IMG/VR virus record: IMGVR_UViG_3300044627_003494
Span: 1-31,162 of that record
Length of the DNA stretch: 31,162 nucleotides
Strand: one strand, 5' to 3'
Origin: a virus
Shown one piece after another: positions 1 to 31,162 of this stretch. The translations under genes were made by a program, and so were the position numbers. The notes under the pieces were generated by a model, which was not told where the DNA came from, searched no databases, and saw only the letters and a program-made list of their open reading frames with translations. Each line of letters opens with the position of its first letter. The stretch's first letter is position 1.

Positions 1-2
1 AT

Positions 3-602
3 GACCGCAAGTTTATGAGCATGTTGGAAGACTACTGGCTACCTCGTCGTGAAGGTAGTAAGGGTACTGAAATTAGTACACTCAGCGGGGCACAAAACCT
101 TGGCGAATTACAAGATGTTGTGTACTTTCAAAAGAAACTGTATAAGGCTTTAAATGTTCCGGTATCTCGTTTAGAGCAAGATAAAGGCTTCCAACTAGGT
201 AGAGCAGCAGAAATAAGTCGAGATGAACTTAAATTCAACAAATTTGTAATTAGATTGCGTAATAAGTTCAGCGAATTGTTTTATGATTTGTTGCGTAAGC
301 AACTTTTAATGAAAAATGTAATTAAACCTGACGATTGGGCAGGATTAAAAGAATGTATATTTTTTGATTTCCTTAAAGATAGCCATTTCGTAGAATTAAA
401 AAATCAAGAACTCCGAAAGGGCATGTACGAAGAACTGACTCAAGTTGAGAAATACATAGGTAAGTACTATTCTCACTATTGGATAAGAACTCAAGTTTTG
501 AACATGAGCGAAGCACAAATTAAAGAAATGGATAAACAAATTCAAATAGAACGCAATGGTGGTCTATATGCACCAGACAATAGCGTTTACGGTCTACAAT
601 AA
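3..602 (+). CDS. gp20: Portal vertex protein, C-terminal part (5' truncated)
   Basis: This is the last 200 codons of the T4-type portal protein, the dodecamer at the head vertex through which DNA is packaged and ejected and on which the prohead starts to assemble. The reading frame is open from base 3 (D-R-K-F-M-S-M-L...), so the real start lies upstream of the window. Diagnostic blocks are EDYWLPRREGSKGTEI, LSGAQNLGELQDVVYFQKKL and LNVPVSRL near the visible N-terminus, all highly conserved in gp20 of T4-like phages. The gene ends 12 nt before the next start, inside the conserved 20-(67/68)-21-22-23 head cluster. The internal ATG at 15 is not a start. Identification is very secure. Confidence 0.96.
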   Translation, partial: DRKFMSMLEDYWLPRREGSKGTEISTLSGAQNLGELQDVVYFQKKLYKALNVPVSRLEQDKGFQLGRAAEISRDELKFNKFVIRLRNKFSELFYDLLRKQLLMKNVIKPDDWAGLKECIFFDFLKDSHFVELKNQELRKGMYEELTQVEKYIGKYYSHYWIRTQVLNMSEAQIKEMDKQIQIERNGGLYAPDNSVYGLQ

Positions 603-614
603 CGGAGCAACTAA

Positions 615-1601
615 ATGGAAAATCTTCAAAAAGCAATAGAAGCCACAAAAGAAAAAAATGCAGTTGATTTTAAAGAGTTGATTGCTTCCGAATTGGCTAA
701 TCGCCTTTACTCGGCAATCAACACCAAAAAAGAATCAATTTCAAAAACTATAAACACAACAGAAACAGAATCTGATAATGAAAGCATTTCATCAGAATCT
801 GAAGTTTCTTCCGAACCAGTAGAAACTGCTGTAACTGAAGCAAATGTTCTTGCTCCGTCCGCTCCAACAACTGGAGCAAAAGTAGGAATTCCTGGTTCAG
901 AAAGAAGTAATGCTGGAGGTGCAGAAGTACCCGACCCTTTAGAAGACGGGTTAAGAGACGAAATCGAAACCGCATTCGGAGTTAAAGGTTCAGCAGGAAC
1001 CGTGACTGCAAAGGATGACGATATTTCTCTTGACCCTAACTTTGAAAAAGAATTCTTTATGAAAGAAATGGAGCATAAAGGACACAAAATAACAATTAAA
1101 CAAGTTGGTCTTGGTCTATCTAAACCTGTTCGTGTTTATGTTGATGGAAACCGATGGGAATTTTTTCCTGGTCCCGAATCTGCTTTAAAAGCAGCAAGGT
1201 CTTATGTTGATTCATTGGCTTTTGAAGAAACAACAAAGGAAGAGTTTAATAATCAATCAAATAAAATTGATGAAAAAGTGGAAATAGATGCCCGAACAAG
1301 GGTGTTTAAAAACACCGTTGCTCGTTTAGAAAACGCTAGACTAACCAAAACCAATAAAACTGAAAATATTTCATCTGGTTCGATGACTTTAAGTATGAGT
1401 AATAAAAAACTTCTAAATGCTATAGCCATGAAAAATGGAAAATATATTATGAATGAAAATGAGTTGGAAGAAGATCAAGCAAAATACAGAAAATTTTTTA
1501 ATAGCACATTGAAAAAATATGGAGTGTCTTCACCAACAGAATTGAGCGGAGATAAAAAGAAACAATTTTTTAACTACATTAAATCTAATTGGAAAGGTTA
1601 A
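615..1601 (+). CDS. Putative prohead core protein (gp67/gp68 position)
   Basis: This 328-residue protein sits between portal and prohead protease, where T4-like phages encode core proteins gp67 and gp68. Residues 1-40 are a charged helix (MENLQKAIEATKEKNAVDF...) like the start of such core proteins. Residues 45-140 are a low-complexity Ser/Thr/Glu/Ala-rich linker. Residues about 150-205 form a compact domain (HKITIKQVGLGLSKPVRVYV...). The C-terminus (YRKFFNSTLKKYGVSSPTEL, then a Lys-rich FFNYIKSNW end) resembles a short C-terminal module I recall from virion-associated proteins of marine myophages. It is much longer than T4 gp67 (80 aa) or gp68, so it may be a fusion. The role as core protein is inferred from position and composition. 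The RBS is GGAGCAA, 4 nt before the ATG. Confidence 0.6.
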   Translation: MENLQKAIEATKEKNAVDFKELIASELANRLYSAINTKKESISKTINTTETESDNESISSESEVSSEPVETAVTEANVLAPSAPTTGAKVGIPGSERSNAGGAEVPDPLEDGLRDEIETAFGVKGSAGTVTAKDDDISLDPNFEKEFFMKEMEHKGHKITIKQVGLGLSKPVRVYVDGNRWEFFPGPESALKAARSYVDSLAFEETTKEEFNNQSNKIDEKVEIDARTRVFKNTVARLENARLTKTNKTENISSGSMTLSMSNKKLLNAIAMKNGKYIMNENELEEDQAKYRKFFNSTLKKYGVSSPTELSGDKKKQFFNYIKSNWKG

Positions 1602-1861
1602 TGAAACAAACTGAAAAAATTTCAGATAAAATAACACACAAAATAATTGAATGTGTGAATGGTTGTATTTCTGAAAATAAAGGAAAAACTTTAGAACTGA
1701 TGGATGGAACAATAGTTAGGCTAACACCAACAATTGCAAAAAAATTTGTAGATGTTCACGACGAATTAAACGAAGTCAGTCAACAATCTTTTAGATTAAT
1801 GTTAATAGAAAGCAAAAAAACATTTGAAGGAGTAATCTCCTTCTGTAAGGAGAAGAACTAA
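1601..1861 (+). CDS. Small hypothetical protein in head cluster
   Basis: This is an 86-residue charged, mostly helical protein (MKQTEKISDKITHKIIEC...) of unknown function. The chosen ATG overlaps the previous stop (TAATG), with GGAAAGG just upstream. A TTG at 1589 in the same frame is less likely, because it lies inside the previous gene and has no better RBS. The gene overlaps the next start in the same TAATG way, so these head genes are probably translationally coupled. Its size and place recall the small T4 core proteins gp67/gp68, but no diagnostic motif is visible. Confidence 0.6.
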   Translation: MKQTEKISDKITHKIIECVNGCISENKGKTLELMDGTIVRLTPTIAKKFVDVHDELNEVSQQSFRLMLIESKKTFEGVISFCKEKN

Positions 1862-2277
1862 TGACTGCTAGATTAGACTATCTTGTAAAGAGTAAAAACC
1901 GTTGTGTGGTGGCGTATTCCTCGGATGGAGGAGGCGGAAATGTCAATTTTGATATTGGGCCTTCAGCCTTTTGTTCGAACATTACGGAATTTACCGGAGA
2001 ATTTGCCACCAAAGGATTGACCTTTACTTCTGCTTGTCTGTCTAGAGTTATAGGTTCTGCTGGTGGTAATGGAGGAACTGTTGAAATTGCGTTTGCTGGA
2101 TCCGCTCCACACCAAGCATTTCAAGTTCCTTTTGCTAGTGTTGTTGATGCCAACTTCGAAAGATTCACAATACAAAATTTATCAACAGGATCAACAGGTA
2201 TGGCAACCATCACGAATCGTTTAAGTAGTGGTGCTACCGCTTCAATCGTTATGGAATTTGTGACTCGTCATGTCTAA
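1861..2277 (+). CDS. Hypothetical beta-rich structural protein
   Basis: This 138-residue protein is rich in Gly, Ser, Thr, Ala and Phe and has few charges. Alternating hydrophobic residues (FDIGPSAFCSNITEFTGEF..., ATITNRLSSGATASIVMEF) suggest a beta-sandwich. No signal peptide is present. It lies in the head morphogenesis cluster directly before the protease gene, so a minor capsid or decoration role is plausible but unproven. The start ATG overlaps the upstream stop in TAATG and is preceded by AAGGAGAAG. Confidence 0.55.
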   Translation: MTARLDYLVKSKNRCVVAYSSDGGGGNVNFDIGPSAFCSNITEFTGEFATKGLTFTSACLSRVIGSAGGNGGTVEIAFAGSAPHQAFQVPFASVVDANFERFTIQNLSTGSTGMATITNRLSSGATASIVMEFVTRHV

Positions 2278-2302
2278 TCAAATTTAAAGGGAGAAACCAT
2301 AA

Positions 2303-2950
2303 ATGAAACTATTCTGCGACATTAACGAGGAAATTCAAGTTCTAACTGAAGAGAACGAACCGGGTAAAAAAAACTACTTTATTGAAGGTATCTTCCTGAT
2401 GTGCGACCAAAAGAATCGCAACGGTCGTGTCTATACCTTTGAAATGATGAACAAGAAGGTTAATGAGTATAACAACAGTTTTGTAAAGCAAAAGAGAGCG
2501 TTCGGTGAATTGGGACACCCCGAGGGCCCAACCATCAACCTAGAGCGTGTCTCACATATGATTACTGACCTTTACTCCGATAAGAAGAACTTCATCGGTA
2601 GAGCCAAAATCATGGATACCCCATACGGTAAAATTGTTAAAAATTTGATTGATGAGGGTGCAAAACTAGGCGTTTCAAGCCGTGGTATCGGTTCTTTGGA
2701 AGAAAAGAACGGCGTAAACTATGTGAAAGACGATTATCAGTTAGCCACGGCTGCGGATATTGTAGCCGACCCTTCCGCTCCAGAAGCCTTTGTGAGAGGC
2801 ATAATGGAAGGCAAGGAATGGATTTGGGAAAGTGGTAGACTGGTAGAAAAAGACCTAGAAGAAATTAAAAAGAACATTCAAAACGCCTCTTCTCGTAAAC
2901 TAGAAGAAGCAAAAATGAAAGCATTCGAAAAGTTTTTACGAAATCTCTGA
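2303..2950 (+). CDS. gp21: Prohead core scaffold protein and protease (gp21)
   Basis: This is the T4-type prohead maturation protease (peptidase family S80/U9). It degrades the scaffold and trims capsid and internal proteins after (L/I)-x-E sites. At 215 aa it matches T4 gp21 in length. Visible blocks are NRNGRVYTFEMMNKKVNEYN (residues 38-57), the catalytic-His block GELGHPEGP with H72, and the catalytic-Ser block LGVSSRGIGS with S125/S126. An ADIVADPSAPEAFV block near residue 155 is also typical. AAAGGGAG precedes the ATG. Its specificity matters here because several proteins later in the window start with a decapeptide ending in (L/I)-x-E. Confidence 0.95.
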   Translation: MKLFCDINEEIQVLTEENEPGKKNYFIEGIFLMCDQKNRNGRVYTFEMMNKKVNEYNNSFVKQKRAFGELGHPEGPTINLERVSHMITDLYSDKKNFIGRAKIMDTPYGKIVKNLIDEGAKLGVSSRGIGSLEEKNGVNYVKDDYQLATAADIVADPSAPEAFVRGIMEGKEWIWESGRLVEKDLEEIKKNIQNASSRKLEEAKMKAFEKFLRNL

Positions 2951-2953
2951 TAA

Positions 2954-2961
2954 TATAAATA
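2954..2961 (+). promoter_or_regulatory. Late promoter (TATAAATA) for gp22
   Basis: This is the exact T4 late-promoter octamer TATAAATA, located 38 nt before the gp22 start in the short gap after gp21. It would be read by the gp55-containing RNA polymerase. Confidence 0.7.
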
Positions 2962-2999
2962 AAGTTTGACACCTTCATAAATTCACAAGGAGCGAGTTC

Positions 3000-4106
3000 A
3001 TGGACTCATTTAAGAACGAAGAAGTAGAAGAAATCCTCGAAGAAGAGGAAACCGCAACCGAAGCCGAAGAAACTGCTTCGGAAGAAGTAGTTGTAACAGA
3101 TGAAGACACCATCGAAGAGGATTCGGCTGCTACTTTGAAGGCAAATGTTGCCGCAAAGCAAGCCAAAGGCGACAAGACTAACTTGAAGTCTGCTCCTACT
3201 GCTGCTGGTTCTTCAAAGTATGCTGGTCTTTACAAGGATGGAACTGGCAAGGGTGCTGTTGTTCCTGAACCTGTTGCTACAGACACGGCTGCTTCTGGTG
3301 ATAAGCAAATGAAAAATGTTGATGGAAAGCGTTCGGGTAAAGTTGAATCTGTTCAAGTTCATATGGACGCTATGTTCAATGGAGAAGAACTAAGTGAAAA
3401 CTTCAAGACTAAGGCCTCTACCATTTTTGAAACTGCTCTCAATGAGCGCGTTCAAGCAATCGAAGCCGAAATGAAAGCGGAATACGAGAATCGTCTCATC
3501 GAACAAACCGAAACGATGAAGACTGAACTCACTCAGCAACTCGACTCTTACCTCTCATATGTTGTAGAGGAATGGATGGAAGAAAACAAACTCGCTGTGG
3601 AGAAGGGTCTACGGACCGAAATCGCTGAAGAATTTATTGAAGGTCTTCGCGGTCTCTTCTTGCAGCACAACATTGAAGTTCCACAGGGCAAGACTGATTT
3701 GCTAGACGAAATGGCAGAAAAGGTTGAAGTCCTAACCGCTTCATTGAATGAAGAAATCAATAAGAGTCTAGAACTAAAAACGAAAATTGCTGAACTAGAA
3801 AGAAAAGAACTAGTTGCAAGCATGAGTGAGGGTCTTGTTGATACAGACAAAGATCGTTTCTTAAAGTTAGCAGAAGGTGTTGGCTTCGATAACAACACAG
3901 AATTCCGCTCGAAACTAGAAACTATCCGCGAATCTTACTTTGGAAATTCTGGAAAGTCATTCCTTCAAGAAGAAACGAAAGATGACATAACGGATGCAGA
4001 AAATGCTCCAACAAATCACGAAGAAATTTTGAGTGAGTCGATGGAAGCATATTCACAAATGTTGTCTCGCCTAAGCCGTAACAAGGCACAAAGCAAGAAA
4101 AACTAA
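3000..4106 (+). CDS. gp22: Prohead core scaffold protein (gp22)
   Basis: This 368-residue protein is the main internal scaffold around which gp23 assembles; it is later digested by gp21. It lies between protease and capsid genes as in all T4-like phages. The N-terminal 45 residues are extremely acidic (EEVEEILEEEETATEAEE). A low-complexity linker follows, and the central part (about 125-275) is a long charged coiled coil with few aromatics (QAIEAEMKAEYENRLIEQTE). The C-terminus has a SMEAYSQMLSRLSR motif typical of gp22. The RBS is AAGGAG. Antisense open frames within this gene are composition shadows. Confidence 0.9.
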   Translation: MDSFKNEEVEEILEEEETATEAEETASEEVVVTDEDTIEEDSAATLKANVAAKQAKGDKTNLKSAPTAAGSSKYAGLYKDGTGKGAVVPEPVATDTAASGDKQMKNVDGKRSGKVESVQVHMDAMFNGEELSENFKTKASTIFETALNERVQAIEAEMKAEYENRLIEQTETMKTELTQQLDSYLSYVVEEWMEENKLAVEKGLRTEIAEEFIEGLRGLFLQHNIEVPQGKTDLLDEMAEKVEVLTASLNEEINKSLELKTKIAELERKELVASMSEGLVDTDKDRFLKLAEGVGFDNNTEFRSKLETIRESYFGNSGKSFLQEETKDDITDAENAPTNHEEILSESMEAYSQMLSRLSRNKAQSKKN

Positions 4107-4108
4107 TT

Positions 4109-4116
4109 TATAAATA
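4109..4116 (+). promoter_or_regulatory. Late promoter (TATAAATA) for gp23
   Basis: This is an exact TATAAATA octamer 37 nt before the major capsid start, in the 47-nt gap after gp22. It matches the T4 late consensus, and a strong dedicated promoter is expected for the most abundant virion protein. Confidence 0.75.
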
Positions 4117-4153
4117 ACTTTAACCTTTAAACTACCACAGGAGTATAAAACCA

Positions 4154-5557
4154 ATGGAACTTACTATTTCAGAAGCCTTACAGAGTAAGTGGAAGCCAGT
4201 GCTTGAGCACTCAGAACTTCCTGACATCTCTGATCCATATCGCAAAGCAGTAACCACGATTCTTCTAGAGAATCAGCAACAATATCTACGCGAAGATGGC
4301 CCAGCCAACAGTTCAGCCGATCTTCCAGGCAATGCAAACGGCAATATTGCTAAGTGGGACCCAATTCTCATTTCGCTAGTTCGCCGCGCTATGCCAAACC
4401 TAATCGCATACGATGTATGCGGCGTTCAGCCAATGAGTGGCCCAACTGGTCTTATCTTTGCTCTACGCAGTCGTTACAACGATCAGTTCGGCAATGAAGC
4501 ACTCTTCCAAGAAGCCAACAGCCGCTTCTCAGGTAAGGCTGCTACCGGTCTAACTGGCGTAGGTTTAGGTCAAACCGCTAACTTCGGTGGCGTAACAGCA
4601 ACCGATACTGATCCGTTCTATAACGGTGTCGGTGCTGGTTTCACCGCAGGCAACTTTGGTCTAGACACCAACGGCGATCCATTCTTGGGCACAGCAATGA
4701 GCACAAACACTGGCGAATCGCTTGGTTATCCAAACGGCTCACAAGCCGCAGGCTCACAGTTTGCACAAATGGCATTCTCAATCGAGAAGACCACTGTGAC
4801 TGCTCAGACCCGTGCGTTGAAGGCAGAATACACAATGGAATTGGCACAAGACTTGAAGGCAATTCACGGTCTTGACGCTGAAACCGAACTCGCCAACATC
4901 TTGTCGAGTGAAATTCTTGCTGAAATTAACCGCGAAGTCGTTCGTCGCATCTATGTGTCAGCCAAGTTGGGTGCTCGCGCTGGTCTAACTCAGACCACAG
5001 GCGTGTTCGACTTGAATGTTGACTCAAACGGTCGTTGGTCGGTCGAGAAGTTCAAGGGTCTGCTCTTCCAAATGGAGCGCGAGTGCAATCAAATTGCCAA
5101 GGAAACCCGTCGTGGTAAGGGCAACTTCGTTCTCTGCTCGGCAGATGTGGCAAGTGCTCTAAGCATGGCAGGCGTTCTTGACTACGCTCCAGCCCTCTCA
5201 ACCAACCTCAATGTTGACGATACAGGCAACACCTTCGCTGGTGTTCTCAACGGTCGTCTCCGCGTCTACATCGACCCATACGCTTCACAGACAGCAACTC
5301 ACGAGTTCTTCTGCGTTGGCTATAAGGGTTCGAGCCCATACGATGCTGGTCTCTTCTACTGCCCATATGTTCCGCTACAAATGGTTCGTGCAGTTGGTGA
5401 GAACTCATTCCAGCCAAAGATTGGCTTCAAGACTCGTTACGGAATGATTCACAACCCATTCGTTCTAAATTCGAGTGGCAATGTGACCAGTACTTTGGAC
5501 GACACAGTTCGTCGCAACATGTACTATCGTATCGTCAAGGTAACAAACCTCTTCTGA
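4154..5557 (+). CDS. gp23: Major capsid protein (gp23)
   Basis: This 467-residue HK97-fold protein forms the head hexamers. The N-terminus (ISEALQSKWKPVLEH), the block AKWDPILISLVRRAMPNLIA (residues 66-85), the block CGVQPMSGPTGLIFALRSRY, and the C-terminal GFKTRYGMIHNPF are hallmarks of gp23. The pro-region before the first conserved capsid block contains QYLRED; gp21 would be predicted to cut after E47 (L-R-E), in keeping with its (L/I)-x-E rule (inference). Codons are more GC-rich than in most neighbours, as expected for a highly expressed gene. AGGAG lies 9 nt before the ATG. A strong terminator follows. Confidence 0.97.
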   Translation: MELTISEALQSKWKPVLEHSELPDISDPYRKAVTTILLENQQQYLREDGPANSSADLPGNANGNIAKWDPILISLVRRAMPNLIAYDVCGVQPMSGPTGLIFALRSRYNDQFGNEALFQEANSRFSGKAATGLTGVGLGQTANFGGVTATDTDPFYNGVGAGFTAGNFGLDTNGDPFLGTAMSTNTGESLGYPNGSQAAGSQFAQMAFSIEKTTVTAQTRALKAEYTMELAQDLKAIHGLDAETELANILSSEILAEINREVVRRIYVSAKLGARAGLTQTTGVFDLNVDSNGRWSVEKFKGLLFQMERECNQIAKETRRGKGNFVLCSADVASALSMAGVLDYAPALSTNLNVDDTGNTFAGVLNGRLRVYIDPYASQTATHEFFCVGYKGSSPYDAGLFYCPYVPLQMVRAVGENSFQPKIGFKTRYGMIHNPFVLNSSGNVTSTLDDTVRRNMYYRIVKVTNLF

Positions 5558-5581
5558 TTCTTCAGAAGTCTCTCTACTCGG

Positions 5582-5613
5582 ACAACCCCCTTGAAAGAGG
5601 GGGTTGTTCTTTT
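5582..5613 (+). terminator. Rho-independent terminator after gp23
   Basis: The stem ACAACCCCC / GGGGGTTGT (5582-5590 with 5599-5607) is extended by T-A and T-G pairs and closed by a GAAA tetraloop, then TCTTTT. It separates capsid transcription from the next late unit. Confidence 0.9.
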
Positions 5614-5631
5614 AATACACTTTTCAATTTT

Positions 5632-5639
5632 CCTAAATA
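5632..5639 (+). promoter_or_regulatory. Late promoter (CCTAAATA)
   Basis: The octamer CCTAAATA lies 43 nt before the start at 5683 and just after the gp23 terminator. It is the commonest variant of the late motif in this window. Confidence 0.65.
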
Positions 5640-5682
5640 TGCTACAGTAAGTTGTTAATTCGCATCTTTAAAGAGGGGTAAA

Positions 5683-7395
5683 ATGCCTAACAATCCATTA
5701 AATGCACCGAAACTTAGCAGCGTAGAATTTAATTTTTCTTCATATGCAAACCAATTCTGGTGGGTTGGTGGCTTGGGAACAAGTGTAACATCTGGATCTA
5801 GTAAAGATTCTTACGACTGGAATCATCCAAGCAACTGGAAAACTTGGAACGCATTAAATGGTGGTGAATGGGTAACTTCTTCAAGAGTTCCTGGTGCTAT
5901 TAATGGGACTAACGATATAGTTTTTGTTGGTGGTTTGTCTTTCGGCCCAACAGCAAATGCTCCTCTATTATACGGAGGATTTTCTGGCAGCAGCACAACT
6001 GGAGGTTATGCAAATTCAACTGGCTTAACCTTTGATGCAGGAACAACTACAAACAATACGCTATTAGAACTGAATATTAAATGGGAATACGGATATGAAC
6101 AAAAGTATCCGTTTAATGTTGTTGGTGGTGGTCTTAACTCATTATATTCTATGGGTGTAACCTCTAGTTCAATTACTGGTGCTAGTGCAGCATATGGTGT
6201 TACTTTTGGTAACTATTCGACCAATCCACATTATCAATCATTGAAGGTTAAGTCACGAGTATTTAAAGAAGAATCTTCAAGAGCAAACAATAAAACAATA
6301 TTTTTGAATTCTGTAAAGGCTGTAGACGGTCTTGGAAATCCTGTTGGACTGTTTATCAAAGGTTCTTCTTTAACTGGCAATTCATGGAATGGCGGGTCAA
6401 CAACCAGATCGAAAATTTTCCTAACAGGATTTTTAAATCAATTCATAAATGAATCTAGACCAAGTGATTCTTTCGTTCGAAATGTTGTTGATGTTTCTAG
6501 AATACGCCAAGATTACAATGATACATCGTTATCTTACGGTCTTTATGGCTATCCTGAAGTAAATTTTGGTTGGAATGGTGTTGGATGCACGGTAGGCTCG
6601 TATTTGGGTAACAATCTTACAAACCTTGTTGTAGACAACAATTCTACTGTAGGTAAAATTAATATTAATACCGTGTATGTTCATAAACCAACAACATCAA
6701 ATGTCGGATTAGATAATTATCCTATAAGTATTTTAGGAGAAGTTTCAGATAAATCTCTTGCTGCTTTGGGTTATAGTTTAACTGGCGGCCCAACAGGTGC
6801 AGAATACGGTAAAGTTACCATAAACACTCTTCCTCAGATTTTATCTAACGCTTTGGGTGTAACTAGCGATTCGCTAAATGTGACCATAGGAAACTTTTTG
6901 AACATATCTGGATTAACCGCGTTTGGCTATACGGGTTCTTCAAGAATTTCTAGACTAGAAATTGTAAATCAATATCCAAACGCAACAACGACTCCAACAA
7001 ACATTTTATTCATGGGAAGTGCTGTTGTCGCTGATGCTAAAGTTATAAAAACAAAAATTAGTGCTTGGAAAGAAGCCCAAATCAGTTCTATAGATATTGG
7101 CACATTAAGAATGAACAATAATTCAGAATTGCTGTTGAATGAAGCCCCCAATATAAATTCTTGGTCTTTTGGACTGTTGCCCGCAATTGGAGCAACAACT
7201 CAAATACTAGGAGGTATTTACGGTGATGATACCAGCACAATAAGAATGAGTGAAGGGGTTGCCATGTTCAACAAGAACATTAACACTGCGGTATCGACAG
7301 AGAACTTTATTGTAGACACTCTAAACAACATAATTTCTAGTTCAAATAAGTTTGTAACAAGACCTGATGATGTTACAGAATTGCCTCTACCCTGA
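5683..7395 (+). CDS. Large beta-rich virion protein, paralogue of 20605-22542
   Basis: This 570-residue protein is rich in Gly, Ser, Asn and Thr with very few Cys and no signal peptide, as in beta-helical or fibrous virion proteins. Near the N-terminus it has WWVGGLGTS...WNHPSNWKTW...SRVPGAINGTNDIVFVGG, a pattern (WxGG..., NW, vPg..D) also known from phage and autotransporter adhesins. PLLYGGFSG follows near residue 100. Near the C-terminus it has GTLRMNN...TTQILGGIYGDDTSTI. Both ends match the protein at 20605, so the two are paralogues with divergent middles. It has its own late promoter, RBS (AGAGGGG) and terminator. A head-fibre, decoration or adhesion role is inferred, not shown. Confidence 0.65.
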   Translation: MPNNPLNAPKLSSVEFNFSSYANQFWWVGGLGTSVTSGSSKDSYDWNHPSNWKTWNALNGGEWVTSSRVPGAINGTNDIVFVGGLSFGPTANAPLLYGGFSGSSTTGGYANSTGLTFDAGTTTNNTLLELNIKWEYGYEQKYPFNVVGGGLNSLYSMGVTSSSITGASAAYGVTFGNYSTNPHYQSLKVKSRVFKEESSRANNKTIFLNSVKAVDGLGNPVGLFIKGSSLTGNSWNGGSTTRSKIFLTGFLNQFINESRPSDSFVRNVVDVSRIRQDYNDTSLSYGLYGYPEVNFGWNGVGCTVGSYLGNNLTNLVVDNNSTVGKININTVYVHKPTTSNVGLDNYPISILGEVSDKSLAALGYSLTGGPTGAEYGKVTINTLPQILSNALGVTSDSLNVTIGNFLNISGLTAFGYTGSSRISRLEIVNQYPNATTTPTNILFMGSAVVADAKVIKTKISAWKEAQISSIDIGTLRMNNNSELLLNEAPNINSWSFGLLPAIGATTQILGGIYGDDTSTIRMSEGVAMFNKNINTAVSTENFIVDTLNNIISSSNKFVTRPDDVTELPLP

Positions 7396-7425
7396 TTTAT
7401 ATGGGTAATTTAAATCAAGAAAAGG

Positions 7426-7447
7426 CGGCTCTTAAGAGCCGTTTTTT
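7426..7447 (+). terminator. Rho-independent terminator after the 570-aa virion gene
   Basis: CGGCTC-TTAA-GAGCCG (7426-7441) is a perfect 6-bp GC-rich stem with a TTAA loop, followed by TTTTTT. Confidence 0.88.
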
Positions 7448-7451
7448 CATT

Positions 7452-7459
7452 TCTAAATA
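7452..7459 (+). promoter_or_regulatory. Late promoter (TCTAAATA) placed for a leaderless mRNA
   Basis: TCTAAATA ends 5 nt before the ATG at 7465, and no Shine-Dalgarno sequence fits between. With T4 geometry (octamer at -13 to -6), +1 would be the A of the ATG. Confidence 0.6.
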
Positions 7460-7464
7460 CTAGT

Positions 7465-8013
7465 ATGACAATAAACGATTACGGTATACCAAATTACATA
7501 GCCACTGGCGCAGCAAACAGTCAGCCGTCAAACACAAATTTGGCGTACACAACAAACTTTGTATTCTTTTTACCCAAAGTTCCAAATGCTGTTTACTTTT
7601 GCACAAGTGTTAGTATTCCAGGTATGACATGTAATGAACTAGTATATAAACGAGGCAGAGGCATATCATTAAAAGTACCAGGAAGTGAGGTTATTCATGG
7701 GGAATTATCATTTACTTATTTGGTGGATGAAAAACTGAAAAATTATAGTGAACTACAGGAATGGTTTAGAAAAATGACCACTTTCACAGATAAAGACACT
7801 GCATTAAGTTATAGAAATTGGATGAGTGAAGAAGGCCAATTATTGGTTTTATCTGCAAAAAAGAATCCTAAATTCAGAATAACATTTCGTGGCTTATTTC
7901 CGAGCAAACTTTCTGGTATAACTTTAAACAGCGCAGATACTGAAGCAACAAACATGATTTCAACTGCTACGCTATCTTTCACATATTATAATATGGAGTT
8001 TTTCGATGAGTGA
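7465..8013 (+). CDS. Tail-tube-fold protein (gp19/gp54-like), copy 1
   Basis: This 182-residue protein has the T4-like tail tube / tube initiator pattern. A disordered NDYGIP... start is followed by TNFVFFLPKVPNAVYFCTSV, then ISLKVPGSEVIHGELSFTYL, then LVDEKLKNYSELQEWFRKMT. Next come a basic strand with RITFRGLFPSKLSGITL and a C-terminal ATLSFTYYNMEF. The adjacent gene is a paralogue with the same blocks. Since gp18/gp19 normally precede gp20 and would be upstream of this window, these two are more likely tube-initiator, completion or minor tube proteins than the main tube subunit. Cyanophages have gene 3 at this position, so a gp3-like role is an alternative. The start has no RBS but a late octamer 5 nt away. 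Confidence 0.6.
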   Translation: MTINDYGIPNYIATGAANSQPSNTNLAYTTNFVFFLPKVPNAVYFCTSVSIPGMTCNELVYKRGRGISLKVPGSEVIHGELSFTYLVDEKLKNYSELQEWFRKMTTFTDKDTALSYRNWMSEEGQLLVLSAKKNPKFRITFRGLFPSKLSGITLNSADTEATNMISTATLSFTYYNMEFFDE

Positions 8014-8542
8014 AAATGATTATGGAATACCCGAAAGACCTCTTGGAGGAATCAATCGTCCATCAGACAATACTAATTTGGGCATACCTCAAAACTTTCG
8101 TTTTGGGATAAAAAAAATTCCAACATTTTCTTACTTTGTTCAAACTGTTGCTTTAAATGAAGTTGGTTCTGAACCTATAGATATTCCTTCGACTTTAGGC
8201 CCAAACATCAAATTACCAAATTCTACTGCAAGAATAACCTATTTCACTGTAACTTTTTTAGTTAATGAAACTATGAGAAATTACTATGAAATATTAAAAT
8301 GGTTGAGAGAAGCCACACCCTATAAAGATTTTTCCGAAGTAAAGCCGGTAAAAGATATATGGGAGGAGGCAGTTTTAATCTACTTCACTAACAAAAAAAA
8401 CCCATATAAAAGAATAGTTATGCAGGGAGTTTTTCCTACAGAACTGTCAGGTCTTGAATTTAACTACTCTGACACGGAAAATAAACCTTTGATAGCAACA
8501 GCAAAATTTACTCTAAACGATTACATTATTGAAGATTTATAA
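8006..8542 (+). CDS. Tail-tube-fold protein (gp19/gp54-like), copy 2
   Basis: This 178-residue paralogue of the preceding protein shares NDYGIP at the N-terminus, NTNLGIPQNFRFGIKKIPTF, YFVQTVALNEVG, a VTFLVNETMRNYYEILKWLR block, RIVMQGVFPTELSGLEF and a final ATAKFTLNDY strand. The ATG overlaps the upstream stop by 8 nt and has GGAG upstream, so translation is coupled to copy 1. The pair would be made at equal time and may form a hetero-ring at the tail end; that is inference from tandem arrangement. Confidence 0.6.
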   Translation: MSENDYGIPERPLGGINRPSDNTNLGIPQNFRFGIKKIPTFSYFVQTVALNEVGSEPIDIPSTLGPNIKLPNSTARITYFTVTFLVNETMRNYYEILKWLREATPYKDFSEVKPVKDIWEEAVLIYFTNKKNPYKRIVMQGVFPTELSGLEFNYSDTENKPLIATAKFTLNDYIIEDL

Positions 8543-8543
8543 T

Positions 8544-8571
8544 TTGACTTCTGTGAAATTTCTGCTAAACT
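8544..8571 (+). promoter_or_regulatory. Early sigma70-like promoter for uvsY-uvsW, leaderless geometry
   Basis: TTGACT (8544-8549), 16-nt spacer, TAAACT (8566-8571), then 6 nt to the ATG at 8578. There is no RBS between the -10 and the ATG, so +1 is predicted at the A of the start codon. Confidence 0.6.
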
Positions 8572-8577
8572 TACTGC

Positions 8578-9015
8578 ATGCGTCTAGAACAAATTCGTGA
8601 AATGGTGGAACGAGATATTCCTATCGACAAGACTGAACTTGGCGATGAGTCCGCTAGAATTCCACAGTTGCATAACAAGTATCTGAACCTGTTTCACGAC
8701 GAGCGGTTGGTCTTAAGCAAGATGAACGCAGATTTCAATGTGCTGCGTAAGAACAAGTGGGAGTGGATGACAGGTAAACTTAGTCAAGAGCAGTTGGCTG
8801 CTTTAGGTTGGGAACCTTTTCAAATTCGTATCATGCGTCAAGACCTCGACCTGTATATGGATGCGGATGCTGACCTGAATGAAGCACAGGCTAAAATTGC
8901 TTTGCAAAAAGAAAAAACGGATTACCTTGAGTCCTTGCTAAAGGCTATAAATCAGCGTCATTGGGTTATTCGTAACAGCATAGAATGGCGAAAGTTTACT
9001 CAAGGTGTTGTGTAA
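8578..9015 (+). CDS. uvsY: Recombination mediator UvsY
   Basis: This 145-residue protein matches UvsY, which loads the UvsX recombinase on gp32-coated single-stranded DNA during recombination-dependent replication. The start MRLEQIREMVERDIPIDKTE parallels T4 UvsY (MRLEDLQEELKKDVFIDSTK). Other family features are a KYLNLF block near residue 38, a charged central helix, YLESLLKAINQRHWVIRNSI and a terminal EWRKFTQG. The length is close to T4 UvsY (137 aa). It is directly followed by uvsW with a TAATG overlap, the usual order in T4-like phages. Confidence 0.88.
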   Translation: MRLEQIREMVERDIPIDKTELGDESARIPQLHNKYLNLFHDERLVLSKMNADFNVLRKNKWEWMTGKLSQEQLAALGWEPFQIRIMRQDLDLYMDADADLNEAQAKIALQKEKTDYLESLLKAINQRHWVIRNSIEWRKFTQGVV

Positions 9016-10544
9016 TGTCTTTACAGACACCCCTAAATACAGGGGATATGTCTGTGATTTCTGCAACATGCTTTAATACTGTTCATGCTCGCATTTACGC
9101 CGAGCCTGGTGTGGCTCGTGAGATACAAGAGTATTTCACTTTCGATGTGCCTAACGCAAAATTTACACCTGCTTACAAGAATCGTTATTGGGACGGTAAG
9201 ATTCGATTGTTTTCTCCGTTCAACGGATTACTGTATATCGGCTTGTTGGACTATCTGGCTGCGTTTGCAAAAGAACGCGGTTACACCCTAGAACTTGATA
9301 AAGGCTTTACGGAAAAGCCACCACAAGTCACTCCTGAACAAATAGTCGAATTTCTAGACACTCTGAAACTTGCAGCGAACGGTAAGCCTATTACCCCGCA
9401 TCCTCATCAGTTAGATGCTATTGGTGCTGCCGTAAACCGTGAGCGGGCTTTGCTGTTGTCTCCCACCGCAAGCGGCAAGTCGCTTATCATTTACTCGCTG
9501 CTCAGATGGTATCAGAATATCATACCACCAGACCGAAAAATCTTGATTGTGGTTCCCACCATATCACTAGTGTCACAGATGAAATCAGATTTTGCAGACT
9601 ATTCTAAAACCACAGATTGGGATGCGGAAGAAAACTGTCATACCATCTTTGGTGGTCAACAGAAGATGGACTCACGACAGATAGTAATCTCCACATGGCA
9701 ATCTATCTACGAATTGCCTAAGGCTTACTTCGACCAGTTTGAAGTAGTAATCGGAGACGAAGCACATCTATTCAAGGCGCAGTCTTTAACTTCTATAATG
9801 ACAAAACTAACCAAGTGTCCGTATCGTATTGCTTTAACAGGAACCTTGGATGGAACTAAAACCAATAAACTCGCTATTGAAGGTCTGTTTGGCCCAACCT
9901 TGAAAGTCACCACAACACGAGACCTGATTGACAGTAATCTGCTGTCCACTATCAGCATTGACTGTATTGTTTTGAACTATCCTGCCGAAGTTTGTCAAAC
10001 CATGCGAGAAGCATCGTATCAAGACGAACTTGAATTCTTGGTTACAAACACGCTTCGTAACAAGTTTATCACTAATCTTGCTTTAAGCACCAAAGGCAAT
10101 ACTTTAGTTCTGTTTCAATTTGTAGAAAAGCACGGCAAGCCTCTGCATGAATTAATTCAGAAGAGGGCGAAAGGCAGACCTGTCTTTTTTGTTCACGGTG
10201 AAACTGAAGCCGACTATCGTGAGTCTGTTCGCCATATCACTGAAAACGAAGATAATGCAATTATTGTAGCCTCGTATGGAACCTTTTCTACCGGCATAAA
10301 TATTCGTAGTCTAAAAAACATTATTTTTGCTTCGCCATCAAAAAGCAGAATACGAGTTCTACAGTCAATTGGTAGACAATTGCGTAAAAGTGAAAAGAAA
10401 ACAAAAGCAAAATTGTATGATATTTCAGATGATTTGAGATGGAAATCTAGAAAAAATCATACTCTGAAGCATTTTGTGGAGCGAGTAAAGATATACTCGG
10501 AAGAAGGATTTCCTTATCAAATGATAAAAATTCCACTAAATTAG
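9015..10544 (+). CDS. uvsW: UvsW-type RNA-DNA / DNA helicase
   Basis: This superfamily 2 helicase unwinds R-loops and branched DNA and helps shift T4-like phages from origin-dependent to recombination-dependent replication. Residues 15-95 match the UvsW N-terminal domain (YFTFDVPNAKFTPAYKNRYW, then DGKIRLF). The Walker A motif is SPTASGKS (149-156), DEAH is at 248-251, and TGT (motif III) at 275-277. ASYGTFSTGINIRSL and SIGRQLRKSEK are motifs V and VI. ATG 9015 overlaps the uvsY stop; ATG 9048 (residue 12, MSVISATCF) fits the T4 N-terminus better and lies within a hairpin. Either may be used. Confidence 0.94.
   Translation: MSLQTPLNTGDMSVISATCFNTVHARIYAEPGVAREIQEYFTFDVPNAKFTPAYKNRYWDGKIRLFSPFNGLLYIGLLDYLAAFAKERGYTLELDKGFTEKPPQVTPEQIVEFLDTLKLAANGKPITPHPHQLDAIGAAVNRERALLLSPTASGKSLIIYSLLRWYQNIIPPDRKILIVVPTISLVSQMKSDFADYSKTTDWDAEENCHTIFGGQQKMDSRQIVISTWQSIYELPKAYFDQFEVVIGDEAHLFKAQSLTSIMTKLTKCPYRIALTGTLDGTKTNKLAIEGLFGPTLKVTTTRDLIDSNLLSTISIDCIVLNYPAEVCQTMREASYQDELEFLVTNTLRNKFITNLALSTKGNTLVLFQFVEKHGKPLHELIQKRAKGRPVFFVHGETEADYRESVRHITENEDNAIIVASYGTFSTGINIRSLKNIIFASPSKSRIRVLQSIGRQLRKSEKKTKAKLYDISDDLRWKSRKNHTLKHFVERVKIYSEEGFPYQMIKIPLN
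9023..9055 (+). promoter_or_regulatory. RNA hairpin over an internal uvsW start, containing CCTAAATA
   Basis: ACAGACA-CCCC (9023-9033) pairs with GGGG (9042-9045) and TGTCTGT (9049-9055), giving 11 bp with a 3-nt bulge (ATA) and an 8-nt loop. The GGGG would be the Shine-Dalgarno of ATG 9048, so the fold hides both. The loop region also carries the late octamer CCTAAATA (9032-9039). Transcription from that octamer would start inside the hairpin and free the RBS. Confidence 0.5.
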
Positions 10545-10553
10545 GAGTTGTTA

Positions 10554-10997
10554 ATGAGCAATAAAAATAGAACAGGGATAAAACTTGTCAGATTAAAGAA
10601 TGGAGATACAATTATATGCTCTTTGTCTATTGACAATTCTGACTATATCTTAGAAAATCCTATGCAGATAAACATGCTTCCTGTTATGAGTAAAAAAGGA
10701 ATACAAAGTATGACTATCTTCATGCAAGAATGGATGGAATATAGCAAAGATAGAATTTATAAGATATCGGAAGATGTGATTATGCTGACAGCAAATCCAG
10801 AAGAAGAAATGATAGATGAATATTTTGATGCATTAGAAAAAAATGAAATGCACAGAATTCAAAGAGAGTTTGAAAATATATCAAAAAATTATGATAACGA
10901 ATCTGAACTTGAAAATCAGTACGACTCTGATTTAGAAAACAGGTATGATGAAGATGAGTACTACGAGGATGATGAAACCCCTGAAGATTCTGAGTAA
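10554..10997 (+). CDS. Sm-like-fold phage protein with acidic tail
   Basis: This 147-residue protein has two parts. Residues 1-75 read KLVRLKNGDTIICSLSID...YILENPMQI...QEWM, the pattern of a small beta-barrel (Sm/Hfq-like) family widespread near recombination genes of T4-like phages (family recalled; fold inferred). Residues 85-147 are very acidic and likely disordered (YDEDEYYEDDETPEDSE). It is distantly related to the protein at 12775, which lacks the tail. The ATG at 10554 has AGGAG upstream and is preferred to the TTG at 10548. Codons are strikingly AT-rich compared with uvsW. Function unknown; RNA binding is only a suggestion. Confidence 0.6.
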   Translation: MSNKNRTGIKLVRLKNGDTIICSLSIDNSDYILENPMQINMLPVMSKKGIQSMTIFMQEWMEYSKDRIYKISEDVIMLTANPEEEMIDEYFDALEKNEMHRIQREFENISKNYDNESELENQYDSDLENRYDEDEYYEDDETPEDSE

Positions 10998-11001
10998 GGT
11001 T

Positions 11002-11017
11002 TCTATAGTACTATAGA
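11002..11017. repeat. Perfect 16-bp palindrome between Sm-like gene and gene 55
   Basis: TCTATAGTACTATAGA is fully self-complementary and lies in the 118-nt gap before gp55. It has no loop or T-run fit for a terminator, so an operator-like site or dimer binding site is possible. The rest of the gap holds TTGATT-N16-TTTTAT (11073-11100), a weak promoter candidate. Confidence 0.45.
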
Positions 11018-11115
11018 GTTTAAATGGTCCTTTTCTTCATACCGGACACTGAGATTTATGCTAGAAAACTTGTTGATTTGCAATAATAAAAATATTTTAT
11101 GGAGATTTTATCGTC

Positions 11116-11694
11116 ATGGCAAAAAACACTCACTATATCGACAATAAAAAGTTTTTAGAAGAAATTATAAAATATAAAAAAGAGGTTAAAAAGGCAAAAC
11201 GAGAAAATTTGCCAAAACCAGGAGTTAATAATTACATAGGTCAATCCTTTATGGATATTGCAGAAAATTTAGCAAAAAAACCAAATTTTGCAAATTATCC
11301 TTTTAAAGAAGAGATGATAGGAGATGCAGTAGAAAATTGCATGATGTATACCACAAATTTTGACCCATCTAAATCTAAAAATCCTTTTGCGTTTTTCACT
11401 CAAATTATTTTTTATGCGTTTCTTCGTCGCATACAAAAAGAAAAAAAGCATTTGTACATTAAGATGAAAAAATTTGAAGAAAGCGATCCTACAGGAAAAT
11501 TTAGAAATTGGTTAAAAGATAAGTTTGAACCAGAAAATAATCCTTTTGCAGACATATTGCAACTCTCCTCAGAAGATATGAGTGTGTTTGAAAAAAAGTT
11601 TAAAAGTAAAACAAAAAAGAAAACAAAAACAACAAAAGATAAAAGCAAATCTAGTACTATTGAAAAAAATAGACTTGACAATTTTATCAAGTAA
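11116..11694 (+). CDS. gp55: Late-transcription sigma factor (gp55)
   Basis: This 192-residue protein is the T4-type late sigma factor, which replaces host sigma on RNA polymerase and reads TATAAATA-type promoters. Diagnostic blocks are HYIDNKKFLEEIIKYKKEV near the N-terminus, IGQSFMDIAENLAKKPNF, KEEMIGDAVENCMMYTTNFD and NPFAFFTQIIFYAFLRRIQK, the last being the core-binding sigma-2-like helix. The C-terminus is Lys-rich (KSKTKKKTKTTKDKSK) and ends in LDNFIK, which may be the clamp-binding tail seen in T4. GGAG lies upstream of the ATG. The gene is very AT-rich. The predicted late motifs in this window give it obvious targets. Confidence 0.9.
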   Translation: MAKNTHYIDNKKFLEEIIKYKKEVKKAKRENLPKPGVNNYIGQSFMDIAENLAKKPNFANYPFKEEMIGDAVENCMMYTTNFDPSKSKNPFAFFTQIIFYAFLRRIQKEKKHLYIKMKKFEESDPTGKFRNWLKDKFEPENNPFADILQLSSEDMSVFEKKFKSKTKKKTKTTKDKSKSSTIEKNRLDNFIK

Positions 11695-11702
11695 GGTATA
11701 CT
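11675..11702 (+). promoter_or_regulatory. Early sigma70-like promoter for gene 47, leaderless geometry
   Basis: TTGACA (11675-11680), 16-nt spacer, TATACT (11697-11702), then 7 nt to the ATG at 11710. It overlaps the 3' end of gene 55. No RBS is present between -10 and ATG. Confidence 0.65.
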
Positions 11703-11709
11703 TAGGCGT

Positions 11710-12762
11710 ATGAAGATTGCTGTGCTGTGTGATACCCACTTCGGGGCACGAAACGATTCTCCAATCTTTCTGCACTACTTCTTTCGTTTTTTGGATGAGG
11801 TTTTCTTTCCTTACCTAGAACAAGAGGGTATTACAGAGGTGCTGCATCTTGGCGATCTAATGGATAGGCGTAAATTTGTAAACTTCGCCACACTCCACGA
11901 AACCCGAGAGCGATTCATTAACCGCCTAATTCAAAAGAATATTCGTGCGAACATCTTGTTGGGCAACCACGACACCTACTTCCGTAATACCAGCAGCATC
12001 AATTCCATTGAGGAGTTGTTTGGTGGTCTTGAATCGCAAGGCATTACAGTTCACAAAGATCCAACGGAACTCACACTTGGCGGAACCAAGTTCTTGCTCC
12101 TACCTTGGATCAATCGCAGCAACGAAGAAGTAAGCCGAGATTTAATTGCCAAAACAGACGCACCAATTGTTGTGGGGCATCTTGAATTGACAGGATTTGA
12201 GGTTCTTCGTGGAACCAAGTTTGAAAACGGCATGGATCCCGCTCCCTTGAAAAGATTTCAAGCAGTGTATAGCGGACACTTTCACTGCAAACACTCCAAG
12301 GATAATGTTCATTACTTGGGAACCCCGTATCAGATTACCTTTGGCGATTTGAATGAGCCGAAGGGATTTCATGTGTTTGATACAGAAGATCGTTCAATGC
12401 GTTATATCGAAAATCCACTTCGCATCTTTGGTGAAATCGGTTACGATGACGCTACGATTGACTACACTAAAAATATGCCCGACATGACTAGATTCAAAGA
12501 AACCTTTGTTCGTGTTCGGGTTCAGCGCAAGCGTAATCCCGCAATGTTTGACCTATTCATGGACAACTTAAACATGGCAGGAGCCCACGGCGTTACGGTG
12601 ATGGAAGATAAGACTAATGAAACTGAATTATCGGATACCGTGGATGTCAGCAAAGATACTTTAAGTCTGATTAATCAAGAGATAGACGGATTGGAGGTTG
12701 CGAATCCTGTGAAACTTAAGAGCATTATTCGTGACTTGTATATGGAATCACTTTTCATCTAA
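11710..12762 (+). CDS. gp47: Recombination nuclease subunit gp47 (SbcD/Mre11-like)
   Basis: This 350-residue protein is the nuclease subunit that resects DNA ends together with gp46. It has the full calcineurin-type phosphoesterase set: D8-T-H10 (motif I), GDLMDRR with D49 (II), GNHD at 85-88 (III), GHLEL with H157 (IV) and GHFH at 189-192 (V). The length fits T4 gp47 (339 aa). Transcription probably starts at its own early promoter, whose +1 falls at the ATG. Gene 46, normally close, is 3.2 kb away here. Confidence 0.95.
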   Translation: MKIAVLCDTHFGARNDSPIFLHYFFRFLDEVFFPYLEQEGITEVLHLGDLMDRRKFVNFATLHETRERFINRLIQKNIRANILLGNHDTYFRNTSSINSIEELFGGLESQGITVHKDPTELTLGGTKFLLLPWINRSNEEVSRDLIAKTDAPIVVGHLELTGFEVLRGTKFENGMDPAPLKRFQAVYSGHFHCKHSKDNVHYLGTPYQITFGDLNEPKGFHVFDTEDRSMRYIENPLRIFGEIGYDDATIDYTKNMPDMTRFKETFVRVRVQRKRNPAMFDLFMDNLNMAGAHGVTVMEDKTNETELSDTVDVSKDTLSLINQEIDGLEVANPVKLKSIIRDLYMESLFI

Positions 12763-12774
12763 TAGGAGAACACA

Positions 12775-13089
12775 ATGGAACCTGAGATTTTGATTGTTAG
12801 AATGCGTAGCGGTGAGGATGTTATCTCACAGGTGGTGGATAACGGAGACTCTTACACGCTCACCAAGCCTGCCATGCTTGTGCCTGCGGGTAAGGGCAAC
12901 CTCGGCATGTTGCCGTGGTTGATGTATGGCGATATTGAGGGTGGTATTACCGTTCCAAAGGATGCCACTTTCTTTACTTTCAAGCCACTTAAGGATTTGG
13001 GCGAAGAGTATCGCTCAGGCTTTGTCAGCAATCTTGTTACTCCAAGCAAGAAGATTGCTACGCCAGGACTTAAGTTGGTGACGGATTAA
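12775..13089 (+). CDS. Sm-like-fold phage protein, short form
   Basis: This 104-residue protein begins EILIVRMRSGEDVISQVVDN, continues with YTLTKPAMLVPAGKGNLGML and ends in beta-rich sequence with TFFTFKPLKDLGEEYRSGF. The spacing (ivR-k/s-Gedvi, y-l-kP, lpW) matches the protein at 10554, without its acidic tail. Proteins of this pattern are common beside gp46/gp47 in T4-like phages, but I know no proven function. RBS AGGAG; 12 nt after gene 47, probably the same transcript. The stop overlaps tail-to-tail with the minus-strand gene at 13086. Confidence 0.6.
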   Translation: MEPEILIVRMRSGEDVISQVVDNGDSYTLTKPAMLVPAGKGNLGMLPWLMYGDIEGGITVPKDATFFTFKPLKDLGEEYRSGFVSNLVTPSKKIATPGLKLVTD

Positions 13090-13541
13090 ACTTGTCGCCA
13101 CTTCTTCCGTAAGACTTCAATAAAGTCGATTACGGTTTGTTTGGACTTGTCTACACACACTTCATTGTAGACATCTTCCGCAAGATCTCTTTCTCGACGC
13201 AATTCAACTTCGAGATTTTTCAAGTCATTCTTGTCGGGAGCAAACTCAAGCAGGTTTTTTAAAGAAAGGTTTTCGGGGCGGAGGTATTCTTGTATCTCCG
13301 CCTCGTATCCCTTTTTGTCTATCAGTTCAAAATCTAGGATAGGCTTGGTGAACGCATCCAAGAACATGCTCATCTCAATCATTAGTTCTGAGATGTTCTC
13401 GCCGTATGGGGCTACTGCATCTTCGGTTATAGAAGCCACTTTACCATGCTCGTTATAATAAACCTCATGGATTTCGTAAAAAACGAATGTTTTGCCACCC
13501 GCTCGTTCGTATTTCCGCAATACTCGGTAATCCCACGACAT
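13086..13541 (-). CDS. Conserved phage hypothetical protein (SWDYRV family)
   Basis: This 151-residue minus-strand protein starts MSWDYRVLRKYERAGGKTFV, then YEIHEVYYNEHGKVASITED and APYGENISELMIEMSMFLDA. Small phage and bacterial proteins of this S-W-x-Y-R-V / IHEVYY type are familiar, but I know of no assigned role. The C-terminal third is a charged coiled coil. It is the only minus-strand gene between 1 and 17600. AGGAGG precedes the ATG, and a CATAAATA late motif lies 16 nt upstream. Confidence 0.65.
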   Translation of the reverse strand: MSWDYRVLRKYERAGGKTFVFYEIHEVYYNEHGKVASITEDAVAPYGENISELMIEMSMFLDAFTKPILDFELIDKKGYEAEIQEYLRPENLSLKNLLEFAPDKNDLKNLEVELRRERDLAEDVYNEVCVDKSKQTVIDFIEVLRKKWRQV

Positions 13542-13557
13542 AGGCGTTCCTCCTGTT

Positions 13558-13565
13558 TATTTATG
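13558..13565 (-). promoter_or_regulatory. Minus-strand late promoter (CATAAATA)
   Basis: CATAAATA on the minus strand, 16 nt before the start at 13541 and followed by AGGAGG. It is back-to-back with the plus-strand octamer at 13570, so two late promoters share 20 bp. Confidence 0.55.
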
Positions 13566-13569
13566 AAAA

Positions 13570-13577
13570 CCTAAATA
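13570..13577 (+). promoter_or_regulatory. Late promoter (CCTAAATA) placed for a leaderless GTG start
   Basis: CCTAAATA ends 5 nt before the GTG at 13583, the same spacing as at 7465. No convincing RBS lies between. Confidence 0.55.
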
Positions 13578-13582
13578 CCAAG

Positions 13583-14452
13583 GTGAAAACATTTAAACAC
13601 TATCTTGAAGAAAAACTAATTATACCAGGTCAAGGAAAACGATACGGTCAAGTTGTCTTTTTGGCTGGCGGTGCAGGTTCGGGTAAGGATTTTGCTGTAG
13701 CCAATTTTATAGACTCCACAGACTACAAAATTCTTGATCCAGACGCGGTAAAAGGAGCGTATTTAAAGTGGAACGAACTCCAAAACAAGTATCCTGAACT
13801 TAGAGGTAGAGACCAAAGAAATCCTGAGGATGCCGACTTTGTTCATAGGTTTTTGGGAAATCAAGTTGGACTAGACGATAAAATATTGAGTAGTTTCTTT
13901 TTTGGTTTGATGCATAAAACAGATAAAACCACGCTTCCCAACATTTTGTTTAACAGAACTTTCAAAACAAAAGCAGATTTTGAACGATTACTTCCTAGTC
14001 TAATTTCGGTTGGTTATAAACGAGAAGATATGCACTTAATTTGGGTGCTAACAAACTACAAAGTTGCAATTCAAGCAAACCTCGGAAGATCTAGAACAGT
14101 TCCAACAACCGTATTGATTAAAACACATGGTGGCGCAGCACAAACCATGAAGAGTTTTTTGTTTGATAACTATCCATCTAATCTAATAAATGGAGATGCG
14201 TATGTGATTCTTGGAGGTGAAGAAAATACCGTATTTTTCAAACCCCCACAAGGCGCGTCAACCACAAGACAGGTGGTTGCTGGAGGCGAAATAATTCCAA
14301 AGCCTAGAGTGGTTTCAAAATTTCAGTATGTTAAAGTTAAAGATGCAAACCATCCGTTTAAACCTGCTGTGGCTTTATCGAACATTGTTCTCAGATGGAT
14401 ACTTCAAAATTCTCCCGATCAAGAAGCAATACAAAAATATCTGAATCAATGA
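13583..14452 (+). CDS. P-loop kinase-like protein with capsid-targeting N-terminus
   Basis: This 289-residue protein begins MKTFKHYLEEK, which matches the T4 capsid targeting sequence (MKTYQEFIAE) and ends in the gp21-type site L8-E9-E10. After it come QVVFLAGGAGSGKDFAVANF (Walker A GGAGSGKD, residues 29-36) and DPDAVKGAYLKW, as in zeta-toxin-like and small-molecule kinases. A conserved R-containing stretch (LFNRTFKTK) and LIWVLTNY follow. The start is GTG 13583, placed by the late promoter and the tag. Substrate unknown. If the tag works, this enzyme is packed in the head and injected; the late promoter agrees with that. Confidence 0.7.
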   Translation: MKTFKHYLEEKLIIPGQGKRYGQVVFLAGGAGSGKDFAVANFIDSTDYKILDPDAVKGAYLKWNELQNKYPELRGRDQRNPEDADFVHRFLGNQVGLDDKILSSFFFGLMHKTDKTTLPNILFNRTFKTKADFERLLPSLISVGYKREDMHLIWVLTNYKVAIQANLGRSRTVPTTVLIKTHGGAAQTMKSFLFDNYPSNLINGDAYVILGGEENTVFFKPPQGASTTRQVVAGGEIIPKPRVVSKFQYVKVKDANHPFKPAVALSNIVLRWILQNSPDQEAIQKYLNQ

Positions 14453-14459
14453 ATTTAGA

Positions 14460-14467
14460 ACTAAATA
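14460..14467 (+). promoter_or_regulatory. Late promoter (ACTAAATA)
   Basis: ACTAAATA, 18 nt before the ATG at 14486, followed by AAGGAG. Confidence 0.55.
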
Positions 14468-14485
14468 GTAAAGGAGATTTATACC

Positions 14486-14857
14486 ATGAATACCTTTGCC
14501 GCCATTTCTTGGGTAGCCGGAACAATGTTTGTTCTTTTTAAAACAACAGCGGTTTATGAATATTTTAAAGTATTACCTCTACCCGAACGAATAACAAAAA
14601 TCAAAGAATATAAAAAAGAAAAACTTTTAAATTATGCACTTTCTTATAAAATGTTTTGGATGACCACCCACGACTCATTTTTTATAAGATTAGTTACATG
14701 CCCGTATTGTTTGGGCGCATGGCTTTCTTTGGGATTTTCTGCGATTTTCTCTTGCATAGAATGGGTTCCGGCGGTATATTTGGGTGGTCTATCTACATAT
14801 TTTGGAGTATCTGCTTTAATTAATAAATTAGAGTGGATGGAGAGCACAAATGAGTAA
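14486..14857 (+). CDS. DUF1360-like membrane protein
   Basis: This 123-residue membrane protein has hydrophobic segments at about 3-20, 75-92 and 94-110. The motif LVTCPYCLGAWLSLGFSA is the C-x-x-C-x-G-x-W signature of the DUF1360 family, small membrane proteins found in bacteria and many T4-like phages, with no proven role. A charged loop (ERITKIKEYKKEKLLNY) joins the first segment to the rest. AAGGAG precedes the ATG. It overlaps the next gene by 8 nt. It could act in the host envelope late in infection (inference from its late promoter). Confidence 0.7.
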   Translation: MNTFAAISWVAGTMFVLFKTTAVYEYFKVLPLPERITKIKEYKKEKLLNYALSYKMFWMTTHDSFFIRLVTCPYCLGAWLSLGFSAIFSCIEWVPAVYLGGLSTYFGVSALINKLEWMESTNE

Positions 14858-15170
14858 TAAAATCTTATCAAGTCCTTTAGAAGTTTTACAACATATTGAA
14901 CGGCGTTTAGTTGAAGATAGATTCGCGCACATCACAGTTAATGCTTATGAAAATAAGGGAGACTTTGTAAATTGGATTAACCAAGCAAAACTGTGGTACG
15001 ATCCAAATGTGTGTGGTTGCAAAAAGAAAGGACTAAACGAAAATATTGTTATACAACATTTTAAAAACTTAAAGTCTTTAAACTCTGTTGAAAAACAAAA
15101 AGCATATAAAATTATTGGAGAAAGTGTTGAACTCAGATATCAAGATGAAGTCATTCTAACTTTACCTTAA
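14850..15170 (+). CDS. Hypothetical protein
   Basis: This 106-residue soluble protein is not recognised. The N-terminal third (LSSPLEVLQHIERRLVEDRF) is helical. A WYDPNVCGCKKKGLNENIV stretch carries a C-G-C motif, and the C-terminus is beta-like (LRYQDEVILTLP). It overlaps the previous gene by 8 nt and lies 15 nt before the next one, so it belongs to the same late transcript. Confidence 0.55.
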   Translation: MSNKILSSPLEVLQHIERRLVEDRFAHITVNAYENKGDFVNWINQAKLWYDPNVCGCKKKGLNENIVIQHFKNLKSLNSVEKQKAYKIIGESVELRYQDEVILTLP

Positions 15171-15185
15171 TTCAAAGGAAAAAAC

Positions 15186-15797
15186 ATGGACAAACATTCA
15201 AAACTGTTTTTAAAACATGTCCGTGAACATTTATCTGAATATGGTGGCGAATTACTTTTTGGTAGAGGAAAAAAAGTTAATTGCGGAGATGGTTGTCGTT
15301 CTGTTGGATATTTTTCAGATTACCCAATGCAAATTCGTGTGGCTAAAAAATCTAGAGATCCAATCGCCACAGTAGCACACGAATATGCACATTTTTTGCA
15401 ATGGTTGAACACACCACAACAAATCATACAAGCAGATGATCGAGCAAGTTTGCTTGTGTTTGACTGGTTAACGGGAAAAAATTACGATAAAAAAGAAGTT
15501 CAAAAAGCATTTTGTCGTGTCATGGTAATGGAACGAGATGCAGAACGCCGTACTGTTGAATTGATTAAAAAATTTAATTTGAATGTTGATATTGACAAAT
15601 ATATTCGACAAGCAAATTGTTACATTTACATGCATTGGATTATGAGAGAGCGGCGTTCTTGGAAATATCGAGTTGGGGCTTCAGATCCTATGGAATCTAA
15701 AAATATAATTTCACAAATGCCTAACAGTTTTAAAGCAAAATCGGATAAAAAGATTCCGTCGCATATCCGAAAAGCACTTCTTGCTTATTTTCCTTGA
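15186..15797 (+). CDS. HEXXH zinc-metallopeptidase-like protein
   Basis: This 203-residue protein contains TVAHEYAHFLQWLN, a clear H-E-x-x-H zinc site near residues 64-68, and MERDAERRTVELIKKF about 50 residues later, which can supply the third ligand (Glu) as in ImmA/IrrE-like or SprT-like folds. An upstream block VNCGDGCRSVGYFSDYPMQI precedes the site. There is no signal peptide, so it is probably cytoplasmic or virion-borne. Substrate unknown; cleavage of a host regulator is possible but not shown. RBS is AAAGGAAA. Confidence 0.65.
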   Translation: MDKHSKLFLKHVREHLSEYGGELLFGRGKKVNCGDGCRSVGYFSDYPMQIRVAKKSRDPIATVAHEYAHFLQWLNTPQQIIQADDRASLLVFDWLTGKNYDKKEVQKAFCRVMVMERDAERRTVELIKKFNLNVDIDKYIRQANCYIYMHWIMRERRSWKYRVGASDPMESKNIISQMPNSFKAKSDKKIPSHIRKALLAYFP

Positions 15798-15805
15798 CCT
15801 AAATA
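15798..15805 (+). promoter_or_regulatory. Late promoter (CCTAAATA)
   Basis: CCTAAATA overlapping the preceding stop codon region, 22 nt before the ATG at 15828, followed by GGAAAGGAG. Confidence 0.6.
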
Positions 15806-15827
15806 GAATAGGAAAGGAGAAACACAC

Positions 15828-15941
15828 ATGAGCGAATTTCTAGGAACAGCATGGTGGTCGGTATTGATGTTTGTTGCTGGTGCTCTTATCGGTGCTCCAC
15901 TTTGGAAGTGGGTTGCCGCAAAGATGCCTTGGAACAAGTGA
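15828..15941 (+). CDS. 37-residue membrane peptide
   Basis: This short gene encodes 37 residues: MSEFLGTAWW, a single transmembrane helix (SVLMFVAGALIGAPLW) and a short basic/aromatic end (KWVAAKMPWNK). It has an excellent RBS (GGAAAGGAG) and a late promoter of its own, which supports expression despite its size. Its build is that of a small inner-membrane protein, such as an accessory lysis or membrane-modifying peptide, but no homologue is named here. Confidence 0.7.
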   Translation: MSEFLGTAWWSVLMFVAGALIGAPLWKWVAAKMPWNK

Positions 15942-15970
15942 TACCATCACTCTAAATTGAAGTTTATACG

Positions 15971-17689
15971 ATGATTAAATTCAAGCAGATACGCTGGTCT
16001 AATTTTCTGTCCACAGGACAATATGCTACAACAGTAGACTTGTGTGCTGCAACAACAACACTAATATCAGGCGAAAACGGGGCAGGTAAGAGCACTCTTT
16101 TGGATGCTCTTACTTTTGCCCTGTTTGGTAAACCGTATCGTAACATTAACAAGCCTCAACTTGTAAATTCGGTAAACGAAAAAGCATGTCTTGTTGAACT
16201 TGAATTGGAAATCGGCCCCGACAAGTATGTGATTCGTCGCGGACTTGAGCCTGCTGTGTTTGAAATCTATAAGAATACTAAACTTGTAGACCAAGACGCA
16301 AAGAGTAAAGACTATCAGAAAATGTTTGAAGAACAGGTCTTGAAGATGTCTTACAAGGCGTTCTGTCAGGTTGTTATTCTAGGCTCTGCAAATTATGTTC
16401 CGTTCATGCGATTAACCGCAGCCGAGCGTCGAGCAGTTGTGGAAGCCATTCTTGATATCAATATCTTTTCCACCATGAATACTCTGCTCAAAGGCAAACT
16501 CTCCAAACTAAAGGAAGAGTTGGCTATTACCGAAGCAGACACAAATGTGGAGCGCGAGAAAGTTAGGCTGAATCTAAAGTATCTTGAAAACAAGGACAAG
16601 GATTCCACCGTAGCGGCTGACCAGTGCCGTGCTGATATCGGTAAATGCACGGAAGATGAAGAAGTTCTTATCGCTGCGATTGCTCGTCTTGACAAACAGA
16701 TTGCAGAACGACACGAACAGATTACCGATTCTGATACGGTAAGCAAAAGTATCAATGACCTTGGTGCTATTCACAGGCAACTAAAGGGCAAGATTAAAAC
16801 TATTACAAATGAAATTGAGTTCTATCAGAAGAACGATTCGTGCCCAACCTGCTCGCAACATATTGATCCACTATTCAAATCTAATGTGGTGGATACCAAA
16901 ACAAAGAAGAGCAAAGAAATTGGTGAAGCCGTAGAAGATATACAAGATTCCATGACCAAGGCAAACGAACGCCTTGCGGAAATCAACAGTGTATTAGGCG
17001 AGATTCGCGGATTAGAAACCAAGCGTTCGCAGGCTTCCGCATCACTACAGGCTACCTTATCAAATCGCAAGAAACTTGAGGGTCGCCTAACCGAACTAGA
17101 AACGACCAAGCGAGTGCAAGGCGATGCCGACGAGAAAGAGTTGGCTAAACTACAGGAAGCGTTGCGTGAACTTGAAGACACTCGCAAAGAGATGGTGGAT
17201 GACCAATATTATTACGGTATTGCCTCAGCACTCTTGAAGGATAGTGGTATCAAGAGCAGAATCATCAAGCACTACATTCCAGTCATCAATCAAATTATTA
17301 ATCGTTACCTGAATCAGATGGGGTTATTTGTTTCTTTCAACTTGGACGAAGAGTTTAATGAAACAATCAAGAGCAGACATCGGGACATCTTTACTTACTC
17401 GTCATTCAGCGAAGGCGAAAAGCGTAAGATTGACCTAGCCCTTCTGTTTGCTTGGCGAACCATTGCCAGCCTAAAGAACAGCCTAGACACCAACCTTTTG
17501 ATTATGGATGAGGTGCTAGACGGTAGCCTTGATGATGCTTCTGTTGAATCGTTCCTTGAAATCCTGCGAGGAATTGGTGGCGGAACAAATGCGTTTGTGA
17601 TTTCTCACAAGCCAAAGGAACTGCTAGAAAGCAAGTTCACTAGCCACATCACCTTCGTAAAGAAGAATAACTTCAGTCAGATTGCTTGA
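15971..17689 (+). CDS. gp46: Recombination nuclease subunit gp46 (SbcC/Rad50-like)
   Basis: This 572-residue SMC-type ATPase is the partner of gp47 in end resection. Walker A GENGAGKS is at 34-41. Two long coiled coils flank a zinc-hook apex CPTC (C291, C294), through which two molecules join. The ABC signature SSFSEGEKRK is at 477-486 and Walker B LLIMDEVLD at 509-517. Length matches T4 gp46 (560 aa). There is only a weak GAAG RBS and no good promoter directly upstream. The 3' end overlaps a small minus-strand gene by 17 nt. Confidence 0.95.
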   Translation: MIKFKQIRWSNFLSTGQYATTVDLCAATTTLISGENGAGKSTLLDALTFALFGKPYRNINKPQLVNSVNEKACLVELELEIGPDKYVIRRGLEPAVFEIYKNTKLVDQDAKSKDYQKMFEEQVLKMSYKAFCQVVILGSANYVPFMRLTAAERRAVVEAILDINIFSTMNTLLKGKLSKLKEELAITEADTNVEREKVRLNLKYLENKDKDSTVAADQCRADIGKCTEDEEVLIAAIARLDKQIAERHEQITDSDTVSKSINDLGAIHRQLKGKIKTITNEIEFYQKNDSCPTCSQHIDPLFKSNVVDTKTKKSKEIGEAVEDIQDSMTKANERLAEINSVLGEIRGLETKRSQASASLQATLSNRKKLEGRLTELETTKRVQGDADEKELAKLQEALRELEDTRKEMVDDQYYYGIASALLKDSGIKSRIIKHYIPVINQIINRYLNQMGLFVSFNLDEEFNETIKSRHRDIFTYSSFSEGEKRKIDLALLFAWRTIASLKNSLDTNLLIMDEVLDGSLDDASVESFLEILRGIGGGTNAFVISHKPKELLESKFTSHITFVKKNNFSQIA

Positions 17690-17813
17690 CTTCGAGTTTG
17701 CTCTTCAAGAAGTTTTCAATTTCTCGAATTTTCATCAGGCTAGCCGCTATGTTAGCCCTGTAGTTGGCTAATTCTTGAAGCAAGGCTTGTAGTTCTTGTT
17801 CAGATATACTCAT
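17673..17813 (-). CDS. Small coiled-coil protein antisense to the gp46 3' end
   Basis: This minus-strand frame encodes 46 residues (MSISEQELQALLQELANY..., ending LEVKQSD) with a regular heptad of Leu/Ile, so a short coiled coil. It fills what would otherwise be a gene-free gap after gp46 and overlaps the last 17 nt of that gene tail-to-tail. The start has no RBS, but GTTAAATA ends exactly 5 nt before the ATG, the same spacing as the two other predicted leaderless late starts. Function unknown. Confidence 0.5.
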   Translation of the reverse strand: MSISEQELQALLQELANYRANIAASLMKIREIENFLKSKLEVKQSD

Positions 17814-17818
17814 AAATC

Positions 17819-17826
17819 TATTTAAC
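17819..17826 (-). promoter_or_regulatory. Possible minus-strand late promoter (GTTAAATA)
   Basis: GTTAAATA on the minus strand, 5 nt from the ATG at 17813, back-to-back with the plus-strand CATAAATA. Confidence 0.35.
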
Positions 17827-17833
17827 ATAAATA
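17826..17833 (+). promoter_or_regulatory. Late promoter (CATAAATA)
   Basis: CATAAATA, 19 nt before the ATG at 17853, followed by GAGGAG and GAGGAAA. Confidence 0.6.
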
Positions 17834-17852
17834 GAGGAGTATAGAGGAAAAA

Positions 17853-18314
17853 ATGAAAATATCTATTTTTAAATTTTACAATTTAAATACCGCAAAATTT
17901 GTGTGTGAACAAATCAATAAAATGGGACACACAGCAAAACCATTATCGTCGGGATTTATATCCGTTGAAAGTCCTTTAGACGAGACAGTTACCAATTTTA
18001 TTTTAGAACAAAAGGGAACAGTTGTTGTTAGTGGGCCTACAGTAACTCCCGCCGTATCAAAAATGCTAGGTTCGGCAGGAATGGTTGATAGAAGAAAATT
18101 GCCACCACCTGCAAAACCTCTCAAGTCCCCTCCCACATTTACATCTTCGAAAAAAATAAAAGAAGAAATTAAAAACAATAAACAAACAGAGATTAAAAAA
18201 TCTTCAGAATCTCTTAAAACTTTTGCATTAGAAACTTTAAAGAAACTAGTGGAAAAACAACCGAACAGATTTCCAAAATTAGCAAAAATGTTTGGTATTG
18301 AAATAAAAAAATAA
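17853..18314 (+). CDS. Hypothetical protein with Pro/Lys-rich linker
   Basis: This 153-residue protein is not recognised. Residues 1-65 look like a small alpha/beta domain (KISIFKFYNLNTAKFVCEQI, GFISVESPLDETVTNFILEQ, GTVVVSG). A Pro/Lys-rich linker (LPPPAKPLKSPPTFTSSKK) leads to a basic helical end (LKTFALETLKKLVEKQPNRF). The domain-linker-helix build resembles virion or scaffold-binding proteins, but nothing firm can be said. RBS GAGGAAA. It converges with the minus-strand operon; no clear terminator lies between the two stops. Confidence 0.6.
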   Translation: MKISIFKFYNLNTAKFVCEQINKMGHTAKPLSSGFISVESPLDETVTNFILEQKGTVVVSGPTVTPAVSKMLGSAGMVDRRKLPPPAKPLKSPPTFTSSKKIKEEIKNNKQTEIKKSSESLKTFALETLKKLVEKQPNRFPKLAKMFGIEIKK

Positions 18315-18316
18315 AA

Positions 18317-19000
18317 TCAAATCAATTGCAAAATAGATTTAACGATATCTACTTGGCAATCTATTCTTTTTGCTAAAGTGTAAGAGCCGTCTGCTGGAGT
18401 TTCTATTTGTATGGCGGTTTTGCAGCCCAAATTAACAGCATACTCGCAAAACATTCCTGGTTTTGATTGATATTTTGAATCTTTTGATGTGGGGAAATGA
18501 TTTGTTATTTTTCTTTGAATCATTTCTTCAACTTCAATAGAACTATTCCAGGCATAAAAATAAGAAACAAACCTTTTAGCATCTTCTTGCAAAGACAAAA
18601 AACAGGATTCGCCCAATTTAACTATATCAGAAATATTATTTTGTAAAATTTTTCCTTCATCGGTATTTGCTGAAGGCCAACCACGGTCAACATTTTTTCC
18701 ATCGTAATTTCTGTGTTGACGAGTTAAAAAACATGCTGGCGACACAAATGGAATAAAAGAAGTTTTCGGTAATTGCTGACATAAAATTTTACTTGCATTC
18801 CAACCAGCAGGTTCGTCGCCTTGCCATCCAGAAGTTATAAGAGTTCCGTTTGAATTTTTAGATTCTAACAAAAAAATGCTCTCAGAGTTTAGTTTGCCCA
18901 ATTCACGAACATGATGAGTGTTTTTGGTTAGATAAACAAATTCTGAAATCTCTTTTTCATATTCTCTTAGTTGGTCGCTGTGGTTGAAAAAAGTTTTCAT
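18317..19000 (-). CDS. AstE/M14-like protein with both zinc His replaced by Gln
   Basis: This 227-residue protein has the succinylglutamate desuccinylase / M14 carboxypeptidase layout. LITSGWQGDEPAG is the usual G-x-H-G-D/N-E-P-A-G zinc loop, but with Q60 for His; E63 is kept. RNYDGKNVDRGWP corresponds to the D-x-N-R-x-F-P substrate loop (here D105-R106). FLSLQEDAKRF corresponds to the L-H-E-D zinc loop, with Q138 for His. AIQIETPADGS keeps the Glu (E200) expected of the catalytic base. Both Gln codons are CAA. Either the metal site is altered or the protein is a binding pseudoenzyme. It is last in the minus operon, with ATGA overlap to the gene before it. Confidence 0.6.
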   Translation of the reverse strand: MKTFFNHSDQLREYEKEISEFVYLTKNTHHVRELGKLNSESIFLLESKNSNGTLITSGWQGDEPAGWNASKILCQQLPKTSFIPFVSPACFLTRQHRNYDGKNVDRGWPSANTDEGKILQNNISDIVKLGESCFLSLQEDAKRFVSYFYAWNSSIEVEEMIQRKITNHFPTSKDSKYQSKPGMFCEYAVNLGCKTAIQIETPADGSYTLAKRIDCQVDIVKSILQLI

Positions 19001-19194
19001 TTTTGTTTTCTCGATTGTATTAGTGCTCGGGTTAAAACACTTAGTTCGGATTCGTTAGAGAATGTGGATAGCATGTAATCTTCAGCGGATTTGTCGCCGC
19101 GAAGTATACCGTTAGCCATGCTTGCGAGAATAGCAGAAATTTTTTCTCTGCATTCTTTTGGAGACAGTTTACCCATTCCCTTTACAGATATCAT
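18997..19194 (-). CDS. Small hypothetical protein
   Basis: This 65-residue helical protein (MISVKGMGKLSPKECREKIS... ILASMANGILRGDKSAEDYM) is not recognised. Its ATG follows directly on the stop of the preceding gene (TAAATG), and its own stop overlaps the next start (ATGA), so it is translated as part of the minus-strand operon. Confidence 0.55.
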   Translation of the reverse strand: MISVKGMGKLSPKECREKISAILASMANGILRGDKSAEDYMLSTFSNESELSVLTRALIQSRKQK

Positions 19195-19374
19195 TTACGG
19201 TAAAGCGTCTTTAATAAATGCAGAAATTTTCGCCCAAACTTTGCCAAGGGTTTGCTTTAGAGTATTTGCAGGTTCAACCCACACATAATCCACTTCGTAT
19301 TGAGTGCCCTTGTTAAACTTGATTTTCTTTGCTCCCTTTTTGGAAGCCGTCTTCTTTTTACTTTTCTTTGCCAT
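19195..19374 (-). CDS. Small protein with Lys-rich N-terminus
   Basis: This 59-residue protein begins MAKKSKKKTASKKGAKKIKF, a strongly basic stretch that could bind nucleic acid, followed by a folded-looking YEVDYVWVEPANTLKQTLGK and a hydrophobic helix. The start is set by AAAGGAA upstream of ATG 19374; an in-frame start at 19395 would lie before this RBS and is unlikely. Function unknown. Confidence 0.55.
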   Translation of the reverse strand: MAKKSKKKTASKKGAKKIKFNKGTQYEVDYVWVEPANTLKQTLGKVWAKISAFIKDALP

Positions 19375-19399
19375 GTTAATATTCCTTTCAAACAAGTAG

Positions 19400-19612
19400 T
19401 TATGCTTCTTCTCTTGCCCGCTTATACGAGGTCATGCGACGAAGATTCTTCTTTAGCCAATCGTAAAGCCTGCCTGCTTGGTCATGGTCAAGATACACAT
19501 AGTTCTGACCCCATAAACACAAATGGTTGCTATCTTCATCGTGCTTAATTTCAAATACAGCACCACTCTCTCGGGCTTCGAAACGCCCCTTTGATTCTTT
19601 AATTCTAGACAT
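19400..19612 (-). CDS. Small hypothetical protein
   Basis: This 70-residue protein (MSRIKESKGRFEARESGAVF..., then HLCLWGQNYVYLDHDQAGRL, YDWLKKNLRR) has a beta-rich first half and an amphipathic helical end. AAGGAG stands before the ATG. It is the third gene of the minus operon. Not recognised; it has the look of a small phage early protein. Confidence 0.55.
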   Translation of the reverse strand: MSRIKESKGRFEARESGAVFEIKHDEDSNHLCLWGQNYVYLDHDQAGRLYDWLKKNLRRMTSYKRAREEA

Positions 19613-19623
19613 ACAGACTCCTT

Positions 19624-19980
19624 TTAAACGGTTTTGTAGCCAGCCGCAGTAAGATTAGCCCAAACTTTTCGAGCAAAATCTGTGCTTGTGACAAACGAGC
19701 CAGTAGTTTCAACCGGATACAGGCTGATTTTATCGCCATCTACTTGCATCTCAACAGAAGTTGAACCTATGTTGCTGATGTAAATGGTATTGGTGTATGG
19801 GTCTTTTGCGAATTGTAGAATTCGTTTAATTGCCTGCGGAGTTTCAGGAGAAACCATTGTCCAAGTTTCTGCTCCTTTTGGCGGCAATACTTTTTTAGGA
19901 ACGGGTTGCATATTATGAGTGCCTTTCTTCCAATTATGATACATGTCCACAAACGAATCTCTCATGTATTTATCCCACAT
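19624..19980 (-). CDS. Hypothetical protein
   Basis: This 118-residue protein starts MWDKYMRDSFVDMYHNWKKG. The second half alternates beta-like stretches (NTIYISNIGSTSVEMQVDGD, KISLYPVETTGSFVTSTDF). The start at 19980 is chosen because AAGGAGA lies 8 nt upstream; a more upstream in-frame ATG at 20004 lacks one. It overlaps the preceding gene by 11 nt. Not recognised. Confidence 0.55.
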   Translation of the reverse strand: MWDKYMRDSFVDMYHNWKKGTHNMQPVPKKVLPPKGAETWTMVSPETPQAIKRILQFAKDPYTNTIYISNIGSTSVEMQVDGDKISLYPVETTGSFVTSTDFARKVWANLTAAGYKTV

Positions 19981-20464
19981 ATCTGGTTTCTCCTTGAGCA
20001 ACAAGTACCCAACCCCTTTCCTGCATCACATGCCAGATAGTTCTAGACACCTGAGCAGGGTGTGCAATTGGAGCAAGATGCTTAATTACAATACCTGCCG
20101 TGTTTGTTGGAATAACTTGCAAGTTATCTCCCGCTTTAGGATAATTAGAACGATGAAGAGTTCTCCAACATCGTTCCCAAACCCCCCATTTAAATGGTTT
20201 AGGAGACCAGCCAATCATAGCCGTATTATATTGTGATAATTGAGGTCTATCAATATTGATGTTTATGAACATCACATAAGTCTCTGGAGTGGAAGCACCG
20301 TGAGAATAGTCACGCATAATCCACCACTTGTGTGTGCCCATTTCTTGCATTGCTCGGGCAGAAGGACACCGCCTAGACTGCAAGGATTTTTTAATTATCC
20401 AAAGACAGAATTTTTCTACATTTAAAAATTTAGGTGGTAGGAGTATTTCTTCGTCGTTCATCAT
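19970..20464 (-). CDS. Hypothetical protein, first gene of minus operon
   Basis: This 164-residue protein is unusually rich in Trp, Pro and Arg (KWWIMRDYSHGASTPETYVM, GWSPKPFKWGVWERCWRTLH). It is likely soluble, with no signal peptide. The start MMNDEEILLPPKF is chosen because ATG 20464 lies exactly 6 nt after the TATAAT of a promoter with no RBS. An upstream in-frame extension to 20533 would read through the promoter. Not recognised; the context suggests an early function. Confidence 0.6.
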   Translation of the reverse strand: MMNDEEILLPPKFLNVEKFCLWIIKKSLQSRRCPSARAMQEMGTHKWWIMRDYSHGASTPETYVMFININIDRPQLSQYNTAMIGWSPKPFKWGVWERCWRTLHRSNYPKAGDNLQVIPTNTAGIVIKHLAPIAHPAQVSRTIWHVMQERGWVLVAQGETRYVG

Positions 20465-20470
20465 AAATAC

Positions 20471-20498
20471 ATTATATTGTATATAATCAAAAAAACAA
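20471..20498 (-). promoter_or_regulatory. Minus-strand early promoter, leaderless geometry
   Basis: On the minus strand: TTGTTT (20498-20493), 16-nt spacer, consensus TATAAT (20476-20471), then 6 nt to ATG 20464. Spacer and start distance equal those before uvsY. Confidence 0.65.
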
Positions 20499-20538
20499 TA
20501 AGTTCGATAAAATAATATTAGACCGAAAAACAATTAGT

Positions 20539-20546
20539 AATAAATA
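20539..20546 (+). promoter_or_regulatory. Late promoter (AATAAATA)
   Basis: AATAAATA, 58 nt before the 645-aa virion gene, in the 140-nt divergent region. The leader is the longest in the window and is AT-rich. Confidence 0.5.
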
Positions 20547-20604
20547 TGCTTGATAATACTAATATTTACTTTTTTAAGCATCAATTCTCAAAGGGAGAAC
20601 TCTA

Positions 20605-22542
20605 ATGGCAGAATTCCACTGGATCGGTTCCACAGGCAACAATATAACAAAGTTTTCTTGGAACAACATTAATAACTGGGCAGTCAACACAAATCAAGGA
20701 ATTATTCGTGCCACCACATACGGCAGACTACCACAAGGCAACGATACAGTAAAGATTGGAACAGATCTTCACTGCTTTAGTCCCCTCCTTTACGGAGGTT
20801 ATAGCGGCCCAACAGGAAGTGGGAATACTGCTGGTACTTGGTTCATGGGAGCAACTGCTGGTCATGCAGGACATAGTGAAGTAGGTATGACCGCAGGAGT
20901 CACTGGCGGAGGTGTAATGATGATGATTGCAACCGATGTTCTTGCTGTTGGGGGCCCCGATTCGGTATCGAATGCAGTTAGTTTAAGACTTATTAATAGT
21001 ACTGTTTCTACTGGACAGCCAAATAAGATATTCGGTTCAGACAATATTGATACTGCGGCAGCAAATGCCGGATTGAATTCGGAATCATACTTCTTCCAAG
21101 CCCTTCAAACAGTCAATCCACACGCAAGCGGAATAGCAAATTCTATTCAAGCAATCAGTAATTCGGAAAATAGCAAATATCCATTCCCTTATTTGGGCGG
21201 AGGAATCACAGGAGACATTCTTCGTTACTTGAAGAGTGTATGGGCTATTTCTCTCAAAGGTTACACTGCAGGAGACATCACTGAAAGAGCGGAAAATGCT
21301 TGGGTTGGTGGAGGATGGACGGGAACTGATGCTTCAATTCCAGCAGAAGCAAAAGCAGGCTTGCGAGTTCGTTTAGGAGGAAAGGATTCTATAGGCACAA
21401 GAACTGCTATGCTTGTCTATCCTGGCAATAACGCAACACCACAAAACAGAATTTTCAACTTAGATGTTAACACGGTTGGAGACAAACTTGCCGGTAGCAA
21501 TCAGGTTGTTACAGACATTAAACTTGAAAGTCGTGGAAATCCTATGCACTCTTATGTGTTTAGAACAGGTACTTTCCGTTCTGTGATTTCTCAAGGAGAT
21601 GCGGCTCTGATGTTTGAGGCTTGCACAGCAGGAAGCGTTCAAACCGATTATCACAATTACACATCTGTAGGCCCACAATCAAGAGTTGGCGGATTGGTTA
21701 TTGATACTGAAAATAATGATCCTCGTTATCATCCTTGGGTTCTATATTTCGCAGGTGGAGTAACCTCTGGTGCTAGACAAGCAACATACGGAAGTGCTGC
21801 CGGTAAAATAGATTTGCCTTGGAACAACAAAATACTTGCAAACACAAATCCATCAACTTACAACACCAATTACGCTAAAGGAATGTCAGGATTTACTTGG
21901 TCTACAATGAATCCTCTAATTGGAATTGGTGAATATGGTGGAACTGCTGGCCCAATTTTTGCTACAGCAGAAGCAGTAACAGGATTCTACACCTTTGTTC
22001 CTTCTTTAGAAATGTATTCAAACACTAGAGACGGCTCACCAGATTGGGATAGCACAAGAACTGATTCAGAGAGAGGAGCAGTAACCTCTTATTCTCTAGA
22101 ACTTTTAGGAAATGCTCAGTTAGGTAATGTGCTTGCTCACGGCGCAAATGTGTATTACTCGTCTCGCGGTTTAAATACTGCAACTGTTTACATGGGTGCA
22201 TTAAGAATGCGTGAGGGAGCATCTTTAGATTTCACTAGAAACCCTGACATGGATGCCTTCTTCATAGGTGGTTTCACAGGAACAACCACAGGCACACAAA
22301 TTATTGGCGGTATCTTGGTGGAAGATGATACTTGCACAATCAAACCATCGAAGGGTACACAGTTTGGAAACAGCAAAGTTGTTGGTAGTGATGGTATAGT
22401 AGGAATGGATGCTAGAGCAACTTTATTCTCTCCAAACGCTAATCCAGCATTTAATTCGATTGCTGCTGCGATTGACAGTATCAGATCTGGCGATAACATA
22501 GGATTATCACAAGTTTATATTCCACCAGCAGCAATACCCTAA
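20605..22542 (+). CDS. Large beta-rich virion protein, paralogue of 5683-7395
   Basis: This 645-residue Gly/Ser/Asn/Thr-rich protein opens with FHWIGSTGNNITKFSWNNIN...NW...GRLPQGNDTVKIG and PLLYGGYSGPTGSG, and near the end has GALRMREGASLDF...TTTGTQIIGGILVEDDTCTI. These blocks match the 570-aa protein at 5683 in order and spacing, while the middles diverge. There is no signal peptide or membrane segment. AAGGGAG precedes the ATG. Like its paralogue it is a solo late unit closed by a strong terminator. A fibre, head-decoration or adhesion role fits composition but is inferred. Confidence 0.65.
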   Translation: MAEFHWIGSTGNNITKFSWNNINNWAVNTNQGIIRATTYGRLPQGNDTVKIGTDLHCFSPLLYGGYSGPTGSGNTAGTWFMGATAGHAGHSEVGMTAGVTGGGVMMMIATDVLAVGGPDSVSNAVSLRLINSTVSTGQPNKIFGSDNIDTAAANAGLNSESYFFQALQTVNPHASGIANSIQAISNSENSKYPFPYLGGGITGDILRYLKSVWAISLKGYTAGDITERAENAWVGGGWTGTDASIPAEAKAGLRVRLGGKDSIGTRTAMLVYPGNNATPQNRIFNLDVNTVGDKLAGSNQVVTDIKLESRGNPMHSYVFRTGTFRSVISQGDAALMFEACTAGSVQTDYHNYTSVGPQSRVGGLVIDTENNDPRYHPWVLYFAGGVTSGARQATYGSAAGKIDLPWNNKILANTNPSTYNTNYAKGMSGFTWSTMNPLIGIGEYGGTAGPIFATAEAVTGFYTFVPSLEMYSNTRDGSPDWDSTRTDSERGAVTSYSLELLGNAQLGNVLAHGANVYYSSRGLNTATVYMGALRMREGASLDFTRNPDMDAFFIGGFTGTTTGTQIIGGILVEDDTCTIKPSKGTQFGNSKVVGSDGIVGMDARATLFSPNANPAFNSIAAAIDSIRSGDNIGLSQVYIPPAAIP

Positions 22543-22570
22543 TAATTAAATATCATAAATTTAAATTTGT

Positions 22571-22600
22571 AAAAACGACGAGGAAACTCGTCGTTTTTAT
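22571..22600 (+). terminator. Rho-independent terminator with GAAA tetraloop
   Basis: AAAAACGACGAG (22571-22582), GAAA loop, CTCGTCGTTTTT (22587-22598): a perfect 12-bp stem. Flanking A and T runs would let it work in both directions. Confidence 0.92.
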
Positions 22601-22638
22601 TTTATAAAAATATCTGATAAAAAAATATCATATATGAA

Positions 22639-22666
22639 TTGACAGAACGGCAATTTGCGGTATATT
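22639..22666 (+). promoter_or_regulatory. Early sigma70-like promoter, leaderless geometry
   Basis: TTGACA (22639-22644), 16-nt spacer, TATATT (22661-22666), then 6 nt to ATG 22673. It heads the operon 22673-24947. Confidence 0.7.
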
Positions 22667-22672
22667 AACTGT

Positions 22673-22894
22673 ATGCCTAAGCGCGTTCTAGACCGATTTG
22701 ATATGGAAGCCGAGCGTGAGTCTGCTGCTATTCGCCGACTTGCTCCACATATCTGCAAACCATTCGGTTGGAATCGTGGCATTCTGAAGCAGCGTCGTAT
22801 GCACAAAGATGGCGAAGCCCGTGTTGAGTGCCGAACCATCAAGCAAACTTTTACCCGAGGTTACAATGCGCCCGTGTATCAAGTGCGGGATTGA
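22673..22894 (+). CDS. Small basic hypothetical protein
   Basis: This 73-residue Arg/Lys-rich protein (MPKRVLDRFDMEAERESAAI, then RRLAPHICKPFGWNRGILKQ) has an alpha-helical first half. It is the first gene of the early operon, and its ATG is exactly at the predicted transcription start. A TTG at 22655 lies inside the promoter spacer and is rejected. It overlaps the next gene by 29 nt. Not recognised; nucleic-acid binding is possible from charge. Confidence 0.55.
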   Translation: MPKRVLDRFDMEAERESAAIRRLAPHICKPFGWNRGILKQRRMHKDGEARVECRTIKQTFTRGYNAPVYQVRD

Positions 22895-23078
22895 AATTCC
22901 CGTGATTCGTTTGGAAGCACTTCCACTCACAGAAACTTGTGTGAAGTGTTCTAGCGTTCGCACCTACAAGGGCTTTATGGATTGGCAGCACAAGACTGCA
23001 CCCGACCTTGTAATGGTCAATCCTGATGACAGAGAGAATCTGCGTCGGGCTCAAGCAATTTCTGACCGAAGGAGATAA
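22866..23078 (+). CDS. DksA/TraR-type C4 zinc-finger protein
   Basis: This 70-residue protein starts MRPCIKCGIEIPVIRLEALP and has C4-x2-C7-x17-C25-x2-C28, the spacing and sequence (CxxCG..I...RLEA.P....CvxC) of the DksA/TraR zinc finger. DksA family members bind RNA polymerase through its secondary channel and retune host transcription. The coiled-coil arm of DksA is missing; instead a basic C-terminal tail (DDRENLRRAQAISDRRR) follows. GAGG lies 7 nt before the ATG. An upstream ATG (22809) in frame lacks an RBS. An early host-transcription role is a reasonable inference. Confidence 0.65.
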   Translation: MRPCIKCGIEIPVIRLEALPLTETCVKCSSVRTYKGFMDWQHKTAPDLVMVNPDDRENLRRAQAISDRRR

Positions 23079-23079
23079 C

Positions 23080-23541
23080 ATGTCATTTGTATCAATGTTA
23101 TATGGTGAAGGCAATAAACCATATTCCATTTCTTATAGTGGTGGGTCAACCTACAGCACCCAAACTTATTGTGAACTGCCTCAATGGAAACTTGCGAACA
23201 CCATGACTACGGAGTTTGCCGCAAGTATTAATGGTGCTACACATACACAACCACTTGCCGAATTCAATGGTAGCGTGTTCAACGGATTCGCAGAAGGACT
23301 TTGGATTTACCGAGTGTTTCTGAACGGAGAACTTGTAGCCACTTATCAGTTTCAAGACCAAGCATTCTGCATTCCTATTGAATTTGACCGTGTGGAAGGT
23401 GTGTGTATGGGTGTTTCTCTTTCTCCTTCTTTTGCGTTTGACAATTACGAACCACCACCTCCTATTCCGTCACCAGCGTCCATTGTCGTCTTGATTTGTT
23501 CCGCCCTTTTTTCTCTACGAAAGAACTCTCGCAATGCGTAA
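23080..23541 (+). CDS. Tail-anchored protein with PEP-CTERM-like end, no signal peptide
   Basis: This 153-residue protein has a beta-rich body (GGSTYSTQTYCELPQWKLAN, EGLWIYRVFLNGELVATYQF) and a C-terminal 29 residues made of PPPPIPSPAS, a hydrophobic helix IVVLICSALFSL and a basic RKNSR end. That tripartite end resembles the PEP-CTERM sorting signal and shares P-x-PAS and LICSA with the next protein. Unlike true PEP-CTERM proteins it lacks a visible signal peptide, so it may instead be a tail-anchored membrane protein. The start is set by AAGGAG. It overlaps the next gene by 8 nt. Confidence 0.6.
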   Translation: MSFVSMLYGEGNKPYSISYSGGSTYSTQTYCELPQWKLANTMTTEFAASINGATHTQPLAEFNGSVFNGFAEGLWIYRVFLNGELVATYQFQDQAFCIPIEFDRVEGVCMGVSLSPSFAFDNYEPPPPIPSPASIVVLICSALFSLRKNSRNA

Positions 23542-24088
23542 TTCACTACTCGCCTCTACCGTGTTTGCTCTCGCAGCAACGAATGTCTCTGAAGCCACTT
23601 TGATTTCGTTCTCGCAGATTATTACAAACAATACTGCAAGCACTCAAAGTTATGAAATCATTCAATCCGCGCCCACCTCAATCAATTCTGCTACAGCAGG
23701 TATGCGTGGCTCGTTGAGCATTGTGCTTACTGATTTCAATAGAAATGGTGCTATCTTTCAGTCCGATGGTGGTAATCTTTACACCGCATTTGCAAATTCC
23801 ACGCTAGTTCGTTCTGCGTTTGTTCCTACTGGCGGGTTTCTTCTAACCGCACTTCCTCGTGGAATGGCTTCGTCAGACAATCATTTTGGCACACCTGTTT
23901 TGGAGCCGATGTCACCTTCGCTTGGAACCATTAACAGCATTGAAATGCGATGGAACTTCCGTTTGTCTGCGGGAGACCAAGTTGCTATTGCGGGAACTTT
24001 TGAAGTTGCTAGTGTTCCTGCACCTGCGTCTGCCGCCATCTTGATTTGTTCGGCAATCTCAGCCCGACGAAGAAGGACACATCAATGA
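23534..24088 (+). CDS. Secreted PEP-CTERM domain protein
   Basis: This 184-residue protein has an N-terminal Sec signal peptide (MRNSLLASTVFALAATNVSEA, cleavage likely near residue 21), a beta-rich, nearly Cys-free body with many Ser/Thr/Asn, and a C-terminal VPAPASAAILICSAISARRRR (161-181). The last is a textbook PEP-CTERM signal: P-x-P motif, hydrophobic helix, Arg cluster. Exosortase hosts use it to anchor or release surface proteins. The phage has no exosortase in this window, so it would use the host's. Early, coupled expression suggests change of the cell surface, for example blocking further phage adsorption (inference). Confidence 0.75.
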   Translation: MRNSLLASTVFALAATNVSEATLISFSQIITNNTASTQSYEIIQSAPTSINSATAGMRGSLSIVLTDFNRNGAIFQSDGGNLYTAFANSTLVRSAFVPTGGFLLTALPRGMASSDNHFGTPVLEPMSPSLGTINSIEMRWNFRLSAGDQVAIAGTFEVASVPAPASAAILICSAISARRRRTHQ

Positions 24089-24279
24089 AAACAGATGCAT
24101 TTCAAGGCACAGGAATGTGTGAGGAGCGTTGGCAACATTTAATGAATAATCCTGAAACGAATTTGACGCAAGGAGAGATTCGTGAGGGATGGAGTTGGAG
24201 CAATGCGTTTGATGGATTGTTGATTCACCGCACTTGGCCCGAGGCAAAATATGACAATGAAACCCATGAGTCTGCTTGA
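24085..24279 (+). CDS. Small hypothetical protein
   Basis: This 64-residue acidic protein (MKTDAFQGTGMCEERWQHLM, then GEIREGWSWSNAFDGLLIHR) is not recognised. The ATGA overlap with the PEP-CTERM gene and AAGGA upstream fix the start at 24085. The Trp-rich middle suggests a small folded unit. Confidence 0.5.
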   Translation: MKTDAFQGTGMCEERWQHLMNNPETNLTQGEIREGWSWSNAFDGLLIHRTWPEAKYDNETHESA

Positions 24280-24436
24280 ACGAATGATTGCAGAATGGGG
24301 CACACAATGCCCCGACTATCACAACACCTGTGCTTTGTGTGTTGCATGGCGACTATTTCGCAACCTGAATCGTGTTCCGACTTTGTATGAAGTGGAAGAT
24401 GAACTAGACAGAATACGAGAGAACGACGAGGAGTGA
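24251..24436 (+). CDS. Small hypothetical protein with C-x-x-C
   Basis: This 61-residue protein contains CPDYHNTCALCVAWRLFRNL, with three Cys near a basic helix, and an acidic end (VEDELDRIRENDEE). Starts at 24251, 24257 or 24266 are all possible; none has a clear RBS, and coupling to the upstream frame is likely. Overlaps neighbours at both ends. Not recognised. Confidence 0.45.
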   Translation: MTMKPMSLLERMIAEWGTQCPDYHNTCALCVAWRLFRNLNRVPTLYEVEDELDRIRENDEE

Positions 24437-24678
24437 TTTCCGCCGTCTTGATTTCCGTTTTCTGCTCTCTGCTTACTGCGGTAGGTGTAAACTACGGCAT
24501 ACAGAAACTGCACTTTCGTAAACTGAAAACGCAGATGCGAACCCGCGAGGCGTATAGATTAGACAAAATCGAACAAGCCGCCCTAAACCGTGATTCTCCC
24601 TCATGGTTTAGACACAAGCGACAATATAATATTCCACTAACTCCTCAAGAAAGAAACAGAAAGATGCATCAACCATGA
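24433..24678 (+). CDS. Single-span membrane protein, GTG start
   Basis: This 81-residue protein begins with a transmembrane helix (MISAVLISVFCSLLTAVGVN) and continues with a basic, probably cytoplasmic tail (FRKLKTQMRTREAYRLDKIE). The start is GTG in a GTGA overlap with the preceding stop, with GACGAGGA upstream. The form recalls small phage inner-membrane proteins, such as exclusion or lysis accessories, but no match is claimed. Confidence 0.5.
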   Translation: MISAVLISVFCSLLTAVGVNYGIQKLHFRKLKTQMRTREAYRLDKIEQAALNRDSPSWFRHKRQYNIPLTPQERNRKMHQP

Positions 24679-24947
24679 TTAAAGCAAAGTTTAAGTCTCG
24701 TTACGGCGACCTCCGAACAGTTACTGAAATCGCAACAAACACCTATCGGATTGAAGGCAAGTCTGGATTCACTCGTGGTGGGGGTGATGCAGGCTATCAG
24801 ATGTTTGATTTTGAGGGCGGGCCGTTCATTGAAACAGGTATGCCGCTCTCGCTCTTGATTGACAACGCGAATGGAACTGTTGAACAGATTACTCCGATGC
24901 CGACCGGCAAAGAAGGTTACGCTGCGGTGGAAATCGTAGCGAAGTAA
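24675..24947 (+). CDS. Hypothetical beta-rich protein, end of early operon
   Basis: This 90-residue protein (MIKAKFKSRYGDLRTVTEIA, YRIEGKSGFTRGGGDAGYQM, FDFEGGPFIETGMPL) looks like a single small beta barrel or sheet domain. It starts in an ATGA overlap and is followed by a terminator, so it is the last gene of the operon begun at 22673. Not recognised. Confidence 0.55.
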   Translation: MIKAKFKSRYGDLRTVTEIATNTYRIEGKSGFTRGGGDAGYQMFDFEGGPFIETGMPLSLLIDNANGTVEQITPMPTGKEGYAAVEIVAK

Positions 24948-24972
24948 ACTAAAATTTAAAGTTTTACCTGCG

Positions 24973-25004
24973 AACAACCCTCATTCCCGAGGGTTGTTTC
25001 TTTT
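24973..25004 (+). terminator. Rho-independent terminator closing the early operon
   Basis: AACAACCCTC (24973-24982), 6-nt loop, GAGGGTTGTT (24989-24998), then TCTTTT. The next late promoter begins at once. Confidence 0.9.
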
Positions 25005-25012
25005 CCTAAATA
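25005..25012 (+). promoter_or_regulatory. Late promoter (CCTAAATA) of the tagged-protein operon
   Basis: CCTAAATA, 18 nt before the cupin ATG, followed by TAGGAGG. It drives six overlapping genes, four of them with capsid-targeting-like N-termini. Confidence 0.65.
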
Positions 25013-25030
25013 TTCGAATAGGAGGTTGTC

Positions 25031-25378
25031 ATGTATACTGAAGAGCGTCCTTGGGGCAATTTTACAATTTTATACGAAGACCATAACATGAAGGTGAAGC
25101 AAATTATTGTTCATGCAGGTCAAAGATTGAGTTACCAATATCATAAGCACCGCCAAGAGCGATGGACAATTGTGGAAGGTGAAGGAGTATTCACCTTGAA
25201 TGGCGTAGACCGTGCGGTGCGTTCTGGTGATGTTTTAAGCATTGCGGTTGGTGACGCACATCGCATCAGAAATACAGGCAAAGGCAACTTGATTTTTGTG
25301 GAAGTGCAGTTGGGCGAATCTTTTGCTGAAGACGACATCTATCGTATAGAGGACGATTATAACCGCGCTAGCACATGA
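25031..25378 (+). CDS. Cupin, mannose-6-phosphate isomerase type II-like
   Basis: This 115-residue single-domain cupin matches the C-terminal isomerase domain of GDP-mannose pyrophosphorylase/PMI proteins: ERPWGNFTILYEDHNMKVKQ, then a metal site with H-x-H (YQYHKHRQERWTIVEGEG) and a second cupin motif GDAHRIRNTGKGNLIFVEVQ. It is the first gene of the late operon and lacks the MKSFK tag of its neighbours. Similar stand-alone cupins are common in phages and may modify sugars. RBS AGGAGG is the best in the region. Confidence 0.8.
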   Translation: MYTEERPWGNFTILYEDHNMKVKQIIVHAGQRLSYQYHKHRQERWTIVEGEGVFTLNGVDRAVRSGDVLSIAVGDAHRIRNTGKGNLIFVEVQLGESFAEDDIYRIEDDYNRAST

Positions 25379-25398
25379 AATCATTCAAGCACCATCTC
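25375..25398 (+). repeat. Capsid-targeting tag repeat, copy 1
   Basis: First codons of the gene at 25375. The first 23 bases are identical to those at 25785 and differ by one base from those at 26555. Confidence 0.8.
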
Positions 25399-25788
25399 TC
25401 AGAACAGGATGCAACTCCAAAACCTCGTGGCGAGTATTTCGTCAGTCGCTTTAACATTAGCGGAACTGTTGTGAGTGCTGTGGCTGTATACGAAAGACCC
25501 ATCAAGAACTACAAGTATAAAACTAAAGTTTGGAGATGGCGGGTTCGTATAAAGACAAGTGAGGGGTGGATGCTGATGGGCTTTATCGGAAATGGACAAC
25601 GACAGGAAGAACTGCCTCCGCTTCGTGTTGGAGATGTTGTGGAGATTAGAGACCTTGTTTTGTCTAGAGTCACGGGTGGAGATTGGGCACAACAAAACAA
25701 GGTAATCGGCAAACCTCTTGATTACCGTTCCAACCTGTTCTCTCGTCAACTACACGGCAAGATTAAAAGAGGTGCAACCTCTGTATGA
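25375..25788 (+). CDS. Tagged late protein, possibly OB-fold
   Basis: This 137-residue protein begins MKSFKHHLSEQ, matching the T4 capsid targeting sequence in length and in its L8-x-E10 cleavage site. The body has strongly alternating strands (KVWRWRVRIKTSEGWMLMGF, LRVGDVVEIRDLVLSRV) as in OB-type nucleic-acid-binding domains, and ends in basic residues. The start overlaps the cupin stop (ATGA). Predicted to be packed in the head, cut after E10 and injected; the activity is unknown. Confidence 0.65.
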   Translation: MKSFKHHLSEQDATPKPRGEYFVSRFNISGTVVSAVAVYERPIKNYKYKTKVWRWRVRIKTSEGWMLMGFIGNGQRQEELPPLRVGDVVEIRDLVLSRVTGGDWAQQNKVIGKPLDYRSNLFSRQLHGKIKRGATSV

Positions 25789-25808
25789 AATCATTCAAGC
25801 ACCATCTT
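25785..25808 (+). repeat. Capsid-targeting tag repeat, copy 2
   Basis: First codons of the gene at 25785; same DNA over 23 bases as copy 1. Confidence 0.8.
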
Positions 25809-26558
25809 GCAGAAGCAATCGCAAATCCATCTATCTGTGATTTGCTTAAACTGCCTACCGCTAAAGCGTTTATTGAGCGACTTGAAATATCCAAAGACCT
25901 GAAAGCGTATTGGAATGCGTTAAACCTGTGGTTTGACCAAAGTGGCGACACAAAACGGTTCATGGGCAAGATTGTTGAGATGGGTATGTGCCCAAACAAA
26001 GCGAAATGGGCTTCTTGGTCTGGCAAAGGATATCGCGGATTAACCAAACCAAAAGAGTGGGCAAAAAAGTTAAAGTATACTGGCGAAACTGTGGTTAAGG
26101 GCGAATACCTTTATTTGGTGGCAAATGGAATCTATCAAAGTCGATATACAGCCCAATCTTGGACAAACGATTTTGAGGTTGCAGTATCGTTTGCTAACAG
26201 CGACCGAGACATTCCTGTAGTAATTGAAATTGAACTAACTCGTGAAAATACTTTGTTCTCTCCTGAATCAAGCGGAACGCTTGGTGGTTTCGGAGAATCG
26301 GAAATTATACGAGTAGGCAATAAACCCACAAAAGTTAAGGTGTATGTGAATATAGGATTTATGATTCAATTCTTTTGCTACAGGATATTGGGAAACGGAG
26401 GAACTAAAGGAGTTCCTAAAGCAGAACAAACCTCTTGGTGGACGAAACAATTTGAAGGATTATTTTCTCAACTTGGTGATGAAAAGTTTGTGAAAGACCT
26501 TATGGCTAATCCTAAAATCAAAGCAATAATTAAACGAGAAGCAAAGGTTAGCATATGA
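25785..26558 (+). CDS. Tagged Alt-like ADP-ribosyltransferase
   Basis: This 257-residue protein carries MKSFKHHLAEA and then an R-S-E class ADP-ribosyltransferase fold. Visible motifs are R84 in KGYRGL, S125-W-T127 in TAQSWTNDFEVAVSFAN (the STS strand), and E171-S-E173 in FGESEIIRVG (the E-x-E catalytic loop). T4 Alt, the known relative, is packed by such a tag, injected with DNA and modifies host RNA polymerase at once. The same role is inferred here; the target is unknown. It starts in an ATGA overlap. The segment after the E-x-E holds a hydrophobic stretch (NIGFMIQFFCYRIL). Confidence 0.72.
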   Translation: MKSFKHHLAEAIANPSICDLLKLPTAKAFIERLEISKDLKAYWNALNLWFDQSGDTKRFMGKIVEMGMCPNKAKWASWSGKGYRGLTKPKEWAKKLKYTGETVVKGEYLYLVANGIYQSRYTAQSWTNDFEVAVSFANSDRDIPVVIEIELTRENTLFSPESSGTLGGFGESEIIRVGNKPTKVKVYVNIGFMIQFFCYRILGNGGTKGVPKAEQTSWWTKQFEGLFSQLGDEKFVKDLMANPKIKAIIKREAKVSI

Positions 26559-26578
26559 AATCATTCAAGCATCATCTC
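26555..26578 (+). repeat. Capsid-targeting tag repeat, copy 3
   Basis: First codons of the gene at 26555; one base differs from copies 1 and 2 over the first 23 (CAC to CAT, silent). Confidence 0.8.
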
Positions 26579-27025
26579 ACCGAACTGTTTGACCAACCGT
26601 TTCCGTTTGCCTCGGTGTCTATTGTAAATGGAGATGTGGTGAAGTATGTGTATAGAAACGATGCTACCTTTGTGGTTATAATGTTTTTTGACCTTGGTAA
26701 CGGAGGTTGGGATGTGATATTCTCACGAAACGGCAAGGTTGCTGTAACAGGACAAGGCGATGCTGGTCGTGTGTTTGCTTCCGTATTAGACGCATTCCAA
26801 CGATTCTTGCGAGACTATAAGGATAAAGCAAATACCATTAGTTTCACTGCTGAAAAGCAGGAACTAAATCCTGCTACAAGCAAGTATACTACAGACTCTC
26901 GTGTTACGCTGTATAAGGCTATGATTAAACGATATGCGGAAGCAAACGGATATCGGATGCGAAGCAACATTCCGATATCAGGAATGGGTAAAGGCAAACA
27001 ACTGTTTGTGTTAGAGAAGATATGA
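26555..27025 (+). CDS. Tagged late protein of unknown fold
   Basis: This 156-residue protein begins MKSFKHHLTEL. The body has an alpha/beta look: VVIMFFDLGNGGWDVIFSRN, ASVLDAFQRFLRDYKDKANT, then SRVTLYKAMIKRYAEANGYR and a final LFVLEK. The strand-helix order, and the last helix with YAEANGY, recall phage proteins with GNAT-like halves, but no acetyl-CoA motif is clear. It starts and ends in ATGA overlaps. Predicted cargo by its tag. Confidence 0.6.
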   Translation: MKSFKHHLTELFDQPFPFASVSIVNGDVVKYVYRNDATFVVIMFFDLGNGGWDVIFSRNGKVAVTGQGDAGRVFASVLDAFQRFLRDYKDKANTISFTAEKQELNPATSKYTTDSRVTLYKAMIKRYAEANGYRMRSNIPISGMGKGKQLFVLEKI

Positions 27026-27153
27026 AGTCTTTTAAACAACACATCTCTGAGAAATGGACGCAATCGTATAAGCGTAGCATTGATTGTAGCCGACCAAAAG
27101 GCTTTTCGCAGCGAGCACATTGTCAAGGCAAAAAGAAGCGAGCAGGCAAATGA
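27022..27153 (+). CDS. Tagged 43-residue basic peptide (SIDC...AHC type)
   Basis: This 43-codon gene encodes MKSFKQHISEK followed by YKRSIDCSRPKGFSQRAHCQ and a GKKKRAGK end. I8-S9-E10 fits the gp21 site. The S-I-D-C-x-x-P-K-G-F-S-Q-x-A-H-C block is a recurrent short motif in large phage and viral proteins, with two Cys and one His that could hold a metal. Overlaps are ATGA on both sides. The peptide is very basic and could bind DNA in the capsid (inference). Confidence 0.65.
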   Translation: MKSFKQHISEKWTQSYKRSIDCSRPKGFSQRAHCQGKKKRAGK

Positions 27154-28085
27154 AAGACTTTGAAGTATTCTCGGAGGAAACCAACAATGCTCGCACCGAG
27201 CGGATTGTAAAGAATCTGTTGCCTGCCATTAGAAACGGTGATATGAACGCGCAAATATGTGCGATTGCATCACTTGAATTTGGAGACTTCATGCACTTCC
27301 TACGAGCACTTGGTGGAAATATAGGCCCATCAGGAACTGTGATAAATCTTGGTTCAACTGGCGCACACATCTACACGCTTATAAATGAAAAAGAATCAAA
27401 GGATATAATGTATTTTTGTGCTTATCTGCGTAATCATCTGTCCGCTTTTTTTGGTGATTTAGCAACCACAGCGTCGGTAAACTTGAAAAATCGCTACTAT
27501 CCTACATTTAAATCCATGTTGGATTGTTCATCTCGTAAATCTTGGACAAAACCAGAATCAGGGTTTGTGTATCGTGGAAAGGCTACAGGCATTTCATATC
27601 TTGCAAAAATGGGTGAGTGGCGCACCGAAGGCGAGTATTCGGTATGCAAAGGCAGTTACACAAGTCAGTATCCCATGCAATCTTGGTCGTATAGCAGAAC
27701 AAAAGCGGAACTGTTTGCTGATACGCGAATCGGTGATATATCATTATGGATAGACCGTCTTGGTGAGATTGGTGGAATAGACAAAGAGGCAGGCGGCGAT
27801 TGGCACAAACAGGTATTGAAACAAACTCAACCGCTAGGCATACAACGAGGCGATTTGGCTGTGCCTGTGGTGATTCGGTGTCCTGTGAATCCACGAGAAT
27901 TCTTGTTCTCTGCGGACGCAAGCGATAAAATTAAAGTAGCCTTGAAACTGTTCACCAAGAATACGAAAGAACGAGAAACGGTGCGAGTTTCTAGTCAACC
28001 TGTTGCTGTGGAATACATGGTTAAAAATGTTAAGAGTGTTGACATGAAAACAGCGATTGCACAATGGCGAGAAGCCAACGGATAA
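27150..28085 (+). CDS. Second ADP-ribosyltransferase-like protein
   Basis: This 311-residue protein has R142 in FVYRGKATG, S178-W-S180 in YPMQSWSYSRTKAELFAD (STS strand), and E274-R-E276 in NTKERETVRVSSQP (E-x-E loop), so an R-S-E class ART. The order and spacing match the 257-aa ART two genes upstream, but the sequence is otherwise quite different. Its own start (MKDFEVFSEET) is only a poor version of the capsid tag: it has F-S-E but not L-x-E at 8-10. It overlaps the basic tagged peptide by ATGA. In-frame codons upstream to 27120 lack an RBS. Confidence 0.65.
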   Translation: MKDFEVFSEETNNARTERIVKNLLPAIRNGDMNAQICAIASLEFGDFMHFLRALGGNIGPSGTVINLGSTGAHIYTLINEKESKDIMYFCAYLRNHLSAFFGDLATTASVNLKNRYYPTFKSMLDCSSRKSWTKPESGFVYRGKATGISYLAKMGEWRTEGEYSVCKGSYTSQYPMQSWSYSRTKAELFADTRIGDISLWIDRLGEIGGIDKEAGGDWHKQVLKQTQPLGIQRGDLAVPVVIRCPVNPREFLFSADASDKIKVALKLFTKNTKERETVRVSSQPVAVEYMVKNVKSVDMKTAIAQWREANG

Positions 28086-28126
28086 TATTTAAAAATTAAC
28101 ACAGTCTAGGTAAACTTTCACTAAAT

Positions 28127-28134
28127 CCTAAATA
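28127..28134 (+). promoter_or_regulatory. Late promoter (CCTAAATA)
   Basis: CCTAAATA, 22 nt before the ATG at 28157, followed by AGGGGAGAA. Confidence 0.6.
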
Positions 28135-28156
28135 AAATGAATAGGGGAGAATGTAA

Positions 28157-29911
28157 ATGCAATCTAATAGAATTCAGCACTTTTTATACACAAACAATCA
28201 TCCAAAAGGGTTGAATTACGAAACTGGAATGTTGTGGTCTTTAGTGTATCACGAGGGAGCAGAATATCCACATTTACCAACTATGTTGCCTAGTTATGTT
28301 GGTAATTTAAGAGACTCTTTAACAAAAATGATGGCTGATGATGCTGTATCTTCAGAATGTATGAAAAAATTCAAAGATGCTTATTGCAATTATGAACAAA
28401 AATTGGCTGATGTAAATGAAAAAATTAGACAAGCAAGAGATACATTTGTTGATGATTCTATAAATGCAGTAACGGACTGGATTGGAACTTTAAGAGATAT
28501 ATTTCCAATTCCAGAAATGTATGAAAATTTTATAAATTCACTTGCAGGAACTGAAGGAAGCGGTTCTGATATTTATACCGATCCAAATTACTTGATAGCA
28601 ATAGCAATATCGGGTGGTTGGAAAAATCCTGAAGATAATCCAATATTGGCTATAGCCAATCAACTTATGACGGACCTGGCTGCCAAAGAAGAACAATATC
28701 AAAATTTAAATGCTGAATTTAGCAGACTAAGAACTGAAATAAGAAGATTAGAGCAAATGCGACTCAGAGGAGGCTCTGCTTGGGGAGAAGACTCTGAAAT
28801 GCTATTAAGATCCTTAAGAAGACAAGCAAATACAATTGGAAGCAAACTTGTTTCTATAAAAAATTCAGTAAAAGCAATTTCTGTTGAACTTTTATCGCTT
28901 GTAAGAAATAATCCAAATTTATTCGGCGGCCCTGCAACAGTACCAACATCAAATTTTAGAAACACTATTAATTTTTTCATTAAAACTTTAATGTCGAGAC
29001 AAAGCGATACATATTTTGGCGGAGAGAATTATTGGAGAAGAGGACAGATTTATATTCCAAGCGCAAAAGATTTTCTTAAATTTTTTGGTTTACTTGGAGC
29101 AGCAATTGGATTGTTTATTGCAGGATTAAAACTAGCGTTAATAGCATTAGGTGTTCTTGTTGCTGCTGCTGGAATTTATGCAATAGCATCATTACTTGCC
29201 GGATTAGAAGGTCTAAAACAAAAAATATCACAAGCATGTGAAAGATGGGAAAGAACGGTTCGTCCGCTGGAAACAGTTGACAGATATAGAGCGTCTAGTG
29301 AATATTATCAGGATCTTCAAGACTTATTAGATGGTGGCTGCTGCGATAAAGATGGAATTAATTGCAATGGTGCTTCAGGAGATGCTGATGGAGGAGGCGA
29401 TGCTTCATCAGGTTCTGGAGGTAGCCACGGTGGAGGATCTTCTTGTACTCAAGGAGTTGGTTTAACTCTATTGATGGGCAACAAGTACATTCCAACTTAT
29501 TACGATAATATAGATCAGAATTATTTCAATAAAAACACTGAATCCGTTTCTGGAGAAATTGGATTTAAGGATAATTGTCCTCCCATGTTTGGCGCAAAGG
29601 GTTCTCCTGATTGCACCGAATGCGGAACCATTGCATCAGACGAACAAGGGAATCCAACATTTTATCCTGATAATTCATGGAAAGGGTGTTCTGATCGTAG
29701 AACTATTGTGGGAGATTCAAATGAACCAAATACTCCAAACATACCTATTCAAGCCCATACATGCGGTTGTGGTTGGCCTAAAGGAACTCAACCTCCAGAA
29801 CCAACTGTTAGTCCTTGTGATTTAATAGGAAATCTTTACCAAGGAATTGAAGGATTTATTGAGGATATCAGGAAACTAATTCCAACAACCGTATTTGCAG
29901 GAGTAGAATAA
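28157..29911 (+). CDS. Large membrane/coiled-coil protein with Cys-rich end, copy 1
   Basis: This 584-residue protein has an N-terminal block shared with the next gene (FLYTNNHPKGLNYETGMLW, EGAEYPHLPTMLPSYVG), a helical part with coiled coil (residues 175-255), a hydrophobic region of one or two spans (about 313-350, FLKFFGLLGAAIGLFIAGLK), a Gly/Ser linker (SGSGGSHGGGSS) and a C-terminal domain with over ten Cys in CxxC-like pairs (CCDKDGINC, CTEC, HTCGCGW). No signal peptide. It has a late promoter, so it is probably a virion or lysis-stage envelope protein. Not recognised. Confidence 0.6.
   Translation: MQSNRIQHFLYTNNHPKGLNYETGMLWSLVYHEGAEYPHLPTMLPSYVGNLRDSLTKMMADDAVSSECMKKFKDAYCNYEQKLADVNEKIRQARDTFVDDSINAVTDWIGTLRDIFPIPEMYENFINSLAGTEGSGSDIYTDPNYLIAIAISGGWKNPEDNPILAIANQLMTDLAAKEEQYQNLNAEFSRLRTEIRRLEQMRLRGGSAWGEDSEMLLRSLRRQANTIGSKLVSIKNSVKAISVELLSLVRNNPNLFGGPATVPTSNFRNTINFFIKTLMSRQSDTYFGGENYWRRGQIYIPSAKDFLKFFGLLGAAIGLFIAGLKLALIALGVLVAAAGIYAIASLLAGLEGLKQKISQACERWERTVRPLETVDRYRASSEYYQDLQDLLDGGCCDKDGINCNGASGDADGGGDASSGSGGSHGGGSSCTQGVGLTLLMGNKYIPTYYDNIDQNYFNKNTESVSGEIGFKDNCPPMFGAKGSPDCTECGTIASDEQGNPTFYPDNSWKGCSDRRTIVGDSNEPNTPNIPIQAHTCGCGWPKGTQPPEPTVSPCDLIGNLYQGIEGFIEDIRKLIPTTVFAGVE
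29404..29512 (+). repeat. 109-bp near-identical repeat, copy 1
   Basis: Encodes the Gly/Ser linker and the CTQGVGLTLLMGNKYIPTYY block. It matches 31014-31122 at 108 of 109 positions (C29425 is T31035), though flanking sequence in the two genes is strongly diverged. Confidence 0.9.
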
Positions 29912-29913
29912 AA

Positions 29914-31162
29914 ATGAATAGCAGAATTCAATTATTTTTATATCAAAATACTATTCCCACAGGATTGAACTATGAAAGTGGAATGTTGTTGTCTACTGTA
30001 TACTTTAAAGGTGCGGAATATCCCCATATAGACATGTTTAATCTGCCAAATTATGTTGGAAAAAGTATAGACTCTATTACAAAAATGATGAGTGGTATTA
30101 ATAGCGACTCTATATCCTCAGAATGCCAAGAAAAATTTAAAAATGCTTATTGTGGGTTTGAAAAAAATTTAGAGGCAATACAATCTTCAATTGATAAAGC
30201 AAACGAAAACTTTATTGACGATCTTATTAATTGTCTTTTAAATTGGGCTCGTTGTTTTGGTTCACTTATAGGAGTAAATCTATTATCAGAAGCATTTGAA
30301 GATATGCTTGAATCTGGAACAGAAGTAGGAATTACTGCTACTCTTCCAGCCGCAATTCTTGCAAGAATTAAAGTCCTAGAAGGAAGGGTTTTAGCAGAAT
30401 ATAATGCAACTATGGCATATAATATTCCTTTTGAAAATGAAATCGAGTATTGCGTAGACAGTATTGACGAACTTCAACAGCAGTTGTTTGATAGAAATCG
30501 CAGACTATCAGCAGCAGAGAGAAGGGCTGTGGCTAAAGTAATAGATGACTTACGAAGAAGATTGGAAATTGCGAGATCACAACTTCGCGATCCAACTGTA
30601 TATTCTGCCGCAGTACAGCAAGAAGTAGAAGAAATTGGAAGACTAATGAAAGAACACCTAAAAAATGGTAGTTCAGGAGTTTCAGGATTTTTAAACAAAG
30701 CCAAAGATTTTATTAGTACATTTTTTTCAAAAATTAAAGTATTACTTGCTACTTTGGCATCATCATTAGCAAGATTGGCTCCTTGGCTCGCTGTATCAGT
30801 ATTGATTGCTTGTAATTTAAAACTTATACAATCTTTTAGTGCCGCTTGTCAAAAAAGATTGACAAGAGTTCGAGATCTTGAACAGATAGACAGATACAAT
30901 GCGGCAAACACATACTATGACGGTATGGAAGAAATAATAAAATCGGGATGTTGTGATAAACCCTCTCCTTGCATTGGTGCATCTGATAATAATGATGGTT
31001 CAGGTGGAGATTATTCATCAGGTTCTGGAGGTAGTCACGGTGGAGGATCTTCTTGTACTCAAGGAGTTGGTTTAACTCTATTGATGGGCAACAAGTACAT
31101 TCCAACTTATTACGATAATATAAATTCAAATTACATGAATATGAATAATGAACCAACGCCTG
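29914..31162 (+). CDS. Large membrane/coiled-coil protein, copy 2 (3' truncated)
   Basis: This frame is open from ATG 29914 to the window edge (416 codons). It repeats the layout of copy 1: N-terminal FLYQNTIPTGLNYESGMLL and GAEYPHIDMFNLPNYVG, coiled coil (YCVDSIDELQQQLFDRNRRL), a hydrophobic span (LAPWLAVSVLIACNL), a CCDK motif, the Gly/Ser linker and the LLMGNKYIPTYYDNI block. The middle is shorter. It starts 2 nt after the copy 1 stop with only a weak RBS, so coupling is likely. The end of the gene lies outside the window. Confidence 0.6.
   Translation, partial: MNSRIQLFLYQNTIPTGLNYESGMLLSTVYFKGAEYPHIDMFNLPNYVGKSIDSITKMMSGINSDSISSECQEKFKNAYCGFEKNLEAIQSSIDKANENFIDDLINCLLNWARCFGSLIGVNLLSEAFEDMLESGTEVGITATLPAAILARIKVLEGRVLAEYNATMAYNIPFENEIEYCVDSIDELQQQLFDRNRRLSAAERRAVAKVIDDLRRRLEIARSQLRDPTVYSAAVQQEVEEIGRLMKEHLKNGSSGVSGFLNKAKDFISTFFSKIKVLLATLASSLARLAPWLAVSVLIACNLKLIQSFSAACQKRLTRVRDLEQIDRYNAANTYYDGMEEIIKSGCCDKPSPCIGASDNNDGSGGDYSSGSGGSHGGGSSCTQGVGLTLLMGNKYIPTYYDNINSNYMNMNNEPTP
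31014..31122 (+). repeat. 109-bp near-identical repeat, copy 2
   Basis: Second copy of the segment at 29404-29512, in frame and at the same place in the paralogous protein. Confidence 0.9.

What the first reader, a model, noticed from the sequence alone, without database searches (positions are those of the whole stretch)
25375..28085. An operon of proteins with a capsid-targeting tag: a likely injected effector set
Seen: four adjacent late genes start MKSFK-x-H-(L/I)-x-E (SE, AE, TE, SE), with Glu at residue 10. Known: T4 Alt and internal proteins start MKTYQEFIAE, which sends them into the prohead core and is cut by gp21 after (L/I)-x-E. Length, M-K start, aromatic at 4, aliphatic at 8 and Glu at 10 all coincide, and gp21 is encoded in this window. 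Inference: these proteins are packed in the head and delivered at infection. The bodies differ completely (OB-like, ART, unknown alpha/beta, basic peptide), as expected for effectors sharing only a delivery tag.
Basis: partly seen in the sequence, partly recalled or inferred. Interest (0 to 1): 0.87.

Follow-up and report, generated by a model that had tools for sequence, protein, structure and literature searches.

The report
Phage operon with capsid-packaging N-terminal tags
A T4-like environmental phage carries an operon of mostly unrelated, basic proteins that share a short N-terminal tag, the kind T4 uses to load proteins into its head and cut them free, so they are probably carried in the virus particle and injected into the host at infection; the same tag turns out to mark dozens of unrelated protein families in other environmental phages.

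Summary
Four adjacent genes (25375-27153) start MKSFK[HQ]H(L/I)xE; a zeta-toxin-like kinase at 13583 starts MKTFKHYLEE, and a fifth operon gene (27150) has a degenerate MKDFEVFSEE start. At DNA level the similarity covers only codons 1-10. The window encodes a gp21 (S77) protease, scaffold and gp23, and gp23's L-x-E processing site is conserved in the clade. Tests favour a capsid-targeting propeptide. It heads 56 families with no detectable similarity. Residue 11, not selected for, is Ala/Ser in 24 of 56 families (13% expected, p=5e-8); residues 12-20 are not enriched. In cyanophage S-CREM2, three virion-detected non-structural enzymes carry the tag, against 0 of 126 undetected proteins examined (p=6.5e-4). 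Best reading: T4-type internal head proteins, packaged, cut after Glu10 and probably injected, including two ADP-ribosyltransferase-like proteins. Not shown for these proteins: presence in virions, cleavage, injection, activity. His at residue 7 departs from T4. The mechanism is known; the cargo and its breadth are new.

The parts
2303..2950 (+). gp21-type prohead core serine protease (S77), the enzyme expected to remove the tag
   Evidence: PF03420 E=3.6e-32, phrog_207 E=8.9e-79
3000..4106 (+). gp22-type scaffold/core protein, net charge -37, the expected partner of the basic tagged proteins in the prohead core
   Evidence: PF25623 T4_CASP E=6.4e-66; net charge; partnership inferred from T4 (PMC9026906)
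4154..5557 (+). gp23 major capsid protein with predicted processing site LRE47|D
   Evidence: PF07068 E=1.2e-145; aliphatic-x-E conserved near the T4 FLTE65|A position across relatives
13583..14452 (+). P-loop zeta-toxin-like kinase with tag MKTFKHYLEE (GTG start)
   Evidence: PF06414 24.6 bits (cut-off 22.3), phrog_5268 E=1.9e-42; L-x-E before the folded part kept in 5 of 5 homologues
25005..25012 (+). CCTAAATA, candidate late-promoter element ahead of the operon
   Evidence: 6 matches in the window, all on + strand, 1.26 expected, 0 of 100 shuffles reach 6; promoter role inferred
25031..25378 (+). untagged cupin (MannoseP_isomer type), first gene of the transcription unit
   Evidence: PF01050 E=9.1e-25; overlaps the next gene by 4 nt
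25375..25788 (+). gene 1: tag MKSFKHHLSE, basic 137-aa protein of unknown fold
   Evidence: pI 10.3; no family or relative
25785..26558 (+). gene 2: tag MKSFKHHLAE, ADP-ribosyltransferase-like (YRG, QSWT, ESE motifs)
   Evidence: 31% identity to gene 5 over the motif region, E=5e-5; motif residues aligned
26555..27025 (+). gene 3: tag MKSFKHHLTE, then LFDQ; relative of a phage virion-protein family
   Evidence: phrog_16075 E=5.4e-7; relative in phage PA5oct annotated structural protein, ESI-MS/MS
27022..27153 (+). gene 4: tag MKSFKQHISE, 43-aa very basic peptide (33 aa after predicted cleavage, pI 10.8)
27150..28085 (+). gene 5: degenerate tag MKDFEVFSEE, second ADP-ribosyltransferase-like protein (VYRG, QSWS, ERE motifs)
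   Evidence: tag resembles MKDFDSFLEE of the virion-detected S-CREM2 SAM hydrolase

Best explanation
The shared first ten residues are a capsid targeting sequence (CTS) of the T4 type. The tagged proteins are probably made late, are drawn by the tag into the prohead core (residues 4 and 7 being the main targeting positions in T4), and are released when the phage's own gp21 protease cuts after (L/I)-x-Glu10. They then stay in the head with the DNA and probably enter the host cell at infection, where they act before any phage gene is expressed. The cargo here is two ADP-ribosyltransferase-like proteins (probably modifying host proteins, as T4 Alt does), a zeta-toxin-like kinase, a relative of a known virion-associated protein, and two small very basic proteins. 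Shown here: the tags, the protease and scaffold, the gp23 site, the cross-family statistics and the published virion data on relatives. Inferred: cleavage, packaging and injection of these particular proteins, and their activities.
For: (a) The tag is modular: DNA identity is confined to codons 1-10, and elsewhere the same tag heads 56 body families with no similarity at E<=1e-3. (c) Residue 11, unconstrained by the search, is Ala/Ser in 24 of 56 families against 13% expected (p=5e-8); residues 12-20 are not enriched, as expected of a protease site after Glu10. (d) Virion data: in S-CREM2 (mass spectrometry, PMC10665884), SAM hydrolase MKDFDSFLEE, kinase VKRFDAFLTE and cytidylyltransferase MKNFSSFLTEA are in the virion and tagged, against 0 of 126 undetected non-structural proteins in the stretches read (Fisher p=6.5e-4). 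The cytidylyltransferase family T4-GC190 was detected in S-SM1 virions (PMC3037559); its P-SSM2 member is tagged, and so is the Syn9 homologue. (e) The window carries S77 protease, T4_CASP scaffold and gp23, with the gp23 L-x-E site conserved in the clade. (f) All tagged window proteins are basic (pI 9.0-10.6), as T4 internal proteins are (PMC9026906). (g) The tag pattern is found in 17 of 32 records, all of them window-like or T4-type, and in 0 of 6 other phages tested; 5 of 6 tag-bearing contigs of 50 kb or more carry S77. (h) L-x-E is kept before the folded part in the kinase family (5 of 5) and the gene 3 family (3 of 3).
Against: No virion data exist for this phage. Residue 7, a targeting position in T4, is His in the four operon tags; His7 was seen in only 2 of 101 tags elsewhere. 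Only gene 2 has Ala/Ser at P1'. Gene 5 lacks the aliphatic residue 8. Virion-detected proteins of S-CREM2 could partly be co-purified contaminants, as its authors say, and several of its virion-detected non-structural proteins lack the tag. One 101-kb tagged contig shows no S77 match. The gene 3 relative in PA5oct lacks the MKSFK part. Several T4-type phages (for example S-PM2, KP27) have no match to the pattern.
Confidence: 0.82

Rival explanations
1. The tag loads the proteins into the prohead core, but they act in head assembly (core filling, charge balance with the acidic scaffold) and not as effectors in the next host.
For: Tagged proteins are basic and the scaffold is very acidic; T4 IPIII affects head morphogenesis (PMC9026906); gene 4 is a 33-aa basic peptide after predicted cleavage.
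Against: Genes 2, 5 and the kinase look like enzymes; tagged families elsewhere include SAM lyase, HicA, GNAT, HD and zeta/AAA kinases, which are host- or defence-directed activities, not core fillers.
Confidence: 0.1
2. The shared start is a 5' gene element (translation coupling, mRNA stability or a recombination hot spot) copied between neighbouring genes, with no role in the protein.
For: The DNA identity of the first 24-30 nt is high in genes 1-3 and every junction is an ATGA overlap.
Against: Tags elsewhere conserve the amino acids with different codons; they occur on isolated genes; residue 11 shows a protein-level Ala/Ser preference; the tag correlates with virion detection in S-CREM2.
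Confidence: 0.03
3. The tag is an N-terminal signal for something else, such as host-membrane or polymerase targeting during the late phase, and the proteins act in the producing cell.
For: No direct data on localisation exist for this phage.
Against: Virion detection of tagged relatives; occurrence in T4-type phages and absence in 6 others; match to the experimentally defined T4 CTS.
Confidence: 0.05

Closest known systems
Phage T4 internal proteins IpI, IpII, IpIII and their capsid targeting sequence
   Same: N-terminal M-K-x-aromatic start with aliphatic-x-Glu at residues 8-10 (IpII, IpIII), basic bodies of unrelated sequence, gp21 protease and scaffold in the same genome
   Different: Residue 7 is His, not Phe, in the operon; no family match links the bodies to IpI-III; four or five tagged genes sit in one ATGA-coupled operon, whereas T4's three lie in two loci (PMC12373910)
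T4 Alt, the injected ADP-ribosyltransferase
   Same: ART-like cargo in a T4-type phage; gene 3 has LTELFD where Alt has ITELFD around the predicted cut
   Different: Alt's start (MELITE) is not the MK[ST]FK type; genes 2 and 5 show no significant profile similarity to Alt or ModB
Virion-associated non-structural proteins of cyanophages (SAM hydrolase, NMNAT/cytidylyltransferase, APH kinase of S-CREM2; T4-GC190 of S-SM1)
   Same: Same N-terminal tag with L-x-E at residues 8-10, on enzymes of different families
   Different: Other enzyme families and hosts; the passages read in those papers do not describe the tag
Polyvalent proteins of Iyer et al. 2017 (PMC5512222)
   Same: Effector-type domains such as ARTs thought to be packaged and injected
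   Different: There the domains are fused in one long polypeptide; here they are separate small proteins each with its own tag

Membership tests
T4-type CTS-bearing internal head proteins | N-terminal propeptide of about 10 residues with (L/I)-x-E ending at residue 10 | tested here: met
   Genes 1-4 and the kinase: LSE, LAE, LTE, ISE, LEE at residues 8-10. Gene 5: SEE, not met for that gene.
T4-type CTS-bearing internal head proteins | Targeting residues 4 and 7 (Tyr and Phe in T4 IPIII) | tested here: inconclusive
   Residue 4 is Phe in all. Residue 7 is His in genes 1-4, Tyr in the kinase, Phe in gene 5; elsewhere Phe/Tyr in 98 of 101 tags and His in 2. Role of residues from PMC9026906.
T4-type CTS-bearing internal head proteins | Cognate gp21 protease cutting after L/I-x-E in the same phage | tested here: met
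   S77 protease in the window; aliphatic-x-E conserved at the gp23 processing position. Cleavage itself not tested.
T4-type CTS-bearing internal head proteins | Basic proteins with unrelated bodies | tested here: met
   pI 9.0-10.6; no detectable similarity among bodies except genes 2 and 5.
T4-type CTS-bearing internal head proteins | Late expression | tested here: inconclusive
   CCTAAATA motif 5' of the operon, enriched and strand-biased in the window; promoter function not shown.
T4-type CTS-bearing internal head proteins | Presence in the virion with a new N-terminus at residue 11 and ejection into the host | not testable with these tools
   Needs virions; only relatives have data.
R-S-E mono-ADP-ribosyltransferases (genes 2, 5) | Arg, Ser and Glu-x-Glu motifs in order | tested here: met
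   YRG / QSW[TS] / E-x-E aligned between the two proteins.
R-S-E mono-ADP-ribosyltransferases (genes 2, 5) | Detectable sequence or fold similarity to a known ART | tested here: inconclusive
   No Pfam, PDB, Alt or ModB match; single-sequence models too poor to compare (pLDDT 40 and 33).
Zeta-toxin-like kinases (13583) | Match to the family profile above its cut-off | tested here: met
   PF06414 24.6 bits against 22.3; phrog_5268 E=1.9e-42.

The most novel reading that the evidence does not exclude
The MK-x-F-x-x-(F/Y)-(L/I)-x-E start is a general delivery code across T4-type phages: it marks a large repertoire of virion-packaged, probably injected effectors (ARTs, SAM lyases, NMNAT-like enzymes, kinases, HicA, GNATs), which can be read directly from sequence and which phages assemble by tagging new genes, including multi-gene effector operons such as this one.
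Probability: 0.6. Interest if true: 0.8.

Novelty: new member of a known kind. Interest (0 to 1): 0.64.

Why it matters
Which phage proteins enter the host with the DNA is mostly unknown outside a few model phages. In T4 such proteins block restriction (IpI-III) or reprogram RNA polymerase (Alt). If the tag is a reliable marker, injected effectors of the abundant T4-type phages of environmental waters can be listed from sequence alone and tested one by one. The S-CREM2 comparison and the residue-11 statistic suggest that it is.

Tried and rejected
Searches for relatives of genes 1, 2, 3 and 5 gave little: none for genes 2, 3 and 5 in viral contigs (gene 1 was not scanned there), none for genes 1, 2 and 5 in named phages. 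Structure predictions of genes 2 and 5 had no alignment and were unusable, so no fold search was run. Profile comparison of genes 2 and 5 with Alt and ModB, and PDB searches, found nothing. PADLOC found nothing. The gp21-flanking loci of close relatives carry few tags; most are short head-module fragments. I considered chance, a 5'-end DNA duplication without protein function, and core-filler roles; the permuted-motif control, the residue-11 statistic and the virion comparison argue against the first two. I rejected the claim that T4 Alt shares MKTYQEFIAE. The upstream-stop position of the tag matches was tried as evidence that they are gene starts, but the permuted control matches behave the same way, so it is not used. 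Literature searches found no paper describing the MKTFK-type tag; the library is open-access only, so a negative there is weak.
Full report
WHAT IS THERE. The window is a 31-kb viral fragment with a T4-type head module: S77 prohead protease 2303-2950, T4_CASP scaffold 3000-4106, gp23 4154-5557. The finding's four genes are exactly as described. They sit in one unit headed by an untagged cupin (25031-25378), and every junction from 25375 to 27150 is a 4-nt ATGA overlap. A CCTAAATA motif, 6 copies in the window all on the + strand against 1.26 expected, lies at 25005 ahead of the cupin; I read it as a likely late promoter element, untested.

THE TAG IS A MODULE. Genes 1-3 share 87-93% of the first 30 nt but only 13-40% of the 30 nt on either side. 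The bodies show no detectable similarity, except that genes 2 and 5 are related (E=5e-5) and share ordered YRG, QSW[TS] and E-x-E motifs, the layout of R-S-E ADP-ribosyltransferases. No known ART is matched by sequence and the structure models were unusable, so 'ART' is a motif-level inference. Gene 3 is related to phrog_16075 and to a PA5oct protein annotated as a structural protein from ESI-MS/MS. All tagged proteins are basic.

WHAT THE TAG IS. In T4 the first ten residues of IPIII suffice for packaging; residues 4 and 7 matter for targeting, 8 and 10 for processing, and gp21 cuts after L/I-x-E (PMC9026906). The window tags agree with this layout at residues 1, 2, 4, 8 and 10; residue 7 is His in the operon, Tyr in the kinase.

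TESTS. (1) A degenerate DNA pattern for MKTFKx[FY][LIMF]xE matched at least 120 stretches in viral contigs, where the scan stopped. A permuted pattern matched 13, none convincing as a gene start. The position of the match behind an upstream stop codon does not separate the two sets; the count and the gene quality do. (2) The fetched contigs hold 103 tagged ORFs on 56 body families with no similarity at E<=1e-3, among them SAM lyase, zeta/AAA kinase, HicA, GNAT, HD and cytidylyltransferase-like proteins. Up to five tagged genes occur in one contig (L164). (3) Residue 11 was not part of any pattern, yet it is Ala or Ser in 24 of 56 family representatives against 13% expected (p=5e-8), with no enrichment at residues 12-20: the signature of a protease site after Glu10. 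(4) In 32 records a looser pattern matched 34 times against 6 for its reverse, with none in T5, P1, SPO1, phiKZ, PA5oct and one 484-kb uncultured phage. Of six tag-bearing contigs of 50 kb or more, five carry S77. (5) The gp23 processing site keeps an aliphatic-x-E motif across the clade near the T4 position.

A TEST ON PUBLISHED VIRION DATA. S-CREM2's virion proteome (PMC10665884, Table 3) lists several enzymes with no structural role. In the two genome stretches read, three of 13 virion-detected non-structural proteins carry the strict tag (SAM hydrolase MKDFDSFLEE, kinase VKRFDAFLTE, cytidylyltransferase MKNFSSFLTEA) and none of 126 undetected ones do (Fisher p=6.5e-4). Two more are near-matches: gp13 MKDLHSFLTE, and the protein annotated Cas9, with LRFASFMAEA at residues 17-26. 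The expression used was written before the S-CREM2 proteins were read, but it is broader than the contig search pattern: Lys/Arg at 2, any residue at 3, an aromatic at 4, an aliphatic at 8, Glu at 10. The genome was not read in full, and the authors themselves warn of possible co-purification. Separately, T4-GC190 was found in purified S-SM1 virions (PMC3037559); its P-SSM2 member starts MKSFSQFLTE, and the Syn9 homologue starts MKKFSAFLSE.

HOW IT MOST LIKELY WORKS. Late-made basic proteins are drawn into the prohead core by the tag, released by gp21 cleavage after Glu10, kept in the head with the DNA and injected. In the new host, the ART-like proteins would modify host proteins, and the kinase and small basic proteins would act on defence or metabolism. 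The packaging and cleavage steps are supported by the comparisons above; injection and the activities are inferred from T4.

LIMITS. No virion data exist for this phage. His7 is unusual (2 of 101 tags elsewhere). Gene 5's tag lacks the aliphatic residue 8. Tagged ORFs in the contig set were taken at the matched ATG and not by a gene finder. Family counts depend on the E<=1e-3 BLAST threshold, and distant relationships may merge some families. The comparison genes came from a crude longest-ORF method. Some T4-type phages in the panel have no match to the pattern, so the tag is not universal among them in this form.

VERDICT. Observation confirmed, with one factual correction on T4 Alt and two further genes added. 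The mechanism is a known one (T4 CTS); the operon and its cargo are new members, and the breadth of the tag in environmental phages is the part a specialist would find most useful.

Noticed in passing
23026-23541 and 23534-24088 (+): Two overlapping ORFs end in PEP-CTERM-like tails (IPSPASIVVLICSALFSLRKNSRNA and VPAPASAAILICSAISARRRRTHQ), which I would not expect in phage proteins.
   Followed up: no
28157-31162: The 584-aa gene at 28157-29911 appears to have a diverged tandem copy running off the window end: direct repeats 70-88% identical at about 1.6-1.8 kb spacing.
   Followed up: partly
18317-19000 (-): ORF starts MKTFFNHSDQLREYE, possibly a longer IpI-type targeting start ending in L-R-E.
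   Followed up: no
15186-15797 (+): Protein with a HEYAH metallopeptidase-like motif and basic charge, near the tagged kinase.
   Followed up: no
L237:967-1131 (-), T4 gene 61.1: T4 gp61.1, annotated hypothetical, starts MKTFKEFIKE, a possible unrecognised CTS.
   Followed up: no
L238:7704-10313 (-), S-CREM2 gp12: Virion-detected protein annotated Cas9 carries LRFASFMAEA near its N-terminus; whether it is really Cas9 was not checked.
   Followed up: partly
L164:5915-9422 (-) and L120:2357-3910 (+): Other contigs with five and four neighbouring tagged genes; nearly all bodies unrelated.
   Followed up: partly
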